This document shows positions 1 to 64,000 of a DNA stretch of 64,000 nt, one piece after another. The position numbers and the translations under genes are program-made. The notes under the pieces are model-generated. The model had not been told where the DNA came from, did no database searches, and saw nothing but the letters and a program-made list of their open reading frames with translations. This DNA is from Sphingomonas sp. LM7 (GTDB taxonomy: Bacteria; Pseudomonadota; Alphaproteobacteria; Sphingomonadales; Sphingomonadaceae). The stretch lies in NCBI RefSeq assembly GCF_002002925.1, contig NZ_CP019511.1, forward strand, positions 3,255,001-3,319,000. Direction: 5' to 3'. How positions within the stretch are numbered: the stretch's first letter is position 1; every line of letters begins with the position of its first letter.

Positions 1-107
1 AGCCAGCCGCTCGGCGCATTCTCGGCAAGGACCGTGAAGATGCCGAAGGTCGGGATGCCGACGATCACGCCGGCAATGACGCCGTAGGTCAGGATGGTGC
101 GAAGCAT
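1..107 (-). CDS. DUF4199-type membrane protein, N-terminal fragment
   Basis: Only the first 35 or so codons are in the window; the gene continues off the left edge. The start ATG (107 to 105 on the minus strand) has a good GGGAG ribosome site just upstream. The peptide begins MLRTILTYGVIAGVIVG and continues with a short hydrophobic stretch, giving one membrane segment. This start and the neighbouring LuxR-type gene resemble DUF4199 proteins of sphingomonads, but with so little sequence the family call is tentative. Confidence 0.5.
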   Translation of the reverse strand, partial: MLRTILTYGVIAGVIVGIPTFGIFTVLAENAPSGW

Positions 108-198
108 GAAATTTCTCCCGCAAAGGTTGCGGCACCGTTGGGGCGCGGCGGGCGCCGCGGAGCAATCGCCCGAAAGGGTGATTTGCGCGAAATGCGCA

Positions 199-609
199 TC
201 ACGGCACGATCCCGAGCTCGCGGGCGCGGGCGATTGCATCGGTGCGCCGCCGGGCGTCGAGCTTCTCGAACAGCCGCGCGACATGCGTCTTCACGGTGTT
301 GGGCGAGACGTGGAGCCGATCGGCGATTTCCCTGTTCGATCGTCCCGCGGCCAGTTCGTGGAGCACCGCCAGTTCGCGCGCGCTGATGCCCAGCGCCGCC
401 TGCGCCTTCGGATTGCCGTCGAACGGCGCCGCGCCGGGCCGCGCCAGCGCGCGCATGCCGAGCACGATGCCCAGGACGAGGAACCCCGCCGCGATCAGGA
501 AGATGTAGATGTCCTCGAAATACGTCCGCGCGATGCGGCGATAGTCGAGCCATTGCAGCGCCAGCGTCCCGGCCGCCAGCACTGCGCCATAGGGAAGTAT
601 GCGCCTCAC
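199..609 (-). CDS. Membrane-anchored LuxR-type HTH transcriptional regulator
   Basis: Small DNA-binding regulator. The N-terminal half has two hydrophobic segments (ILPYGAVLAAGTLALQW and IYIFLIAAGFLVLGIVLG). The C-terminal half is a LuxR/GerE helix-turn-helix with the usual motifs LSARELAVL-like, SNREIADRLHVSPNTVKTHV and KLDARRRTDAI. There is no receiver domain, so it is a membrane-tethered HTH protein rather than a classical response regulator. I chose the GTG at 609 because GGGGG lies a few bases upstream; a TTG at 636 would add nine residues without a better ribosome site. It lies 91 bases upstream of the DUF4199-type gene on the same strand, so the two may be cotranscribed. The target genes are unknown. 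Confidence 0.8.
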   Translation of the reverse strand: MRRILPYGAVLAAGTLALQWLDYRRIARTYFEDIYIFLIAAGFLVLGIVLGMRALARPGAAPFDGNPKAQAALGISARELAVLHELAAGRSNREIADRLHVSPNTVKTHVARLFEKLDARRRTDAIARARELGIVP

Positions 610-714
610 AATGCCCCCGTCGCCGCCCCGGGGCAAAGGCTAGCGCCGCGCCGGGCATGAGACAATGCGGCCCCTTTCCCCCCGGGTGCGCCCGGCCTAT
701 AGCGCTGCCAAGCC

Positions 715-1617
715 ATGAGCACTTCCGCCGCCACCGTACTCCTTCCTGCCGAATGGCGGGATTTTCTCGCGCTGACCAAGCCGCGGGTGATGACGCTCGT
801 CGTGTTCACCGGGCTGTGCGGGATGCTCGCCGCGCCGGTGCCGATTCATCCGATTCTCGGCTTCACCGCGATCCTGTGCATTGCGCTCGGTGCGGGCGCG
901 GCGGGCGCGCTCAACCAATGGTATGAAGCCGATCTCGATTCGAAGATGCGCCGCACGCAAGGGCGGCCGCTGCCTGCCGGGCGGATGGACCGCCAGTCGG
1001 CGCTGCATTTCGGCGTGGGACTCGCCTGTTTCAGCCTCGCATTGATGTATTTCGCGATCAACCTGGCGGCGACGCTGATCCTCGCGGTGTCGATCCTGTT
1101 CTACGTCTTCATCTACACGATCTGGCTCAAGCGCCGCACGCCGCAGAACATCGTCATCGGCGGCGCCGCGGGTGCCTTCCCGCCGCTGATCGGCTGGGCG
1201 GCGGCGACGGGGGATGTCGCGCTGCTGCCGGCGTTGCTGTTCGCGCTGATCTTCCTGTGGACGCCGCCGCATTTCTGGGCACTCGCGCTGTTCGTGAAGA
1301 CCGATTACGCCAATGCCGGAGTGCCGATGCTGCCGGTCGTGGCGGGCGAACGCAACACGCGCACCCAGATCGGACTCTACACCTTCCCCATGGCCGCCGC
1401 CGCGGTCGCACCCTGGCCGCTTGGGCTCACCGGCGCGCTCTATGGCTGGTCGGCGGTGCTGCTGACCGGCATCTTCGCCGCGCTGGTGGTCCATGTCACC
1501 TTCCGCACGTCGGTGCCCGACGACACGATGGTGCCCGAAAAGCGGCTGTTCAAATATTCGATCCTCTATCTGTTCCTGATGTTCGGCGCGTTGGTCGCCG
1601 ATAGGTGGTTTGCATGA
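715..1617 (+). CDS. ctaB: Protoheme IX farnesyltransferase (haem o synthase)
   Basis: Transfers a farnesyl group from farnesyl diphosphate to protohaem to make haem o, the precursor of haem a for aa3 cytochrome oxidase. 300 residues, normal for the UbiA prenyltransferase superfamily. The first Asp-rich motif is in [15 protein letters not shown] and the second conserved region is [11 protein letters not shown]. Roughly nine hydrophobic segments cover the protein, as expected for an inner-membrane enzyme. It leads a tight operon; its TGA overlaps the ATG of the next small gene. The oxidase subunits I and II are not in this window and may lie to the left. Confidence 0.96.
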
Positions 1618-1754
1618 ACGACGTCGACCAAACCGAAGTGATCCGCGCTCGCCAGCGCGCGCGGGCGCGCGTGATGGCGCTGCTGCTCGGCGCGTTCGTC
1701 ATCCTCGTCTTCGCGATCTCGATCGTGAAGATGCAGATCGGGCACGGCGGATGA
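1614..1754 (+). CDS. Small single-pass membrane protein in the cta operon (CoxF-like)
   Basis: 46 residues, starting [20 protein letters not shown] and followed by one hydrophobic segment ([18 protein letters not shown]). It overlaps ctaB by four bases (ATGA) and its own stop overlaps the ctaG start in the same way, so it is translated as part of the oxidase assembly operon. Alphaproteobacterial cta operons often carry a short protein at this position, annotated as CoxF or hypothetical. The operon position and the Arg-rich N-terminus plus single helix fit that group. Its biochemical role is not established from sequence. Confidence 0.85.
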
Positions 1755-2284
1755 ACCGCAATGCCCGCACTGCGCTGCTCGCCGGCCTAGGTGTGTGCAC
1801 GATGACCGGCGTCGGCTTCGCCAGCGTGCCGCTCTATCGGATGTTCTGCGAAGTGACCGGGCTCAACGGGACCACCCAGCGTGGCGAGCGCGCGCCGGGC
1901 GCCACGGGGCAGAAGATCACCGTCGCCTTTGACAGCAATGTCGCGGCCAAGCTGCCCTGGAAGTTCACGCCGGAGCGCCGCGCCGACACGATCGACATCG
2001 GCGGCCGCGACATGGCGTTCTACACCGCCACCAACCTGTCGGACAAACCCATCACCGGCTCGGCGACGTTCAACGTCACGCCGGCCGTGGCAGGCAAGTA
2101 TTTCACCAAGATCCAGTGTTTTTGCTTCACCCAGCAGACCCTGGCGGCGGGCGAGACGGTGCGCATGCCGGTGCTGTTCTACGTCGATCCGGCGATCCTC
2201 CAGGATCCCGACGCCCGGGACATCGAGGAGATCACGCTCTCTTACACATTTTACCCTGTGGATTCCGGCAAGACTGCAAGCTAG
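1751..2284 (+). CDS. ctaG: Cytochrome c oxidase assembly protein CtaG/Cox11
   Basis: Copper chaperone that delivers copper to the CuB site of subunit I. 177 residues: a short cytoplasmic start, one membrane anchor (ALLAGLGVCTMTGVGFA), then a periplasmic beta domain. The copper-binding motif CFCFTQQ is intact, and the upstream VPLYRMFCEVTG signature is present. The ATG overlaps the preceding stop by four bases. ctaE follows after 32 bases. Confidence 0.96.
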   Translation: MNRNARTALLAGLGVCTMTGVGFASVPLYRMFCEVTGLNGTTQRGERAPGATGQKITVAFDSNVAAKLPWKFTPERRADTIDIGGRDMAFYTATNLSDKPITGSATFNVTPAVAGKYFTKIQCFCFTQQTLAAGETVRMPVLFYVDPAILQDPDARDIEEITLSYTFYPVDSGKTAS

Positions 2285-2316
2285 AGACGCTGCAAACCAG
2301 AAACAGGGGCGAGCCG

Positions 2317-3195
2317 ATGGCAGGTGCCAAGAATCATCAATTCCACATCCTTCCGCCGAGTATCTGGCCGCTGTTCGGCTCGATGGCGGCGCTGGTGCTC
2401 GCCTCGGGCGGCATCATGTGGATGCACAGCATGCCCAGCGCGAACCTGGTGTTCTTCGCCGGCGTCGCGGGCATCCTGATCACCTTCTTCGGCTGGTGGT
2501 CGGACGTGATCCGCGAAGCGCATGCCGGCGATCATACGCCGATCGTCCAGCTTCACCTGCGCTACGGCATGATCCTGTTCATTGCTTCGGAAGTGATGTT
2601 CTTCGTCGGCTGGTTCTGGGCGTGGTTCGATTTCGCGCTGTTCCCCTCGAGCGTCGAGGCAGTCGGCGGCACCTGGCCGCCCGCGGGCATGCATGTCGTC
2701 AACGCATGGCAGTTCCCCCTGCTCAACACACTGATCCTGCTCTGCTCGGGCTGCACCGTGACCTGGGCGCACCACGCGTTGCTCCATGGCCAGCGCGGCG
2801 GCGCGCTCAAGGGCCTGTGGGGCCTGATCGGCGTCGGCGAGAATGACGGCGTCAAGAAGGGGCTGTGGCTGACGATCATCCTCGGCCTGATCTTCAGCTG
2901 CATCCAGGCCTATGAATATGCCGAATCGCCGTTCCCATTCAAAGCGGCGAGCGAGCATGGCAGCAGCTATGGCGGCGCTTTCTTCATGGCGACAGGCTTC
3001 CACGGCTTCCATGTGCTGGTCGGCACGATCTTCCTGATCGTCAACTTGGTGCGCGTCTACAAGGGCCACTTCACGCCGCGGCAGCATTTCGGCTTCGAAG
3101 CCGCTGCCTGGTACTGGCACTTCGTCGACGTGGTCTGGCTGTTCCTCTTCGCCTCGATCTACGTCTGGGGCGGCTGGGGCGCGCCGGTGCACTGA
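2317..3195 (+). CDS. ctaE: Cytochrome c oxidase subunit III
   Basis: Membrane subunit of the aa3-type terminal oxidase. 292 residues with about seven hydrophobic helices. Typical subunit III stretches are visible: WWSDVIREA near the N-terminus, FHGFHVLVGTIFL in the middle and AAAWYWHFVDVVWLFLF at the end. The start MAGAKNHQFHILPPS was chosen because it begins at the conserved N-terminus; the open frame extends further upstream inside ctaG without conservation. It sits directly between ctaG and the DUF983 gene, as in many alphaproteobacteria. Confidence 0.96.
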   Translation: MAGAKNHQFHILPPSIWPLFGSMAALVLASGGIMWMHSMPSANLVFFAGVAGILITFFGWWSDVIREAHAGDHTPIVQLHLRYGMILFIASEVMFFVGWFWAWFDFALFPSSVEAVGGTWPPAGMHVVNAWQFPLLNTLILLCSGCTVTWAHHALLHGQRGGALKGLWGLIGVGENDGVKKGLWLTIILGLIFSCIQAYEYAESPFPFKAASEHGSSYGGAFFMATGFHGFHVLVGTIFLIVNLVRVYKGHFTPRQHFGFEAAAWYWHFVDVVWLFLFASIYVWGGWGAPVH

Positions 3196-3197
3196 GC

Positions 3198-3599
3198 GTG
3201 CCTGAACAACCCAAGCTTTCGGGGGGAGGCGGCCCAGGGCTGCCTCCCCCTATTCATTCCGGGCTGTATGGCTGCTGCCCGCGCTGCGGCGCGCGGACCT
3301 TGTTCAGGAGCTTCGTCGCCTTTGCCGCTCACTGCCCTGATTGCGGGCTCGATTACGACAAGTTCAATGTTGGGGATGGCCCGGTCGTCTTCCTGACGCT
3401 TGGTATCGGCGCACTGGTCACGGCGCTGGCATTGTGGGTGGAGTTCACCTTCGAGCCCGGGCTGCTCATCCACGCGCTGCTGTGGATTCCGTTCACCACG
3501 CTGCTCACCGTCGGGGCGCTACGCGTCGGCAAAGGCTGGCTGCTCGCGCTCGAATATCGCAACAAGGCCAGCGAAGCCCGGATCGCTCCCGACCAATGA
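3198..3599 (+). CDS. DUF983 family zinc-ribbon membrane protein
   Basis: 133 residues starting at a GTG two bases after the ctaE stop. The N-terminal part has a rubredoxin-like knuckle (CCPRCGARTLF then CPDCGLDYDKF), followed by two hydrophobic helices. This matches DUF983, which in alphaproteobacteria sits next to cytochrome oxidase assembly genes. A role in oxidase biogenesis is an inference from position. Its stop overlaps the SURF1 start (ATGA). Confidence 0.9.
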   Translation: MPEQPKLSGGGGPGLPPPIHSGLYGCCPRCGARTLFRSFVAFAAHCPDCGLDYDKFNVGDGPVVFLTLGIGALVTALALWVEFTFEPGLLIHALLWIPFTTLLTVGALRVGKGWLLALEYRNKASEARIAPDQ

Positions 3600-4276
3600 C
3601 CAGGCGTATTCCCATCCTTCCCACGATGATCGTCGCGCTGGCGGTGGCGGCGATGATCGGCCTTGGCGTCTGGCAGCTGGTGATCCGCAAGCCGCAAAAG
3701 GAAGCCGCACTCGCCCAGCTCGCGGCGAATCCGACCAAGCCCGAGATTGCCTTTCCGCGACTGCCCGATGATTCGCTGCTGTTCCGCCGCACCCATGGCA
3801 TGTGCGTCGAGCCTGTGTCGAGCATGCTCACCGGCGCGGGCAGCGCGGGTTTTCGCTTCATCGTCGAGTGCCGCACGGGCGGCGCCGAGGGCCCCGGAAT
3901 GATGGTCCAGCTTGGCACTACGCGCGATCCGCTGGCCAAGCCGGTATGGAAGGGCGGGGCGGTGCGCGGCATGATCAGCCACGCGCCCGACAGCCGTTCG
4001 ATGTTGTCCTCGCTGTTCGACCGCACCCCGAAGCGGCTGCTGCTGGTGGCGGACACGCCTGCTGCCGGCCTCGCGCCCAACGGCACGCCCGATCTGTCCT
4101 CGGTGCCCAACAATCATCTCGCGTATGGCGTGCAATGGTTCCTGTTCGCGCTGGTGGCTGCGGTGATCTACGTCCTCGCGCTGCGCCGGCTGGGGAAGCC
4201 CTCTGCCCCCCTCCCTGAAAGGGAGGGGCCGGTGGTGGGTGGCGAGCGCAGCGAGCCTCCTTCACCAGCAGGGTAG
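3596..4276 (+). CDS. SURF1 family oxidase assembly protein
   Basis: Assembly factor for the haem a3/CuB centre. 226 residues, with the N-terminal helix (TMIVALAVAAMIGLGVWQL) and the C-terminal helix (WFLFALVAAVIYVLALRRL) that define SURF1. The soluble part lies between them. The family normally ends soon after the second helix. Here about 22 extra residues (from SAPLPEREGP to the stop) are encoded by a dispersed GC-rich hairpin repeat, so the tail is probably not functional. The start overlaps the DUF983 stop by four bases. This is the last gene of the oxidase assembly operon. Confidence 0.92.
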   Translation: MTRRIPILPTMIVALAVAAMIGLGVWQLVIRKPQKEAALAQLAANPTKPEIAFPRLPDDSLLFRRTHGMCVEPVSSMLTGAGSAGFRFIVECRTGGAEGPGMMVQLGTTRDPLAKPVWKGGAVRGMISHAPDSRSMLSSLFDRTPKRLLLVADTPAAGLAPNGTPDLSSVPNNHLAYGVQWFLFALVAAVIYVLALRRLGKPSAPLPEREGPVVGGERSEPPSPAG

Positions 4277-4340
4277 GCGGCGGGCGAGGCATCGAGCCCC
4301 ATAGCTACCCACTCCCAACCCATCCCTTTCAGGGAGGGGA
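4205..4340. repeat. Dispersed GC-rich hairpin repeat (REP-like) at the SURF1/thrC junction
   Basis: The element opens with a perfect hairpin, CCCCTCCC TGAAA GGGAGGGG (about 4208-4228), and closes near 4325-4340 with an inverted copy (TCCCTTTCAGGGAGGGG). The two ends therefore form a long inverted repeat around a spacer of about 95 bases. It covers the last codons of SURF1 and most of the gap before thrC. Related CCTCCCC/GGGGAGG hairpins occur near 10338, 15595 and 63541. Confidence 0.7.
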
Positions 4341-4388
4341 GTTTTGCTTGGCTTGCCGCTGCCGAGTCCTGCAGCTAACCCCGCCCGC

Positions 4389-5780
4389 ATGCGCTACCAA
4401 AGCACCCGAGGCGCCGCGCCCCTGCTCGGCTTTCGCGACGTCACGCTTGCTGGCCTTGCCAGTGATGGCGGGCTCTACGTTCCCGAATCCTGGCCGAGCC
4501 TGACCCGTGAGCAGATCGCCGATCTCGCCGGACTTTCCTATGTCGAGACCGCCGTCCGGGTGATGCTGCCGTTCGTGGGGCCGGATCTCAGCGAGGACGA
4601 ACTGCGCGACCTCTGCACCCAGGGCTATGGCCGGTTCAGCCACGCCGCGGTGACGCCGCTGGTCCAACTCGACCACCAGCATTGGCTGCTTGAGCTGTTT
4701 CACGGCCCCACGCTCGCGTTCAAGGACGTCGCGCTCCAGTTGCTCGGCCTGCTGTTCGAGAAGTTCCTCGCGGGGACTGGCGATCACCTGACCATCGTCG
4801 GCGCCACTTCGGGCGATACCGGCAGCGCCGCGATCGACGCCGTCGCCGGACGTGCGGGGATCGACATCTTCATGCTCCACCCCAAGGGCCGCGTCTCCGA
4901 GGTCCAGCGCCGCCAGATGACGACGGTGCTGGCGCCCAACGTCCATAACATCGCGATCGAAGGCAGCTTCGACGATGCCCAGGCGCTGGTGAAGGCGATG
5001 TTCAACGACGCCGACTTCGCCGGCCGCTTCCAGGTGACTGCGGTCAATTCGATCAACTGGGCGCGGCTGATGGCGCAGGTGGTCTATTATTTCTACGCCG
5101 CGGTCCGTCTCGGCGCGCCCGACAAGCCGGTCGCGTTCGCAGTGCCCACTGGGAATTTCGGCGACGTGTTCGCGGGCTATGTCGCGGCGAGGATGGGGCT
5201 GCCGATCGCCAGACTGATCGTCGCGACCAACGTCAACGACATTCTCCATCGCGCGCTTTCGAGCGGCGATTATTCGACCGGCACCGTCACGCCCACCGCC
5301 GCGCCATCAATGGACATCCAGGTCAGCTCGAACTTCGAGCGGCTGCTCTCCGATCTCGCCGGCGCGCCAGTCGCCGATCAGATGCGCGGGTTCGAGGCAG
5401 AGCGCGCGATGCGGCTCACTAATGCCCAGCGTGAAGGCGCGGCGTCGCTGTTCGCCAGCGACCGGATTGACGCCGATGCGATGAACGAGGCGATGCGCTG
5501 GGCGCATGTCGAGGCCGGGCAGGTGCTCGACCCGCACAGCGCGATCGGTCTCGCCGCTGCCCGCCGCGCTGATCTTCCGGCGGAGGTGCCCGTGGTCACG
5601 CTGGCCACCGCGCACCCCGCCAAGTTCGCCGAAGCCGTCGAGCGCGCCACCGGCCTGCGTCCGCCAGTTCCCGCGCGCGTCGGCGATCTCCACGAGCGTC
5701 AGGAACGCTACGACGTGCTTCCCGCGACGTTCGAAGCGGTGACCGCCTATATCGCCGAGCGCGCCACGCCAAAGGCCTGA
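4389..5780 (+). CDS. thrC: Threonine synthase
   Basis: Converts O-phosphohomoserine to threonine with pyridoxal phosphate. 463 residues, the long bacterial form. The N-terminus (MRYQSTRGAAPLLGFRDVTL, then LASDGGLYVPE) is diagnostic. The PLP lysine is K112 in FHGPTLAFKDVALQ, and the phosphate-binding loop GATSGDTGSAA follows. Homologues start with this MRYxSTRG stretch, which fixes the ATG; the frame is open 15 codons further up inside the repeat. It is not obviously part of the oxidase operon, being separated from it by the repeat. Confidence 0.96.
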   Translation: MRYQSTRGAAPLLGFRDVTLAGLASDGGLYVPESWPSLTREQIADLAGLSYVETAVRVMLPFVGPDLSEDELRDLCTQGYGRFSHAAVTPLVQLDHQHWLLELFHGPTLAFKDVALQLLGLLFEKFLAGTGDHLTIVGATSGDTGSAAIDAVAGRAGIDIFMLHPKGRVSEVQRRQMTTVLAPNVHNIAIEGSFDDAQALVKAMFNDADFAGRFQVTAVNSINWARLMAQVVYYFYAAVRLGAPDKPVAFAVPTGNFGDVFAGYVAARMGLPIARLIVATNVNDILHRALSSGDYSTGTVTPTAAPSMDIQVSSNFERLLSDLAGAPVADQMRGFEAERAMRLTNAQREGAASLFASDRIDADAMNEAMRWAHVEAGQVLDPHSAIGLAAARRADLPAEVPVVTLATAHPAKFAEAVERATGLRPPVPARVGDLHERQERYDVLPATFEAVTAYIAERATPKA

Positions 5781-5825
5781 GGGCTCGCGCTTTCGCCGGA
5801 GCGCAAGGCTGGATAAGGGAGGCCC

Positions 5826-6695
5826 ATGGACCTCATCACTCTCACCGGCGAGCCCTGGGCCGATTACGGGCTGATCGACTCCGGCCATGGCCGCAAGCTG
5901 GAGCGCTATGGCAAATACCGCTTCATCCGCCCCGAGCCCCAGGCGATGTGGGCGCCGGCGTCAGAAAACTGGGACGCGCACGGCGAATTCCTCCCCGCCC
6001 CCGATGACGAGGGCGGCGGCCGCTGGCATTTCCACAAGCAAACTCCGGCAGAAGGCTGGCCGCTCGCCTGGGAGGAAGTCCGCTTCACCGCGCAGGCCAC
6101 GCCGTTCCGCCATCTCGGCTTCTTCCCCGACATGGCGCCCGTCTGGCACTGGATGCGCGGGCAAATCGCCGACAAGCCCGAAGCCGAGTGCATGAACCTG
6201 TTCGGCTATACTGGCGTCGGCACGCTGGCGCTGGCGGCGAAGGGCGCGCGGATGACGCATGTCGATGCCTCGAAGAAGTCGGTCGCCGAGGGCAAGGCCA
6301 ATGCCGCGCTGTCGGGGATGGAAGACAAGCCCATCCGCTGGATGATCGACGATGCCGGCAAGTTCGTCGCGCGCGAAGTGCGGCGTGGCCGCCGCTATGA
6401 CGGGATCATCCTCGATCCGCCCAAATGGGGCAGGGGGCCGAACGGCGAAGTCTGGAAGCTAGAGGAAGGCCTGCCCGGCCTGATCGCCGACACGCGCAAA
6501 CTGCTCGACGCCGATTCGCGCTTCCTGTTCCTGACCGTCTACGCCGTGCGCATGTCGGCGCTGGCGATCGGCGAGCTGGTCCGCCAGTCGTTCGGCGACT
6601 TGGGCGGCAAGGTGGAGGCGGGGGAGCTCACGGTCCGCGAAGAAGCCCGCGGGCTCGAACTGCCAACCGCGATCTTCGCGCGCTGGAGCCGCTAG
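5826..6695 (+). CDS. Class I SAM-dependent methyltransferase (RlmI-like)
   Basis: 289 residues. The SAM-binding Rossmann motif is NLFGYTGVGTLALAAKGARMTHVDAS, and the catalytic-type motif IILDPPKWGRGP follows. This DPPK arrangement is typical of the rRNA large-subunit methyltransferase I/K group, although the exact substrate cannot be told here. A GGGAGG ribosome site precedes the ATG. It follows thrC by 45 bases in the same direction and converges with ccmB. Confidence 0.85.
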   Translation: MDLITLTGEPWADYGLIDSGHGRKLERYGKYRFIRPEPQAMWAPASENWDAHGEFLPAPDDEGGGRWHFHKQTPAEGWPLAWEEVRFTAQATPFRHLGFFPDMAPVWHWMRGQIADKPEAECMNLFGYTGVGTLALAAKGARMTHVDASKKSVAEGKANAALSGMEDKPIRWMIDDAGKFVAREVRRGRRYDGIILDPPKWGRGPNGEVWKLEEGLPGLIADTRKLLDADSRFLFLTVYAVRMSALAIGELVRQSFGDLGGKVEAGELTVREEARGLELPTAIFARWSR

Positions 6696-6746
6696 CGCGA
6701 CGCACAGTCTCCTTTCGCTTCTTCGTGTCTTCGCAGCTTCGCGGTT

Positions 6747-7391
6747 TTAGGTCCGCCCCATCCGGATCGCGGCGCCCGCTACGAACGGGCAGCCGGCCAC
6801 CAGCAACAGGCTCACCGCGGCGAGCAGCTTGAAAGCGCCCGGCTGATCGCCCGTGGCGCCTGCGCCGAAGATCAGCAGCGGCACGGCGAAGGGCAGCATC
6901 ACCAGGCCCGCCAGCGCCCCTGCGCCGCGCAATCCTGCAACCAGGGCGGCAGTGGCGACACCGAGCGCGGCTAGGCCGGGCGTGCCGATCGCCAACCCGG
7001 CGAGCATCGGCAGCAGCGCAGTGCCCGGCAGATGCAGCAGCGCCGCCGCGATCACCGTCGCGGCGAGCAAGGCCGGCGCGAAGCCGAGCCAATGGCCGAG
7101 CATCTTGGCGGCTGCGACGGCTTCGTCGGATATGCCGCGTGTGGCGAACTGGTCGAGCACCCCGCTTTCGGCATCCGGCGTCACCAGCCGCTCGACCGGG
7201 AGCAACGCCGCGAGCAGTGCCGCCGCCCAGATGACCCCGCCGCCGACGCGTGCGAGCAACTTGCCGTCAGGGCCGATCGCAAAGGGGAAGAGGATCGCGA
7301 CGAGCAGGAAGAAGGCGATCGGCATCAGCAGCCCGCCGGTGCTCCACGCGCGCCGCAGCTCGCGCCAAACGATGGCGATGAAGGGGCTCAC
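6747..7391 (-). CDS. ccmB: Haem exporter permease CcmB
   Basis: Membrane subunit of the CcmAB ABC transporter needed for cytochrome c maturation. 214 residues with six hydrophobic segments and a CcmB-type start (IVWRELRRAWSTGG). It overlaps ccmA by four bases and is translated after it. The other ccm genes (C to H) are not in the window, so the system is split in this genome. Confidence 0.93.
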   Translation of the reverse strand: MSPFIAIVWRELRRAWSTGGLLMPIAFFLLVAILFPFAIGPDGKLLARVGGGVIWAAALLAALLPVERLVTPDAESGVLDQFATRGISDEAVAAAKMLGHWLGFAPALLAATVIAAALLHLPGTALLPMLAGLAIGTPGLAALGVATAALVAGLRGAGALAGLVMLPFAVPLLIFGAGATGDQPGAFKLLAAVSLLLVAGCPFVAGAAIRMGRT

Positions 7392-7957
7392 AACGCGATC
7401 TCAAGCGCATCCGGCAGCGCGATCGGCAGATGCGTCGCCACCAATGCTATCCCGCCGGCCGCGCGGTGCCCGGCGATCAGCGCCTCCAGCACTCGCACCG
7501 ACTCGACGTCCAGCCCATTGGCCGGCTCGTCGAGCAGCCACACCGGCGCGCCGCTCGCCACCACGCGTGCCAGCGCCGCGCGCCGCCTTTGTCCGGTCGA
7601 CAGCAGCCGAACCGGCACCGCTGCCAGTTCGCGCAATCCGACCGCCGCCAGCGCATCCACGACGGCGCCTGCCCGTCCGTCGATCCGGGCCCAGAAGCCC
7701 AGCGCCGCGGCGACGCTCAGTTCCGGATCGAGCGCCGCAGTCTCGGCGAGCAGCGCCCGCGCGCCTTCGCCCTCGACGCGGCCCGATGCAGGCGGCAGCA
7801 GCCCCGCCGCGATTCGGATCAGGCTCGATTTGCCGGTGCCGTTGGGCCCGCTGACCAGCGCCGCCTCGCCCGGTGCCAGCGCGAAGCTTATCCCCTCGAA
7901 CAGCCGCCGCCCGCCGCGGACGCATGCGACCTCCGCAAAGGTCAGGCCGGCATTCAC
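7388..7957 (-). CDS. ccmA: Haem exporter ATP-binding protein CcmA
   Basis: ATPase of the cytochrome c maturation transporter. 189 residues with Walker A GPNGTGKSS, signature LLSTGQRRRAALAR and Walker B VWLLDEPANGLD. CcmA is shorter than most ABC ATPases and this length is normal. The start overlaps the stop of the zincin gene by four bases and its own stop overlaps ccmB, so the three genes form one coupled operon. Confidence 0.95.
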   Translation of the reverse strand: MNAGLTFAEVACVRGGRRLFEGISFALAPGEAALVSGPNGTGKSSLIRIAAGLLPPASGRVEGEGARALLAETAALDPELSVAAALGFWARIDGRAGAVVDALAAVGLRELAAVPVRLLSTGQRRRAALARVVASGAPVWLLDEPANGLDVESVRVLEALIAGHRAAGGIALVATHLPIALPDALEIAL

Positions 7958-8370
7958 CCGGCGGCGTCTTCCAGCGCGTGCATGTCGGCGTCGGACAGTC
8001 CGAAATGATGCCCGACTTCATGGACGACGATATGGCTGACCAGCGCCTGCAGCGACACGCCGGTGTCGCACCACTCATCGAGGATCGCGCGGCGATAGAG
8101 GTGGATGCGATCGGGCAGACCCCCGGAATCGAATGCCGATTTCTCGCCGATCGGTCGGCCGTGATACAGCCCGGTCAGCGCGAACGGATCCTCGATCCCC
8201 AGGCCGTCCAGCGTCTCGTCGTCGGCGAATTCCTCGACGAGGAGCACGACGTCGCCCAGATGCGTCGCGAACGGCTCGGGGATGCGCGCCAGCGCGTCGC
8301 GGGCCAGTGCCTCGATCGCCGCCGCATCGGGCGCGTGGGAAGGTGCTTGCCCGCTCATCCCCGAACCCAT
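7954..8370 (-). CDS. Zincin-like metallopeptidase family protein
   Basis: 138 residues with a zinc-protease motif HEVGHHFGLSD near the C-terminus and the conserved upstream LYRRAILDEW region. It belongs to the small bacterial 'possibly metallopeptidase' family (DUF1025 type), whose substrates are not known. It is the first gene of the coupled zincin-ccmA-ccmB operon. The start faces the divergent phhB gene 35 bases away. Confidence 0.85.
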   Translation of the reverse strand: MGSGMSGQAPSHAPDAAAIEALARDALARIPEPFATHLGDVVLLVEEFADDETLDGLGIEDPFALTGLYHGRPIGEKSAFDSGGLPDRIHLYRRAILDEWCDTGVSLQALVSHIVVHEVGHHFGLSDADMHALEDAAG

Positions 8371-8405
8371 AGGCCGTGGGGCGAAGGCTGGGCAAGGAGG
8401 CGATC

Positions 8406-8693
8406 ATGGTGGCGCGATTGACCGAAGGACATCGGCGCGAATCGCTCGCCGCGATTCCCGACTGGGCGTATGACGAGGCCCGCGACGCGATCACCCGCCG
8501 CCTGACCTTCAAGGATTTCAACGAGGCATTCGGCTTCATGACCCGCGTCGCGCTGCTCGCCGACAAGTCCGACCATCATCCCGAATGGTCGAACGTGTGG
8601 AACCGCGTCGATATATTGCTCACCACCCACGACGCCGGTGGCCTCTCCCAGCGCGACATCGCGATGGCGCAGGCGATCGACGCGCTGCTCTAG
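8406..8693 (+). CDS. phhB: Pterin-4a-carbinolamine dehydratase
   Basis: Recycles the 4a-hydroxytetrahydrobiopterin formed by aromatic amino acid hydroxylases. 95 residues, the normal size. The active-site signature KSDHHPEW is intact and the C-terminal [13 protein letters not shown] matches the family. The ATG follows an AAGGAGG ribosome site. It converges with the SDR gene and the two share the stop tetramer CTAG. Confidence 0.93.
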
Positions 8694-9481
8694 CGCATTC
8701 CGCCGCGGCGCATCTGCTTGCGTAGCGCGCCCGGCATCCAGCGCGAAGCGAAGGCGAGCCGCCGTGCGGTCTTGCCGATGATGACATGGACCCTGTCGCG
8801 CGCGATCCCGTTCCAGATCGCCTCGGCGACTTCGTCCAGCGGCGTGAATTCGAGCCCCGCCGCACGCACCGAATCGCGTGCGGTGTAGTTCGTCCCCGAC
8901 ACGTTCGAATCGAGCAGGGGCGTGTCGATGAAGCTCGGCATCACCACGCGCACCTTGATCTCGTCGCCCGCCCATTCGGCGTCGAGCGCCTCGGAAAGCC
9001 CGCGCACCCCGAACTTGACCGCGGCATAGAGCGCCAGCCCGCTCGATCCATAGATCGCCGCGGCCGACGCGGTGTTGACCAGGCTCGATCCCGGCGTCGC
9101 CTTGAGGAAGGGATGCGCCGCGCGCGCGCCGTTGATCACGCCGACCAGGTTGATCCCGACAATCCGGTCGATGTCGTCGTCGCTGGCCTGGGCGAGCGGT
9201 CCACCGATCGCGATGCCGGCATTGTTGAACACGACATCGATTCGCCCGCCGGTGGTCGCCGCGAAGGCGCTGAGCGCCTCGCGCCACTGGTCGCGGTCGC
9301 GCACGTCCATGACATGCGTCGTCGCCATGCCCGGCGGCAGCATCGCCGCAGTCGCCTCGAGCCCGGCGCGGTTGACGTCGGCGAGCCCGACGCGCCAGCC
9401 GCGTGCTGCGAACAGCTTTGCGACTGCCTGACCGATCCCCGACGCCCCGCCGGTGATGAAGATCGCCTTCTCGTTCGCCAT
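8690..9481 (-). CDS. Short-chain dehydrogenase/reductase
   Basis: Classical SDR oxidoreductase of 263 residues. Cofactor motif TGGASGIG at the N-terminus, NNAG in the middle, catalytic Ser and YAAVK ([13 protein letters not shown]). The residue after the second strand (LADVNRAG) favours NAD(H), as an inference. I used the ATG at 9481, which begins [12 protein letters not shown] and follows GGGGGAG; a further 15 residues upstream are open but not conserved. Substrate unknown. It is divergent from the ABC transporter operon. Confidence 0.9.
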
Positions 9482-9537
9482 CCGCTCCCCCTGTCGCCTT
9501 TTGACGTTTGCGACTTCATCCCGCACAACCGCCGACG

Positions 9538-10305
9538 ATGCCAGAGCAATCGCGCAGTGTTACCTTCAAAAATGTCAGTAAGGCCTATGCGGGCGGTGTG
9601 AAGGCCGTCGATGGCGTGTCGCTGGAGATTGCCGGCGGCAGCTTCGTCGCGCTGGTCGGCGCATCGGGCTCGGGCAAGTCGACATTGCTCAAGACGGTAA
9701 ATCGCCTGATCGAGCCGGCCAGCGGCGAAGTGCGGATCGGCGGCGAGGCGGTGACTGCCGAGCCGCCGCATCTGCTGCGTCGTCGGATCGGCTATGTCTT
9801 CCAGAATATCGGCCTGTTCCCGCACATGACCGTCGGCGAGAATGTCGCGATCGGGCTGCGGCTGGCGGGAGAACGCGACACCTCGGCGCGCGTCGCTGAA
9901 CTGCTCGAACTCGTTGAGCTCATGCCGAAGATGGCGGCGCGGATGCCCGATGCGCTGTCGGGCGGCCAGCGCCAGCGCGTCGGCGTTGCCCGCGCACTTG
10001 CCTGTAATCCCGGTCTCTTGCTGATGGACGAGCCGTTCGGCGCGCTGGATCCGGTGACGCGCCACGGTCTCGGCAAGGCGATCCGCGCGCTGCACGATCG
10101 CATGGGGCTGACCACGATTCTGGTGACCCACGACATGGCCGAAGCGCTGCTGCTCGCCGATCGCGTGCTGGTGATGGAGGCCGGGCGGATCGTTGCCGAC
10201 GCGACGCCGCGGGATTTGCTTGCGGGCAGGGCAGGCGCGGCGGCCGATGCGCTGGTGGCAGTCCCCCGCGACCAGGCGCATCGGCTGGCGGAGCTGGCGA
10301 AGTGA
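9538..10305 (+). CDS. Osmoprotectant-type ABC transporter ATP-binding protein
   Basis: 255-residue ABC ATPase: Walker A GASGSGKST, signature LSGGQRQRVGVARAL, Walker B LLLMDEPFGALDP and H-loop VTHDMAEA. It is closest in style to OpuCA/OsmV-type importers of betaine, choline or carnitine but lacks the C-terminal CBS domains of ProV/OpuAA. The partner permease/binding-protein fusion follows after a hairpin repeat. The substrate is inferred from family only. Confidence 0.88.
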   Translation: MPEQSRSVTFKNVSKAYAGGVKAVDGVSLEIAGGSFVALVGASGSGKSTLLKTVNRLIEPASGEVRIGGEAVTAEPPHLLRRRIGYVFQNIGLFPHMTVGENVAIGLRLAGERDTSARVAELLELVELMPKMAARMPDALSGGQRQRVGVARALACNPGLLLMDEPFGALDPVTRHGLGKAIRALHDRMGLTTILVTHDMAEALLLADRVLVMEAGRIVADATPRDLLAGRAGAAADALVAVPRDQAHRLAELAK

Positions 10306-10366
10306 GGGGCACCTCCACCACCGCTTCGCGGCGGTCGTCCTCCCCCAGCAAGCTGGGGGAGGAATT
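10306..10366 (+). repeat. Dispersed hairpin repeat that carries the Shine-Dalgarno of the next gene
   Basis: Between the two ABC transporter genes lies a hairpin with a perfect 12-bp stem: TCCTCCCCCAGC (10338-10349), loop AA, GCTGGGGGAGGA (10352-10363). The right arm contains GGGGGAGGA, the only good ribosome site for the ATG at 10367. A smaller hairpin, CCGC TTCG GCGG (broken by one C), precedes it near 10321. The same GGGGAGGAATT tail ends the hairpin at 63541-63569, where no gene follows, so the tail belongs to the repeat. Confidence 0.75.
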
Positions 10367-11890
10367 ATGACATCCGCCTTCGCGCGCGTCCCCGAGCTGC
10401 TTGCCCAGCACCTCCTGCTCGCCTTCGCCGCGCTGCTCCTCGGAATCGTCATCGCGCTCCCGCTCGCCATCCTCTCGTCGCGCAACAAGACCGTCGCCCG
10501 CGTCGCGCTCGGTTTCGCCAGCCTCGTCCAGACGATCCCCAGCCTCGCGCTGCTCGCGCTCTTCTATCCGATCCTGTTGTGGCTCTCGGCGCTGGTCGGC
10601 GGCGGCATCCCGGCGCTGGGCTTCCTGCCTTCGCTGCTCGCGCTGTCGCTCTATGCACTGCTGCCGATCCTGCGCAACGCCGTTACCGGGCTCGCCACGC
10701 TCGATCCCGCGGTGATCGAGGCCGCCGACGGTATCGGCATGACGCGCAGCCAGAAGCTGTGGCTGGTCGAGGCGCCGCTGGTCGCCCCGGTGCTGATGGC
10801 GGGCATCCGCACCGCCGCGGTCTGGACGATCGGCGCGGCAACGCTCTCCACCACCGTCGGCCAGCCGAGCCTCGGCGACCTGATCTTCGCCGGGCTCCAG
10901 ACGCAGAACTGGACGCTGGTACTCGCCGGATGCGCCGCGGCGGCGGGGCTTGCGCTCGCGGTCGATGCGCTGCTCGGACTCGCCGAATACGGCATCGCCC
11001 GGCGGCGACGCGGGCTGGTATGGGGTAGCCTGGGCGCGCTGCTCGTCGCGGCGGCATTCGCGCTGGCACCGGCCTGGCCCGCGGCGCGCGGCACCGTCAC
11101 CATCGGCGCCAAGGGCTTTTCCGAGCAATATATCCTCGCCCGGCTGATCGGGCACCGGCTCGAGGATGCCGGCTACACGGTCCGTTATCGCGAAGGGCTG
11201 GGCTCGGCCGTGGCATTCGGTGCGCTCGCGGCGGACGATATCGATGTCTATGTCGAATATTCGGGCACGCTGTGGACCAACCAGATGCAGCGCAGCGACG
11301 TGCCCCCCCGCGCCGCGATCGTCGCCGGCGTCGCTGCTTGGGCCAAGACCAAGCACGGCGTGACGCTGCTCGGGTCGCTCGGCTTCGAGAATGCCTATGC
11401 CTTTGCGATGCGCGGCGACGACGCCCGGCGGCGCGGCATAACCAGCCTGAGCGATCTCGCCCCCCGCGCCGGCGAACTCGACTTCGCCACCGATATCGAA
11501 TTCCTCGAACGCCCCGAATGGGCGGCGGTGCGGCGGGCCTATGGCCTGCGCTTCAAATCGGCGCGGCCATACCAGCCGACTTTCATGTACCGCGCGCTGA
11601 GCAGTGGCGAGGCCGATGTCATCCCGGCTTTCTCTTCCGACGGGCGCATCGCCGCCGATCACCTTGCCATCCTCACCGATCCCAAGGGCGCGATCCCCGG
11701 CTATGACGCGATCCTCCTGCTCGCCCCGAAGCGTGCCGGCGACACCCGATTCCAGGCGGCGCTCCGCCCGCTGGTCGGTGCGATTCCAGTCGAGAAAATG
11801 CGCGAAGCCAATTATCTGGTCGATCGCGATGCCGACAAGAAAAGCCCTGACGATGCCGCGCGATGGCTGGAGCGTGGACTCGGACGCTGA
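10367..11890 (+). CDS. Osmoprotectant-type ABC permease fused to substrate-binding domain
   Basis: 507 residues. Residues about 1-215 form the permease with its EAA-like loop (EAADGIGMTRSQKLWLVEAPL). A helix near 225-240 then acts as membrane anchor for a periplasmic binding domain of the OpuAC/OsmX type (TVTIGAKGFSEQYILARLI to the end). Such permease-binding fusions are known for OpuB/OpuC relatives. The ATPase lies 61 bases upstream. The start at 10367 is supported by GGGGGAGGA, although that sits inside a stable hairpin. Confidence 0.9.
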   Translation: MTSAFARVPELLAQHLLLAFAALLLGIVIALPLAILSSRNKTVARVALGFASLVQTIPSLALLALFYPILLWLSALVGGGIPALGFLPSLLALSLYALLPILRNAVTGLATLDPAVIEAADGIGMTRSQKLWLVEAPLVAPVLMAGIRTAAVWTIGAATLSTTVGQPSLGDLIFAGLQTQNWTLVLAGCAAAAGLALAVDALLGLAEYGIARRRRGLVWGSLGALLVAAAFALAPAWPAARGTVTIGAKGFSEQYILARLIGHRLEDAGYTVRYREGLGSAVAFGALAADDIDVYVEYSGTLWTNQMQRSDVPPRAAIVAGVAAWAKTKHGVTLLGSLGFENAYAFAMRGDDARRRGITSLSDLAPRAGELDFATDIEFLERPEWAAVRRAYGLRFKSARPYQPTFMYRALSSGEADVIPAFSSDGRIAADHLAILTDPKGAIPGYDAILLLAPKRAGDTRFQAALRPLVGAIPVEKMREANYLVDRDADKKSPDDAARWLERGLGR

Positions 11891-11932
11891 ACTTGCGTTA
11901 TCGCTAACACAAACAAGAACGGAGGAGATGTG

Positions 11933-14407
11933 ATGCGCCTGGGGACCAAGCTGCTGCTCGCGAGCACGATATTGTGGACTATGCCGGCCTTGGCGCAGCA
12001 AGCGCCGACAGCGCTGTCGGGCGGTCCAAACGTCGCCGACCCGGCCAAATGGCCGAAAGCCGCCAGCGTGGGACTGGTCGATGCGGCGACCGAGAAGCGC
12101 GTAACAGATCTCATGGCGAAGATGTCGATCGAGCAGAAGGTCGGCCAGCTCATCCAGGGCGATATCGGCAGCGTGAAGCCCGAGGATCTTCGGAAATATC
12201 CGCTCGGCTCGATCCTGGCCGGGGGCAATTCGCCGCCGCTTTCGGGCAATGACCGCTCGCCCCAGGCCGATTGGGTTGCCACTGCGCGCGCCTTCCGCGC
12301 TGTCGCGATGGAGCCGCGTCCGGGCCATATTTCGATCCCGCTGATCTTCGGCGTTGATGCGGTCCACGGCAATAACAACGTCATCGGCGCGGTGATCTTC
12401 CCGCACAATATCGGCCTCGGCGCCGCTAACGATCCCGGTCTGATCCGCCGCATCGGCGAAGTCACTGCAGTCGAGACCGCCGCCACCGGCCCGGATTGGG
12501 CGTTCGGCCCGACGCTGGCAGTACCGCAGGACGATCGCTGGGGCCGCAGCTATGAAGGCTATTCGGAAGATCCGGGCATCGTCCGCAGCTTCGCCGGCGA
12601 GATGGTCCGCGGGCTGCAGGGCGAGCCGAGCGCGACCGGCCGCATCCAGAAGGGCAAGGTCGCCGCATCGGCCAAGCACTTCCTCGGCGACGGCGGCACC
12701 TTCAACGGCATCGACCAAGGCGATACGCGCATCGGCGAGGACGAGCTGATCGCGATCCACGGCGCGGGCTATCCGGTCGCGATCGATGCCGGCACGCTTA
12801 CCGTGATGGCGTCGTACAACAGCTGGAACGGCGTCAAGATGCACGGCAACAAGTCGCTGCTCACCGATGTGCTCAAGGGCAAGATGGGCTTTCAGGGCTT
12901 CGTCGTCGGCGACTGGAACGGCCATGGCCAGATTCCGGGCTGCACGCCCACCGATTGCGCCGCGACCTTCAACGCCGGGCTCGACATGGCGATGGCGCCG
13001 GACAGCTGGAAGGGTCTGTTCGAGTCCACTCTCAAGCACGTCAAGGACGGCACGATCCCGATGGCGCGGCTCGACGACGCGGTGCGCCGGATCCTGCGCG
13101 TCAAGGCCAAGCTCGGCCTGTTCGATCCCGCTCGCCCGATCGAGGGCAAGGCCGGCGTGCTCGGCGCTCCCGAGCATCGCGCGATCGCGCGGGAGGCCGT
13201 TGCCAAGTCGCTGGTGCTGCTCAAGAACAACGGCGTGCTCCCGGTCAAGGCGGGTGCGAAGGTGCTCGTCGCCGGCCCCGGCGCGGACTCGATGGGCATG
13301 CAGACCGGCGGCTGGACCTTGAGCTGGCAGGGCGATGGCAACGGCAACGAGCTGTTCCCCAATGGCGAGACGATCTTCGCGGGAGTGAAGCAGGCAGTCG
13401 AGGCCGCGGGCGGCACTGCGACGCTCTCGCCCGAAGGCAATTTCACGTCGCAGCCCGACGTGGCGATCGTCGTGTTCGGCGAACAGCCCTATGCCGAGAT
13501 GCGCGGCGACATCCGCACGCTCGAATTCCAGCCCGGTGACAAGCAGGCGCTGGGGCTGCTCAAGAAGCTCAAGAACGCCGGCGTGCCGGTGGTGTCGGTG
13601 TTCCTCTCGGGGCGCCCGCTCTGGACCAACCCCGAACTCAATGCCTCGGACGCGTTCGTCGCGGCGTGGCTGCCGGGCAGCGAAGGGGGCGGCGTCGCCG
13701 ATGTGCTGGTCGGCGATGCCGCGGGCAAGCCGCGCAAGGACTTCAAGGGCCGCCTGTCGTTCAGCTGGCCCAAGACCGCGGGCCAGTTCGTGCTCAACAA
13801 GGGCAAGCCGGGCTATGACCCGCTTTTCCCGCTCGGCCACGGCCTGACCTATGTAAGGGGCGGCACGGTGCCCGCGCTCAGCGAGGAGGCGGGGATCGAT
13901 CCGTCGCTCGGCAACACCAGCACCTTCTTCGCCAAGGGCGTGACTCCGGCGCCCTTCTCGTTCGCCACCGACAGCAGGATCACCCGGAAGACCGTCGACG
14001 GCCCGCAGACGCAGGAAGGCGCGCAGCAGCTCGTCTGGCCGGCCGGCCCGGCGACGCTGCGCATCGGCGGCGGCGGCGATCTCGATCTGACGCGCGAAGC
14101 GAACGGCGATCTGTCGCTCCAGATCAGCTACCGCGTCGACCGTGCGCCCGCCGGCAAGGTCCAGCTGTCGATGGAAGGCGGCGCCAACAAGGGAGCGATC
14201 GACGCCACGACGCTGTTCACCGGCGCGACGGGGACCTGGCGCACCGCCAAGGTCTTCCTCAAATGCTATCAGGCGAACGGCGTCGATCTCGGCAAGGTCA
14301 CTGCGCCCTTCGTCGTCCAGGCCTCGGGACCGTTCGGGCTGAGCATCGCCGATGTCCGCATCGTCTCCGATCCCAACGCCTCGATCTGTCCGGGCGCCAA
14401 GCCGTGA
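11933..14407 (+). CDS. Glycoside hydrolase family 3 exo-beta-glucosidase, exported
   Basis: 824 residues with a signal peptide ending near MPALAQQAPTA. The family 3 core is present: KHFLGDGGT, and the catalytic Asp327 in FVVGDWNGH. The C-terminal sandwich domain and a further beta-rich module (about 640-824) make it similar to bacterial ExoP-type 1,3/1,4-beta-glucosidases, which release glucose from oligosaccharides. A GGAGGAG ribosome site at 11921 supports the ATG at 11933 (a GTG one codon earlier is possible). Its stop overlaps the galM start (GTGA), so sugar release and anomer conversion are coupled. Confidence 0.93.
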   Translation: MRLGTKLLLASTILWTMPALAQQAPTALSGGPNVADPAKWPKAASVGLVDAATEKRVTDLMAKMSIEQKVGQLIQGDIGSVKPEDLRKYPLGSILAGGNSPPLSGNDRSPQADWVATARAFRAVAMEPRPGHISIPLIFGVDAVHGNNNVIGAVIFPHNIGLGAANDPGLIRRIGEVTAVETAATGPDWAFGPTLAVPQDDRWGRSYEGYSEDPGIVRSFAGEMVRGLQGEPSATGRIQKGKVAASAKHFLGDGGTFNGIDQGDTRIGEDELIAIHGAGYPVAIDAGTLTVMASYNSWNGVKMHGNKSLLTDVLKGKMGFQGFVVGDWNGHGQIPGCTPTDCAATFNAGLDMAMAPDSWKGLFESTLKHVKDGTIPMARLDDAVRRILRVKAKLGLFDPARPIEGKAGVLGAPEHRAIAREAVAKSLVLLKNNGVLPVKAGAKVLVAGPGADSMGMQTGGWTLSWQGDGNGNELFPNGETIFAGVKQAVEAAGGTATLSPEGNFTSQPDVAIVVFGEQPYAEMRGDIRTLEFQPGDKQALGLLKKLKNAGVPVVSVFLSGRPLWTNPELNASDAFVAAWLPGSEGGGVADVLVGDAAGKPRKDFKGRLSFSWPKTAGQFVLNKGKPGYDPLFPLGHGLTYVRGGTVPALSEEAGIDPSLGNTSTFFAKGVTPAPFSFATDSRITRKTVDGPQTQEGAQQLVWPAGPATLRIGGGGDLDLTREANGDLSLQISYRVDRAPAGKVQLSMEGGANKGAIDATTLFTGATGTWRTAKVFLKCYQANGVDLGKVTAPFVVQASGPFGLSIADVRIVSDPNASICPGAKP

Positions 14408-15444
14408 GCCAAGCGGCGACGATCGAGACCATCGAGATCGCCCGCGACGGGATCCGGGCCGAGCTGCTCACGCTCGGCGCGACCCTGCGCCGCCTCGAAG
14501 TTCCCGATCGCGACGGCAAGGCCGCCAACATCGTGCTCGGCTATCGCGACCTCGCCGACTATCGCGCGCACCCGCGCTTCTACGGCGTAGTCGCGGGCCG
14601 CTACGCCAACCGCATCGGCAGCGCGCGCTTTACGCTCGACGGCACAGAGTACCGGCTGCCGGCGAACGACGGCGCCAACACGCTGCACGGCGGCCCGAGC
14701 GGCTTCGATCGCGAGGACTGGAAAGTCGCCGCGCGCGACGCGCATTCGGTGACCTTCGCGCTGCACAGCCCACATCTCGACAACGGCTTTCCCGGCAATC
14801 TCGATGTCCGGGTGCGCTACGCGATCGAAGAGGGCGGGCTGTCGGTCGGGTTCCGCGCGACCACCGACCGGGCAACCGTCGCCAACCTAACCCACCACGC
14901 CTATTTCAACCTTGCGGGCGAGGCGAGCGGCACGACGGTTCTCGATCACGTCCTGCGGATCCCCGCCGGCCAGACCACCCCCACCGACGCCGCGCTGATC
15001 CCCACCGGCGAACTTGCTTCGGTCGAGGGCACGCCGTTCGATTTCCGCATCCCCAAGCCGATCGGCCGCGACATCGCCGCCGCCGACACCCAGCTCGCCC
15101 AAGGCCGCGGCTATGATCATAATTTCGTGCTGGTCGGTGCCGCCGGTACGATCCGCCGCATCGCAACCTTGTTCGATCCCGCATCGGGCCGCGTGATGGA
15201 CCTGCAGTCGACCGAGCCGGGGGTGCAATTCTACACCGGCAATTATCTGGGCGGCGGCACACCCGGCACCGGCGGGAGCATTTATCCCGCGCGCGGCGGC
15301 CTCTGCCTCGAACCGCAGAAATTCCCGGACAGCCCCAACAAGCCGGCCTTCCCCTCGGCCCGGCTCGATCCGGGTCACGAGTATCGCCACGACATGGCCT
15401 TTCGCTTCCGCACTGCGAAGGATGTTGCGCAAGCGTTCGGCTAG
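14404..15444 (+). CDS. galM: Aldose 1-epimerase (galactose mutarotase)
   Basis: Interconverts alpha and beta anomers of glucose or galactose. 346 residues. The catalytic His is in NLTHHAYFNLAGE and the catalytic Glu in GGLCLEPQKFPDSPN; the N-terminal region GVVAGRYANRIG is also typical. It starts at a GTG that overlaps the GH3 stop by four bases, so it processes sugars released by that enzyme. No signal peptide is visible, so it acts in the cytoplasm. Confidence 0.94.
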   Translation: MSQAATIETIEIARDGIRAELLTLGATLRRLEVPDRDGKAANIVLGYRDLADYRAHPRFYGVVAGRYANRIGSARFTLDGTEYRLPANDGANTLHGGPSGFDREDWKVAARDAHSVTFALHSPHLDNGFPGNLDVRVRYAIEEGGLSVGFRATTDRATVANLTHHAYFNLAGEASGTTVLDHVLRIPAGQTTPTDAALIPTGELASVEGTPFDFRIPKPIGRDIAAADTQLAQGRGYDHNFVLVGAAGTIRRIATLFDPASGRVMDLQSTEPGVQFYTGNYLGGGTPGTGGSIYPARGGLCLEPQKFPDSPNKPAFPSARLDPGHEYRHDMAFRFRTAKDVAQAFG

Positions 15445-15483
15445 GAGAATAGCCGGGGCCCGACCTACCGGGCGCGCCGCGGA

Positions 15484-15622
15484 ACACTTCTCAAAACCCT
15501 CTCCCGGGAACCGGGGGGCACGCGCAGCGTGGCGGAGGGGCTGGGCCGCAAGCGATTTCCGTCGCGGAGATACCGTCCGTCCCCTTCGGCGTTACCTCCC
15601 CCGCTTGCGCGAGGGAGGATAC
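15484..15622. repeat. GC-rich dispersed repeat region after galM
   Basis: The gap between galM and the convergent dehydrogenase gene has no gene. It contains CCTCTCCCGGG-rich sequence followed by a hairpin, CCTCCCCCGC TTGC GCGAGGGAGG (15595-15618), with one mismatch in a 10-bp stem. Arms and context match the CCTCCCC/GGGGAGG repeats elsewhere in the window. There is no T-tract, so a rho-independent terminator is not clear. Confidence 0.5.
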
Positions 15623-15628
15623 AACGCC

Positions 15629-17200
15629 TCAGAACGTCGGCTTGCCGTCGACGCGGCGCGGCACGCTCGAATCCTCGCGCAGCTCGGCCGGAAGCAGTGC
15701 CGCCGGAAGGTCCTGATATGCCACCGGGCGCAGGAAGCGATCGATCGCCAGCGTGCCGACCGACGTGCTGCGGCCGTCCGACGTCGACGGGAACGGCCCG
15801 CCATGGACCTGCGCGTCGGTGACTTCGACGCCCGTCGGCCAGCCATTGGCGAGGATGCGCCCGGCAAGCCGCTCGAGCAGCGGCAGCAGCTGCTGCGCGA
15901 CTTCGGTGTCGCCGTCCTCCAGATGCAGCGTTGCCGTCAGCTGGCCTTCGAGCAGCGTCACTACCTTGCGCAGCTCGTCGATATCGGCACAGCGCACGAG
16001 CAGCGATGCCGCCCCGAACACTTCCTCGGCATGGCTGGGATCGGCGATGAAATCGGCGCCGGTCATCGTGAACAGCGCGCCGCGACCTGAAGTCGGTCCG
16101 GTGGGTTCCTGTCCCTCGGCGACCAGCTTGAGCGCGGGTGCCGAAGCCCAGCGCGCGACGCCGCTCTCATAAGCTTTGTGGATGCCGGGGGTCAGCATCA
16201 CCTGCGACGGCGCACCGCACATCGCATCCGATGCCGCGGTAACGAACCGGTCGAGGTCCGGCCCCTCGAGCGCGAGCACGAGGCCCGGATTGGTGCAGAA
16301 CTGGCCCGCACCCATCGTTAGCGACGCCACGAAACCCTTGCCCAGCGCTTCGGCGCGCGCGGCAAGTGCTTCCGGCAGCAGGAAGACGGGGTTGATGCTG
16401 CTCATCTCGGCATAGACCGGGATCGGCACCGGGCGGCTCTGCGCGAGCTTCATCAGCGCCGTGCCGCCGCCGCGCGAGCCAGTGAAGCCCACTGCCTTGA
16501 TCCGCGGATCGGTGACCAGCGCCGAGCCGACCGAATTGCCCGCGCCGTTGATCAGCGAGAACACGCCCTCGGGCATGCCGGTCTTCTGTGCCGCGCGAGT
16601 GATCGCGCCCGAGACGAGCTCGGAGGTGCCGGGATGTGCCGAGTGACCCTTGACGATCACCGGGCAGCCCGCGGCCAGCGCCGCGGCGGTGTCGCCGCCC
16701 GCCACCGAGAAAGCGAGCGGGAAGTTGCTCGCGCCGAACACCGTCACCGGGCCGAGCGGCACGTGGCGCAGCCGCAGGTCAGGCTTGGGCACCGGCGCGC
16801 GATCGGGGATCGCGTGGTCGATGCGGACGCGCAGATAGTCGCCGAGCCGCAGCTCCTTGGCGAACAGCCGCAGCTGGCCCGCAGTGCGCCCGCGCTCGCC
16901 GATCAGGCGCGCCTGGGGCAGGCCGCTTTCCTGCATCGCGCGCTCGACCAGCTCGTCGCCCAGCGCTTCGATTTCCTCGGCGATGGCTTCGAGGAACTTG
17001 GCGCGGTCTTCGCGTGGCAGATTCGAATAGATCGGGAAGGCGGCTTCGGCAGCGGCAGCGGCGGCCTCGACGTCCTCGGACGTGGCGACGCTGAAGCTCG
17101 GCTCGATCTCGGCGCCAGTCGCGGCGGCGACTGCCTTGAAGCCGGGACCATCTCGCGCCACGCGCTTCGATGCGACAAACAATTCCCCGGTCAGCGCCAT
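15629..17200 (-). CDS. Alpha-ketoglutaric semialdehyde dehydrogenase (NADP-type aldehyde dehydrogenase)
   Basis: 523 residues. Oxidises 2,5-dioxopentanoate to 2-oxoglutarate, the last step of non-phosphorylative pentose or hexarate breakdown. The start MALTGELFVASKRVARDG is characteristic of this branch. The catalytic Cys is in GAGQFCTNPGLV, and the glycine-rich GFTGSRGGG cofactor loop is present. A GGGAGAG ribosome site precedes the ATG. The GntR-type regulator gene lies immediately upstream on the same strand. No other enzymes of the pathway are adjacent. Confidence 0.88.
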   Translation of the reverse strand: MALTGELFVASKRVARDGPGFKAVAAATGAEIEPSFSVATSEDVEAAAAAAEAAFPIYSNLPREDRAKFLEAIAEEIEALGDELVERAMQESGLPQARLIGERGRTAGQLRLFAKELRLGDYLRVRIDHAIPDRAPVPKPDLRLRHVPLGPVTVFGASNFPLAFSVAGGDTAAALAAGCPVIVKGHSAHPGTSELVSGAITRAAQKTGMPEGVFSLINGAGNSVGSALVTDPRIKAVGFTGSRGGGTALMKLAQSRPVPIPVYAEMSSINPVFLLPEALAARAEALGKGFVASLTMGAGQFCTNPGLVLALEGPDLDRFVTAASDAMCGAPSQVMLTPGIHKAYESGVARWASAPALKLVAEGQEPTGPTSGRGALFTMTGADFIADPSHAEEVFGAASLLVRCADIDELRKVVTLLEGQLTATLHLEDGDTEVAQQLLPLLERLAGRILANGWPTGVEVTDAQVHGGPFPSTSDGRSTSVGTLAIDRFLRPVAYQDLPAALLPAELREDSSVPRRVDGKPTF

Positions 17201-17240
17201 GCAAACTCTCCCGATTTCAGATTAAATGAAGTTAGCGGTA

Positions 17241-17256
17241 ACAATGTATACGGATC
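17241..17256. promoter_or_regulatory. Candidate GntR operator upstream of the dehydrogenase gene
   Basis: The 92-base gap between the GntR gene and the dehydrogenase gene is AT-rich compared with its surroundings and contains the palindromic core GTATAC (17246-17251) in ACAATGTATACGGATC. FCD-type GntR regulators of sugar-acid genes commonly bind TATAC-centred palindromes. The assignment is an inference from position and core sequence. Confidence 0.35.
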
Positions 17257-17292
17257 GATTTAAGCATCGCGGCGCTCCGGTTCAACCCGAAC

Positions 17293-18087
17293 TCAGCAGC
17301 AAACTGCGATGGGCGTGCGGCCGACGGCCGGATCGCGCGCCTCCATCGTGTCGGTCAGGCCGCGCTCCACCAGCCGCGCCATCGCGTCATGCGCGCCCTG
17401 GGCATCGCCTGCCTCGATCGCCTCGAACACCGCGAGGTGAACTGGGAGCGCGTCGTGCGGCGCGGGCAGACGATGCTGCTTGAACGCCGTGGTGATCGCG
17501 ATCGCCGCAGCGACGCCGCTGGTCAGCGAGACGATGAAATCATTGGCCGAAGCCTCGAGCAGCGCCGAGTGGAATTCCTCGTCGCAGCGCCGGCCGATCT
17601 CGGTGGCGAAGCCGTGCTGCGCGACGCCGTCCAGCCCGGCCCGCATCCGCGCCAGCTGTTCGGAAGTGCGGCGCGTCGCGGCGAGGCGCGCGGCATCGGG
17701 CTCGACGATCCGGCGCAGCTCGAACAGGTTGGCGATCAGCCCGGCATCGGGCTCGCCGGCGAAGATCCAGCCGAGCACGTCGGGATCGAGCAGATGCCAT
17801 TCTTTGCGCGGCGAGACTTGGGTGCCGATCTTCGGCCGCGAATTGACCAGCCCTTTGGCCGCCAGGATGCGGATCGCCTCGCGATAGGCGGTGCGCGATA
17901 CGTTGAACTGGCTGCTCGCGGCGATTTCGCCTTCCAGGATCTCGCCGGGCTTGAGCACGCCGGAAACGATGCGAATGCCCAGTTCGCGCGCCACGGTGCC
18001 GTGCAGCCGCAGCGATCGCGGCCGCGGCGGGCGTCGGCGCACGCGCTTGGGCTTGTCCGACTGGGATATGGGCTGTGCGGTGGCCAT
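17293..18087 (-). CDS. GntR family transcriptional regulator, FCD subfamily
   Basis: 264 residues. A basic N-terminal extension (KPKRVRRRPPRPRS) precedes the winged helix (VARELGIRIVSGVLKPGEIL to SRTAYREAIRILAAKGLV). The rest is the helical FCD ligand domain (ELRRIVEPDAARLAA, CDEEFHSALLEAS, HLAVFEAIEAGD) with metal-binding type His/Asp positions. The ATG at 18087 (MATAQPIS) follows GGGAG; the open frame extends 19 codons further. It probably controls the following dehydrogenase gene and responds to a sugar acid, both inferred from position. Confidence 0.9.
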   Translation of the reverse strand: MATAQPISQSDKPKRVRRRPPRPRSLRLHGTVARELGIRIVSGVLKPGEILEGEIAASSQFNVSRTAYREAIRILAAKGLVNSRPKIGTQVSPRKEWHLLDPDVLGWIFAGEPDAGLIANLFELRRIVEPDAARLAATRRTSEQLARMRAGLDGVAQHGFATEIGRRCDEEFHSALLEASANDFIVSLTSGVAAAIAITTAFKQHRLPAPHDALPVHLAVFEAIEAGDAQGAHDAMARLVERGLTDTMEARDPAVGRTPIAVCC

Positions 18088-18511
18088 CGGCTCCCTGGCT
18101 GACCTGGCGACTGGGCCGTGACGTGTCCGCCCGATCCGTGACATGCGTTTAGCCGACGCTCCCGATCGCCGTTGCGGGCGGGCAGGGGAACGGCCGGCCC
18201 GCTCCTTAGCGGCATTCGCCGCCCACTTAAAGACTGGCGCGGCGAATGGCGTGCGCTACCCCTGCGCAAGTAACGTCGCGCGTTGCCCCAGTTCCGCAAG
18301 CAGACTGCAAATAGCCGCGTGAACTTGCGCGATGCCGGAACGAAACACTCCCGACGAAATAAAGTTACAAAACCTCTTTCAAGGTAAAAAATCGCTGTTA
18401 ACGTGAGGGTTGCGAGTCGCCGGGACTGTCGATCCCGTTGGGTTCGTCGGTCCCGATCCGGGGGCGACGGTGGCTCGCGCAGAGGGCAGTCGCTCCCGAA
18501 CAGGGGAGTTA
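18088..18511. other. Intergenic region between the GntR and autotransporter genes
   Basis: 424 bases with no convincing gene. It contains an inverted repeat around GGCATTCGCCGC and GCGGCGAATGGC (about 18210-18250). An AT-rich stretch near 18355-18405 is the likely promoter zone for the downstream autotransporter. I could not fix clear -35 and -10 boxes. The autotransporter frame is open from 18410 but its signal peptide and GGGGAG ribosome site place the real start at 18512. Confidence 0.5.
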
Positions 18512-21500
18512 ATGACGATGGCTTCGACACCGGCTCGCACGGCGCTTCGGCACGTGCTGCAAGGGACCGCCGCGCTCGGCGCACTGGCGCTGGCAAGCAA
18601 TGCATATGCGCAGGATCGGCCGACCGGCGTCGAGAACACGCCCGGTATCGTCATTCGCAACGATCTCAATCCCAATGCCCTGCCGCCCACGGGCGTGCTA
18701 GATCCGGTCGACATCACCGGCGTGGGGCAGGTGATCACCGATGCCGGGGGCGGCTCGGTCGGCGTCTGCACCGGCACGCTGATCAATCCGCGCACCGTGA
18801 TCTTCGCGGCGCACTGCGTGAACGACGCGCCGGCCGCCAGCTATGGCTCGGCCACGGGCGGCACGGCGATGAGCGTCGGTTTCAAGATGGACAATCGTCC
18901 CGCCCTTATCAGCTGGCTGGGCGACCCGAACCGGTCGTCGAACGCCGCCAACGCGCTCTATAATGTCGAGCAGGTCTGGTACGATCCGCGCTCGACCACG
19001 CCCAGCGCCAACAGCTTCCTCGAAGGCGATGTCGCACTCGCTACGCTCGACGCGCCGGCTACCGGCATCCCGACCTGGACGATGCTGTTCTCGCCGCTGA
19101 CCGAAGAAACCCATGCCGTCATCACCGGCTATGGCAATCGCGGCGTCGGCACCACCGGTGAGGCGGGGATCGATTTCCGCCGCCGCGTCGCCGAGAACAT
19201 GATCTCGGTGCTCGGCTCGCTCGACGATCGCGACGACTGGCTGTTCGGACCGGCGCCTGCGTCCAATCCGCAGAGCCTGTACATGACCGACTTCGACAGC
19301 CCGGCGGGTGAGGCGGCATATAACTCCGCGGCCGGCCGCTATGATTTCGACGTGTTCGACGGTCCGGCGCTGCCCCGCGAAGGCATCACTGCGGGCGGTG
19401 ATTCGGGCGGTCCGCTGATCGCTGATCAGGCGTTCAACAAGTCGGTGGTCGTAGCCGTGCTGTCGGGCGGGTCGCGCTTCTTCGCCAATCAGAAATTCTC
19501 GACCTACGGCACGCACAGCTTCTATCAGCCGCTGTTCCTGTTCTGGGACGCGATCGTAGCCAACAACAGCTATGTCTATGCCAGCGCTAAGCCCGGCTAT
19601 GCCGATTGGGACGATGCGTCGCACTGGGTGCAGGACATGGATCCGAACTACGGCATCACCGTCAACGGCCAGCTGGTCAACGGCCTGCCCGATACGCCGG
19701 CGCTCGGCGTTAGCGGCAGCACAGTCAAGTTCGGCTCGGTCTGCTTCCTTTCGGATTGCACCGATCTTGCCGACGATCCCGAGGCGACGCCGGTCCCCAC
19801 CGGCAACGGCACCGCGATCTACATCCCCGGCGGCCCGGGCACGACCAATTTCGTTCCCAACAACGTCGTCGCCAATCCCACCACGGGCGTGAAAGCGCGC
19901 TATTATGACGTGAACCTCGCCGCCCCCGGGGCCACCAGCCTGGGCAGCAACGTCACGATCGACAAGCTGTCGGTCGGCGGTTCGCATCTGCTCGATGTGC
20001 GCAACACCGGCCAACTCAATGTCCTCACCGACTTCACCCAATGGTCCGGCTGGAGCAACATCGACGGCCTGCTCCGCACGCGCGAGGCGCTGATCGCCAG
20101 CGGCACGCTCACCGGGACGGGCACGATCGATCCGACCTATCTCACCGTCGGCGCGGCAACGGTCAGCCCCGGCGGCGTGGTCGCCGGCACGTTCACGGTG
20201 AAGGGCGATCTGATCCTGTCTTCGGGGGCGACGCTCGCGATCGATCTCGGCCAGTCGCAATGGGATCGGCTGATCGTCCAGGGCGACGCGCTCAACCCCG
20301 GCATCGCCGCGCTCGGCGGCACCGTGGCGTTCACCCGCGGGCTGATGTCGACGGCGCCGCGTGACGGGCAGAGCTTCGTGTTCCTCACCGCCACCGGCGG
20401 AGTCAATGGCACGTTCGCGAACGTGACGAGCTCCAGCCTCGGCGTCCTCCAGCCGCAGGTGACCTACGCCGCCAATTCGGTGAGCGTGAAGCTCCAGGCC
20501 GGATCGATGGCGCGCTATGTCGGCAAGAGCAGCGGGATTGCGAGCGTGTTCGCCAGCGCCCTCGATTCGCTGCGCGGCAAGAACTACACCAACCTCTACA
20601 ACCTCTATGGCGCAGTCGATCTGATGGCGCCCGAGCAGATGGCTTCGACGCTGCGCGGGCTCAATCCGGCGATCATGAGCGAGTCACGGGCGCTCAACCA
20701 GCGTCAGTCGAGCGTGATGCTCAATGCCGTGACCGATCGCCTGTCGATGCTCGGCACCGGCCGGAACGCGGGCACGATCAACATCGTCGGCACGCCCGAC
20801 GCGCTGGGCGGGCTCACCAGCATCGACGGCGGCGTGACGGCTGCGCGTTCGAGCACGGTACGCTCGCTGCTGCCGGGCATGACGAGCATCGGCAACCTGC
20901 CGGAGAAGCTCTCGGGGTTCATCTCGGGCGGCTTCACCAATGGCAGCGCCAGCTATGGCGTGCGTGGCCAGACCAACGGCCAGCAGAGCTGGTATGTCGG
21001 CATGGGCCTCGAAATGGAGGTTGCGGACTATACCACGTTCGGCACCGCGGTCGGCTTCTCGGAGGGCACCAGCCGTCCGGGTGCGGGTGATGAGGCGGAT
21101 ACCCGCGTGTCGCAGATCTCGGTCTACGGTTCGCACCGTCTCGGCGGCGGCGCCTATCTCGCCGGGCTTGGCATGGCCGAACAGACCCGCACCGGGCTGC
21201 GCCGTCAGGCAAGCACGGGCGATCTGGCATACCGGCTCGCCGGCAGCGCGGACATCAGCCGCTATGCCGCGCGTGCCGAGGCGGGCGTCAACCTGCCCGT
21301 CGCGCAGACGCTGACGCTCACCCCGCGGGTGTCGTTCGGCTATTCGTCCTTCGCCTATACTCCGTTCCGGGAAGGCGGCGGCGAGCTGGCGCTGCAGATC
21401 GACCGGATGAGTGCCTCGACCTTCGACGGTCGTGCCGGCGTGCAGTTCGCCGGTCAGGCGAAGATGGGCAGCTGGACGTTCGTGCCGCAGCTGACTGCGG

Positions 21501-21736
21501 ACTATGTCCGCACGCTTGCCGGGGATCGCGGATCGATGCTCGTCCGCTTCGCCGCGGCGCCCGATGCGGCGATGCTGCTGCCGCTGATGAACGGCGATGC
21601 GGCGTACGGCGAAGTCCGCGGCGGCTTCCGCCTCGTCAACGGACCGGTCGAGTTCGGTGCCGGAGTCGAGAGCCGGCTCGGCCGCGCGCTGTATCGCGAC
21701 GACCGCGCCGTCGTCGATGCGCGGTTCCGCTTCTGA
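18512..21736 (+). CDS. Trypsin-like serine protease autotransporter
   Basis: 1074 residues, secreted by a type V mechanism. Signal peptide: MTMASTPARTALRHVLQG, then a hydrophobic run ending SNAYAQ. The passenger begins with an S1 peptidase domain whose triad is visible: H101 in FAAHCVND, D173 in LEGDVALATLD and S298 in GGDSGGPLI. A beta-helix-like stalk follows (about 430-700, with repeats such as LTGTGTIDPTYLTVG). The last 270 or so residues form the outer-membrane beta-barrel ending in RFRF. The start has GGGGAG at 18503. It stands alone, with a terminator just after. Confidence 0.94.
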   Translation: MTMASTPARTALRHVLQGTAALGALALASNAYAQDRPTGVENTPGIVIRNDLNPNALPPTGVLDPVDITGVGQVITDAGGGSVGVCTGTLINPRTVIFAAHCVNDAPAASYGSATGGTAMSVGFKMDNRPALISWLGDPNRSSNAANALYNVEQVWYDPRSTTPSANSFLEGDVALATLDAPATGIPTWTMLFSPLTEETHAVITGYGNRGVGTTGEAGIDFRRRVAENMISVLGSLDDRDDWLFGPAPASNPQSLYMTDFDSPAGEAAYNSAAGRYDFDVFDGPALPREGITAGGDSGGPLIADQAFNKSVVVAVLSGGSRFFANQKFSTYGTHSFYQPLFLFWDAIVANNSYVYASAKPGYADWDDASHWVQDMDPNYGITVNGQLVNGLPDTPALGVSGSTVKFGSVCFLSDCTDLADDPEATPVPTGNGTAIYIPGGPGTTNFVPNNVVANPTTGVKARYYDVNLAAPGATSLGSNVTIDKLSVGGSHLLDVRNTGQLNVLTDFTQWSGWSNIDGLLRTREALIASGTLTGTGTIDPTYLTVGAATVSPGGVVAGTFTVKGDLILSSGATLAIDLGQSQWDRLIVQGDALNPGIAALGGTVAFTRGLMSTAPRDGQSFVFLTATGGVNGTFANVTSSSLGVLQPQVTYAANSVSVKLQAGSMARYVGKSSGIASVFASALDSLRGKNYTNLYNLYGAVDLMAPEQMASTLRGLNPAIMSESRALNQRQSSVMLNAVTDRLSMLGTGRNAGTINIVGTPDALGGLTSIDGGVTAARSSTVRSLLPGMTSIGNLPEKLSGFISGGFTNGSASYGVRGQTNGQQSWYVGMGLEMEVADYTTFGTAVGFSEGTSRPGAGDEADTRVSQISVYGSHRLGGGAYLAGLGMAEQTRTGLRRQASTGDLAYRLAGSADISRYAARAEAGVNLPVAQTLTLTPRVSFGYSSFAYTPFREGGGELALQIDRMSASTFDGRAGVQFAGQAKMGSWTFVPQLTADYVRTLAGDRGSMLVRFAAAPDAAMLLPLMNGDAAYGEVRGGFRLVNGPVEFGAGVESRLGRALYRDDRAVVDARFRF

Positions 21737-21746
21737 ACCAGGGAAT

Positions 21747-21780
21747 GCGGCGTCGGGGAAACCCGGCGCCGCTTCTCTTT
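21747..21780 (+). terminator. Rho-independent terminator after the autotransporter gene
   Basis: Stem GCGGCGTCGGG (21747-21757), loop GAAA, CCCGGCGCCGC (21762-21772) with one G-T pair, followed by TTCTCTTT. It ends ten bases after the stop codon and lies just before the convergent globin gene. Confidence 0.8.
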
Positions 21781-21785
21781 CCGGA

Positions 21786-22187
21786 CTATCCTGCCGGGGC
21801 CTGCGTGGCGCGCGCACGGTCCCGGTAGAATTCGATGCCGAGCGACAGGCTTTCGGCAATGCGCGCCGCCTTTTCCTGCAGCGCGGCGGCGGCCTCGGGC
21901 GGCAGCAACTCCTCGGTGGTCGCGCGCCACAATGCCAGCCAGCGCTCGAACGTCGCCGGGGTGATCAATGCTTCGTGGCGGACATGCGCAGGCATCGGCT
22001 GCCCCTTGTAGCGCCCGCTGGTCAGCATGACCGACGACCAGAAGGCCTGGAGCTTGGCGAGATGCGCGGGCCAGTCGTCAATCGCACCGTTGAAGATCGG
22101 CCCGAGCAGCGCGTCGACGCGGACACGGTCGTAGAAGGTGTCGACGACGCGGGTCAGATCGTCTTCGGTAAGGCGCGGCGTGGTCAT
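21786..22187 (-). CDS. Group III truncated haemoglobin
   Basis: 133 residues. The conserved stretch FYDRVRVDALLGPIF, then HLAKLQAFWSSVML and FERWLALWRATTEE identify the group III (trHbP) globins, which bind O2 or NO. The likely proximal His is in the RHEALIT segment, the usual distance before FERWLALW. It is the last gene of the operon AOX, pseudo-receiver, globin, and its start overlaps the preceding stop by four bases. Context suggests NO or oxygen handling under respiratory stress, an inference. Confidence 0.88.
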   Translation of the reverse strand: MTTPRLTEDDLTRVVDTFYDRVRVDALLGPIFNGAIDDWPAHLAKLQAFWSSVMLTSGRYKGQPMPAHVRHEALITPATFERWLALWRATTEELLPPEAAAALQEKAARIAESLSLGIEFYRDRARATQAPAG

Positions 22188-22546
22188 GTCAGCATATCCT
22201 GTTCGATCGCGGCACGCAGCGCCCCGGCAAGCGCGTCGCCGATCAGCGGTTTCTCGACAAGCGCGGCACCGGCCGCAGCCACGCGCTCGCGGAACAGGCG
22301 GCCGGGGTGGGTCGCGAGAACTATCGCCGGACCCCGCGCCCCGCGATCGCGCAGGTCGCGAAGCAAGCCGAGCCCGTCGGACCGCGGCTGGCGCTGGGCG
22401 ATCACCAGACACGCGTCGCCGGGTACCCGCGCCATCGCCGCATCGCCGATCTCGACTCGAAACCCTTCGAGACCCAGCGAAAAGGCGAGCGCGGCGACCA
22501 GCGCGGGATCGGGCTCGAACAACAGGATCAGCCGAGTGCCGGGCAT
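22184..22546 (-). CDS. Degenerate response-regulator receiver protein (pseudo-receiver)
   Basis: 120 residues with the alpha/beta pattern of a CheY-like receiver: LILLFEPDPALVAALAFSL at the start, LVIAQRQPRSDGLGLL in the middle and GAALVEKPL near the end. The phosphoacceptor Asp is replaced: aligning DG of PRSDG with DG of a normal LDxxMPxxDG loop puts Ala50 at that position. The acidic pair (E11, D13) and the Lys99 are kept. It cannot be phosphorylated in the normal way and there is no output domain. It is translationally coupled to the globin gene and follows the alternative oxidase gene. Confidence 0.7.
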   Translation of the reverse strand: MPGTRLILLFEPDPALVAALAFSLGLEGFRVEIGDAAMARVPGDACLVIAQRQPRSDGLGLLRDLRDRGARGPAIVLATHPGRLFRERVAAAGAALVEKPLIGDALAGALRAAIEQDMLT

Positions 22547-22601
22547 CGCATCCCTCCGAGACTGCGCAGCCGGCGGGGTTGCCGCCGGCCGCGGGCGATG
22601 G

Positions 22602-23291
22602 TCAGGCCGCCTGCTTCCAGGTCGGCTCGAGCGGCACATGCACCGGGCAGGGGGCGACGTCGCCCATCGGCAGCCCGGCCAGTTCGTTGGCATAGCCGTG
22701 GTTGACGTCGCGATGATGCGCCTCGTCGGCGCGGACCACGAGCACCACGTCGCGCAGCGTCGATCCCTCGGGCAGGTTCCAGTAGCGCTTGGCGATCTCG
22801 GGCGCCGGCACGTTCTCCGAACGGCCCTCGTCGATCTCGGCGAGATAATGGGTGTAGCTGATCACCGCCTCTTCCTCGAAATAGCCGACGACGCGGTGCG
22901 CGGTTTTCGAACTGACCAGATAGAGCGCGAAGAAGAACAGGTAGAACACCCATTGCACCCCGATGATCACCGCGCGCTCGAACCAGGTCGGCTTCGAGAT
23001 TTCGATGAACGTCATCAGGTGCATCCGCTCATTCTCGGCTTCGTCCATGAGCGTCTTGATCCAGCCCTTGTCGTCGCACATGCGGCGCAGGCAGGCGAGG
23101 TGGTTGATCGTCGCGCCGACCATGCCGGGCACCGCGGCGACGGTCTCGAGGACAACGGCGCGATGGCCGTAGCGCTCGGCGAAGAACGTATCGGCGCACC
23201 AGCGCAGGACCTTGGTGAAACCGAACGCGACGCGGTCCGACGCGCCCTTGGGCCGATGGTGGACGCTCAGGTCGATGAACGGGGCAGTCAT
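22602..23291 (-). CDS. aox: Alternative oxidase (diiron ubiquinol oxidase)
   Basis: 229 residues. A cyanide- and NO-tolerant ubiquinol oxidase that reduces oxygen to water without pumping protons. The diiron ligand motifs of the mitochondrial-type enzyme are complete: [11 protein letters not shown] (E49), [11 protein letters not shown] (E88, H91), [11 protein letters not shown] and [12 protein letters not shown] (E190, H193). Two hydrophobic stretches fit monotopic membrane attachment. It is the first gene of an operon with a pseudo-receiver and a globin, transcribed divergently from fixL. Bacterial AOX is known mainly in alphaproteobacteria such as Novosphingobium. Confidence 0.95.
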
Positions 23292-23379
23292 GGAACTTCT
23301 CCGGTGGTTGGCGCGATCCGATCTCGTCGCCGCTGGGCGTCCACTATTCCGGCCATGATTTTCGCGAAATCTGGATGAT

Positions 23380-23402
23380 CACCCTACGCTGCGCACCCTA
23401 CG
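23380..23402. promoter_or_regulatory. Direct repeat CACCCTACG between aox and fixL
   Basis: Two exact copies of CACCCTACG (23380-23388 and 23394-23402), 14 bases apart start to start, lie in the 160-base divergent region between the aox operon and fixLJ. NarL/FixJ-type response regulators bind short repeated half-sites, so this is a candidate site for the FixJ-type regulator encoded here. No direct evidence of binding. Confidence 0.4.
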
Positions 23403-23451
23403 GGGAATCCCGGAGGTCGCGGGGCGGACGCGCCCGAGGACAAGGTAGGCG

Positions 23452-24957
23452 ATGAACGTGCGCGATCCCTTTGCCCGAACGATGCAGCTGCCGCGCCTCG
23501 GCCCGGCGGGCGGCTGCGCGCTTGCCGGCATGGGAATCGTCGCCGGCGCGCTGGTCCGCTACGCGCTGAGCGATGTGCTCGGCCAGAGCGCGACCTTCAT
23601 CTTCCTCGTCCCCGCGGTGGTCGCCGCGGCGGCCTTTGCCGGGCTCGGCCCTGGATTGCTGGCGACGGCGCTCGGCGCCGGAGCGGGGCTGCTAATCGAT
23701 CGGCTGGCCGGTCCGGTCGGTGCGGGCAGCTGGATCGCCGCAGGCACCTTCCTGCTGGTAGGTGCGGCAGTCGCTGTCGGCGGGGAATGGTTCCAGCGCG
23801 CACGCCGCGAGACCGAGGCGGCGAATGCCGATCTCGCACGGCGCGAGGCACATCTCCGCTCGATCCTGGAGACCGTGCCGGACGCGATGGTGGTGATCGA
23901 CGAAGCCGGGCTGATCCGCGATTTCAGCCCCACTGCCGAGCGGCTGTTCGGCTGGACAGCCGCGCAGGTCGCCGGGTCCAACGTCAGCATGCTGATGCCC
24001 TCGCCCTATCGCGAAGCGCATGACGGCTATCTGGCGCGCTACTACCAGACCGGCGAGCGCCGGATCATCGGCAAGGGCCGCGTCGTCGTCGGCGAGCGTG
24101 CCGACGGCTCGACCTTTCCGATGGAGCTCGCGGTCGGCGAGATGCGGATGGACGGTGCGCGCTTCTTCACCGGATTCGTCCGCGACCTGACCGAGCGCCA
24201 GCAGACCGAGACGCGGCTGCAGGAGCTGCAGACCGAGCTCGTCCATGTCTCGCGCCTGACTGCGCTGGGCGAGATGGCCTCGTCGCTCGCGCACGAGATC
24301 AACCAGCCCCTCTCGGCGATCGCCAATTATCTGAAGGGCAGCCGGATGCTGCTCGCGCGCGAAGAGATCCCGCTCGATCGCGTAGCCGAGGCCGTCGAGC
24401 GCGCCTCGAGCGAAGCGCTGCGCGCCGGCGACATCATCCGCCGGCTGCGCGATTTCGTCGCGCGGGGCGAGGCCGAACGCACGATCGAGAGCCTGCCCAA
24501 ACTGGTCGAAGAGGCGACTGCGCTGGCCCTGATCGGCGCCAAGGAACACGGCATCCGGGTCCGCTACAGCTTCGATCCCGCGATCGATCTGGTGCTGGCG
24601 GACCGCGTGCAGATCCAGCAGGTCGTGCTCAACTTGGTCCGCAACGCCGTCGATTCGATGACTGCGTCCGATTCGCCGCGGCGCGAGCTCGCCATCGCCA
24701 TCGATTCCGATCGCGCGCTGGCGCGAGTCAGCGTGTCCGATACCGGCCCCGGCATCAGCCCCGATGTCGCCGGGCAACTGTTTCAGCCTTTCGTCACTAC
24801 CAAGCGGACGGGTATGGGCGTGGGACTGTCGATTTCGCGGACGATCATCGAGGCGCAAGGCGGGCGCATCTGGGTCGAGGAAAATCCCGGCGGCGGCGCG
24901 GTGTTCCGCTTCACGCTGGAGCAAGTGGACAAGGAGGAGCTTGGCGATGTCGAATGA
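23452..24957 (+). CDS. fixL: FixL-type haem PAS sensor histidine kinase
   Basis: 501 residues. The N-terminus has four hydrophobic segments (about 18-110, DUF4118-like). A PAS domain follows (about 130-245), then HisKA and HATPase domains. The haem-ligating His of FixL is present as H190 in [12 protein letters not shown], with the characteristic [15 protein letters not shown] after it. The phosphorylated His is H281 in [12 protein letters not shown]. ATPase boxes [17 protein letters not shown] and [11 protein letters not shown] are intact. Oxygen sensing is therefore well supported. It overlaps fixJ by 11 bases. Confidence 0.93.
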
Positions 24958-25561
24958 GCCGGTCGTCTTCGTGATCGACGACGATGAAGGGGCTCGGCAT
25001 TCGCTCGAATTCCTGATCGATGTCGCCGGGCTGCGGGTGCGCAGCTTCGCCTCGGCCGACGCGTTCCTGGAAGCCCGGCTGCCGCTCGACCATGCCTGTG
25101 TGATCACCGACGTGCGGATGCCGGGCATGAATGGTGTTGAGCTCGTTACCGAACTCAAGCGGCGCGGCGCGAGCGTGCCGGTGATCGTCATCACCGGCCA
25201 TGCCGATGTGCCGCTGGCGATTCAGGCGATGCGCGCCGGCGTTGCCGATTTCATCGAAAAGCCATTCGACGACGACACCATCCTCGCCGCGATCCGCGCC
25301 GCCTTTGCTGCGCAGGCCGGCCGCGACGAAGCCCATGTCGAGCGCGACCGCACCCTGGCGCGGCTGGCGACGCTGTCGCACCGGGAGCGCGAAGTGATGC
25401 AGGGGCTGGTCGCCGGGCACGCCAACAAGGTGATCGCCTTCGACCTCGAGATCAGCGCGCGCACGGTCGAGGTCTATCGCGCCAACGTGATGACCAAGAT
25501 GCACGCGAAGAGCCTGTCGGAGCTCGTCCGCATGGTGACCATCGCCGAACTTGCCGGCTGA
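24947..25561 (+). CDS. fixJ: FixJ-type response regulator
   Basis: 204 residues. Receiver domain with DDDE, phosphoacceptor D55 in [14 protein letters not shown] in [10 protein letters not shown] and K in [10 protein letters not shown] LuxR-type DNA-binding domain follows ([40 protein letters not shown]). It overlaps the kinase gene by 11 bases, so the two are cotranslated. Its targets are probably the adjacent aox operon. fixK and the cbb3 oxidase genes that FixJ controls in rhizobia are not in the window. Confidence 0.93.
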
Positions 25562-25570
25562 TCCGCCCCG

Positions 25571-28543
25571 CTATCGGGTCACGCGCAACGTCGCGATCGG
25601 CTTGGTCCGGGATTCCTCGTCGCGGTCGCGGCCCTGCTGGAAGGCAAGGTCGACATCGACCAGCACTTCGTCTTCGCTGCGGCGCCCGAAATTGCGCGTA
25701 AGCCGGATCAGGACATGGCCCGCGCCATTGGGGTTGATCCGGTCGGCGTCATATCCGTTGATGCGCACGTCATAGCTTCCCGCGGGCGCGCGGCGAATGG
25801 CATATTCCTCGGGCCCGTAGCCGTTGGTCATGTCGTTCGAGATCTGCCCGCCCAGGCTGCTCAGCTTGTCGCCATAATAGACGCGCTCGCCACTCGGCTC
25901 GTTGACCCACAGGTCGATATCGGCGTCGTCGGCGACCCATTCGATGACGATCCGCACATCGGTGTCGAGCAACGCCACCAGCCGCGGGTCGAGCGTCCAG
26001 CTTCCGCCTGCCGCCTCGATATCGGGGATCAGCGCATTGGCATCCATCAGCGCGATCACTTCGAATCCGTCGAAATCGTCGGACGCCGGATTGAGCGCGG
26101 CGTCGGTGAGCAAAGCGAACGCGCGTTCCAGATCGGCGCGTCCCGCCGCGCCGCGGCTGCGTCCGCGCGCCGCCAATGCGAGCGCCAGGTCGCGCGCCGG
26201 CTGCGGGCGGAACTCGGCATTGGCCGCGGCGATCTGCTCGGCAAGCTCGATCGCGCGGTCGTGCGCCTTGTCGCGCTCGAGCCGGAAAGCGACGATCTGC
26301 CTTGTCTCGTCATCGGACTGGGGCAGTTCGAGCGCGGAGAGCAACAGCGCCTCCGCAGTCGCGCTGTCGCCCTTGCTGCGGAACCACTCGGCAACGTCGA
26401 AATAGAAGCTCGGCACCGACCCATGCGCGCGCTCCTGCACGGCGAGCACGGCCAGTCGGGCCCCGGGCGCAGCGGCATCGAGCGCAACGGTGTAGGGGCG
26501 CTTGGCGATCAGGTCGGCGAGATCGACCTTCACGTCAGTCGCAGTGGTTGCGCGTTCCGCCCGCGCCACCGGCACATCCCGCGCGCGGGCGCCGGTCACG
26601 ACGACGCTGTCCGCGCCGTCCGACAGGTCTTCCTCGCTTACGGCAGTCACTCCGGCGGCCCTGTCGGACGAAACGCTTGGCGCCGGCATGGGCGAGGGCA
26701 TCGGCGGTGCCGGCTCGTACACCGGCATGGGCTCTGCCGGCATTGGCACCGGACGCGGGCCAGGCTTGGGACGCGGCGGAGCGACGAATCGCCGCATCCA
26801 CCAGGCTTTGCGCTCGGCCCATTCCTTGAGCACATGGTCGAAGCGTTCGCGCCGATCGCCAAGAGCCTGTTCGTCGGCATCCTGCTTCGACTCGCGATAT
26901 TGCCTCATCCATTCAGCATCGAAGCCCGGCGGCGGCGCGATCCCCGCGCGCAGATACTGGTCGGGTCGTTCGAGCACGAGCAGCGACATCGCCGGCCCGG
27001 CGACCTGATAGTGCCGCGCGAATTCGACCATCTCGTCATGCCGCGCCGGATCGTCGGCGAGGATCTGCACCTGTTGCGCCGCCCATAGCGCGCCCGGCGC
27101 ATCGCCGGAAACCACTGCGTCGGTCGCCGCATAATTGCGTTCGCTGCCGTCGCTCAGCCGGACGCGCAGCCCGCCCCGATCGGGCATCGGCCCGACGATC
27201 TGCCACTGGCCCGCACCCGCCGCGAGCGCGCGGAACGCGATGCGCTTTCCCGATGCGTCGCGCACCGCGGTCACGCCGGATCCGGGTTGGGCCAGCGTCG
27301 CGGCGGCCTCCGCGACCTTGCCTTCGCTCACGCGCACCAGCCGTCCCGATACGCCCTGCGCGATGCGGCCCAGCCGCGCTCCGTCGGCCTCGCTCGATGC
27401 GGTCAGCAGCACCAGCGGGCAATCGGGGGCGAAGGCGGTGCCGCGGTCGATCGTCACTTGCCCGTCGGACACCAGCACGCAGCGGCTGGCGGGGGCAAGC
27501 GCGAGTCCGTCGAGCCCCGCGAACGAAGTCGCGCCGCGATAGACCACGCCGTCGAGTGCCTTGCGCAGCGCCGCGGCATCGGCGTGGGTCGTCACGTGCG
27601 GGCGGTCGCTCGCAAAGGTGACCAGGTCGATCGCGCTCGGCGCGATGGTCTCGGCAAGGCGCGCGAGCACGTCGGTCTCCAGGTCGCGCCGGTCGCGACC
27701 GTGCGAGAGCGAACGGTCCCAATAGATGCGGAGCCGTCCCGGCGCCGAGGCGGCCGAGGCTGCCGCAGCGGTATCGGCGATCGCGAAGAAGCGCTCGCCG
27801 CCGGCATGGCGGGTGACCAGCAGCGGCTCGGCGAGCGTCCCGCCGGCGATCTCCAGTCCGCCCGCGAGCAGCTTGCGGTCGCCGCCCGCGCTGCCGCGCC
27901 ACTGCCTGCCCTCGCTGGAAAGCGATACCGCTTCGCCGGCGAACCGCACGTTCGGCGCCGCGGCGTAGCCGTCGATGGTGACTTCGACGCGGATTTTGCC
28001 GATCGCAGCGTCGCGCGACAGCGGCACGACGATCCCGCGCACAGGATCGAACGGCACGGCGAAGGTCATGCGGAAGCGGCGCGGCTGCGTGCGGGTGATC
28101 GGGTAGATGCGCGTCGTGAAGCGGTTGCCCGCGGAAACTTCGGCCAGCCCCGGATCGATCCCGGCGCGGACTTCGTCCTCGTACAGGTTACGCGCCTTGG
28201 GCTGTTCGAGCAGCTTGCCGGGGATCATCGCGTCGCCGACGCTCAGTGCATAGCCGGTGACCACTGCATCGGCCGGCAACGCCAGCGCGAGCCTGGCTTC
28301 GAAATCCTCGTGCTCGTCGGGGTCGGCCGCGATCAGCAGCTCCAGCGTGACGTCGGCGGTGCGCCCGGTGACGTGCGCGCGGACCAGCATCTCGTCGATC
28401 CGCAGATGCCTTGCGTCATCCTCGGCGTCGCCGGTCCGGATGCCGCGCTCGGCCTCCGACAGCGTGGGGTTGCTCTGCGCCGATGCGGGGGCGGGCAGCA
28501 GCCACAGCCCGATCGCCAGCGAAAGTGTCGCGCGCCACCCCAT
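25571..28543 (-). CDS. Exported VIT/VWA-type protein with DUF2135 domain
   Basis: 990 residues with a signal peptide (MGWRATLSLAIGLWLLPAPASAQ). A VIT-type domain occupies about 45-190 (VTLELLIAADPDEHEDFEARLALALPADA and LLEQPKARNLYEDEVRAG). A von Willebrand A-like region follows (about 290-450: RLRIYWDRSLSHGRDRRD, CVLVSDGQVTIDRG). Near 645 there is a Pro-rich linker and the peptide DSVVVTGARARDVPVA, which looks like the start of a TonB receptor. A tetratricopeptide-like section and a C-terminal DUF2135 domain (YYGDKLSSLGGQISNDMTNG) complete it. I chose the ATG at 28543 for its signal peptide and GGGGG upstream. Function unknown; likely periplasmic or surface-bound. Confidence 0.8.
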   Translation of the reverse strand: MGWRATLSLAIGLWLLPAPASAQSNPTLSEAERGIRTGDAEDDARHLRIDEMLVRAHVTGRTADVTLELLIAADPDEHEDFEARLALALPADAVVTGYALSVGDAMIPGKLLEQPKARNLYEDEVRAGIDPGLAEVSAGNRFTTRIYPITRTQPRRFRMTFAVPFDPVRGIVVPLSRDAAIGKIRVEVTIDGYAAAPNVRFAGEAVSLSSEGRQWRGSAGGDRKLLAGGLEIAGGTLAEPLLVTRHAGGERFFAIADTAAAASAASAPGRLRIYWDRSLSHGRDRRDLETDVLARLAETIAPSAIDLVTFASDRPHVTTHADAAALRKALDGVVYRGATSFAGLDGLALAPASRCVLVSDGQVTIDRGTAFAPDCPLVLLTASSEADGARLGRIAQGVSGRLVRVSEGKVAEAAATLAQPGSGVTAVRDASGKRIAFRALAAGAGQWQIVGPMPDRGGLRVRLSDGSERNYAATDAVVSGDAPGALWAAQQVQILADDPARHDEMVEFARHYQVAGPAMSLLVLERPDQYLRAGIAPPPGFDAEWMRQYRESKQDADEQALGDRRERFDHVLKEWAERKAWWMRRFVAPPRPKPGPRPVPMPAEPMPVYEPAPPMPSPMPAPSVSSDRAAGVTAVSEEDLSDGADSVVVTGARARDVPVARAERATTATDVKVDLADLIAKRPYTVALDAAAPGARLAVLAVQERAHGSVPSFYFDVAEWFRSKGDSATAEALLLSALELPQSDDETRQIVAFRLERDKAHDRAIELAEQIAAANAEFRPQPARDLALALAARGRSRGAAGRADLERAFALLTDAALNPASDDFDGFEVIALMDANALIPDIEAAGGSWTLDPRLVALLDTDVRIVIEWVADDADIDLWVNEPSGERVYYGDKLSSLGGQISNDMTNGYGPEEYAIRRAPAGSYDVRINGYDADRINPNGAGHVLIRLTRNFGRRSEDEVLVDVDLAFQQGRDRDEESRTKPIATLRVTR

Positions 28544-28656
28544 TGCATCCCCCGTTTGTCGCGCGGAGAGTGACCGAGCGGCACGGCCGGCGCAACGACA
28601 AAGCACTGGCGGCTGTGCGGTCGCGGGGCCACATTGCGCGTGAACGGGAGCAGCGC

Positions 28657-28854
28657 ATGGCATTGGTGGAACTCGGGCGCTTCGATCGGCAGGAAGCGCA
28701 TATCGTCCAGGGCCGGCTCGAGAGCGAAGGCATTATGAGCTTCGTGTTCGATGCCGGAAGCAGCATCGCCGACGGCAGCTGGCTACTGATCCCGGTCCGC
28801 GTGATGGTCGACGACGAGGATGTCGGCGCGGCGCGGGCGCTGATCCAACCCTAG
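28657..28854 (+). CDS. DUF2007 family small protein
   Basis: 65 residues: MALVELGRFDRQEAHIVQGRLESEGIMSF, ending DDEDVGAARALIQP. This is the usual compact DUF2007 fold, described as a putative signal-transducing protein in Pfam and related to regulatory ACT/PII-like domains. A GGGAG ribosome site is six bases upstream of the ATG. It is divergent from the VIT protein gene and convergent with the GH2 gene, sharing the stop tetramer CTAG with it. Confidence 0.85.
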   Translation: MALVELGRFDRQEAHIVQGRLESEGIMSFVFDAGSSIADGSWLLIPVRVMVDDEDVGAARALIQP

Positions 28855-31800
28855 CGCACCGGGCCGTGGAAATCGGCCTCGACGATACCCAGCCGCCAGC
28901 CCGGCGGCACTGCGTCGGCACCGGTGTCGCCCGCCTTGCGCGAAGTATCTAGCTCGATGACCTTGCCGAATGCATCGCGGTCCGCGACCGGCCCGGTCTG
29001 GACGATCCGCAGCACGCTGCCGCGGGCGGCGGCGAAGGCAAGATGCGCATAGCCGAGCTGGCGTTCGGTCTCGCCCTCCCAGATCGTCTTTCCGTCCAGC
29101 GTGATCCGCAACTTGTAGCTGCGCGACCGCCAGCCGACGAGCTTCAAGTCGATCTCGCTCAGCGTCACCGGCGCGTCGAAGCGATATTCGATCCACGCCG
29201 CGTCCGGCCTGCCGTCGCTGGTCCAGCGCGTCAGTTCGTTGTCGTCGATGCTCTGCCCGGCCTCGGCAGCGTTGGACCCGGCGACGATCGACGCGGGCGT
29301 CCAGGTCGTACGCGTCGGCGTGAACGAGGGGCCCGTGGGTGTCGGCCCGCGCGTCAGCAATCCCGGCAGATGGTTTTCGGCGAAGTCCGGTGACAATCCG
29401 CCCGCCGCCGGCCGCGCCGCGACCGTCGGGATCGTCAGCACCGCGCGCCTGAGCCCCGGCGCAGTCGCCGTGACGCGCACCGTCCCGCGCTGTGTCCCCG
29501 CACGCAGCAGCACCCGGTTGACGCCGCCCTCGACCGGTAGCGTCTGCGACAGGACATAATTGTCCTCGCCCCGCGCGGTGCCGGCATAGTGCGTCGTCTG
29601 GTCGGCGCCGGCGGGCTTGGTCGGCTCGGCCGGCCCCGCCGCAACCTCCGAACGCGGCTTGCCCGACGAATCGCCCTGCGCGATCCCGCCGCGCCATTGC
29701 GCCGGCCCGTCGAGCGTGAACGCTACCTTGTCGTTCGCAATCGGCACGCGTCGCCCCTTGGCATCGACCACCTCGACATCGATCAGCGCGACATCGGCTC
29801 CGTCCATCACGAAACCGCGCGGCGAGACATGCGGAGTCAGCCGCAGCGCCACCGGTGCACCCGCCGTCTCGACGACATGCTCGGACCGCCGCCCATCGGC
29901 ATGCGTCGCCACCGCGCGCAGCATCCCCGGCGCCCAGGCGACATCCTTCCACCCGAACAGGAACCCGCTGCTTCGCGTGCCTCTGCCCAGCGAACGCCCG
30001 TTGCGGAACAGCTCGACCTGCGTCCCGTTCGACACCACGGTCACGTCCTTGCGCGTCCCCGGCGCATAGTTCCAATGCCCGATCACGTGCGTCGCCGGAG
30101 TGACGCTGTCGACCCAGTCGCTCCACATCACCTTGTGCGCGAAGAACCCCTCTTTCGGCAGCCGCATCGCATCGACTTCGCCCGAGCGCCGGTAATTATT
30201 GTCCCCGCGATAATGCGTGTTCGAGTCCGACCAGATGATGTTCACCCCGCCCGAACTCACCCGCTTGCCGGTGCCCGGCCGCACCCGATAAAAGTCCCAC
30301 CAGCGCTTGACGTCCTCGATCGCGTGGCTGTCTTGGTTGCGGTTATAGTCGGGCGAATCCGGGTGGAACGGCGGGGTCAGCGCGTCCTGATAGAGTCGTG
30401 CCGCCTCGTCGCGCGAATATTCCATCGCCCACATCGGATGCTTCGCGCTCTTGTTCACATAGAGCATCTCGCCGCCATATTCGGCGATCTTGCTGTCGAG
30501 CATCTCGCGCGAACCGATCGCCCGGCCGCCATGCGGATCGAAGCGGTCGCGGATCGCCTTCAGCTCGGCCATGTGCGCCTCGCTGATATTCTCGTTGCCG
30601 CCTTCGTAGAACAGGATCGACGGATTGTTGCGGTTATAAACGATCGCGTCCTGCATCGCCTCCTTGCGCTGGTCCCAGCGCCGTCCGGTGACGTCGCTCT
30701 CGGCATCGCCCGCCGGCATCGCCTGGATCAGCCCGACGCGATCGGCGGATTCCACATCCTGCTTCGAAGGCGCGATGTGCATCCAGCGCACCAGATTGCC
30801 GCCGCTCTCGACCATCAGCGCGTTGGAGAAGTCGCTGAGCCAGGCCGGGATCGACACCCCCACCGCGGGCCATTCGTTCGAGGTGCGCTGGGCATAGCCG
30901 TGCATCTGGATCACGCGCCCGTTGAGCCGCACCATGCCCTCCCCGAGCTGCGTCTGGCGGAAGCCGGTGCGCGTATCGACGCTGTCGATCGTCCTGCCGC
31001 TCTCGGTCAGGCTGGTCGTCACCGTATAGAGATAGCCATAGCCCCAGCTCCAGAATTGGAGCCCGGCAACCTTGCCCGCCGCGCCCAGCGTCCGCGTCTC
31101 GCCCGGGGCCAGCGTCACGCTGCCGCCGTCCAGCCGCGCGACGATCTTGCCCGCGCGGTCGCGAACCTCTGCGCGATAGCCGATCGCCCGCGGCGTGCTG
31201 CCCGAATTGCGCACCTGTGTCTCGGCATGGACCGTCGCGCTGCGCCGCGTCAGGTCGAATCCGTCGGCCCAGACATATTGCCCGGTGGTGCCCAGCGACC
31301 CGTAGAGCGGCAGCGTCTGGTGGACCGGCCCGGTCAGATGCAGCCGGACGTTGCGCGTGATCCCGCCATAATTGACGTTGAAATTGTCGTTGTTCCACTG
31401 GAAGCCGCTGCCGGTCGCGCGCTCCTTGTACTTCCAGTCATTGTCGACGCGCACTGCGATGACATTTTCGCCGGGCCGCAGCGCCGCGGTGATGTCCGCG
31501 CCGAACGCGCTAACCCCGTTCTCGGAGAGCGCCACCGCCTTGCCGTTGACCCAGACTTCGGCCGCCTGGCGCACGCCTTCGAATTCCAGATAGGCGCGCC
31601 CGCCGTCCTGCCGCGCGGGCAGGGTGATGCGCTTGCGATACCAGGTGATGCCCGTCGACAGCTGCTTGATGTCGCGCGCGAACGCCTGCTTCTCGTTGAA
31701 CGCGTGCGGCAGCGTGGCATTGCCCCAGCTGCGATCGTCGAAGTTCGCGCGCTCGGCGCCGGGCTGCTCGCCGGTCGCGACGCGCCAGCCGGGATTGAGA

Positions 31801-31913
31801 TTATAGGTGGCGCGCGGCGAGGCGACTGCAGTGGACGCGTCGTGCGCGAACACCGGGCCCGCCGTCCCGGCGAGGAGCAGCGCGGCGGCAAGCCGGATCG
31901 AATGTCCTCGCAT
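28851..31913 (-). CDS. Glycoside hydrolase family 2 (beta-galactosidase type), exported
   Basis: 1020 residues with a signal peptide (RLAAALLLAGTAGPVFA). Sugar-binding domain first (TWYRKRITLP, YLEFEGVRQAAEVWVNG), then an immunoglobulin-like domain and the TIM barrel. The acid/base Glu is in NNPSILFYEGGNENIS and the nucleophile is probably the Glu of MWAMEYSRDEA. A DUF4982-like domain and a C-terminal discoidin-like carbohydrate-binding domain (AGQSIDDNELTRWTSDGRPDAAWIEY) follow. The ATG at 31913 has GGGAGA six bases upstream; the GTG at 31919 is too close to it. It is divergent from a TonB receptor, suggesting a shared oligosaccharide substrate. Confidence 0.9.
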   Translation of the reverse strand: MRGHSIRLAAALLLAGTAGPVFAHDASTAVASPRATYNLNPGWRVATGEQPGAERANFDDRSWGNATLPHAFNEKQAFARDIKQLSTGITWYRKRITLPARQDGGRAYLEFEGVRQAAEVWVNGKAVALSENGVSAFGADITAALRPGENVIAVRVDNDWKYKERATGSGFQWNNDNFNVNYGGITRNVRLHLTGPVHQTLPLYGSLGTTGQYVWADGFDLTRRSATVHAETQVRNSGSTPRAIGYRAEVRDRAGKIVARLDGGSVTLAPGETRTLGAAGKVAGLQFWSWGYGYLYTVTTSLTESGRTIDSVDTRTGFRQTQLGEGMVRLNGRVIQMHGYAQRTSNEWPAVGVSIPAWLSDFSNALMVESGGNLVRWMHIAPSKQDVESADRVGLIQAMPAGDAESDVTGRRWDQRKEAMQDAIVYNRNNPSILFYEGGNENISEAHMAELKAIRDRFDPHGGRAIGSREMLDSKIAEYGGEMLYVNKSAKHPMWAMEYSRDEAARLYQDALTPPFHPDSPDYNRNQDSHAIEDVKRWWDFYRVRPGTGKRVSSGGVNIIWSDSNTHYRGDNNYRRSGEVDAMRLPKEGFFAHKVMWSDWVDSVTPATHVIGHWNYAPGTRKDVTVVSNGTQVELFRNGRSLGRGTRSSGFLFGWKDVAWAPGMLRAVATHADGRRSEHVVETAGAPVALRLTPHVSPRGFVMDGADVALIDVEVVDAKGRRVPIANDKVAFTLDGPAQWRGGIAQGDSSGKPRSEVAAGPAEPTKPAGADQTTHYAGTARGEDNYVLSQTLPVEGGVNRVLLRAGTQRGTVRVTATAPGLRRAVLTIPTVAARPAAGGLSPDFAENHLPGLLTRGPTPTGPSFTPTRTTWTPASIVAGSNAAEAGQSIDDNELTRWTSDGRPDAAWIEYRFDAPVTLSEIDLKLVGWRSRSYKLRITLDGKTIWEGETERQLGYAHLAFAAARGSVLRIVQTGPVADRDAFGKVIELDTSRKAGDTGADAVPPGWRLGIVEADFHGPVR

Positions 31914-32297
31914 CTTCACTCTCCCACGTCCGGCGCCGGCCGGATCATTTCATCATGTGATACGAAGTTATGGCATATGGGCTTTTATGGTCAAGCCACT
32001 TAACCGACATCGCAGTGATTGGCCTTACCACCAAGTGAGCCGCGATCACGCGAGTCTGGGATGACAGGGATAGCCGCAATGCGCTCCAGATCCGCACCGG
32101 CGCACCCTTGGTATGACAAATCGGTTGCACCAACCGAAAAAGCTGATAATTCTACAAGCTGAATTCGTGTTTCATATTGTGAGATTATCGGGGCGTATAT
32201 CCCGGAGCTCACGAAGTGTTCGGTTCGGGAATAACAGGCGGACGCCTGACCCCGCGCCGGATGAGTGCGTGCACAACACGGTGGGAGAGGGGAAACC
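31914..32297. promoter_or_regulatory. Divergent control region of the GH2 gene and the TonB receptor operon
   Basis: 384 bases without a gene and noticeably richer in A+T than the flanking genes. It holds a perfect inverted repeat TCGGTTG CAC CAACCGA (32121-32137), preceded by TTGGTATGACAA (32109-32120), both of the kind bound by LacI- or GntR-type sugar regulators. A direct repeat AAGCTGA occurs at 32140 and 32156. No regulator gene lies adjacent, so the binding protein is unknown. Confidence 0.5.
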
Positions 32298-35200
32298 ATG
32301 AATATTCGATCGACGTCGCGCGTCCGGATGGCAGCAACTGCCTCCTGGGCAGCTCTGGGCCTGGCGCTTGCCTGCGGAGGCCAGGCGATGGCGCAGACGA
32401 CGCCGGAAGCCGGCGAACAGACCGCCGCCCCCGAAGTCGGCGAAGACAGCGAGGCCCAGTCCGAGGCGATCATCGTCGTCGGCTCGCGCGCCAGCCAGCA
32501 ATCGGCGATCGGCCGCAAGAAGAATGCGCGCACCGCGACCGACTCGATCGTCGCCGACGACATCGGTTCCTTCCCCGATCGCAACGTCAACGAAGCCATT
32601 TCGCGCATCCCGGGCGTCGCGCTCAGCCGCAACGAATTCGGCGAAGGCGAAGGCGTGGCCGTGCGCGGCAACGGCCCCGATCTCACGCGCGTCGAACTCG
32701 ACGGCATCGGCGTCCAGGCGACCAATTCTCTAGCGATTGACGGCGGCAGCAGCCGCGGCGCGGATCTGCGCGAATTGCCCGCCGAGCTGGTCAAGAGCGT
32801 CGACGTGGTCAAGGGATCGACTGCCGACCAGACCGAAGGCTCGCTGGGCGGCAGCATCTCGATCAAGACGCGCACCGGCCTCGATTTCAAGAAGCCCTAT
32901 TTCTCGCTCCGCGCCGGCGCCGGGCAGAACTCGATCGGCCGCGACTGGACGCCCGATTTCAACGGCGTCGCCGCCACCAAGCTGTTCGGCGACCGGCTCG
33001 GCGTGATCGTCAGCGGCAATTATTCCAAGCTTCAGAATAACGGTCACGGCTTCGAGACCACCACCAGCAACAACCGCGGCTATGCGCGCCTGTTCGATTT
33101 CGATCAGTCGGCGGAGAAGACCTTCACCTTCAATCCGGCGACGGTGGGCACCGACGCCGCCGACGTCGCCTTCGCCAACAGCACCGCGCCGGACGGCACC
33201 ACGCTGACGCCGCGCGAGCTGATCACGCTGTCCGCGGGCGCCACCAGCAAGGCGCAGTGTCTCACGCTGTTCCCGCATCTCGCGCCCGCCGCCAGCACCG
33301 CGACCCGCAACCAGCGCATCCTCGAGCAGCAGACCTGCCTCAATCAGTGGAACGACTATACGCCGTCGCTGATCCGCAACTTCATGAACACCCAGACCGA
33401 CGAGCGCTATTCGTTCGACGGCCGCCTCGATTATCGCGTGACCGACAATCTGACGATCTTTGCCAAGGGCACGATCGCCAATCGCAAGGTCCACGATCAG
33501 AATCGCAGCCGCAATCCGGTCAGCCTGTTCAACCAGAACATCAACGGCACGTTCGATATCTCGACTGCGGCGACCAATCCGCGCACGCGCACCGTCTCTC
33601 CCAATGCGCCGGCGGGCTATTATCTGTTCGATCCCAGTTACGGGATCAACAATGTCAGCAGCAATGCGGTGCTGGGCAACGTCCTCAACGTGATCCCGGG
33701 CAGCGTCGTCGTCGATGACGCGCACAACGTCACCAAGATGACGCTGACCAACAATTCGGTGAACATCGACCAGATCGAGAACCGCATCGATACCAAGACC
33801 AAATATGCCCAGGTCGGCGGCGAATATCGCGGCGATCGGCTGCTGGTCGAAGCGATGGCGGGCCTGACCACCGCTGAGACCCGGCGCGGCGACATGCGCA
33901 CCTCGCGCAACTATGCCTATGGCAATGCCGAACTGACGCTCCAGCCCAACGGGCTGTGGGACATCGGCTTGCCTGCTACCTATGACGAAACCAACCCTGC
34001 GAACTTCGCGCAGGTGAACCCGGCGGCCTGCGTCGCGGGCGGCAGCAATCCGGCGACCTGCATCGGCCAGAATGCGGTCGCCGCGAGCGCCACGGGACCT
34101 GCCACGCCGCAATATCTCGTGTCGCAGATGCCGCTGACCACACCGACCTTCGCGGTCCAATATTCGCCGCGCATCGGCGAATCGACCGAGAAGATCGCCA
34201 AGCTCGATCTTACCTACGACACCAACGACATGCTGCCGTTCATCACCCGCTTCAAAATGGGCGGGATGTTCCGCGACAACGACATCAAGCGCTGGGGCGC
34301 CGGCGGCTACACTGCCAGCCCGCAACGGGGCGTGTTCGGCCAGGCCGGCTATGTTCCGGCGGTGATCGTGCCGATCGCCCAGGTCCGCGGCACGCTGCGC
34401 GCCTGCGAGCCGACGGCGGGGTCGTCTGCCCCGGGCGGGCTCTCGTGCAATTATGGCTTCGTGCCCAGCACCAATCCGGCGAATATCCGTTCGGGTGTCG
34501 ATACGCTGACGCGGCAGGAACTGATCGATCTGTTCACCAAGACGCTCGAAGCCAGCGATTCGAACTATTTCGGCGACGTGCCGAATCGCGGCAATCTGCC
34601 GCCCGCCTGGCAGGGCATCCGCACCGACCAGCTGTTCGCCGCGCTCGGCGCGTCTGACTTCATGAACTTCGATTGCATGAAGCAGTGCGTGGGCAGCGAC
34701 GGCCAGACCTATGATCAGCCGATCACGCGCGCGAACGAGACGACCAAGAACGTCTACGCGATGTTCGATTTCGAGCAGCGCCTGCCGCTCGGCATGCTGT
34801 TCAACGGCAATGTCGGTCTTCGCGGCGTGTTCCGGACGGTCGAATCGTCGGGTCTCCAGACGATCTCGACGATCCGCACCAGCGCGACGTTCAACCCGGC
34901 CGATCCCAACAACGCCGGCGGCATCATCACCTATACCTATGCCCAGAACACCAATTTCAAGAGCAGCACCAATGATTGGCTGCCCAGCGTCAACCTCAAC
35001 TTCTGGGGCTTCAACGAGAAGCTCGTCCTGCGGCTGTACGGCGGCAAGACGGTGGCGGCGCCGAACATCAACAATCTGATCCCCGGCGGCACCTGCATCA
35101 TCGACGAGCGCGTCGATCTCACGCCCAGCGACGATGATTATGGCTGCACCGGGCGTGTCGGCAATCCGGCGCTCTCGCCGTTCAAGGCGTGGAACTACAA

Positions 35201-35975
35201 TGCCAGCCTCGAATGGTATCCCAACGCCGACACGATGTTCTCGGCGACCTATGGCAAGCTCGACGTCAAGGTCGGCAACCCGATTTTCGTGACCGTGCTC
35301 GAGCGTCCGTTCGCGGACAGCACCCAGACCAACCCGATTACCGGCACGCCCTTGTCCGAGCTCGAATTCCAGGTGCCGACCTATGCCAACGGTCCGGGCT
35401 ACAAGCGCGACATCTGGGAATTCTCGGCCAAGACCGCATTCACCTTCCTGCCCTGGTTCCTGAAATACACCGGCGCCGACGCCAATCTGTCGATCCTTAC
35501 CTCGGCAGTCACCTCGGGCCAGCAGGATCCGCTGACCGGCGACGTGATGCTGCCGCCCGACGAGTCCAAATATTACGCCAACGCCTCGCTCTGGTATGAC
35601 GATGGCAAGCTCAACCTGCGCGTGGCCTATCAGAAGCGCAGCGCGCGCTTCTCGTGCATCACGCCGTGCGGGGGCAACACCAACGACATCAACTATCCGG
35701 GTGAACAGTGGACCAATGTCCGCCTCGTCGCGCCGGGCTATAATCCGGGCGTGCCGCGGTTCAACGACGGCTCGACCTTCATCGACGCCAAGATCTCGTA
35801 CAACATCACCCGCAGCTTCCAGGTCTATGCCGAGGGCCGCAACATGACCCGTCAGGTACAGACCGTCTCGACCGGCGATTACGTGCCCTTCGGCGACGGT
35901 ACGCCGCGGGTGATGCGGATGAACTATGGCGGCCGCCGCATACTTGGCGGTGTGCGCATCCAGTTCGGCAACTGA
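32298..35975 (+). CDS. TonB-dependent receptor (TIGR01782 type)
   Basis: 1225 residues. Signal peptide ending GGQAMAQ, then a TonB-box-like IIVVGSRAS and the plug domain (DIGSFPDRNVNEAISRIPGV, VAVRGNGPDLTRVELDG). The DRNVNEAISRIPGV signature marks the Xanthomonas/Caulobacter TIGR01782 group, often used for carbohydrate uptake. The remaining 1000 residues form the beta-barrel. The chain ends VRIQFGN rather than in a terminal Phe. The ATG at 32298 follows GAGAGGGG. The stop overlaps the next start by one base (TGATG). Confidence 0.93.
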   Translation: MNIRSTSRVRMAATASWAALGLALACGGQAMAQTTPEAGEQTAAPEVGEDSEAQSEAIIVVGSRASQQSAIGRKKNARTATDSIVADDIGSFPDRNVNEAISRIPGVALSRNEFGEGEGVAVRGNGPDLTRVELDGIGVQATNSLAIDGGSSRGADLRELPAELVKSVDVVKGSTADQTEGSLGGSISIKTRTGLDFKKPYFSLRAGAGQNSIGRDWTPDFNGVAATKLFGDRLGVIVSGNYSKLQNNGHGFETTTSNNRGYARLFDFDQSAEKTFTFNPATVGTDAADVAFANSTAPDGTTLTPRELITLSAGATSKAQCLTLFPHLAPAASTATRNQRILEQQTCLNQWNDYTPSLIRNFMNTQTDERYSFDGRLDYRVTDNLTIFAKGTIANRKVHDQNRSRNPVSLFNQNINGTFDISTAATNPRTRTVSPNAPAGYYLFDPSYGINNVSSNAVLGNVLNVIPGSVVVDDAHNVTKMTLTNNSVNIDQIENRIDTKTKYAQVGGEYRGDRLLVEAMAGLTTAETRRGDMRTSRNYAYGNAELTLQPNGLWDIGLPATYDETNPANFAQVNPAACVAGGSNPATCIGQNAVAASATGPATPQYLVSQMPLTTPTFAVQYSPRIGESTEKIAKLDLTYDTNDMLPFITRFKMGGMFRDNDIKRWGAGGYTASPQRGVFGQAGYVPAVIVPIAQVRGTLRACEPTAGSSAPGGLSCNYGFVPSTNPANIRSGVDTLTRQELIDLFTKTLEASDSNYFGDVPNRGNLPPAWQGIRTDQLFAALGASDFMNFDCMKQCVGSDGQTYDQPITRANETTKNVYAMFDFEQRLPLGMLFNGNVGLRGVFRTVESSGLQTISTIRTSATFNPADPNNAGGIITYTYAQNTNFKSSTNDWLPSVNLNFWGFNEKLVLRLYGGKTVAAPNINNLIPGGTCIIDERVDLTPSDDDYGCTGRVGNPALSPFKAWNYNASLEWYPNADTMFSATYGKLDVKVGNPIFVTVLERPFADSTQTNPITGTPLSELEFQVPTYANGPGYKRDIWEFSAKTAFTFLPWFLKYTGADANLSILTSAVTSGQQDPLTGDVMLPPDESKYYANASLWYDDGKLNLRVAYQKRSARFSCITPCGGNTNDINYPGEQWTNVRLVAPGYNPGVPRFNDGSTFIDAKISYNITRSFQVYAEGRNMTRQVQTVSTGDYVPFGDGTPRVMRMNYGGRRILGGVRIQFGN

Positions 35976-36742
35976 TGTCCGGCCTGCCGCGCGCGTCGCT
36001 CGATCAGGGCGCGCGCGCGGTGCGGGTTCAGCTCGACGCGTCCGATCTCGGCACCGTCGAGCTGGCGCGTCCCGCCCTCGACGAACTGCCCTATCGCGAT
36101 TTCGTGCGCGCATTGCTCGCGCGGCGCGGCTTCAAGCTCCACTTCAACCGGCTGGAACCCGAAGCCGCGCTGGCGATGGTTTCCGATCAGCTGCTCGGCC
36201 CTGGCGCCTTCGTTGCGGAACGCGCGCGCTTCGCCGAGGACATCGCGGCGCTCGCCACGCTGGCAGGCGGGTTGGTGGATGCGCGGGCGTCAGTATCGTT
36301 GCGCACCTATTTCGCGCCCGGAGACCTGGTGTGGCACGTCGACCGCGTCCACGAGGCGCAGGCGTTCCGCTTGGTGTGGCCTCTGGGGCGGCCAAGTGGA
36401 ATGCGCGTCACGCCGCGTGACAACATCGACGTCGACATGTTCCGGATGTTCCACCACCGCGAACATGCCCTGCTCTGCCGCCTCGACACCCAAATCCTCC
36501 GTACCGCCGCCGATGTCGAGACGCTCTGGGCGCATCGCCCCGCCCAGCTCCAGGCCATGATTTCCGGCCAGTTCCCCTTCCTGATCGACCCCGACCGCGA
36601 TTGGGAAGTTACACCCGGAGCAGCGAGCATCCACCGGGTCCAGACGCCGGCCCAGCCCGGCACCTACCACCGCTCCTCCTGGGCCAATCGTCATGCCCCG
36701 GGCCTGCAGGTCGTAGTCACCGCCGCGGCGGATCCGCTATGA
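35975..36742 (+). CDS. DUF1826-like protein
   Basis: 255 residues. I recognise it as DUF1826-like from SVSLRTYFAPGDLVWHVDRVHEAQAFRL-type sequence and the C-terminal HRSSWANRHAPGLQVVVTA. The H121-x-D123 pair and a distal His near the C-terminus resemble the iron-binding facial triad of 2-oxoglutarate oxygenases, but this is only a pattern match. It is translationally coupled to the TonB receptor upstream and overlaps the aldo/keto reductase start downstream, so it works with nutrient or metal uptake in some way. Confidence 0.65.
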   Translation: MSGLPRASLDQGARAVRVQLDASDLGTVELARPALDELPYRDFVRALLARRGFKLHFNRLEPEAALAMVSDQLLGPGAFVAERARFAEDIAALATLAGGLVDARASVSLRTYFAPGDLVWHVDRVHEAQAFRLVWPLGRPSGMRVTPRDNIDVDMFRMFHHREHALLCRLDTQILRTAADVETLWAHRPAQLQAMISGQFPFLIDPDRDWEVTPGAASIHRVQTPAQPGTYHRSSWANRHAPGLQVVVTAAADPL

Positions 36743-37674
36743 TGCGCTACCGCTCGCTGGGACGAACCGGACTCCAGGTCTCCGAGCTCGCCGTCGCGGT
36801 GTGCGGCGCTGGCGACGATCCCGAAGAAGCCCGCGCCACGCTGGCGCTCGCATTCGATCGCGGAATCAATGCAGTAACGATCGATGCCGGCGACGCAGAC
36901 GGCGTCCGCTTGCTCGGCGCATCCCTCGGGCAGGCCCCGGACAAGGCCGGCATCCACGTCATCGCCCGACCGACGTCGCTGGTGCCCTTCGATTTGCCGT
37001 CGCCGCATGTGCCCGCCCAGCACGCCTATCCCGGCGCGCATCTCCGCGCCGAGGTCGAGCGATTGCGCACAGCGCTCGGCGTCGAGCGGCTGGCGCTGGT
37101 GCAGCTCCACGCCTGGTGCCCCGAATGGCTGCACGAGGGCGATTGGCTGGACACGCTCCGGCGCCTGCGCGCCGAGGGAAAGATCGCCGGCTTCGGCATA
37201 TCGCTGTTCGACCACGACATCGAAGCCGCGCCCGAAGCCGTCGCCAGCGGCATGATCGACGCGGTGCAGCTGATGCATAATGTCTTTGATCCAGCCGGCG
37301 CGGCGCTGTTCCCGCATTGCCAGGCGCACGACGTCGCCATGGTCGTCCGCGCGCCGCTCTATTACGGCGCAATCGCGCCCGGGTTCGGCGAAGCGGTCTT
37401 TTCGGATCGCGACTGGCGCCGCGGCTATTTCTTCGACGCTCATCGGCGCGAGACCGTTGCGCGCGTCCACAATCTGGCGGACACGACCGGGTCGCCCGAA
37501 CGTTCGGTGACCGATCTGGCGCTGCGCTTCTGCCTGTCGCACCCCGCGGTCTCTACGGTTGCCGTGGGAATGTGCCGGCGCGAGCATCTCGAGGCCAATC
37601 TGCGCGCAATGCTCGCCGGCCCGCTCGATGCCGATAGTCGCGCGGCACTGGCCCGCCACAAATGGCTCGTCTGA
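36739..37674 (+). CDS. Aldo/keto reductase
   Basis: 311 residues of TIM-barrel oxidoreductase: MMRYRSLGRTGLQVSELAV at the start, AFDRGINAVTIDAGD, LALVQLHAW and a C-terminal ALRFCLSHPAVSTVAVGMC cofactor region. The usual catalytic Tyr of DTAxxYG is not obvious (the segment reads VTIDAGDADGVRLLG), so activity may differ from typical members. Two ATGs are adjacent (36739, 36742); the first overlaps the upstream stop. Third gene of the TonB receptor operon. Confidence 0.82.
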   Translation: MMRYRSLGRTGLQVSELAVAVCGAGDDPEEARATLALAFDRGINAVTIDAGDADGVRLLGASLGQAPDKAGIHVIARPTSLVPFDLPSPHVPAQHAYPGAHLRAEVERLRTALGVERLALVQLHAWCPEWLHEGDWLDTLRRLRAEGKIAGFGISLFDHDIEAAPEAVASGMIDAVQLMHNVFDPAGAALFPHCQAHDVAMVVRAPLYYGAIAPGFGEAVFSDRDWRRGYFFDAHRRETVARVHNLADTTGSPERSVTDLALRFCLSHPAVSTVAVGMCRREHLEANLRAMLAGPLDADSRAALARHKWLV

Positions 37675-37692
37675 CGCGCGGACACTGCCTCA

Positions 37693-37724
37693 TTTTTGTG
37701 CAGGCTTTCGCATCTGCACAAAAA
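37693..37724. promoter_or_regulatory. Perfect inverted repeat upstream of glnK (candidate enhancer site)
   Basis: TTTTTGTGCAG (37693-37703) and CTGCACAAAAA (37714-37724) form an 11-bp perfect inverted repeat around a 10-base spacer, about 60-90 bases upstream of the sigma-54 promoter. An NtrC enhancer is expected at this distance in glnK-amtB operons. The GTGCA/TGCAC arms resemble NtrC half-sites, though in the opposite order to the enteric consensus. Confidence 0.5.
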
Positions 37725-37784
37725 TTTACAGTTCGGTGACATTTGACTGCCCGCTCCGGGCGCGGAATCACGTAAAATTCCGGC

Positions 37785-37799
37785 TGGCACGCCCCTTGC
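37785..37799 (+). promoter_or_regulatory. Sigma-54 (RpoN) promoter of glnK-amtB
   Basis: TGGCAC (37785-37790), GCCCC, TTGC (37796-37799) matches the -24/-12 consensus exactly with correct spacing. It lies 37 bases upstream of the glnK ATG. Nitrogen-limited, NtrC-activated expression is the known mode for this operon. Confidence 0.88.
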
Positions 37800-37836
37800 T
37801 GAGCTGCCCTCGGGTTAACCGCCAAGAGGGGGCGAC

Positions 37837-38175
37837 ATGAAGCTCATCATCGCCATCATAAAACCGTTCAAGCTGGACGAAGTGCGCGAGGCGCTCACGC
37901 AAGTGGGCATTGCGGGCATGACCGTCACCGAGGTCAAGGGCTTCGGTCGGCAAAAGGGCCAGACCGAGATTTATCGGGGGGCCGAGTACAGCACCAACAT
38001 GGTGCCCAAGATCAAGCTTGAGATCGCGTGCGGGGCCGACATCGTCGATCGCGCCGTCGAGGCGATCCAGGCCGCGGCCAGCACCGGCGCTATCGGCGAC
38101 GGCAAGATTTTCGTCCTCGATCTCGGCCAGGCGGTGCGCATCCGCACCGGCGAGACCGACGAGACGGCGCTGTGA
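37837..38175 (+). CDS. glnK: Nitrogen regulatory protein P-II
   Basis: 112 residues, the exact P-II length. The T-loop carries the uridylylation site Tyr51 (EIYRGAEYSTNMVPK), and both P-II signatures are present (C-terminal GDGKIFVLDLGQAVRIRTGE). It signals nitrogen and energy state, and in the GlnK form it binds and blocks the AmtB channel. It has a sigma-54 promoter and is followed by amtB, which supports the glnK name. Confidence 0.95.
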   Translation: MKLIIAIIKPFKLDEVREALTQVGIAGMTVTEVKGFGRQKGQTEIYRGAEYSTNMVPKIKLEIACGADIVDRAVEAIQAAASTGAIGDGKIFVLDLGQAVRIRTGETDETAL

Positions 38176-38189
38176 TGAAGGGGGATCAG

Positions 38190-39608
38190 ATGAAGCTAGC
38201 AACCAAACTGGCCGCGGGGGCAGGGCTTGCCCTGTTCGCGGCGCTGCCCGCTTGGGCACAGGACGCCGCGCCTGCAGTGGCGACGGTCGTTCCCGACGAT
38301 TCGATGGTGAGCAAGGGCGATGTCGCCTGGATGCTCGTCTCGGCGGCATTCGTGCTGATGATGTCGGTTCCCGGCCTCGCGCTTTTCTATGGCGGCCTCG
38401 TCCGCACCAAGAACATGCTGTCGATCCTGATGCAGGTGCTGACGATCGTCTGCGTCGCCGGCCTCGTCTGGTGCGCCTGGGGCTATTCGATGGCCTTTAC
38501 CAACGGCGGTTCGCTGAACAGCTTCGTCGGCGGCTTCTCCAAGGTCTTCCTCCAGGGCGTCGATGCGAACACCTTCGCGGCGACCTTCTCGAACGGCGTC
38601 TATCTGCCCGAGACTGTATTCGTCGTCTTCCAGATGACCTTCGCGATGATCACCCCGGCGCTGATCGTTGGTGCGTTCGCCGAACGCATCAAGTTCACGC
38701 CGCTGATCCTTTTCGTCGTCGCATGGCTGACCTTGGTCTACTTCCCGATGGCGCACATGGTCTGGTACTGGCCCGGCCCGGACTTCCAGCCCGGCCTGCC
38801 TGACGATCACGGCTATCTCTGGGGTCTCGGCGCACTAGACTTCGCCGGCGGCACCGTCGTCCACATCAATGCGGGCATCGCCGGCCTCGTCGGCTGCCTC
38901 GTGATCGGCAAGCGCACGGGCTACAAGACCGATCCCATGCCGCCCCACTCGCTGACCATGACGATGATCGGCGCGGCCCTTCTGTGGGTGGGCTGGTTCG
39001 GCTTCAACGCGGGCTCCAACCTCGAAGCCAACAAGTTCGCCGCGCTCGCCTTCGTCAACACGATGACGGCGACCGCCGCTGCAGGCGCTGTCTGGGCGAT
39101 CATCGAGCAGGTCATCCACAAGAAGCCGTCGCTCCTCGGCGCAGCCTCGGGCGTTGTCGCCGGCCTAGTGGCGATCACCCCGGCCGCAGGCTTCGCGCAT
39201 CCGATGACGGCGATCGTGCTCGGCGCGGTGGCATCGGCGGTGTGCTTCTTCTTCGTCACCACGGTGAAGAACAAGCTGAAGTATGACGACACGCTCGACG
39301 TGTTCGGCGTCCACTGTGTCGGTGGCATCGTCGGCGCGATCGGCACCGCGATCGTCGCCGATCCGGCGCTGGGCGGCCAGGGCTTCATGGACTTCAACGT
39401 CATCCCGGCGGTCGCCGGCACCTATGACATGGGTGCGCAGCTACTCACCCAGGCCAAGGCGGTCGGTGTGACGCTGGTGTTGTCGGGCGGGGTCACCGCT
39501 ATCCTGTTCCTCGCGATCAAGCACACGATCGGGTTGCGTCCCAGCGTAGAAGTCGAGCTCGAAGGGCTCGACATCAACGAGCATGGCGAGCGCGCCTACA
39601 ACTACTGA
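38190..39608 (+). CDS. amtB: Ammonium transporter
   Basis: 472 residues with a signal-like N-terminus (AAGAGLALFAALPAWAQ) and eleven helices. Key stretches are VPGLALFYGGLVRTKNMLS, GALDFAGGTVVHINAGIAGLVG (with the first pore His) and VFGVHCVGGIVGAIG (second pore His). I prefer the ATG at 38190, which follows GGGGGA; an ATG at 38175 overlapping the glnK stop would add five residues. It is cotranscribed with glnK and closed by a strong terminator. Confidence 0.95.
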   Translation: MKLATKLAAGAGLALFAALPAWAQDAAPAVATVVPDDSMVSKGDVAWMLVSAAFVLMMSVPGLALFYGGLVRTKNMLSILMQVLTIVCVAGLVWCAWGYSMAFTNGGSLNSFVGGFSKVFLQGVDANTFAATFSNGVYLPETVFVVFQMTFAMITPALIVGAFAERIKFTPLILFVVAWLTLVYFPMAHMVWYWPGPDFQPGLPDDHGYLWGLGALDFAGGTVVHINAGIAGLVGCLVIGKRTGYKTDPMPPHSLTMTMIGAALLWVGWFGFNAGSNLEANKFAALAFVNTMTATAAAGAVWAIIEQVIHKKPSLLGAASGVVAGLVAITPAAGFAHPMTAIVLGAVASAVCFFFVTTVKNKLKYDDTLDVFGVHCVGGIVGAIGTAIVADPALGGQGFMDFNVIPAVAGTYDMGAQLLTQAKAVGVTLVLSGGVTAILFLAIKHTIGLRPSVEVELEGLDINEHGERAYNY

Positions 39609-39675
39609 CGAGATCGGGCGCCGCGCACGCTCCTGCCAGCGCGGCGCCCAAACGACGTTCCTCCTGCGGACGACT

Positions 39676-39712
39676 GGGCCGGTGGTTTTCGAACCGCCGG
39701 CCCTCTTTTTTT
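39676..39712 (+). terminator. Rho-independent terminator of glnK-amtB
   Basis: Stem GGGCCGGTGGTT (39676-39687), loop TTCG, AACCGCCGGCCC (39692-39703) with one G-T pair, followed by TCTTTTTTT. It lies 67 bases after the amtB stop. Confidence 0.92.
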
Positions 39713-39765
39713 GCGTGCGGGCCGTGCGCGGCGTATGACGGCATCGGGGCTGACCGGGGGGTGCC

Positions 39766-40374
39766 ATGCCGAAGCCGAACGACTTCCATATCGGGGTGAT
39801 CGAGTTCTTCTCGATCCTGCTGCCGGGCGCGCTGCTCACCGCCGCGCTGGTCGGGCGATTCCATCCCGAGTTTCAGGAGCCGCTGCGCGCGCTGCTGGCG
39901 CCGGCCGGCGCGGATTGGGTGGCGTTCGCGCTCACTTCCTATGCCGCGGGCCATTTCATATTCTTGGTCGCCTCGCTGCTCGACGGGCAGGTCTATGACC
40001 GCCTCAAGCTGTGGAAGCGGTTCCGCGGCGGCGGCGATCATTGCTATGCGCGGGCCACGGCAGCGCGCGAGCGCTTCTTCGACACCACGGAGAAGGACGT
40101 GCCGATGAACAGCTTCGCCTGGGCCAAATCGGTGCTGCGGCTACGTGCCCCGGCGGCGCTTTCGGATGTCGAGCGCTATGAGGCGGACTCGAAGTTCTTC
40201 CGGTCGCTCGTCGTGGTGATTCCGGTCGCGGCGCTGCTGCTCGCCACGGGCCCAGTGGTGGCCGCACTCGCGGCGGCGCTGACGCTCGCCTCGTTCTTCC
40301 GCTATGCCGAACGGCGCTACAAGAGCACCGAATGGGCCTATCGCTACCTGCTGGTCCTGATCGAGACGCGTTAG
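39766..40374 (+). CDS. Membrane protein of unknown function
   Basis: 202 residues. Hydrophobic helices at about 8-30 (IGVIEFFSILLPGALLTAAL), 48-70 (VAFALTSYAAGHFIFLVASL) and a long stretch at 145-180 that could be two helices. Between them is a soluble loop with Cys, His and many charged residues (RGGGDHCYARATAARERFFD). It follows the amtB terminator and stands alone. I do not recognise the family. Confidence 0.75.
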   Translation: MPKPNDFHIGVIEFFSILLPGALLTAALVGRFHPEFQEPLRALLAPAGADWVAFALTSYAAGHFIFLVASLLDGQVYDRLKLWKRFRGGGDHCYARATAARERFFDTTEKDVPMNSFAWAKSVLRLRAPAALSDVERYEADSKFFRSLVVVIPVAALLLATGPVVAALAAALTLASFFRYAERRYKSTEWAYRYLLVLIETR

Positions 40375-40543
40375 AATTCGATCTGGGTGCGGCTGGGCGA
40401 TGGCCGTTTCCCGGTGGCCGAGCGGTGTCTGCTGCTGCCTGACAAACCGCTTGAAAGGTAGGATTTTGCCTGCTGAGGCCGATGCTCGGGGCCTTGCCCC
40501 TTGCTCTTTGACATTTTCCGCAGGGTCACACTGCCGCCGGAAC
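40375..40543. other. Non-coding gap between the membrane protein gene and a small ORF
   Basis: I see no convincing gene, terminator or RNA here. It may hold the promoter of the small ORF at 40544. The short G+C-rich repeats GGGCGATGG and GGCCTTGCCCC have no obvious meaning. Confidence 0.4.
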
Positions 40544-40678
40544 ATGCGCGACAGTGTGTCTCTGGTATGGCCTTTGCTTTTGCTATGCGCCCCGCTGACA
40601 GCCCTCGCCTCGACCAGCCAGGGGCAGCCGGACCCCGGCTTAAGGCCGGGGTCCGGCGCTAGGATGGTTCGGCCCTAG
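40544..40678 (+). CDS. Possible 44-residue exported peptide
   Basis: Starts MRDSVSLVWPLLLLCAPLTALA, which looks like a complete signal peptide, followed by only about 22 residues rich in Gly, Pro and Ser. The tail is encoded by a strong hairpin repeat, so this may be a truncated gene or chance. It shares the stop tetramer CTAG with the convergent oxidoreductase gene, as two recognised gene pairs in this window also do. No clear ribosome site precedes it. Confidence 0.3.
   Translation: MRDSVSLVWPLLLLCAPLTALASTSQGQPDPGLRPGSGARMVRP
40627..40657. repeat. Strong GC hairpin before the GMC oxidoreductase stop
   Basis: GCCGGACCCCGGC (40627-40639), loop TTAAG, GCCGGGGTCCGGC (40645-40657): a perfect 13-bp stem. 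It lies 18 bases beyond the stop of the minus-strand oxidoreductase gene, so it could end that transcript, but there is no T-tract on either side. Confidence 0.6.
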
Positions 40679-42258
40679 CCTAGATCCTGGGAAATGAACG
40701 CCGCGCAGCGTTCGCCGATCACGATGCTCGGCGCATTGGTATTGCCGCCGATCAGGCGCGGCATCACCGATGCGTCGGCGACGTACAGCCTGTCGACGCC
40801 CCGCACCTTGAGCCGCGGGTCGACCACGGCCTCCGCGTCCGATCCCATCCGCGCCGTGCCGACCGGGTGGTAGATCGTGTCCGCCCGCGCGCGGATCAGC
40901 GCGTCGAGCGCGGCATCGTCGGTCAGGTCGATCGGATAACGGTCGCGGCCCTTATAGTCGGCGAGCGGCGGCGTATCGAGAATGCGGTACATCGCGCGTA
41001 CGCCGGTCTTGAGCACTGCCATATCGCGCGGGTCGCTCAGGAAATTCGGATCGATCAGCGGCGGCGCCGCGGCGTCGGGCGACTGGAGCCGGACGGTGCC
41101 GCGGCTTTCCGGGCGCAGCACGCAGGCGTGGCAGCTATAGCCATGCCCCTTCACCCTGGCGCGGCCGTGATCCTCGACGATCGCGATCAGGAAGTGGAGC
41201 TGGACGTCGGGCCGCTCGCCGGCGAGTTCGGTACGCAGAAACGCGCCCGCCTCGGCATAGGGCGAGGTCATTCCGCCGCCACGGGTGAACAGCCATTGGA
41301 GCAATGCACCGACCGATTTTAGCGTGCCCAGCGCCGATCGGCCGAGGAACAGGCTGCCGTCGGTCTCGAACGCCGCAGTATAGTCGATATGGTCCTGGAG
41401 GTCGGCGCCGACTGCCGGGCGGTCGATACGCACCGCCAGCCCCATCTCGGCGAGATGCGCAGCCGGGCCGATCCCTGACAGCATCAGCAGCTGCGGTGTC
41501 TGGAACGCCCCGGCAGCGAGCACCACTGCGCGCCGCGCCCGGATCTCGTGCGCCTGCCCGTGCTTGCGATAGGCGACGCCCGACGCACGGCCCTCGTGAA
41601 ACAGGATGCGCTCGACCAGCGCGTCGCAGACGATGTGAAGAGTGTCGCGATGCTTCGCCTCCAGATAGGCGCGCGACGCAGTCCAGCGCTCGCCGTTCTT
41701 CTGGGTCACCTGATAGAGCCCGACGCCGTCCTGCCGGGCGCCGTTGAAGTCGGGGTTGACCGGGATCTGAAGCCGCGACGCCGCTTCGATGAAGGCGCGC
41801 GAGCCCGGATGCGCATGGTCTTGGTCGCTGACCCAGAGCGGGCCATCGTCGCCGTGAAAGGCGTCGGCGCCTCGGACATTATGCTCGCTGCGGCGGAACC
41901 AGGGCAGCATGTCGCCCCAGCCCCAGCCGGTGCAGCCCAGGTCGCGCCACTCGTCATAATCGCGCGCGTTGCCGCGATTGTAGAGCATCGCGTTGATCGC
42001 GCTCGATCCGCCCATGCCTTTGCCGCGCGGCTGGTAGCCGCGGCGCCCGTTCAGTCCCGGCTGCGGCACGGTCTCGAAGCGCCAGTTGGTCTTGTCGGTC
42101 TGGAACGGCATCATGCCGGGCATGATCGTCTTGAGGCTGGTGTTGCGCCCGCCCGCCTCGATCACCGCGACGGTGTATTTTCCGCCCTCACTCAGGCGGC
42201 CTGCGACGGCGCTCCCGCCCGATCCGCATCCGATGACGACGATATCGGCTTCTTCCAC
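40675..42258 (-). CDS. GMC family FAD-dependent oxidoreductase (choline dehydrogenase-like)
   Basis: 527 residues. FAD-binding start DIVVIGCGSGGSAVAGRL, GMC signature regions GRGMGGSSAINAMLYNRG-like and LAAGAFQTPQLLMLSGIGP, and the catalytic pair in the C-terminus: His of IYHPVGTARMG and Asn of GGNTNAP. The family oxidises alcohols such as choline or long-chain alcohols; which one cannot be told. The start lies 67 bases inside the 3' end of the upstream sterol desaturase-like gene. It is the last gene of the recQ operon by orientation and spacing. Confidence 0.92.
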   Translation of the reverse strand: MEEADIVVIGCGSGGSAVAGRLSEGGKYTVAVIEAGGRNTSLKTIMPGMMPFQTDKTNWRFETVPQPGLNGRRGYQPRGKGMGGSSAINAMLYNRGNARDYDEWRDLGCTGWGWGDMLPWFRRSEHNVRGADAFHGDDGPLWVSDQDHAHPGSRAFIEAASRLQIPVNPDFNGARQDGVGLYQVTQKNGERWTASRAYLEAKHRDTLHIVCDALVERILFHEGRASGVAYRKHGQAHEIRARRAVVLAAGAFQTPQLLMLSGIGPAAHLAEMGLAVRIDRPAVGADLQDHIDYTAAFETDGSLFLGRSALGTLKSVGALLQWLFTRGGGMTSPYAEAGAFLRTELAGERPDVQLHFLIAIVEDHGRARVKGHGYSCHACVLRPESRGTVRLQSPDAAAPPLIDPNFLSDPRDMAVLKTGVRAMYRILDTPPLADYKGRDRYPIDLTDDAALDALIRARADTIYHPVGTARMGSDAEAVVDPRLKVRGVDRLYVADASVMPRLIGGNTNAPSIVIGERCAAFISQDLG

Positions 42259-43154
42259 GAATCCCCCCGCTCCTGGCGGGCTGTTTCCCAGCGCGCCTTT
42301 ATCGTTTCCGACGTGTCCCGGCTGCCGTCATGGCTCCATCCCGGCGGCCGGATCAGGTAGTTGAGCCGCGCACGCCAGCTTGGCGCGTGCCAGACGTCCT
42401 TGGCGATCCCCACCCATTCGTGCGTCGCGGCCCACAGGACATTGAAGCTGCCCAGGTCCTTGACGATGCCGTAGCGCGGCCGGTCGTCGTCGCGTTCGGG
42501 CTCGAAGGTACCGAGCAGGCGGTCCCACACGATGAATACCCCGGCATAATTGCTGTCGAGGTAGCGGGGGTTGGTCGCGTGGTGGACGCGGTGGTGCGAC
42601 GGCGTGTTCATCACCGCTTCGAACCAGCGCGGCATCCGCCCGATCACTTCGGTGTGGATCCAGAACTGGTAGATCAGGTTGAGGCCGGCCACGAAGAACA
42701 CCATCGCCGGGGGGAAGCCGATCAGGAACAAGGGCAGGCGGAACAGGAAGCCCAGACTGAAGAAGCCGGTCCATGTCTGCCGCAGCGCCGTCGAGAGATT
42801 ATAATGCTGGCTCGAATGATGGATGACGTGGCTCGCCCAGAACCAGCGGACGCGGTGCGCCGAGCGGTGGAACAGATAATAAGCGAAATCATCGACCACG
42901 AAGGCGATGGCGAACCAATACCAGGCATAGCCGATGTCGAAGGCGCGGAACTGCCAGAGCCATGTCGCCAGCGCGAAGACCAGTCCGCCCGACAGGACCC
43001 CGGCGATCGTGCTGCCGGTTCCCAGCAATAGCGAGGTCAGCGTGTCGCGCGGCTCGTAGCGGGTGCGGTCCTTGATCCGCGCGACCACCATCTCCGCCAG
43101 CACCAGCAGCACAAAGGCGGGAATTGCCAGCGTCACGGGATCGGCGAGCTTCAT
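42192..43154 (-). CDS. Sterol desaturase/fatty acid hydroxylase family protein
   Basis: 320 residues with several hydrophobic helices and the di-iron His clusters of the superfamily: HRSAH, HVIHHSS, and PSHHRVHHATN with a further His in the C-terminal half. Members hydroxylate or desaturate lipids in the membrane. The last 22 codons run into the GMC oxidoreductase gene in another frame. The pairing with a GMC oxidoreductase suggests the two act on the same lipid or alcohol, an inference. Confidence 0.88.
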   Translation of the reverse strand: MKLADPVTLAIPAFVLLVLAEMVVARIKDRTRYEPRDTLTSLLLGTGSTIAGVLSGGLVFALATWLWQFRAFDIGYAWYWFAIAFVVDDFAYYLFHRSAHRVRWFWASHVIHHSSQHYNLSTALRQTWTGFFSLGFLFRLPLFLIGFPPAMVFFVAGLNLIYQFWIHTEVIGRMPRWFEAVMNTPSHHRVHHATNPRYLDSNYAGVFIVWDRLLGTFEPERDDDRPRYGIVKDLGSFNVLWAATHEWVGIAKDVWHAPSWRARLNYLIRPPGWSHDGSRDTSETIKARWETARQERGDSWKKPISSSSDADRAGAPSQAA

Positions 43155-43164
43155 GCGAACGGAC

Positions 43165-43554
43165 TTACATCAATGTCAGTTGCGCTTCCAGCCTGTCGAC
43201 ATCTTCTGGCAACACGCCGAACAGCATGACCGCGCCGAACATCCGCTCGCCGGTCTCGATCGTGACACCCTCGGGCGAGGCGCGCTTCCACAAAGGCCGC
43301 GCCAGCCGCCGGACCGACACTTTGGCGCCGTGGCGCTTCACTACCGCGATGCCGTCATTGCCCAGCACCAGAGCCGCCGCGCCATTGCTGCCGACCAGCG
43401 CGGCGCGCGCGACGAACCCGCTGAGCGCATCCTCGGCCATCTGCTTGGCGGTATTGGCGTCGGCGATCCGGCTCTCGCCCAACTTGAGCAGCCACGAGAC
43501 CCACGCCAGCACGAGAACGGCGGCCAGCGAGCCGCCGAGCTGCATCCAGTTCAT
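43165..43554 (-). CDS. Conserved membrane-anchored protein of unknown function
   Basis: 129 residues. One N-terminal membrane helix (LGGSLAAVLVLAWVSWLLKL), then a soluble domain (ALSGFVARAALVGSNGAAALVLGNDGIAVVKRHGAKVSVRRL-like beta sequence). It overlaps the preceding TIGR01244 gene by four bases and lies ten bases before the sterol desaturase-like gene. Family not recognised. Confidence 0.75.
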   Translation of the reverse strand: MNWMQLGGSLAAVLVLAWVSWLLKLGESRIADANTAKQMAEDALSGFVARAALVGSNGAAALVLGNDGIAVVKRHGAKVSVRRLARPLWKRASPEGVTIETGERMFGAVMLFGVLPEDVDRLEAQLTLM

Positions 43555-43979
43555 GCGCGGCCGGAAAGCGCGTCGAGAAGAGGACGGAGTCCCGAAATGT
43601 CATACCCCGCACCCGCCGCCTTGGCCGTCAGCGCGTCCGGATCCCCACCGCGGCTGGCCTCGGCGAGTGCCCAGAGATTGCACGAGCGCGTTCCCGAGCG
43701 GCAATAGGCCAGAACCGGCCCGCCGGCGTCCTCGATCGCCTTAGCCATCGCTTCGACCTGCGTCGCCGAGAAGCCGGCATGCGTGACCGGGATCTCCGCA
43801 TAGGACAATCCTGCCGCCTCGGCCGCGGCGCGCACCGCGTCGCCCGTCGGCTGGCCGAGCTCCTCGCCTTCGGGGCGATTGTTGACGATTCCCCTGAACC
43901 CCGCCGCAGCGATGTCCGCCACCTCCTCGGGCGCGATCTGCGGCGCCACCGATATCTGCTCGTCGATCTTCCGGATCAT
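43551..43979 (-). CDS. TIGR01244 family protein (DUF442, phosphatase-like)
   Basis: 142 residues. The P-loop of a dual-specificity phosphatase or sulfurtransferase-like fold is YCRSGTRSCNLW, and the N-terminal FRGIVNNRPEGEE is diagnostic of TIGR01244. Family members occur alone or fused to beta-lactamase-like sulfur enzymes (Blh), so a role in sulfide metabolism is possible. It overlaps both neighbours by four bases. Confidence 0.88.
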   Translation of the reverse strand: MIRKIDEQISVAPQIAPEEVADIAAAGFRGIVNNRPEGEELGQPTGDAVRAAAEAAGLSYAEIPVTHAGFSATQVEAMAKAIEDAGGPVLAYCRSGTRSCNLWALAEASRGGDPDALTAKAAGAGYDISGLRPLLDALSGRA

Positions 43980-45751
43980 GCCGCCTCGCGAATTACCTGC
44001 AGGAACGTGTCACCATAAGCCTCGAGCTTGCGCGCGCCAACGCCCGAGAGTTGACCCAGTTCGCCCAACGTCCCGGGCCGCGCCAACGCCATGTCGCGCA
44101 GCACCGAATCGTGGAAGATCACATAGGGCGGCAGTCCCGCTTCCATCGCGATCTCGCGGCGCTTGGCGCGAAGCGCCTCGAACAGCGGGTTGCCGATCGG
44201 ATTGGCGTCGCCGCCGGCCGCGGTGCGTCCGCGCTTGGTTCGCCGCTCGCGCTTGGGCGGAAGCACGAGCTTGAGATCGGTCTCGCCCTTGAGGAGCGGC
44301 CGCGCGCCCGGACCGAACTCGAGCCCGCCATGGGCATTGGCCCGCAGTGCGTCGCGCAGCAGCAGCGCGCGGGCCACGGGCTTCAGCAGCGCCGCCTCGT
44401 CGCCATCAACGATCCCGAACACCGAGAGCTGCTCGTGCCCGTTCGTCATGCTGCGCTCGCTCGACTGGCCGAGCAGGATCGACTCGATATAGCCGGTGCC
44501 GAACATCATGCCGGTGCGGAACACCGCCGACAGGAATTTCTGCGCGGTTACGGTAACATCGACTGCCGCGGGCGGATTGAGGCAATTGTCGCAATTGCCG
44601 CAGCTCTCCGACGCGTCTTCGCCGAAATGGCGGAGCAGGATGCGCCGGCGGCAGCCACCAGTCTCGACCAGCGCGCCCAGCGCTGACAACCGCGTGCGTT
44701 CGCCTGCCTGCCGCCCGGCATCGACTTCGCCGATCCGCTGGCGCGCCCGCGCAAAATCCTCGGCACCCCAAAAGAGGTGTGCGACTGCGGGGTCGCCGTC
44801 GCGGCCGGCGCGGCCGGTCTCCTGATAATAGGCTTCGATCGACTTGGGCAGGCCGGCATGTGCGACGAAGCGGACGTCGGGCTTGTCGATTCCCATGCCG
44901 AACGCCACCGTCGCGACCACGACCATGTCCTCGCTGGCGACGAACGCGGCCTGGTTGCGGCGGCGCACCGCGGGATCGAGCCCGGCATGATAGGGCAGCA
45001 CGCTACGTCCGGTCTCGGCGAGTTTGTCGGCCAGCTTCTCCACGCCAGCGCGAGTCTGTGCGTAGACGATTCCGGGGCCCGGCTGCTCGGCGATCAGGTC
45101 GATGATCTGGCGCGTCGAATTGTCGCGCGCGGTGATCGTGTAGCGTATATTGGGCCGATCGAACCCCGCGACGATCATCCCGTCGATCGGAATGCCCAGC
45201 TGCTCGCAGATATCGGCGCGAGTATGCGCATCGGCGGTCGCGGTGAGCGCCAGCCGCGGCACCTCTGCGAAGCGATCGAGCAACGGCCGCAGCAGCCGGT
45301 AGTCGGGGCGGAAATCATGCCCCCATTCGGAGACGCAATGCGCCTCGTCGATCGCGAAGAGACTGAGCCTGGTCTGGGTCAGCAGGTTGCGAAAGCCCTC
45401 GCCCGAAGCGCGTTCCGGCGCAACATAGAGAAGATCGAGCTCGCCGGCGCGGAAGCGCGCGATCGTCTCCTCGCGATTCTCGTCGACCGAGGTCAGCGTC
45501 GCCGCACGGATGCCCACGGCTTCGGCGGCGCGCAGCTGGTCGTGCATCAAAGCGATCAGCGGCGAGACGACTACGCACGTCCCGTCGAGCGCCAGGCTTG
45601 GCACCTGATAGCATAGCGATTTGCCCGCGCCGGTCGGCATCACCGCCAAAGTGTTGGCGCCGGCCATCACCCGATCGATCACCTGAGGCTGCACCCCCCG
45701 AAAGCCGGGGAAGCCGAAGGTTTTACGGAGGATGTCCAGGGGCGCTTTCAC
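43976..45751 (-). CDS. recQ: ATP-dependent DNA helicase RecQ
   Basis: 591 residues. Helicase motifs: Walker A PTGAGKSLCYQ and the DEAH box with aromatic loop (AIDEAHCVSEWGHDFRPDY), then motif VI (QETGRAGRDG). The zinc site has its four Cys in GGCRRRILLRHFGEDASES and CGNCDNC. A C-terminal HRDC domain is present (LFEALRAKRREIAMEAGLPP). Unwinds DNA in recombination and fork repair. First gene of a coupled minus-strand operon that runs into sterol and GMC genes. Confidence 0.96.
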   Translation of the reverse strand: MKAPLDILRKTFGFPGFRGVQPQVIDRVMAGANTLAVMPTGAGKSLCYQVPSLALDGTCVVVSPLIALMHDQLRAAEAVGIRAATLTSVDENREETIARFRAGELDLLYVAPERASGEGFRNLLTQTRLSLFAIDEAHCVSEWGHDFRPDYRLLRPLLDRFAEVPRLALTATADAHTRADICEQLGIPIDGMIVAGFDRPNIRYTITARDNSTRQIIDLIAEQPGPGIVYAQTRAGVEKLADKLAETGRSVLPYHAGLDPAVRRRNQAAFVASEDMVVVATVAFGMGIDKPDVRFVAHAGLPKSIEAYYQETGRAGRDGDPAVAHLFWGAEDFARARQRIGEVDAGRQAGERTRLSALGALVETGGCRRRILLRHFGEDASESCGNCDNCLNPPAAVDVTVTAQKFLSAVFRTGMMFGTGYIESILLGQSSERSMTNGHEQLSVFGIVDGDEAALLKPVARALLLRDALRANAHGGLEFGPGARPLLKGETDLKLVLPPKRERRTKRGRTAAGGDANPIGNPLFEALRAKRREIAMEAGLPPYVIFHDSVLRDMALARPGTLGELGQLSGVGARKLEAYGDTFLQVIREAA

Positions 45752-45887
45752 CGGGCTTCGTTAGGGCCCGCGAAGGGGTGGTGTCGAGAGGCAGAGCAGG
45801 GTCGGGGCGTTCCATCCACAGGGTTTCGATGGGCTGCGGCACTCGGTACTTTGAACTGCGGCTCTGATCGGTCAAAGCGGACGGCGA

Positions 45888-47342
45888 ATGACGGTTCGCG
45901 TGGAAATGGGCAAGGATACGGGCGGCGCGCCTGTGTCGATGGATCTCGAGGAGCTCCTGGCCACGCGTCTGCTCGTCCAGGGCAATTCGGGTTCGGGAAA
46001 GTCGCACCTGCTGCGCCGGCTGCTCGAACAATCGGCGGGTCAGGTCCAGCAGGTGGTGATCGATCCCGAGGGCGATTTCGTCACGCTGGGCGACCGCTAT
46101 GGTCATATCGCGATCGAGGCGACCGAGCACAGCGAGCGCGACGTCGCCCGATTTGCCGCGCGCATCCGCGAGCATCGCGCCTCGGTAGTGCTTAGCCTCG
46201 AAGGGCTCGAGGCCGAGGGTCAGATGAAATGCGCCGCGGCCTTCCTCAACGGGCTGTTCGACGCGCCGCGTGACCATTGGTATCCCGCGCTGGTCGTGGT
46301 CGACGAAGCGCAGCTGTTCGCGCCTGCGGGCGGCGGCGAAGTCGCTGAGGACGTCCGCCGCGCGTCGCTGAGCGCAATGACCAACCTGATGTGCCGCGGC
46401 CGCAAGCGCGGGCTCGCTGGGGTGATTGCCACCCAGCGGCTCGCGAAGCTTGCCAAGAACGTCGCCGCCGAAGCCTCGAACTTCCTGATGGGACGCACCT
46501 TTCTCGATATCGACATGGCGCGTGCCGCCGATCTCCTCGGCATGGAGCGCCGCCAGGCCGAGGCGATCCGCGACTTGCAGCGCGGCCATTTCCTCGCGCT
46601 TGGGCCGGCAGTGGCGCGCCGCCCGGTGTCGATCCAGATCGGCGCAGTCGAGACCAGTGCACGTAGCTCGAGCCCCAAGCTGACGCCGCTGCCCCAGGCG
46701 CCTACGGAAGACATCAAGGATCTGCTGCTCGCCCCCGCCGAGCCCAACTGGACGCCGCCAGCACCCACACCGGTGCCGACCCAGATGCCTTCCGAACGGC
46801 TGATCGAGGCGCTTGCACGTTCGACGCCCGCTCCGGCCGAGGACGTGCCCGACATCGATGCCGAAGAGGCTGCCGGGCGTATTGCCGAGGTGCTGCGCGA
46901 CATCGTCGAAGACAGCGAATCGACCTTTCGGTCGCCGTCGGTGCTCTATCAGGACTTCCTTGTCCGTTGCCGGATGGTCGGACTCGCGCGACCGCCGCTC
47001 GATCTTTCGAGCTTTGTCCGCCGCCTCTCGGCGGCGCGTGCGGGCATCCATGGTGATCCCGATGCTGAATGGGCACAGGCGCTCGAGGCGGCGCGCGCGC
47101 TGCCTGACGACATGCTCGGGCCGTTCCTGCTCGTCGCCCGCGCCGCGCGCGAGGGTCTGCCCTGTCCCAGCGACACTGAACTCGCCGCAACCTATGGCAC
47201 CAGCTCGCTCGGCCGGGTGCGCCGCTTGCTGACCTATATCGAGAGCAAGGAGCTGTTCGTCACCCGCGTCGACTTGGCCGGCAAGCGCTCGATCACCATC
47301 CCGCGGCTGGGCTGGACCACGCAACCCGCCGAATTGGGTTAA
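45888..47342 (+). CDS. HerA-like ATP-binding protein
   Basis: 484 residues. A DUF87/HerA-type motor: Walker A GNSGSGKSHLLRRLL, Walker B ALVVVDEAQLFAP and the conserved VIATQRLAKLAKNVAAEASNFLMGRTFLDID. A Pro-rich linker (about 265-290) leads to a helical C-terminal domain (about 310-484). HerA-like ATPases act in DNA end processing or DNA translocation; here no NurA nuclease is adjacent. It is divergent from recQ, which suggests shared control of two DNA-processing genes. Confidence 0.85.
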   Translation: MTVRVEMGKDTGGAPVSMDLEELLATRLLVQGNSGSGKSHLLRRLLEQSAGQVQQVVIDPEGDFVTLGDRYGHIAIEATEHSERDVARFAARIREHRASVVLSLEGLEAEGQMKCAAAFLNGLFDAPRDHWYPALVVVDEAQLFAPAGGGEVAEDVRRASLSAMTNLMCRGRKRGLAGVIATQRLAKLAKNVAAEASNFLMGRTFLDIDMARAADLLGMERRQAEAIRDLQRGHFLALGPAVARRPVSIQIGAVETSARSSSPKLTPLPQAPTEDIKDLLLAPAEPNWTPPAPTPVPTQMPSERLIEALARSTPAPAEDVPDIDAEEAAGRIAEVLRDIVEDSESTFRSPSVLYQDFLVRCRMVGLARPPLDLSSFVRRLSAARAGIHGDPDAEWAQALEAARALPDDMLGPFLLVARAAREGLPCPSDTELAATYGTSSLGRVRRLLTYIESKELFVTRVDLAGKRSITIPRLGWTTQPAELG

Positions 47343-47402
47343 GTCCCGCTTCTAAAATCGTGCGACCGTGATAGTCTCGCGTGACAACGGGGGGGACGTG
47401 GC

Positions 47403-48014
47403 ATGGAAAACAACTTCGACGATTCAGACGAGCCGCGCGGTTTCAATTTGGGGCGTAGTTCGCTGGCGATAGCGGGGATCGGGTTGATCTATGGCGCCGT
47501 CGCGCTGTTCGGCTTCGTCTGTTATCTGCTCGTCCTCGACGATACCAAGGCCAGCGAGCGCGCGACCACGCTGGCCGATTTCACGCCCGAGCTCATCCTC
47601 AGTTCGATCGGCCTGATCGGCGCAGTGCTGGGCATCCAGCTGCTGCGATCGGTAGGGCTGTCGCGCGGCCAGCAGCCGGGCCGGGTGATCAACAGCGAGG
47701 AATGGCAGGCGATCAGCGAGCAAGTGAAGTTGGGTCAGGAAGAGGCGGTCACCCAATATATCCGGCTCACCAGCCTCAGCGGCTTCACCGGTGCATTCAC
47801 CAAATTGGGGCTGACCGGGCTGCCGCTTGCGACGATTGGGCTGACATTGTTTTTCTCGGTCCTCGCAATCGCTTATCCCACCTTCATGGACATGGCCAAG
47901 CTGACGCTCGGCGCGTTCATCGGGTCATTCGTCCAGAAACAGGCGGGCGCGGGCGGATCGGTGAAGCTGCCTGGCGGTCAGACGGTATCGGTAAACGCGC
48001 CGCCGGTCGCCTGA
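47403..48014 (+). CDS. Membrane protein of unknown function
   Basis: 203 residues, preceded by GGGGGG and a good spacing. Hydrophobic segments at about 18-45, 65-85 and 135-165. The rest is charged, including a coiled-coil-prone stretch (INSEEWQAISEQVKLGQEEAVTQY). The end (GGSVKLPGGQTVSVNAPPVA) overlaps the convergent hydrolase gene by 37 bases. Family not recognised. Confidence 0.75.
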   Translation: MENNFDDSDEPRGFNLGRSSLAIAGIGLIYGAVALFGFVCYLLVLDDTKASERATTLADFTPELILSSIGLIGAVLGIQLLRSVGLSRGQQPGRVINSEEWQAISEQVKLGQEEAVTQYIRLTSLSGFTGAFTKLGLTGLPLATIGLTLFFSVLAIAYPTFMDMAKLTLGAFIGSFVQKQAGAGGSVKLPGGQTVSVNAPPVA

Positions 48015-48934
48015 AGCACCTGCCGGAGCCACGCTTCCGTCTCCACAGGGTGCGTCACGGGAAGCATATGGCCGCCGTCGATCAACGCTACTGTCGCGCC
48101 GGGGATCTCGGCGGCGGTCCGCTCGCCATTCAGCCGCGGATCGAGCACCGCGTCGCCGCGGCCGTAGAGAATCGCCACCGGCACGCGCATCTCGGCATAG
48201 CGCGCGGTCAGCGCCGCCATTTCGCCCGGCGCGGTGTGGACCTCGAACGATCCCGCCATATAGCTTTTGGGGCGCATCGCGAGCGCACCACCGCCGGCAA
48301 GCGCGAAATCGGCAGGCACCGGATCGGGCGCGAAGATCGCCGCGGCGGTTGCGGCGCCGGTGCGCAGCCCCATAGGCACCACCACGGTCCACGCGAGCAG
48401 CGGACGCAGGGCGAGCGGTGCGAGCAGCCCTTTGAACACGGCCGGGACCCTATCGACGACCTGTGCGAGCGGTGCGATCAGCGCGAGCCCGCGAACCAGC
48501 TCGGGGCGACCAATGCCGAGCGCGAGGCTCACCGCGCCGCCCATCGAATGTCCGACCAGCAAAGGCTTTTCGAGGTCGAGCTGCTCGATCAGCGCGGCGA
48601 TCATCCCGGCCTGCGCGGCGATACCCGGCCGGGGCCCATCGATCGACGAATGTCCCCAGCCGGGCCGATCGACCAGCACGACGCGGTGATCGGCGGCGAG
48701 CCGGCCGGCAAGCGAATGCGAGAAGTTGCGGAGCTGGCCCATCAGCCCGTGGACCATCACGATCGCGGGGCCCTCGGCCTCGGGATTCATGTCGACATAA
48801 TGGAGCCGCGCACCGGCGACTTCGGCGAACTTGCCCTCGGCGGGCACCAGTTCCTCGGCCTTGCGCCCGACATAGGCCGACCAGCCCGCGAGCCCCAATG
48901 CGAAGATCCCGGCCAGCCCCAATGGTATCAGCAT
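47978..48934 (-). CDS. Alpha/beta hydrolase
   Basis: 318 residues with an N-terminal membrane anchor (PLGLAGIFALGLAGWSAYVG). The nucleophile elbow is LVGHSMGGAVSLALG; the acid is in LYGRGDAVLDPRL and the catalytic His in DGGHMLPVTHPVETEAWL. The oxyanion strand is MVHGLMGQLRNF. The substrate is unknown; lipase, esterase and dehalogenase-type members look alike. Its 3' end overlaps the convergent membrane protein gene. Confidence 0.9.
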   Translation of the reverse strand: MLIPLGLAGIFALGLAGWSAYVGRKAEELVPAEGKFAEVAGARLHYVDMNPEAEGPAIVMVHGLMGQLRNFSHSLAGRLAADHRVVLVDRPGWGHSSIDGPRPGIAAQAGMIAALIEQLDLEKPLLVGHSMGGAVSLALGIGRPELVRGLALIAPLAQVVDRVPAVFKGLLAPLALRPLLAWTVVVPMGLRTGAATAAAIFAPDPVPADFALAGGGALAMRPKSYMAGSFEVHTAPGEMAALTARYAEMRVPVAILYGRGDAVLDPRLNGERTAAEIPGATVALIDGGHMLPVTHPVETEAWLRQVLQATGGAFTDTV

Positions 48935-48972
48935 CGCTTCCCTCTCGTGCGTCGCATGGCTAGAACCTAGGC

Positions 48973-49245
48973 ATGTCCGACGTACGCAACAACGAAGAAC
49001 GCAGCCGCTACGAACTGGTCGAGCAGGGCCATCTCGCCTTTGCCGAATATGCCATCGACGGCGAGGTGATCACCTTCACCCACACGATCGTGCCCTCGGC
49101 GCTGCAGGGAATGGGCGTAGGCAGCCGGCTGATCGCGGCGGCGCTCGCCGATGTGCGCGGCCGGGGGCTCAAGATCCGTCCGCAATGCCAGTTCGTCGCG
49201 GCCTATATCGCCAGGCATGCCGAATGGCAGGATCTGCTGGTCTAA
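48973..49245 (+). CDS. GNAT-type N-acetyltransferase (NATD1/YjdJ-like)
   Basis: 90 residues. The small acetyltransferase family has the acetyl-CoA loop in VPSALQGMGVGSRLIAAALADVRGRGLKI and a C-terminal QFVAAYIARHAEWQDLL. This matches the minimal GNAT fold of YjdJ and human NATD1. It is divergent from the hydrolase by 38 bases. Substrate unknown. Confidence 0.9.
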   Translation: MSDVRNNEERSRYELVEQGHLAFAEYAIDGEVITFTHTIVPSALQGMGVGSRLIAAALADVRGRGLKIRPQCQFVAAYIARHAEWQDLLV

Positions 49246-49287
49246 TCTAACGCCTCCATTCCAAGGAGGATAAGCGAAGGCGGCGCC

Positions 49288-51108
49288 TCACTCCGCCGCG
49301 AGTTCTTCGCCGGCTTCGCGTTCCTGCGCCTGGCGCGCCCACATCTCGGCATACAGGCCATCGTGCCGGAGCAACTCGGCATGCGTGCCCTGCTCGGCGA
49401 CGCGGCCTGCTTCCAGCACGACGATGCGGTCGGCATGGACCACGGTCGACAGGCGATGGGCGATCACGATCGTGGTGCGACCGCGCTCGATCGCTTCCAG
49501 CGTCGCCTGAATATCGGCCTCAGTGCGGCTGTCGAGTGCGCTGGTCGCTTCGTCGAGGATCAGGATCGGCGGGTTCTTGACCAGCGTCCGCGCGATCGCG
49601 ACGCGCTGCTTCTCGCCACCCGAAAGCTTGAGCCCGCGCTCCCCGACGCGCGTGTCGAAGCCGTCGGGAAGCGACTGGATGAACCCGGCGATCGCGGCAC
49701 CGCGCGCAGCCGCTGCAACTTCGTCGGAGTCGGCGCCCTCGCGGCCATAGGCGATGTTGTAGCCGATCGTGTCGTTGAACAGTACCGTGTCCTGCGGGAC
49801 GATGCCGATCGCCGCGCGAAGGCTCGCCTGAGTCACGGCGCGAATGTCCTGCCCGTCGATCGTGATCCGACCATCGGTGACGTCGTAGAAACGGTACATC
49901 AGCCGCGCCAGCGTGGACTTGCCCGCGCCGGAGGGGCCGACCACGGCCACGGTTGCACCCGCGGGAATGTCGAGGTCGATGCCCTTCAGAATCTGCCGGT
50001 CGGGATCATAGCTGAATTCGACGTTCTCGAAGCGGACGTGCCCACGCGCGACGTCAAGCGGTGTCGCCCCGGGCGAATCTGCGATCTCCTCCTGCGTATC
50101 GATCAGGTCGAACATGCTGCCCATGTCGATCACGCCCTGGCGGATCGTGCGATAGACCCAGCCGAGCATGTCCAGCGGGCGGAATAGCTGGCTGAGCAGC
50201 GTAGAGACGAGCACGACGTCGCCCGCGGTGAACCGGCCCGTGCTCCAGCCCCAGACGATCAGCGCCATGCCGGCGCCGAGCATCGCGTTGGTGATCAGCG
50301 CTTGGCCAATGTTGAGCCAGGCGAGCGAGTTCTCGGAAGTGACCGCCGCCTTCATGTACGACGTCATCGCCTTGTCGTAGCGCGCGGCCTCGCGCGCTTC
50401 GGCGTTGAAGTACTTCACCGTTTCGAAGTTGAGCAGCGAATCGACTGCGTGTGCCACTGCGCCGGTATCGAGGTCGTTCATCTGCTCGCGCAGCTTCGAT
50501 CGCCAGTCCGTCACCCAACGGGTGAAGGCGATATAAACAACCACCATTGTCACCGTGCCGGCCACCAGCCAATGACCGAACCGCGTCCAGAAAATGCCGA
50601 TCACCAGCCCGAGTTCGAGGATGGTCGGGGCGATGTTGAACAGCAGGAAATACAGCATCGTATCGATGCTCTTGGTGCCGCGCTCGACCACCTTGGTGAT
50701 CGCGCCGGTGCGCCGTTCCAGATGGAAGCGCAGGCTCAGCCGGTGGAGATGCGCGAACACGTCCGACGCCAGCCGGCGCGTGGCGTCCTGCCCGACCTTT
50801 TCGAACACGGCGTTGCGCAGATTGTCGAACAGTACGCCGCCCAGCCGAGCGGCGGCATATCCCACCACCAGCGCGGTCACCAGCCACACCGCGTCGCGCG
50901 ATCCGCTCGCCATCCGGTCGATCGCACCCTGCAGCGCGAAGGGCGCTCCATAGACCTGGATCAGCTTGGAGATCACCACCAGGACCAGTGCGATCACGAT
51001 ACGTGCGCGCAGCCCGGGCGAATCCTTCGGCCACAGATAGGGCAGGAAGCGCCGCATCGTCGCGAGCAGCGGCCGCTCGGGCGCGGATTCAGAATTCATG
51101 GGAGGCAT
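49288..51108 (-). CDS. Atm1-type ABC exporter (fused permease and ATPase)
   Basis: 606 residues. Six-helix permease domain (about 25-330), then an ATPase with Walker A GPSGAGKSTL, signature LSGGEKQRVAIAR, Walker B ILILDEATSALD. The N-terminus (MRRFLPYLWPKDS) and the FHLERRTGAITKVVERGTKSIDTML region match the mitochondrial Atm1/ABCB7 group, characterised in Novosphingobium as an exporter of glutathione derivatives and metal adducts. I used the ATG at 51108. It is not next to iron-sulfur genes here. Confidence 0.92.
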   Translation of the reverse strand: MPPMNSESAPERPLLATMRRFLPYLWPKDSPGLRARIVIALVLVVISKLIQVYGAPFALQGAIDRMASGSRDAVWLVTALVVGYAAARLGGVLFDNLRNAVFEKVGQDATRRLASDVFAHLHRLSLRFHLERRTGAITKVVERGTKSIDTMLYFLLFNIAPTILELGLVIGIFWTRFGHWLVAGTVTMVVVYIAFTRWVTDWRSKLREQMNDLDTGAVAHAVDSLLNFETVKYFNAEAREAARYDKAMTSYMKAAVTSENSLAWLNIGQALITNAMLGAGMALIVWGWSTGRFTAGDVVLVSTLLSQLFRPLDMLGWVYRTIRQGVIDMGSMFDLIDTQEEIADSPGATPLDVARGHVRFENVEFSYDPDRQILKGIDLDIPAGATVAVVGPSGAGKSTLARLMYRFYDVTDGRITIDGQDIRAVTQASLRAAIGIVPQDTVLFNDTIGYNIAYGREGADSDEVAAAARGAAIAGFIQSLPDGFDTRVGERGLKLSGGEKQRVAIARTLVKNPPILILDEATSALDSRTEADIQATLEAIERGRTTIVIAHRLSTVVHADRIVVLEAGRVAEQGTHAELLRHDGLYAEMWARQAQEREAGEELAAE

Positions 51109-51200
51109 CAAGTCCCGATTTGGTGCGCCGGGCGCCGCGATGCAACGTTTTGCCGGAACGTGCGCGGCCTCGCTTCGTTTTATCCGCGAAGGGAAGGACG

Positions 51201-51440
51201 ATGGATCAGGTCCTCTATGTGCTGGCGATCATGGGTTGCGGGGACGATTCGATGCAGTGCCAGCAGGCCCGTATCGAGCCCGCCCGATACACCTCGATCC
51301 AGGCGTGCCAGCAGGAAATGCCCGGTGCGCTCCAGCGCAACACCGACATTGATTATCCGGTGATCAGCGCCGCATGCCAGCGCATGACGCCGCAAATGGT
51401 CGATGCCCGCCGGACGCGAACCGAGCGGGCCGGCAGCTAG
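51201..51440 (+). CDS. Small cysteine-containing protein of unknown function
   Basis: 79 residues starting MDQVLYVLAIMGCGDDSMQC. Four cysteines (in GCGDD, MQC, QACQQ, AACQR) could form two disulfides. The first 13 residues are mildly hydrophobic, which may be a short export signal. A GGGAAGG ribosome site precedes the ATG. It is divergent from the Atm1-type gene. Confidence 0.7.
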   Translation: MDQVLYVLAIMGCGDDSMQCQQARIEPARYTSIQACQQEMPGALQRNTDIDYPVISAACQRMTPQMVDARRTRTERAGS

Positions 51441-51511
51441 GCCGTCTTCCTGCAATCAACTATAGTGCTCCGGGAAAGAGCGCGTAACCCGGCGCTGCGT
51501 GAGGGCCTGCG

Positions 51512-52465
51512 CTAGCGTGGCCTTTGCCAGAGGAATGCCGGGCGCTCGGTCCCCGAATATAGCTGCTTGCGCCGAAGCGCCTGCCACCAGGCGCGTGCGA
51601 TCCACCCGAGTTTCTCGATGCGGCCGATCGTTACCCGGTGATCCCAGGCATGGTCGCCGATCGACGAGACCTTGCGCGCGATGGCCCCATAGATTCCGGC
51701 CGCCGCTAGCACTGCCCAGGCCGAGCGAAACGACAGCGCCAGGGTGCCGCCGCGCGCGCTGTCCTCGTAACATGCAGCGCATTTCGCCAACCGTCGCGCG
51801 AGCACGGTCAGCCGCTGGCGAAAGTGCGGCTTCACATGCTCTCCCGGCGGGATGTCCATTTCAACCAGCCATTCCTCGGGCAGGTAGCACCGCCCGATCC
51901 GGTCGTCGGCCTCGATATCGCGGGCAATGTTGGCGAGCTGGAAGGCAAGGCCCAGGTCACAGGCGCGGTCGAGCACTTGTTGGTCATGGGGCGAAACCCC
52001 CATCACCACCGCCATCATGCAGCCGACTGCGCCGGCGACATGATAGCTGTATTTGAACAAGTCGGCCTCGCTGCGTGGCCGCCAGCCTGCCGCGTCGAGC
52101 GCGAAGCCCTCGACCACGTCCCACACCAGCCGGTGCGGCATTCCGGTTTCCTCGACGACGATGCGCAGCGCGTCGAAGGCGGGATCGCCGACCCAACGCC
52201 CTTCCAGTGCCGCTGCAGTGCGCACGCGGATCGCTTCCAGCCGTTCCTCGGCCTCGGCGTCGGTGACGACATGCTTGGCCTGGCCATGATCCTGCCCGTC
52301 GGCGATATCGTCGCATGCGCGGCACCAGGCATAGAGCAGCCAAGCGCGCTCGCGGGTTCGCCGATCGAAGAGCCGGCTCGCCGCAGCGAAGCTCTTCGAT
52401 CCGCGGGCGATCGACTCACCCGCAGTTGCGACGATCGCGTCGCGCGTAGGCAGGCCGCCGCTCAG
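51512..52465 (-). CDS. crtB: Phytoene synthase, probable CTG start
   Basis: Condenses two geranylgeranyl diphosphates to phytoene. Full conserved length requires starting well upstream of the first canonical codon (GTG at 52225): the frame reads LSGGLPTRDAIVAT, then ARGSKSFAAASRLFD and LLYAWCRACDDIADGQ, the first Asp-rich motif. The second Asp-rich motif is ARDIEADDRIGRCYLPEEWL. No ATG, GTG or TTG occurs in frame between the stop at 52525 and 52225. CTG at 52465 overlaps the LOG gene's TGA exactly as the ATGA overlaps do elsewhere in this operon, giving 317 residues. CTG at 52453 is the alternative. Last gene of crtY-crtI-LOG-crtB. Confidence 0.88.
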   Translation of the reverse strand: MSGGLPTRDAIVATAGESIARGSKSFAAASRLFDRRTRERAWLLYAWCRACDDIADGQDHGQAKHVVTDAEAEERLEAIRVRTAAALEGRWVGDPAFDALRIVVEETGMPHRLVWDVVEGFALDAAGWRPRSEADLFKYSYHVAGAVGCMMAVVMGVSPHDQQVLDRACDLGLAFQLANIARDIEADDRIGRCYLPEEWLVEMDIPPGEHVKPHFRQRLTVLARRLAKCAACYEDSARGGTLALSFRSAWAVLAAAGIYGAIARKVSSIGDHAWDHRVTIGRIEKLGWIARAWWQALRRKQLYSGTERPAFLWQRPR

Positions 52466-53043
52466 AGGTCTTCGCGCTTCATCTTGATGATCGGGATCGT
52501 CGGTATGAACGCCGCCATCTGGTCAAGCAGCCCGTCGAGATGATCGTCGATCAGCAGCAGCCCCTGGTGCTGCGGCCGCAGAAATCCGACCGTCCCCATA
52601 TGCTCCCAGAATTCGATCAGCTTGTCGTAATAGCCCGCGATATTGAGCAGACCGATCGGATCGGCATGATAGCCGAGCTGCGCCCAGCTCAGCGCCTCCC
52701 ACAATTCGTCCATTGTGCCCGTGCCGCCGGGCAGATTGACGAAGCCGTCGGCCAGTTCGGTGAAGCGCGCCTTGCGCTCGTGCATCGTATCGACGACGTG
52801 GAGTTCGGTCAGCCCGCGATGCGCGACCTCGGCGTTGACCAGCGCGGTCGGGATCACGCCGATCACTTCGCCGCCGGCTTCGAGCGCCGAATCGGCCACC
52901 GCGCCCATTAACCCGAGGCGCCCGCCGCCATAGACCAGCCCGATGCCGCGCTCGGCCAAGCTGCGCCCGACGATGCGTGCGGCTTCGATATAGACCGGGT
53001 CGGCGGGAGTGGCCGAGCCGCAATAGACTGCCAGGCGCTTCAC
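52462..53043 (-). CDS. LOG family (TIGR00730) Rossmann-fold protein
   Basis: 193 residues. Signature PGGTGTMDELWE preceded by LVYGGGRLGLMG, as in lysine-decarboxylase-like LOG proteins. Most bacterial members are nucleotide 5'-monophosphate phosphoribohydrolases. It sits inside the carotenoid operon, overlapping crtI upstream and crtB downstream by four bases each, with no evident pathway link. Confidence 0.92.
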   Translation of the reverse strand: MKRLAVYCGSATPADPVYIEAARIVGRSLAERGIGLVYGGGRLGLMGAVADSALEAGGEVIGVIPTALVNAEVAHRGLTELHVVDTMHERKARFTELADGFVNLPGGTGTMDELWEALSWAQLGYHADPIGLLNIAGYYDKLIEFWEHMGTVGFLRPQHQGLLLIDDHLDGLLDQMAAFIPTIPIIKMKREDL

Positions 53044-54518
53044 CGGCCGTCGCCCAGCATCAGCGCCGCAGTCGCCTTGGCGCTGCCGACCACGCCGGGG
53101 ATGCCCGCGCCAGGATGCGTGCCCGCGCCGACGAAATAGAGGTTCGAGATCGAATCGTCGCGATTGTGCGCGCGGAAATACGCGCTCTGGGTGAGGATTG
53201 GCTCGAGGCTGAAGCCCGAGCCGAGATGCGCCTTGAGGTCGTGTGCGAAATCGGGCGGCGCATAGGAGAATTTGGTCACGATACGGTCCTTGAGGTCGGG
53301 AATCAGCCGGCGCGATATTTCAGCAAGGATGCGCTCTTCGAGCACGGGGCCGATTTCGCTCCAGTCGGCCGGGAATTTGCCGAGATGCGGCACCGGCGCA
53401 AGCGCATAGAAGGTCGACTGGCCATCGGGCGCCACCGAGGGATCGCTTGCGCTGGGATGGTGGAGATACAGCGAGAAATCCTCGCTCACCACGCCGTGAT
53501 CGTAAATGTCCGCGAGCAGCCCCTGATAGCGCGGGCCGAACAGGATCGAATGGTGCGGGATTTCGGGGAAGCTGCCGCGCACCCCGAAATGGACGAGGAA
53601 CAGCGAGGGCGAATAGCGCTTGTTCTCGAGGCTCGCCGCGGTGCGCTGGGCGCTACGGGACTCGCTCAGTAAGTGGCGATAGCTGTGGACGATGTCGGCA
53701 TTGCTGGCGATCGCATCGGCCTCTAGCTCGAAACCGCTCTCGGTGCGCAGCCCGGTCACCCGATCGCCGAGGGTGTGAATCTTGGCGACGGCATCGCCGA
53801 GCCGGATCACGCCGCCCAGCCGCTCGAAATGGCGGACCATGCCCGCGACGAGGCGGTTGGTGCCACCCTCGGCATACCAGACGCCGCCGTCGCGCTCGAG
53901 CTTGTGGATCAGCGCGTAGATCGCGCTCGTGGTCATCGGATTGCCGCCGACCAGCAGCGTGTGGAAGCTCAGTGCCTGACGCAGCTTCTCGTTCTTTACG
54001 AAGTGCGACACCATTGAATAGACGGAGCGCCACGCCTGGTATTTCATCAGCGCCGGCGCGGCGCGGACCATCGAGCCGAAATCGAGGAACGCGACATGAC
54101 CGAGCTTCTCATAGCCTTCGCGGTACACCCCCGCCGAATATTTGAGGAAGCGGCGATAGCCCGCGACGTCCTCGGGATTGAGCCGGGCGATCTCGGCGCC
54201 CAGCTGCGCATCGTCGTTCGAATAATCGAAGGCTGTGCCGTCGGGCCAGGACAGGCGGTAGAAGGGCGATACCGGCACAAGTTTCACGTCTTCCGAGATG
54301 TCGTGCCCGGAGAGGCGCCACAATTCCGCGAGCGCATCGGGAGCCGTGATCACCGTGGGGCCGGCATCGAAGGTGAAGCCGTCGCGCTCCCAATAATAAG
54401 CGCGCCCGCCCGGCTTGTCGCGCGCCTCAATTATGGTGGTATCGACTCCCGCCGATTGCAGCCGGATCGCGAGCGCGAGCCCGCCAAATCCTGCGCCGAT
54501 GACAACCGCTTTCTTCAT
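53040..54518 (-). CDS. crtI: Phytoene desaturase
   Basis: 492 residues. Converts phytoene to lycopene with FAD. N-terminal dinucleotide motif VIGAGFGGLALAIRLQSAG with IIEARDKPGGRAYYW; C-terminal CrtI signature NLYFVGAGTHPGAGIPGV. Length and both motifs are typical of bacterial CrtI. Coupled to crtY upstream and the LOG gene downstream by four-base overlaps. Confidence 0.96.
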   Translation of the reverse strand: MKKAVVIGAGFGGLALAIRLQSAGVDTTIIEARDKPGGRAYYWERDGFTFDAGPTVITAPDALAELWRLSGHDISEDVKLVPVSPFYRLSWPDGTAFDYSNDDAQLGAEIARLNPEDVAGYRRFLKYSAGVYREGYEKLGHVAFLDFGSMVRAAPALMKYQAWRSVYSMVSHFVKNEKLRQALSFHTLLVGGNPMTTSAIYALIHKLERDGGVWYAEGGTNRLVAGMVRHFERLGGVIRLGDAVAKIHTLGDRVTGLRTESGFELEADAIASNADIVHSYRHLLSESRSAQRTAASLENKRYSPSLFLVHFGVRGSFPEIPHHSILFGPRYQGLLADIYDHGVVSEDFSLYLHHPSASDPSVAPDGQSTFYALAPVPHLGKFPADWSEIGPVLEERILAEISRRLIPDLKDRIVTKFSYAPPDFAHDLKAHLGSGFSLEPILTQSAYFRAHNRDDSISNLYFVGAGTHPGAGIPGVVGSAKATAALMLGDGR

Positions 54519-55675
54519 TGGACCCCCGTTATCGCGCGCACCGCCCGGCCGATCGGCACCGGCGGCTTGCCCGTCATCACCCGGATCTTGTCGCCCAGAT
54601 TCGATTTGGCCGCATAAAAGCGGCCGATCAGTTCCTCGTCCAGCCGGTAGAAGCGTTCGAGGACCCGATAGCGTTCCTCGGGCTCGGCGGCGCGAAACAG
54701 CATCGCCGCGAGCATCCGGTAGAAACGGCGGCTACGCCATAGCCGTCGCGAATAGCCGTGGAGCAGGTCGTGCAACGCCTGCCCGTCGAAAGTGCCGGCA
54801 CTCGCGACAAGCGTCGCGGTGCGCACTGCATCGGGCAGCGAATAGCTGGTCAGCGGATGGAAGAGCCCGGCGCGCACGCCCGCCTTGGCGACGTTGTGCC
54901 CACCCGATCGCCAATAGGCTTCGAAGTCGCCGCCGATCGCAACCGGGAGGGCGCCGGCTTCCTCGCGTACGACGTCCTTCAATTCCCAGCCGCGTCTGGC
55001 GACATAGGTGTCGATCCGGCCGCCCAGCGCCGCTGGGTCGATGTAAGAGGTATCGCTGTAATAGGTGTCCTCGACGAATATCCGGTCGGCCGAGAAGGGC
55101 AGGCAATAGACGAAGCGATAGCCGTCGATCTGCTCGACTGTGGCATCCATCACCACTGGCCGTTCGACGCCATGCGGTCGTTGCAGCAGGAGTTCGCGGC
55201 CGAGGAATTTCTGCCAGCCGAGGTCCAGCGTCGAAAGGTCGCCAGCGCCGCGGCAATCGATCACACCTTTCGCTTCGATACGGTCGCCATCGGCGAGGAC
55301 CACCGCGGTGCCACTCACCGCCTGAACTTCACGGCCGACCATGGCTGCGTTTGTCGGCAGCTCGTTCAGCACCACGCGTTCGAAATTAGCGGATTCGATC
55401 GAATAATAGGGTGACTTCAGCGTCCGCGCATGGCCGGGAAAGGCAACGTCGTAGCGCGTCCAGCCATGGCTGATCAGCGGCGATACCAGCCAGCGATCGG
55501 CGGGCGCCACGTCGCTGGCGAAGAACGACCAGAGGTGGTTGCCGCCGATATGCGCGCCGCCTTCGATCAGCCGCACATCGGCTTCGGGATGCCTGGCGCG
55601 CACCGCGCGCGCAATCAGCCCTCCGGCAAGGCCGCCGCCGACGATGGCGAGATCGCAGCTGATCGTGGCCGACAT
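54515..55675 (-). CDS. crtY: Lycopene beta-cyclase
   Basis: 386 residues. Cyclises lycopene to beta-carotene. FAD motif LAIVGGGLAGGLIARAVR at the N-terminus, GVIDCRGAG in the middle, and VFCLPFSADRIFVEDTYYSD-type sequence of the CrtY/CrtL family (here YRFVYCLPFSADRIFVEDT). It opens the crt operon; the promoter would lie in the short gap before 55676. Confidence 0.95.
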   Translation of the reverse strand: MSATISCDLAIVGGGLAGGLIARAVRARHPEADVRLIEGGAHIGGNHLWSFFASDVAPADRWLVSPLISHGWTRYDVAFPGHARTLKSPYYSIESANFERVVLNELPTNAAMVGREVQAVSGTAVVLADGDRIEAKGVIDCRGAGDLSTLDLGWQKFLGRELLLQRPHGVERPVVMDATVEQIDGYRFVYCLPFSADRIFVEDTYYSDTSYIDPAALGGRIDTYVARRGWELKDVVREEAGALPVAIGGDFEAYWRSGGHNVAKAGVRAGLFHPLTSYSLPDAVRTATLVASAGTFDGQALHDLLHGYSRRLWRSRRFYRMLAAMLFRAAEPEERYRVLERFYRLDEELIGRFYAAKSNLGDKIRVMTGKPPVPIGRAVRAITGVQ

Positions 55676-55712
55676 CGGCCCGGCCTAGCCCAAGGGTCTG
55701 CGGCGTTCCAAC

Positions 55713-55743
55713 AAAAACCCTCCCCGGCTCGCACCGAAGAGGG
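55713..55743 (-). terminator. Rho-independent terminator downstream of gst
   Basis: Read on the minus strand: CCCTCTTCGG (55743-55734), loop TGCGAG, CCGGGGAGGG (55727-55718), then TTTTT (55717-55713). The stem has two G-T pairs. It separates gst from the crt operon on the same strand. Confidence 0.75.
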
Positions 55744-55789
55744 CAGGTGTGGCGGGAGTGGAGCGATGGTCGCACTCCCGGAGCGCGTG

Positions 55790-56404
55790 TCAGGCGGCCT
55801 TGAGCAGGGGCCATTCGTCAGCCATCGCCTTGGCCACGGAAGGGCGGATACGCAGACGGGTGCGGTAGGCGAGCAGCACCGGCCAGTCGGCGATCGCCAC
55901 GCCGGCATGCTCGCACCAGTTGAGCACGCTCAGAAGATAGGCGTCGGCGACGGTGAAGCGATCGTCGAGGAAATCGCGGCTTTCCAATTGCCGCGACAGC
56001 ACCCCGAACGGCTTGGCGGCACGCGCCAGCGCAGCCGCGCGCTCCTCCGGACCCGCGGTCTTGCCGAGCAGCGGCGTGAACACGCCCTTGTGCAATTCGG
56101 TGCCGGTGAAGTTGAGCCAGGCGAGCATCCGGTAATGCGCGTTCGAAAAGCCGGTAAAGCTAAGCGACCCCTCGGGCGCCAATTCGGCGATATAGGTGAG
56201 GATCGCCGGTCCCTCGGTGAGCGTGAAGCCTGCGCCGGTCTCGAGTGCCGGGACATAGCCCATCGGGCTGATCTCGCCGAAATGGCGTCCGTCGGGCAGA
56301 TGTCCGTCAGCGGGCACCAGCACGAATTCGGCATCGAGTTCCGCCTCTTCGAGCGCGATCCGCGCAGCGAGCGAGCAGGCGAACGGGCGAAAATAGAGCT
56401 TCAT
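55790..56404 (-). CDS. Glutathione S-transferase
   Basis: 204 residues. The thioredoxin-like start MKLYFRPFACSLAARIALEEA carries the N-terminal Cys/Ser of beta-class bacterial GSTs, and SPMGYVPALETGAGFTLTEGPAILTYIA is the glutathione-binding region. The ATG at 56404 follows AAGGGAGG. It is divergent from a TetR gene with two operator-like palindromes between them, so it is probably controlled by that repressor. Confidence 0.92.
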   Translation of the reverse strand: MKLYFRPFACSLAARIALEEAELDAEFVLVPADGHLPDGRHFGEISPMGYVPALETGAGFTLTEGPAILTYIAELAPEGSLSFTGFSNAHYRMLAWLNFTGTELHKGVFTPLLGKTAGPEERAAALARAAKPFGVLSRQLESRDFLDDRFTVADAYLLSVLNWCEHAGVAIADWPVLLAYRTRLRIRPSVAKAMADEWPLLKAA

Positions 56405-56419
56405 TACCAACCTCCCTTG

Positions 56420-56476
56420 ATTAATGTACGATCTCGCATAGAAATTGAGAGGTCAAGGATTAATTGCGAGATCGCA
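56420..56476. promoter_or_regulatory. Two TetR-type operators between gst and tetR
   Basis: Two 12-base palindromes, TACGATCTCGCA (56427-56438) and TGCGAGATCGCA (56465-56476), each preceded by ATTAAT, lie 38 bases apart in the 77-base divergent gap. The second overlaps the leader of the tetR mRNA. The layout fits repression of both genes by the adjacent regulator. Confidence 0.65.
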
Positions 56477-56481
56477 CAGAA

Positions 56482-57072
56482 ATGACGACCAAGGTCCGCG
56501 GGCGCCCGCGCAGCTTCGATCCCGACGAAGCGATGGGTCGCGCCACCGAGCGTTTCCGGACACACGGATATGCCGGCACATCGCTCGACGACCTCGCCGC
56601 GGCGACCGGGCTTGCCCGACCCAGCCTTGCCGCTGCGTTCGGCGACAAGCGCGCGATGTACCTTGCCGCGATCGAGCGGCTCTCCGCGCGCATCGAGCGG
56701 CAATTGCTGCGGCTTGGCGAGGCGAAGTTGCCGCTGCGCGAACTGCTCGAGCGCATCCTGCTCGGCGGGATCGAACTGTATCTGACGGGCAGCGATGGGC
56801 CCGAGGGGTGCCTTGTCCTCAACACCGCGGCGACCCAGGCCGCGTCCGACCCGGCGGTTCGCGAGAAGGTTGCGGCGTTCCTTGCGATCGAGGACGGACG
56901 CATCGCCGAATTGCTCGCCGCGGCGGGCAGCACTGCGCCGCAGGCACAGGGCCGGCTCGTCGCCTCGGTGCTCCATTCGCTCAGCGTTCGCGCGCGGGGT
57001 GGGGCGTCGCGCGCCGAGCTGGAACAGGTCGCCCAGGACTGCATCGCGCTGATCGCCGGAGCCGAATCCTGA
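56482..57072 (+). CDS. TetR family transcriptional repressor
   Basis: 196 residues. The helix-turn-helix is RPRSFDPDEAMGRATERFRTHGYAGTSLDDLAAATGLARPSLAAAFGDKRAMYLAA, which is close to the TetR consensus. The C-terminal domain is helical with Cys near 118 (PEGCLVLNTAATQ) as in the TetR_C group linked to redox-active or electrophilic ligands. The ATG at 56482 is preferred over a TTG at 56464 that lies in an operator. Its stop reads CTGA with the next gene. Confidence 0.9.
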   Translation: MTTKVRGRPRSFDPDEAMGRATERFRTHGYAGTSLDDLAAATGLARPSLAAAFGDKRAMYLAAIERLSARIERQLLRLGEAKLPLRELLERILLGGIELYLTGSDGPEGCLVLNTAATQAASDPAVREKVAAFLAIEDGRIAELLAAAGSTAPQAQGRLVASVLHSLSVRARGGASRAELEQVAQDCIALIAGAES

Positions 57073-57647
57073 GCGCGCTGCGTCCGCCGCTGCGAATTTC
57101 GCGCGGCGCGGTAGTCGCGGCGATTCTCGTCGGGCTGGCCGTGGCCGTCATTCTGTTGGCGATGGACCGGCCGCCGATCTGCCAATGCGGCACGATCAAG
57201 CTGTGGCACGGCGATGTCCATTCGAGCGAGAACAGCCAGCACCTGTCCGACTGGTATACGTTCAGCCACATCATCCACGGCTTCCTGTTCTACGCCGCTG
57301 CGCATTTCGCTCTCCGCGGACGGACGCGGCGCTGGGCGCTGCCCTTTGCCGTTGCAGTCGAGGGATTCTGGGAAATCCTCGAAAACTCGCCGATCATCAT
57401 CAACCGCTATCGCGAGGCGACGATCGCGCTCGGCTATTCGGGCGACAGCATCGTCAATTCGCTCGCCGATATCGGCTGGATGGCGCTGGGCTTCGTGCTC
57501 GCCTCGCGGCTGCCGGCCTGGGCGACGATCGCCCTGGCGCTGCTGTTCGAACTGGGGACGCTGGCGCTGATCCGCGACAATCTGACGCTCAACGTGCTGA
57601 TGCTGGTCTGGCCGATCGATGCCGTCAGGACATGGCAAGGCGGCTAG
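57069..57647 (+). CDS. DUF2585 (UPF0314) membrane protein, probable CTG start
   Basis: 192 residues if it starts at CTG 57069, overlapping the tetR TGA by four bases. GGAG lies seven bases upstream. The conserved sequence begins before the first helix: LRPPLRISRGAVVAAILVG, then MDRPPICQCGTIKLWHGD, HIIHGFLFYAAAHFAL and FWEILENSPIIINRYR. No ATG, GTG or TTG lies in frame just upstream, and starting downstream would remove the first helix. Family function is unknown; members are membrane proteins of alphaproteobacteria. Confidence 0.85.
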   Translation: MSALRPPLRISRGAVVAAILVGLAVAVILLAMDRPPICQCGTIKLWHGDVHSSENSQHLSDWYTFSHIIHGFLFYAAAHFALRGRTRRWALPFAVAVEGFWEILENSPIIINRYREATIALGYSGDSIVNSLADIGWMALGFVLASRLPAWATIALALLFELGTLALIRDNLTLNVLMLVWPIDAVRTWQGG

Positions 57648-57662
57648 TGTAGAGCGCAGCAC

Positions 57663-58442
57663 ATGGCCCTTGCCCCTTTCCTTTCCGCAATTGCGATGAC
57701 GCTGATCGTCGGCGTCCGCTACCTCGTCACCTCGGGCGCGTTCGCCTTTGCGACGCGGCTGCGGCATCCGGCGCTCTATACCGGGCTCGACAAGCAGATC
57801 CGCAAGGAGATCGGCTGGAGCCTCGCCTCGGCGGCGATCTATGGCGTGCCCGCCGGCGTGGTTGCCTGGGGCTGGCAGAACCATGGCTGGACGCGGATCT
57901 ATGCCGATGTCGACGCCTGGCCGCTCTGGTATCTGCCGGTGTCGGTGCTGCTGTTCCTGATAGCGCACGATGCCTGGTTCTACTGGACGCACCGGCTGAT
58001 GCATCGGCCGCGCTGGTTCCGCATCGCCCATGCCGTCCATCATGCCAGCCGCCCGCCCACGGCCTGGGCGGCGATGAGCTTCCATCCCGTGGAGGCGCTG
58101 ACCGGCGCCGTCGTCATCCCGCTGCTCGTCTTCCTGATCCCGATCCATATCGGCGCGCTGGGGCTGGTGCTGGCGATCATGACCGTTATGGGAGTGACCA
58201 ACCACATGGGCTGGGAGATCTTCCCCCGGTTCGTCCACAGTGGGCCCCTGGGCGGATGGCTGATCACCGCGAGCCATCATCAGCGCCACCACCAGCTCTA
58301 TGGATGCAATTATGGTCTCTACTTTCGCTTCTGGGACCGGCTTTGCGGCACCGACCACGGTCTCGGCGATTTCGCGCATCGCGGCGGCCGCGCTGTGCCT
58401 GGTGGCGCTGCCGGGGGCGACGCCACCCCACGCCAGCCTTGA
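57663..58442 (+). CDS. Sterol desaturase/fatty acid hydroxylase family protein
   Basis: 259 residues with membrane helices and the His clusters of the superfamily: HDAWFYWTHRLMH, HAVHHASR and SHHQRHHQLYGCNYG. It differs from the gene at 42192. A role in carotenoid or lipid hydroxylation is possible, since crt genes are close, but it is not a clear CrtZ. The last 40 codons overlap the start of the DUF2141 gene in another frame, and that tail (GRAVPGGAAGGDATPRQP) is unlikely to be conserved. Confidence 0.85.
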   Translation: MALAPFLSAIAMTLIVGVRYLVTSGAFAFATRLRHPALYTGLDKQIRKEIGWSLASAAIYGVPAGVVAWGWQNHGWTRIYADVDAWPLWYLPVSVLLFLIAHDAWFYWTHRLMHRPRWFRIAHAVHHASRPPTAWAAMSFHPVEALTGAVVIPLLVFLIPIHIGALGLVLAIMTVMGVTNHMGWEIFPRFVHSGPLGGWLITASHHQRHHQLYGCNYGLYFRFWDRLCGTDHGLGDFAHRGGRAVPGGAAGGDATPRQP

Positions 58443-58797
58443 TATCGAGATCACCGGGCTGCGCTCGGCCAAGGGCATGATCCAGCTCTGCCTGACCGCC
58501 GATGCCGGCGCGTTCCCGGACTGCAAGAGCGGCGCCGGCGGCATGCGGCGGACATGGTCCGCCGCGGTGCCGCGCATCCGCTTCGAAGACCTGCCACCCG
58601 GCGACTATGCCGTCGCCGTGATCCACGATGCCAATGCCAACGCCAAGCTCGACACGATGCTGGGCATTCCCAAGGAAGGTTTCGGCTTTTCGCGCAACCC
58701 GGGGATCGGCTTCGGCCCGCCGCGCTTCGCCGCCGCGCGCTTCGCAGTGGGACCCGGCGGCGAGGCCCAGCAGATCCGGATGCGCTATTTGCTCTGA
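58312..58797 (+). CDS. DUF2141 family exported protein
   Basis: 161 residues. The mature domain (LDIEITGLRSAKGMIQLCLTADAGAFPDC, then FEDLPPGDYAVAVIHDANANAKLDTMLGIPKEGFGFS) is clear DUF2141. A hydrophobic stretch (IAAAALCLVALPGATPPHAS) acts as export signal after an unusually long N-terminus. The start codon is inside the desaturase gene: ATG 58312 or 58300, both without a good ribosome site. DUF2141 with a sterol desaturase-like gene is a recurring pair in sphingomonads as far as I know. Function unknown. Confidence 0.82.
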   Translation: MVSTFASGTGFAAPTTVSAISRIAAAALCLVALPGATPPHASLDIEITGLRSAKGMIQLCLTADAGAFPDCKSGAGGMRRTWSAAVPRIRFEDLPPGDYAVAVIHDANANAKLDTMLGIPKEGFGFSRNPGIGFGPPRFAAARFAVGPGGEAQQIRMRYLL

Positions 58798-58824
58798 GTG
58801 CCCGCGCACGGCTAAGGCGGCCCC

Positions 58825-59136
58825 ATGGCAGAAGAAGAGGACAGCTTCGTCTATGACGAAGCCAGCGGCGAATGGATCAGCGCAGCCGAGGCGAAGGCCA
58901 GGGACGGCGCGGGCGGCGACCAGATCGAAGTGCGCGATTCGGTGGGCAATCTCCTTGCCGACGGCGACCAGGTGACGCTGATCAAGGACCTGACCGTCAA
59001 GGGCGCGGGGCAGACGCTCAAGCGCGGCACGCTGATCAAGTCGATCCGGCTGACCGGCGACGCGCAGGAAATCGACTGCAAATATGAAGGCATCAAGGGC
59101 CTGGTGCTGCGCGCGGAGTTCGTGCGGAAGCGCTGA
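58825..59136 (+). CDS. PhnA/YjdM-like protein lacking the zinc ribbon
   Basis: 103 residues. The C-terminal PhnA domain is complete (IEVRDSVGNLLADGDQVTLIKDLTVKG, then RGTLIKSIRLTGDAQEIDCKYEGIKGLVLRAEFVRKR). The usual N-terminal zinc ribbon with CPxC/CPEC pairs is reduced to EDSFVYDEASGEWI without those Cys. PhnA proteins are named from the phosphonate operon but are not needed for it. It follows DUF2141 by 27 bases. Confidence 0.88.
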   Translation: MAEEEDSFVYDEASGEWISAAEAKARDGAGGDQIEVRDSVGNLLADGDQVTLIKDLTVKGAGQTLKRGTLIKSIRLTGDAQEIDCKYEGIKGLVLRAEFVRKR

Positions 59137-59230
59137 GCCCGGCCAACGCCCGCGCACGAATTGATGCGCGGATGCAGTGCCGACGGGCCTAAGGGGTGGC
59201 GCGGGGCCTTTCGCTCCCGAAGGACAGGCG

Positions 59231-59356
59231 ATGGCCAAGAGCCAGAAGAAATCGAACAAGGAAGTCCGCAAGCCCAAGGCGGAGAAGGTCAAGACGATCG
59301 CCGCCAACGCATCGACCAAGGACAAGCCCGTCGCGATGGTGAACCTCAAGGGCTGA
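59231..59356 (+). CDS. Small lysine-rich protein
   Basis: 41 residues: MAKSQKKSNKEVRKPKAEKV, ending KPVAMVNLKG. About a third of residues are Lys or Arg. A short purine-rich AAGGACAGG precedes the ATG. Similar 40-residue MAK(G/S)QKxSNxExKKPK peptides occur in many alphaproteobacteria, with unknown function. Confidence 0.75.
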   Translation: MAKSQKKSNKEVRKPKAEKVKTIAANASTKDKPVAMVNLKG

Positions 59357-59470
59357 GGCCCGCCGACCGGGCCGGCAGCGGTGCGACAGATTGACGAACT
59401 TGACGGATTCGCGTGATTTGACGCGCTGCCCCCTCGGGGGCGAGCGGTGAACGGACCGTGAGGCGACACC

Positions 59471-59531
59471 GACGCGACACTAAACGACGCCGACGCGACA
59501 CTAAACGACACTGCCGCGACACTGGCGCGAC
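59471..59531. repeat. 21-bp tandem repeat GACGCGACACTAAACGAC...
   Basis: Two full units (59471-59491 and 59492-59512, sharing GACGCGACACTAAACGAC) and a partial third (GCCGCGACACTGGCGCGAC, 59513-59531). The block lies in the 205-base gap between the lysine-rich gene and the HTH gene, at the 3' end of the latter. The rest of the gap holds no gene. Units are too few and too short-spaced for a CRISPR array. Confidence 0.7.
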
Positions 59532-59561
59532 GAATCGCGACTGCGCGGCGACGGCGACGCG

Positions 59562-59900
59562 TCACCGACGCGCCCCGCTGGCGACGGCCTGCCGCGCCGG
59601 CGGCGCATCCGACGCAAACGGATCGGCCATCCGCCGGGCATATACCGCGAGCGCCTGATCCCAGCCGCGATCGAACGGCGTGCCGGCGAGGCGCTGGCGC
59701 AGGCCGTGTGCGCTCGACTGCGACATGCCCGCGGCGCGCGCCGCCTGCGCGACGCTGCCGGTTTCAAGCAACGCGGCGAGGAAGATGCGCTGCCGGGCGG
59801 GCGTCCATTGCCCGCGGGGCGGACGCGCGGACCTCGGCTGGGGCGAAAATGCGGGCGCGGCATCGCGCGCGGACGGATTGCGGGGATGCTGGTTTTCCAT
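59562..59900 (-). CDS. Small HTH protein
   Basis: 112 residues. A Pro/Arg-rich N-terminus (RNPSARDAAPAFSPQPRSA) precedes a helix-turn-helix, WTPARQRIFLAALLETGSVAQAARAAGMSQ, followed by SSAHGLRQRLAGTPFDRGWDQALAVYARR. Proteins of this pattern are common in sphingomonads and are usually left as hypothetical or LysR-like; they also resemble the HTH of terminase small subunits. The ATG at 59900 is preferred over a TTG at 59906. Function unknown. Confidence 0.7.
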   Translation of the reverse strand: MENQHPRNPSARDAAPAFSPQPRSARPPRGQWTPARQRIFLAALLETGSVAQAARAAGMSQSSAHGLRQRLAGTPFDRGWDQALAVYARRMADPFASDAPPARQAVASGARR

Positions 59901-60030
59901 CGACAAGGATGGAGCAGATCAAATCCTACATTGAAAGTGGGTGGGCGCCTTCAGGGCAGCAGGCGCAAGTCGCCCTTCGTTGGGCATATCACTGCCGAGA
60001 GCGACAAGGCTAGTCGGCAATCTCGGCAGC

Positions 60031-60059
60031 TTGGCAAATTTAGCGTAAAATCGTATAAA
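60031..60059 (+). promoter_or_regulatory. Sigma-70-type promoter of parDE
   Basis: TTGGCA (60031-60036), 17-base spacer, TATAAA (60054-60059). The predicted transcription start falls at about 60066, which is the first base of the parD ATG, so the mRNA may be leaderless. Confidence 0.65.
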
Positions 60060-60065
60060 GCCGGC

Positions 60066-60329
60066 ATGGCGCAGATGAACATCTCGATCCCCGACAAGCT
60101 CAAGGGCTGGGCGGAACAGCGCGTCGCCGAGGGGCGCTACAGCAGCACCAGCGACTATGTGCGTGATCTGGTGCGGCGGGATCAGGAACATGCGGAGAAG
60201 CTGCGGGCGCTGCGAGCCGCGATCGACAACGGGTTGGCGTCGGGCGTGAGCGAGCGCGATCCGTTCGAGCTTCTGGACGAAATGCGCGACGGTTTGCGCG
60301 CGGCGGCGCGGAGCGCGGATGCGGCTTGA
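60066..60329 (+). CDS. parD: ParD-type antitoxin
   Basis: 87 residues. A ribbon-helix-helix protein: MNISIPDKLKGWAEQRVAEGRYSSTSDYVRDLVRRDQ is the conserved DNA-binding part, and the acidic, Ala-rich C-terminus would wrap the toxin. It represses its own operon in known systems. There is a second possible start (ATG 60075). It overlaps parE by 11 bases. Confidence 0.9.
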   Translation: MAQMNISIPDKLKGWAEQRVAEGRYSSTSDYVRDLVRRDQEHAEKLRALRAAIDNGLASGVSERDPFELLDEMRDGLRAAARSADAA

Positions 60330-60603
60330 GCTGAGCCGCGAGGCTCAGGCCGATCTCGACGATATTCGCGACTATAGCGTCGCACAGTTCGGCGTCCCCC
60401 GCGCGATCGCGTATCTGGATGCAGTGGAACAGGCATTTCGTCGGGTGCTGGATTTCCCCGAAATCGGCGCAGTGCGGCCAGAGCTTGCCGGCGTTCGATC
60501 GCTTGGCTGCCAGCAGCACCGGCTTTTCTACACCGTCGATGGCGAGACGATCCGTATTGTGCGCATCCTGCACAAGGCGATGGATGTCGAGCAGTGGCTT
60601 TGA
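60319..60603 (+). CDS. parE: ParE-type toxin
   Basis: 94 residues. RelE/ParE superfamily: LELSREAQADLDDIRDYSVAQFG, then QHRLFYTVDGETIRIVRILHKAMD, ending in the family's typical basic-to-hydrophobic end. ParE proteins poison DNA gyrase. All conserved parts are present, so the toxin looks intact. It overlaps parD by 11 bases. Confidence 0.9.
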   Translation: MRLELSREAQADLDDIRDYSVAQFGVPRAIAYLDAVEQAFRRVLDFPEIGAVRPELAGVRSLGCQQHRLFYTVDGETIRIVRILHKAMDVEQWL

Positions 60604-60791
60604 GGGCAGTAAGAAGTCTGAAGTAGGTATTGTGTCCCGGAATTCCAAGCTGATTCAGTTTCCGTGAGTGTTGGAGGCGTTGCAGGTGGTTGAGGTTTGG
60701 GGAATTTTGCAGCCGTAAAGGTACTGCTGCCGTAACTGCGGTGACATCCTTATCGAACCCGTTCCGCATTGCGTTAACGATCAATGCAAAG

Positions 60792-60809
60792 TAACGTTCA
60801 CGTTATGAT
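60792..60809 (+). promoter_or_regulatory. Palindrome over a -10 box upstream of the effector-like gene
   Basis: TAACG TTCA CGTTA (60792-60805) is a perfect inverted repeat that runs into TATGAT (60804-60809), a likely -10 box 17 bases before the start codon. A matching -35 was not clear. This could be an operator for a repressor. The rest of the 223-base gap from 60604 holds nothing I can identify. Confidence 0.4.
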
Positions 60810-60826
60810 CTAATAGGGGCGAGTTG

Positions 60827-62029
60827 ATGAGCGATACGAATGGCCCGGCCACTCCTGCGAAACCTAAGGCAGCAAAGTCGGTGCAGACAACTGCTAAGCG
60901 ACCAGAAGCTGCAGCTTCCGCCAGTATCGCAGCGAAAGCAAAGCGCACCCGGACTGTGAGAAATTTTCCTGCTTCTGATTTTGAAGAACCTCTTGAATTC
61001 GCAAAGCAATTGCTGGAATTTGGCGCGGGGCAGCCGGTCCGCAGAGTTTCTCTTTTTAATCACATGGGAAAATCGTCGGAAAGCGGTGGTAGCCGGCAGT
61101 TAATCACTAACGCCGGAAAATATGGACTGATCAAAGGTAGCTATCAGGCTGAGCTGCTTGAACTCACGCCTGACGGAAAAAAGGCAGCGGACGATCAAAT
61201 TCAGTCCCGTGAGCGCGCACGTGCTAGGATCGAATTAGCTATCATGGGCGTCGAGCCCTTCAAAGGCCTTTACGAACGCTTTAAGTCTTTAAAGTTACCC
61301 GCCAAGGCTGCCATGGTTGATGCCGCTAAGGAGCTTGGCGTATCTTCGGACGCCGCCGAGGAAGCGGTAGATACCTTTGTAGTCAACCTTCGCTTTACTG
61401 GCCTTCTGCAAACGTTGTCTGGCGCTGATCGGATTATAACTGTTGATCATCTTCTAGAGGAGTTGCCAACAAGTGGCAGTCTGTCCGGTCACGCCACAGA
61501 GCTTCCCGCCCGTACGGAATTGATGACGTCTGATCAGGCCCACTTTGAGAGCATGGCGTTTTACATCACGCCAATCGGCCATGAGGGGGCCGAGCAACGG
61601 CAGCACTCAGATCTTTTCCTCGGGTCGATTGTTGAGCCGGCCTTGGAATCGCTCAAACTTACAGTGGTCAGAGCAGATAAAATCGATCGTCCAGGTGTAA
61701 TTACGAAGCAGGTAATCGAGTATCTCATGAAAGCTCGATTAGTTATCGCAGACCTATCATACCATAATCCAAATGTATTTTACGAACTAGCGGTACGCCA
61801 TATGCTTAAAAAGCCCGTCGTCCAAATAATGCGCTCGTTGGACACGATACCGTTTGACGTGAACCAAGTCCGCACCATAACGATCGATACCACTAGTATT
61901 TATACACTTACCCCAAAACTTGATGCTTATCGCGCTGAAATTGCGACGCAAGTGCGTCGAGCATTAGAAAACCCCGATTCGGTCGATAGTCCAATTTCTA
62001 TCTTTTTCCCCTCAGACGGCACGGGGTGA
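60827..62029 (+). CDS. Unknown low-GC protein with nucleoside-deoxyribosyltransferase/TIR-like C-terminus
   Basis: 400 residues. A Lys/Ala-rich, probably disordered stretch at 8-45 is followed by a helical domain with a winged-helix look (about 47-200: SGGSRQLITNAGKYGLIKGSY). The C-terminal domain (about 235-390) has DLFLGSIVEPALESLKLTVV, RADKIDRPGVITKQVIEYL, LVIADLSYHNPNVFYELAVR and KKPVVQIM. This matches the deoxyribosyltransferase-like fold related to TIR NADases, with candidate catalytic D309 and E320. Base composition is clearly lower in G+C than its neighbours, which suggests transfer. It has its own promoter region and a GGGGCGAG ribosome site. Function is unknown; a defence or signalling effector is a guess. 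Confidence 0.75.
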   Translation: MSDTNGPATPAKPKAAKSVQTTAKRPEAAASASIAAKAKRTRTVRNFPASDFEEPLEFAKQLLEFGAGQPVRRVSLFNHMGKSSESGGSRQLITNAGKYGLIKGSYQAELLELTPDGKKAADDQIQSRERARARIELAIMGVEPFKGLYERFKSLKLPAKAAMVDAAKELGVSSDAAEEAVDTFVVNLRFTGLLQTLSGADRIITVDHLLEELPTSGSLSGHATELPARTELMTSDQAHFESMAFYITPIGHEGAEQRQHSDLFLGSIVEPALESLKLTVVRADKIDRPGVITKQVIEYLMKARLVIADLSYHNPNVFYELAVRHMLKKPVVQIMRSLDTIPFDVNQVRTITIDTTSIYTLTPKLDAYRAEIATQVRRALENPDSVDSPISIFFPSDGTG

Positions 62030-62074
62030 TTGCTTGCGAGTGCGCCTCGCTCGACAATAGGGCAACCCAAGCCC

Positions 62075-62894
<820 letters not shown>

Positions 62895-62917
62895 TGCCCT
62901 CTCCCCGCCCCTTCGGG

Positions 62918-63412
62918 TCAACAGCGCTCCGCATTGTTGACGTGCGTCGCAACAGTGCGCGGTCTCGGTGCATCGCATTGCCAGACCCTCACCTCTTCCT
63001 CGAACCGCTCTCCGCCGCTGCGGTGACTGGCGATGAAGTGGATGCGGGTGGGGACGATGCTGCCGCCCTTATATTCGGGCCGGATTTCCAGCTCGTTTTC
63101 TTCATGCCCCTGCACGAAGCGGCGGAGCCTGCCGACGATCGCGGCGTGCGCTTCGGCGGCGTCGGGCGTGACGTAGACGATGTTGCGCGGATCGTCGTCC
63201 CCGCCCAGGTTGGTGGGGAAAAGATAGATCTTTACCAGCGATCCGAAGGCTAGCAGCCTGTCGGCATGCTCCCGGGATCGTATCTGGGAGAATTTGAAGG
63301 GCATCGGCGGCGCGCCCAACAAGATGACTCTTTGCGCCAGCGTGCCGGGGGCGACGACGAGCGCGCCGGGCAGCAGCGACGCTCCGACCAACAGCCGCCA
63401 TGCCCGTGTCAT
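62918..63412 (-). CDS. Exported protein of unknown family (paralogue B)
   Basis: 164 residues. Signal peptide ends near APGTLAQ. The mature domain shares with paralogue A the segments FPTNLGG, VYVTPDAAEAHA, ELEIRPEYKGGSIVPTRIHFIASHR, GERFEEEVRVWQC. GGGAG lies eight bases upstream of the ATG. It is 23 bases upstream of paralogue A on the same strand, so the two are probably cotranscribed. Function unknown. Confidence 0.75.
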   Translation of the reverse strand: MTRAWRLLVGASLLPGALVVAPGTLAQRVILLGAPPMPFKFSQIRSREHADRLLAFGSLVKIYLFPTNLGGDDDPRNIVYVTPDAAEAHAAIVGRLRRFVQGHEENELEIRPEYKGGSIVPTRIHFIASHRSGGERFEEEVRVWQCDAPRPRTVATHVNNAERC

Positions 63413-63540
63413 TGCGTCATCTCCCGGTTGCCTTGCTGCGCAGGCTATCAGGTTTGTATCGGTTTTGGGGGCAAGCTCGTCCATTCCGGAGGTGATTCTG
63501 CACGACCATGCGCGCTCCTTCCCTTGCAGCGAATGGTCCC

Positions 63541-63569
63541 CCTCCCCGAGGCGAGCTCGGGGAGGAATT
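63541..63569. repeat. Dispersed hairpin repeat downstream of thiC
   Basis: CCTCCCCGAG (63541-63550), loop GCGAG, CTCGGGGAGG (63556-63565), then AATT. This is the same design as the hairpin at 10338-10366. It lies in the gap after the thiC stop, where it may affect 3' end formation of the thiC mRNA. Confidence 0.7.
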
Positions 63570-63577
63570 AATGGGTC

Positions 63578-64000
<423 letters not shown>

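Follow-up and report, generated by a model that had tools for sequence, protein, structure and literature searches.

Several described systems lie close to the protein reported here. In Swarozyc, according to the available part of a preprint (PMC13174449), a TIR-like NADase carries a winged auxiliary domain that binds the phage portal, and a mutant in the glutamate loses defence. The DrHyd members of the TIR-DrHyd-SLOG clade have been proposed as NADase effectors in the accessible text of PMC9503650. Further neighbours are the TIR effectors of CAP12/Pycsar systems (PF10137) and the nucleotide N-hydrolases DNPH1/Rcl and MilB; the recognition parts of FokI and Nt.BspD6I, and SspB, are also among the closest known systems. 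The gene described here was found in a 64-kb stretch of DNA, which we call the window. We lean, with some reserve, towards reading its product as a single-gene sensor-effector protein of abortive infection with NAD+ or another nucleotide as its target, activity and trigger being what we infer below.

Like Swarozyc, the window protein is a single polypeptide joining a TIR-like domain to an HTH/winged domain, with a conserved putative catalytic glutamate and a patchy spread, and a DUF4062 gene sits at the thiC hotspot (below) of genome G008 (L199). Unlike Swarozyc, it has its winged module at the N terminus, in reversed order, and as a tandem pair. PF13271 (DUF4062) matches neither the window protein (E ≤ 10) nor any of 40 aligned members (E ≤ 1), namely the window protein and 39 of 120 listed relatives. 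Because the order is reversed and DUF4062 is not matched, we do not file the protein as a member of Swarozyc; it is most likely Swarozyc-like in its working. The CAP12/Pycsar effectors resemble it in being TIR-like, and two loci (L126 and L136) carry such a TIR on the same N-terminal module; PF10137 matches neither the window protein nor the 40 members, and the window's C-terminal domain aligns to a CAP12 profile of only three CAP12-type sequences with 3.8% probability (E 0.011). The DrHyd branch differs in that fusion to this N-terminal module is absent from its description in the accessible part of PMC9503650. DNPH1/Rcl and MilB share the fold, and on a weak profile alignment their glutamate corresponds to the one in the window protein; here, in contrast, there is a winged-helix fusion and no sequence-level membership, and the DNPH1 aspartate appears to be missing.

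Composition and architecture of the gene

The open reading frame starts with ATG at 60827, has an in-frame TTG at 60824 and reaches its stop at 62027-62029 with no internal stops.

60066..60329, + strand: ParD-type antitoxin, neighbouring gene (ParD_antitoxin, E 6.5e-9)
60319..60603, + strand: ParE-type toxin, neighbouring gene (ParE_toxin, E 2.7e-20)
60604..62029, unstranded: low-GC block carrying the gene (GC ~0.5 vs ~0.66)
60827..62029, + strand: gene for the 400-aa tandem winged-helix and TIR/DrHyd-like protein (ORF, alignment, model)
60827..60961, + strand: residues 1-45, basic low-complexity tail (net charge +8)
60962..61462, + strand: residues 46-212, tandem winged-helix N-module, proposed sensor (model)
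61463..61540, + strand: residues 213-238, variable linker (alignment, model)
61541..61981, + strand: residues 239-385, C-domain with a predicted five-stranded TIR/DrHyd (nucleoside-glycohydrolase) fold (model, fold searches, alignment)
61751..61753, + strand: codon of D309, end of strand 3, invariant (alignments, model)
61784..61786, + strand: codon of E320, proposed catalytic glutamate in helix 317-326 after strand 3, invariant (alignments, model)
62079..62363, - strand: displaced second copy of the 3' end of thiC (90% identity to the intact one)
63578..64000, - strand: 3' part of the intact thiC, the hotspot gene, which runs out of the window (sequence comparison)

The first-pass annotation, made from the letters and reading frames alone, had described a low-GC gene with base use unlike its neighbours, and measurement agrees. 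The gene has a GC content of 0.504 and a GC3 of 0.49, against 0.69-0.89 for the GC3 of 11 other window genes measured, and GC falls below 0.55 in just 27 of 1268 sliding 600-bp segments of the 64 kb, which form a single run over the gene's block. GC drops just past the ParE stop (60603) and rises just past the gene's own stop (62029). Judged by this composition, the block is foreign. The toxin-antitoxin pair that had been noticed beside the gene is genuine and lies upstream; its base use is nearer that of the chromosome (GC3 0.83 for ParD, 0.69 for ParE), and the pair therefore need not share the gene's insert. About 50 bp past the gene's stop, the displaced thiC end begins. Domain scans of five window neighbours covered ParD, ParE, one HTH protein and two unnamed genes. 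Between the displaced and intact thiC ends, two adjacent genes on the minus strand (62370-63484) contain repeated DNA stretches and have no Pfam match.

The N-terminal half had been read as one winged-helix-like domain; the fold stands, but the model places two such domains in tandem behind a basic tail. AlphaFold2 gave a pLDDT of 95.1 for the N-module modelled alone and 73.5 for the full-length protein, in which the N-module reaches values near 90, the C-domain ~60-83, and residues 1-9 and 11-41 fall below 50. The charge of the tail recurs in the family, with a median of +6 across the 40 aligned sequences.

The predicted strands of the C-domain span residues 243-247, 279-282, 305-310, 331-336 and 348-353. 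Fold searches with residues 239-385 match DNPH1/Rcl, MilB and TIR domains, in agreement with the deoxyribosyltransferase/TIR-type fold proposed earlier, and flavodoxin-like proteins score equally; we thus place the domain in the TIR-DrHyd-SLOG superfamily at fold level with moderate confidence. D309 and E320, previously singled out as plausible catalytic residues, are invariant in 40/40 aligned sequences and in 32/32 C-domains from several phyla (the window's and those of 31 of 62 family loci). No Pfam or NCBIfam model matches the window protein up to E 10; among the 40 members, six Pfam models match at E ≤ 1, most commonly AAA_assoc_C (10 members, best E 0.00069), and no TIR, deoxyribosyltransferase or DUF4062 model is among them. 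The sole PADLOC match of the window protein is a weak one to a TIR effector (E 1.1e-6, residues 258-356).

Distribution of the family and reuse of the N-module

In a search of 5.8 billion proteins, 7998 candidates were scored, and 3899 of them qualified as relatives at E ≤ 1e-3, far more than chance would give. Where the 120 listed relatives bear a source-given name, it is of the hypothetical or uncharacterized kind, and 0/120 have a precomputed Pfam domain. A scan across 84,980 species, each represented by one genome, yielded 159 relatives; the best 80 of these comprise, by match position, 62 full-length family members and 18 matches to the C-domain only. As judged from these matches, the distribution is sporadic and wide, from Proteobacteria to an archaeon. 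Closer to the window, a full-length copy occurs in 0/60 other genomes of its genus, and 397 genomes of its taxonomic family hold full-length relatives in three (the window's own, G000, with G424 and G355). A stop-to-stop count of the 62 full-length loci (L001-L062) found 49 open, 8 broken and 5 partial at contig ends. Broken frames thus make up 8 of 57 testable copies, or 9 with the doubtful L014, whose N-terminal tail lies in another frame; assembly errors may account for some, and L039 was counted as open despite a stop in its aligned tail.

Full-length copies are carried by two viral contigs (L226 and L227). Relatives of the C-domain occur in 83 plasmid records and 40 phage records, 35 of the latter from phages of Staphylococcus or Streptococcus, and no record in either group covers 80% of the query. 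The related gene is antisense to adjoining genes in the two phages viewed. A distinct TIR version has already been noted in phages of Staphylococcus and Streptococcus hosts (PMC9503650, in its accessible part), which does not imply identity with these relatives. At L083:535-2058 (- strand), a C-domain relative forms the first part of a protein that also contains TPR-S and MAP3K_TRAF_bd domains; TRAFs-binding is a recurrent name among the plasmid matches.

The N-module also occurs on other proteins. Within the 397 family genomes, matches to the N-module alone were found at four loci (L126, L135, L136 and L138). L126 and L136 carry it together with a CAP12-PCTIR_TIR domain, which exceeds the cut-off in both (E 7.6e-15 and 1.3e-16), and no enzyme domain was found in the N-module proteins of L135 and L138. 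In a sample of 398 genomes of the phylum, the module occurs in 7 in addition to the window's genome. One of its bearers, L216 (463 aa), has it on another DrHyd-like domain (Nuc_deoxyrib_tr, E 0.0012, under the cut-off), and six further N-module proteins of 242-354 aa show no enzyme recognisable by eye. Part of the window protein is shared by L085 and L216, and both match PF05014 below the cut-off. The smaller N-module proteins with no recognised enzyme are L135:1192-2001, L138:1045-1776, L214, L215 and L217-L220. No Pfam model matches the tandem winged-helix module in the proteins scanned. On these sequence comparisons, we take the N-module as one putative recognition cassette paired with several killing domains.

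Insertion sites and neighbourhoods

Among 37 genomes of the genus, the window's own included, 34 have a usable thiC end (none is listed for G007, G015 and G019). A 600-bp stretch with GC below 0.55 lies within 2 kb 3' of thiC in 20 of these 34 and is lacking in 14. The same measure 5' of thiC gave 0/19, against 8/19 on the 3' side of the same 19 genomes, the control being syntenic thiC-desaturase intervals of at least 1.2 kb. Of 149 family genomes, 139 have thiC; in a second set, made up of the 30 best thiC matches from these, a low-GC stretch lies within 1.5 kb 3' of thiC in 21/30. The two sets overlap only in the window's genome, which fails in the second with its insert just beyond 1.5 kb. 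The low-GC stretches are mostly unrelated single genes. In the first set, the cargo comprises 22 low-GC genes of at least 140 aa, ten of which were scanned singly.

L199:2871-3860, - strand: thiC cargo of G008, DUF4062 (8e-18), Swarozyc-type
L189:326-1378, - strand: thiC cargo, lone low-GC gene, SIR2-like by eye, its Pfam match being below threshold
Further thiC cargo, by Pfam: AIPR (4.9e-18), RelA_SpoT (1.8e-13), DndB (7.1e-17), AAA_21 (2.7e-19)
Further thiC cargo, by Pfam: AAA_22 (3e-10), DUF3800 (6e-18), 5'-nucleotidase (3.1e-110), NYN (1.2e-5)

For one of the ten singly scanned genes, the sole match is to SIR2_2 and falls below threshold (0.062). Against PADLOC at E ≤ 1e-5, the 22 genes matched 99 models; two of the genes match PtuA, Old and GajA-type ATPases, among the matches listed. 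We take the names AIPR and AAA_21 to denote abortive infection. The thiC of G004 (L180) shares 93% identity with that of the window, and there the site is taken up by an AAA_22 ATPase and a ParE-like toxin. An open reading frame 3' of thiC in G133 (L273) has an NPNVLIELG motif and is, by eye, perhaps a TIR/DrHyd-like candidate. On the sequence evidence, the 3' side of thiC is a hotspot, at genus and family level, for lone low-GC genes of which several are defence-linked (window 62030-63580; L180, L182-L212, L257-L285), and its cargo is not uniformly defence-like. Since the window gene is foreign, joins paired winged helices to a TIR-like domain and lies in a hotspot whose varied cargo includes several genes of the virus-defence type, it is probably a self-destruct defence gene. 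In the literature searched, mainly open-access text, we found no description of thiC as a defence hotspot.

We rejected target-site duplication as a general rule at thiC, as a long duplicate is present only in the window among 35 stretches; when each was compared with its own thiC end, three besides the window matched at 20-29 nt. In G011, a search with the window's thiC end found two extra thiC 3' termini behind the intact thiC (L190 1202-1282 and 1907-1977), which suggests repeated insertion there. Second partial thiC matches lie 0.5-1.7 kb away in G152, G154, G157, G178, G203 and G268, among the matches listed.

Other copies, found by homology and left out of the hotspot rates, return to the same place. 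In L175 (G424), the copy and thiC converge with stops ~30 bp apart and YefM/YoeB lies behind. Broken copies lie ~2 kb from the thiC 3' end in S. kyeonggiensis (L019) and ~350 bp from thiC, on the same strand, in a Pseudolabrys MAG of another order (L049). The uvrA 3' end, a second landing site for the family and its CAP12 variant (L020 11209-11243, L176 10084-10843, L177 7222-7631), has a convergent copy at ~25 bp in L020 and one separated by a single gene in L176. The CAP12 variant lies ~0.9 kb from the thiC 3' end (L136/L174) and ~0.4 kb from the uvrA 3' end (L177/L126). DrHyd-like and CAP12 copies are thus each found at thiC and uvrA, and therefore both effector versions occur at both sites. 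Another sphingomonad copy, L002, has neither thiC nor uvrA within 10 kb.

An all-against-all comparison of neighbours found no recurring partner gene, and no neighbour cluster in more than 7 loci; naive gene calls often pick antisense frames in GC-rich DNA, so that partners could be missed. For distant loci, we took 32 at random from the 38 with more than 20 kb, giving 304 genes of at least 100 aa within 5 kb, 289 of them scanned with PADLOC. One set yielded matches to 4 models, the other to 85; among the matches listed were PDC-S18, a DRT-type gene, a reverse transcriptase, a type IIG enzyme, a PDC-S11 gene and mad genes. As a control, 25 stretches elsewhere in these genomes supplied 217 genes; the 129 that were scanned matched 63 models, a BREX cluster included. 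These counts are per model rather than per gene and were compared without formal statistics. A clustering of homologues beside known defence genes, which the first-pass annotation had offered as a check on its defence reading, did not emerge, there being no obvious enrichment around the 32 loci. Nor are the homologues confined to housekeeping neighbourhoods, one of two outcomes named as telling against that reading (the other, an unrelated fold for the C-terminus, was not seen either): they are sporadic and, here, lie in a cargo hotspot with defence-linked genes. In one Pfam-scanned neighbour set, plain metabolic genes dominate among the families listed (25 of 100).

Proposed mechanism and alternative explanations

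As a sensor-effector of abortive infection, the protein would work as follows. The winged-helix module would recognise a sign of infection, which could be nucleic acid of the phage or, by analogy with the winged AUX domain of Swarozyc, one of its structural proteins. Recognition would assemble or unlock the C-terminal domain, whereupon E320 would attack NAD+ or another nucleotide at its N-glycosidic bond. With the NAD+ or nucleotide pool lost, the cell would stop or die before phage release.

A credible if unlikely alternative gives the C-domain a metabolic or house-cleaning role, as a nucleotide N-hydrolase like DNPH1/MilB or as a deoxyribosyltransferase, with the winged helices providing nucleotide-responsive regulation. 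DNPH1 gives the top Foldseek matches to the C-domain, with MilB, BlsM and a deoxyribosyltransferase among the VIA rows, and a 5'-nucleotidase is among the hotspot cargo. However, PF05014 (Nuc_deoxyrib_tr) matches neither the window protein (E ≤ 10) nor any of the 40 members (E ≤ 1), the base use is foreign and part of the hotspot cargo is defence-linked; moreover, none of the 60 other genomes of the genus has a full-length copy, and the share of broken frames is unlike a needed housekeeping gene.

We think it quite improbable that, as in Thoeris or CBASS, the protein makes or senses a signal of the cyclic ADP-ribose type and depends on an effector encoded separately. TIR and DrHyd domains are capable of either role (PMC9503650, accessible part). 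The one PADLOC match, which is named a TIR effector, fits this model as well. Yet no neighbour cluster extends beyond 7 loci (on naive gene calls), the window gene adjoins the toxin-antitoxin pair and the thiC remnant, and the copies in L175 and L020 stand alone by thiC or uvrA.

Little weight falls on the reading that the gene is selfish, serving a mobile element as a toxin or for addiction rather than sensing phage. Its attraction lies in the proximity of toxin-antitoxin genes (ParDE in the window, YefM/YoeB in L175, the ParE-like toxin in the L180 hotspot), in the copies on viral contigs and in the decayed copies. Against this, inspection by eye revealed no small antitoxin gene in the gene's own low-GC block, the toxin-antitoxin genes differ from it in base use, and an N-module carried on varied TIR-like domains suggests recognition over addiction. 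Retron operons with NDT-like and winged-helix genes have been described (PMC12548924, accessible part), but a deoxyribosyltransferase-like and winged-helix effector held by a reverse transcriptase and RNA is hardly credible here, as no reverse transcriptase was recognised by eye among the frames of 56-64 kb and, around the distant loci, the reverse transcriptase models listed each match one of 139 neighbours in one set and the DRT-type model one of 150 in the other.

We therefore return to the sensor-effector reading. The kind, a single-protein TIR/DrHyd effector, is known; what appears new is a family with no Pfam or NCBIfam match, a reusable tandem winged-helix module and the thiC/uvrA exchange site, the literature search bearing on thiC only. 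The chances are about even that the module is a sensor cassette common to single-gene defence proteins with differing killing domains (DrHyd-like as here, other DrHyd-like, CAP12-type TIR), which Sphingomonadaceae exchange at the 3' ends of thiC and uvrA, thiC being a family-wide exchange point for single defence genes. If so, a widespread single-gene defence family missed by the annotation libraries searched would be named, and one candidate sensor module would be tied to several swappable TIR-like killing domains. The parallel with Swarozyc, a portal-sensing NADase reported recently, would also be open to test, and in a little-studied bacterial family the 3' end of thiC would become a spot where new defence genes could be picked out by sequence.
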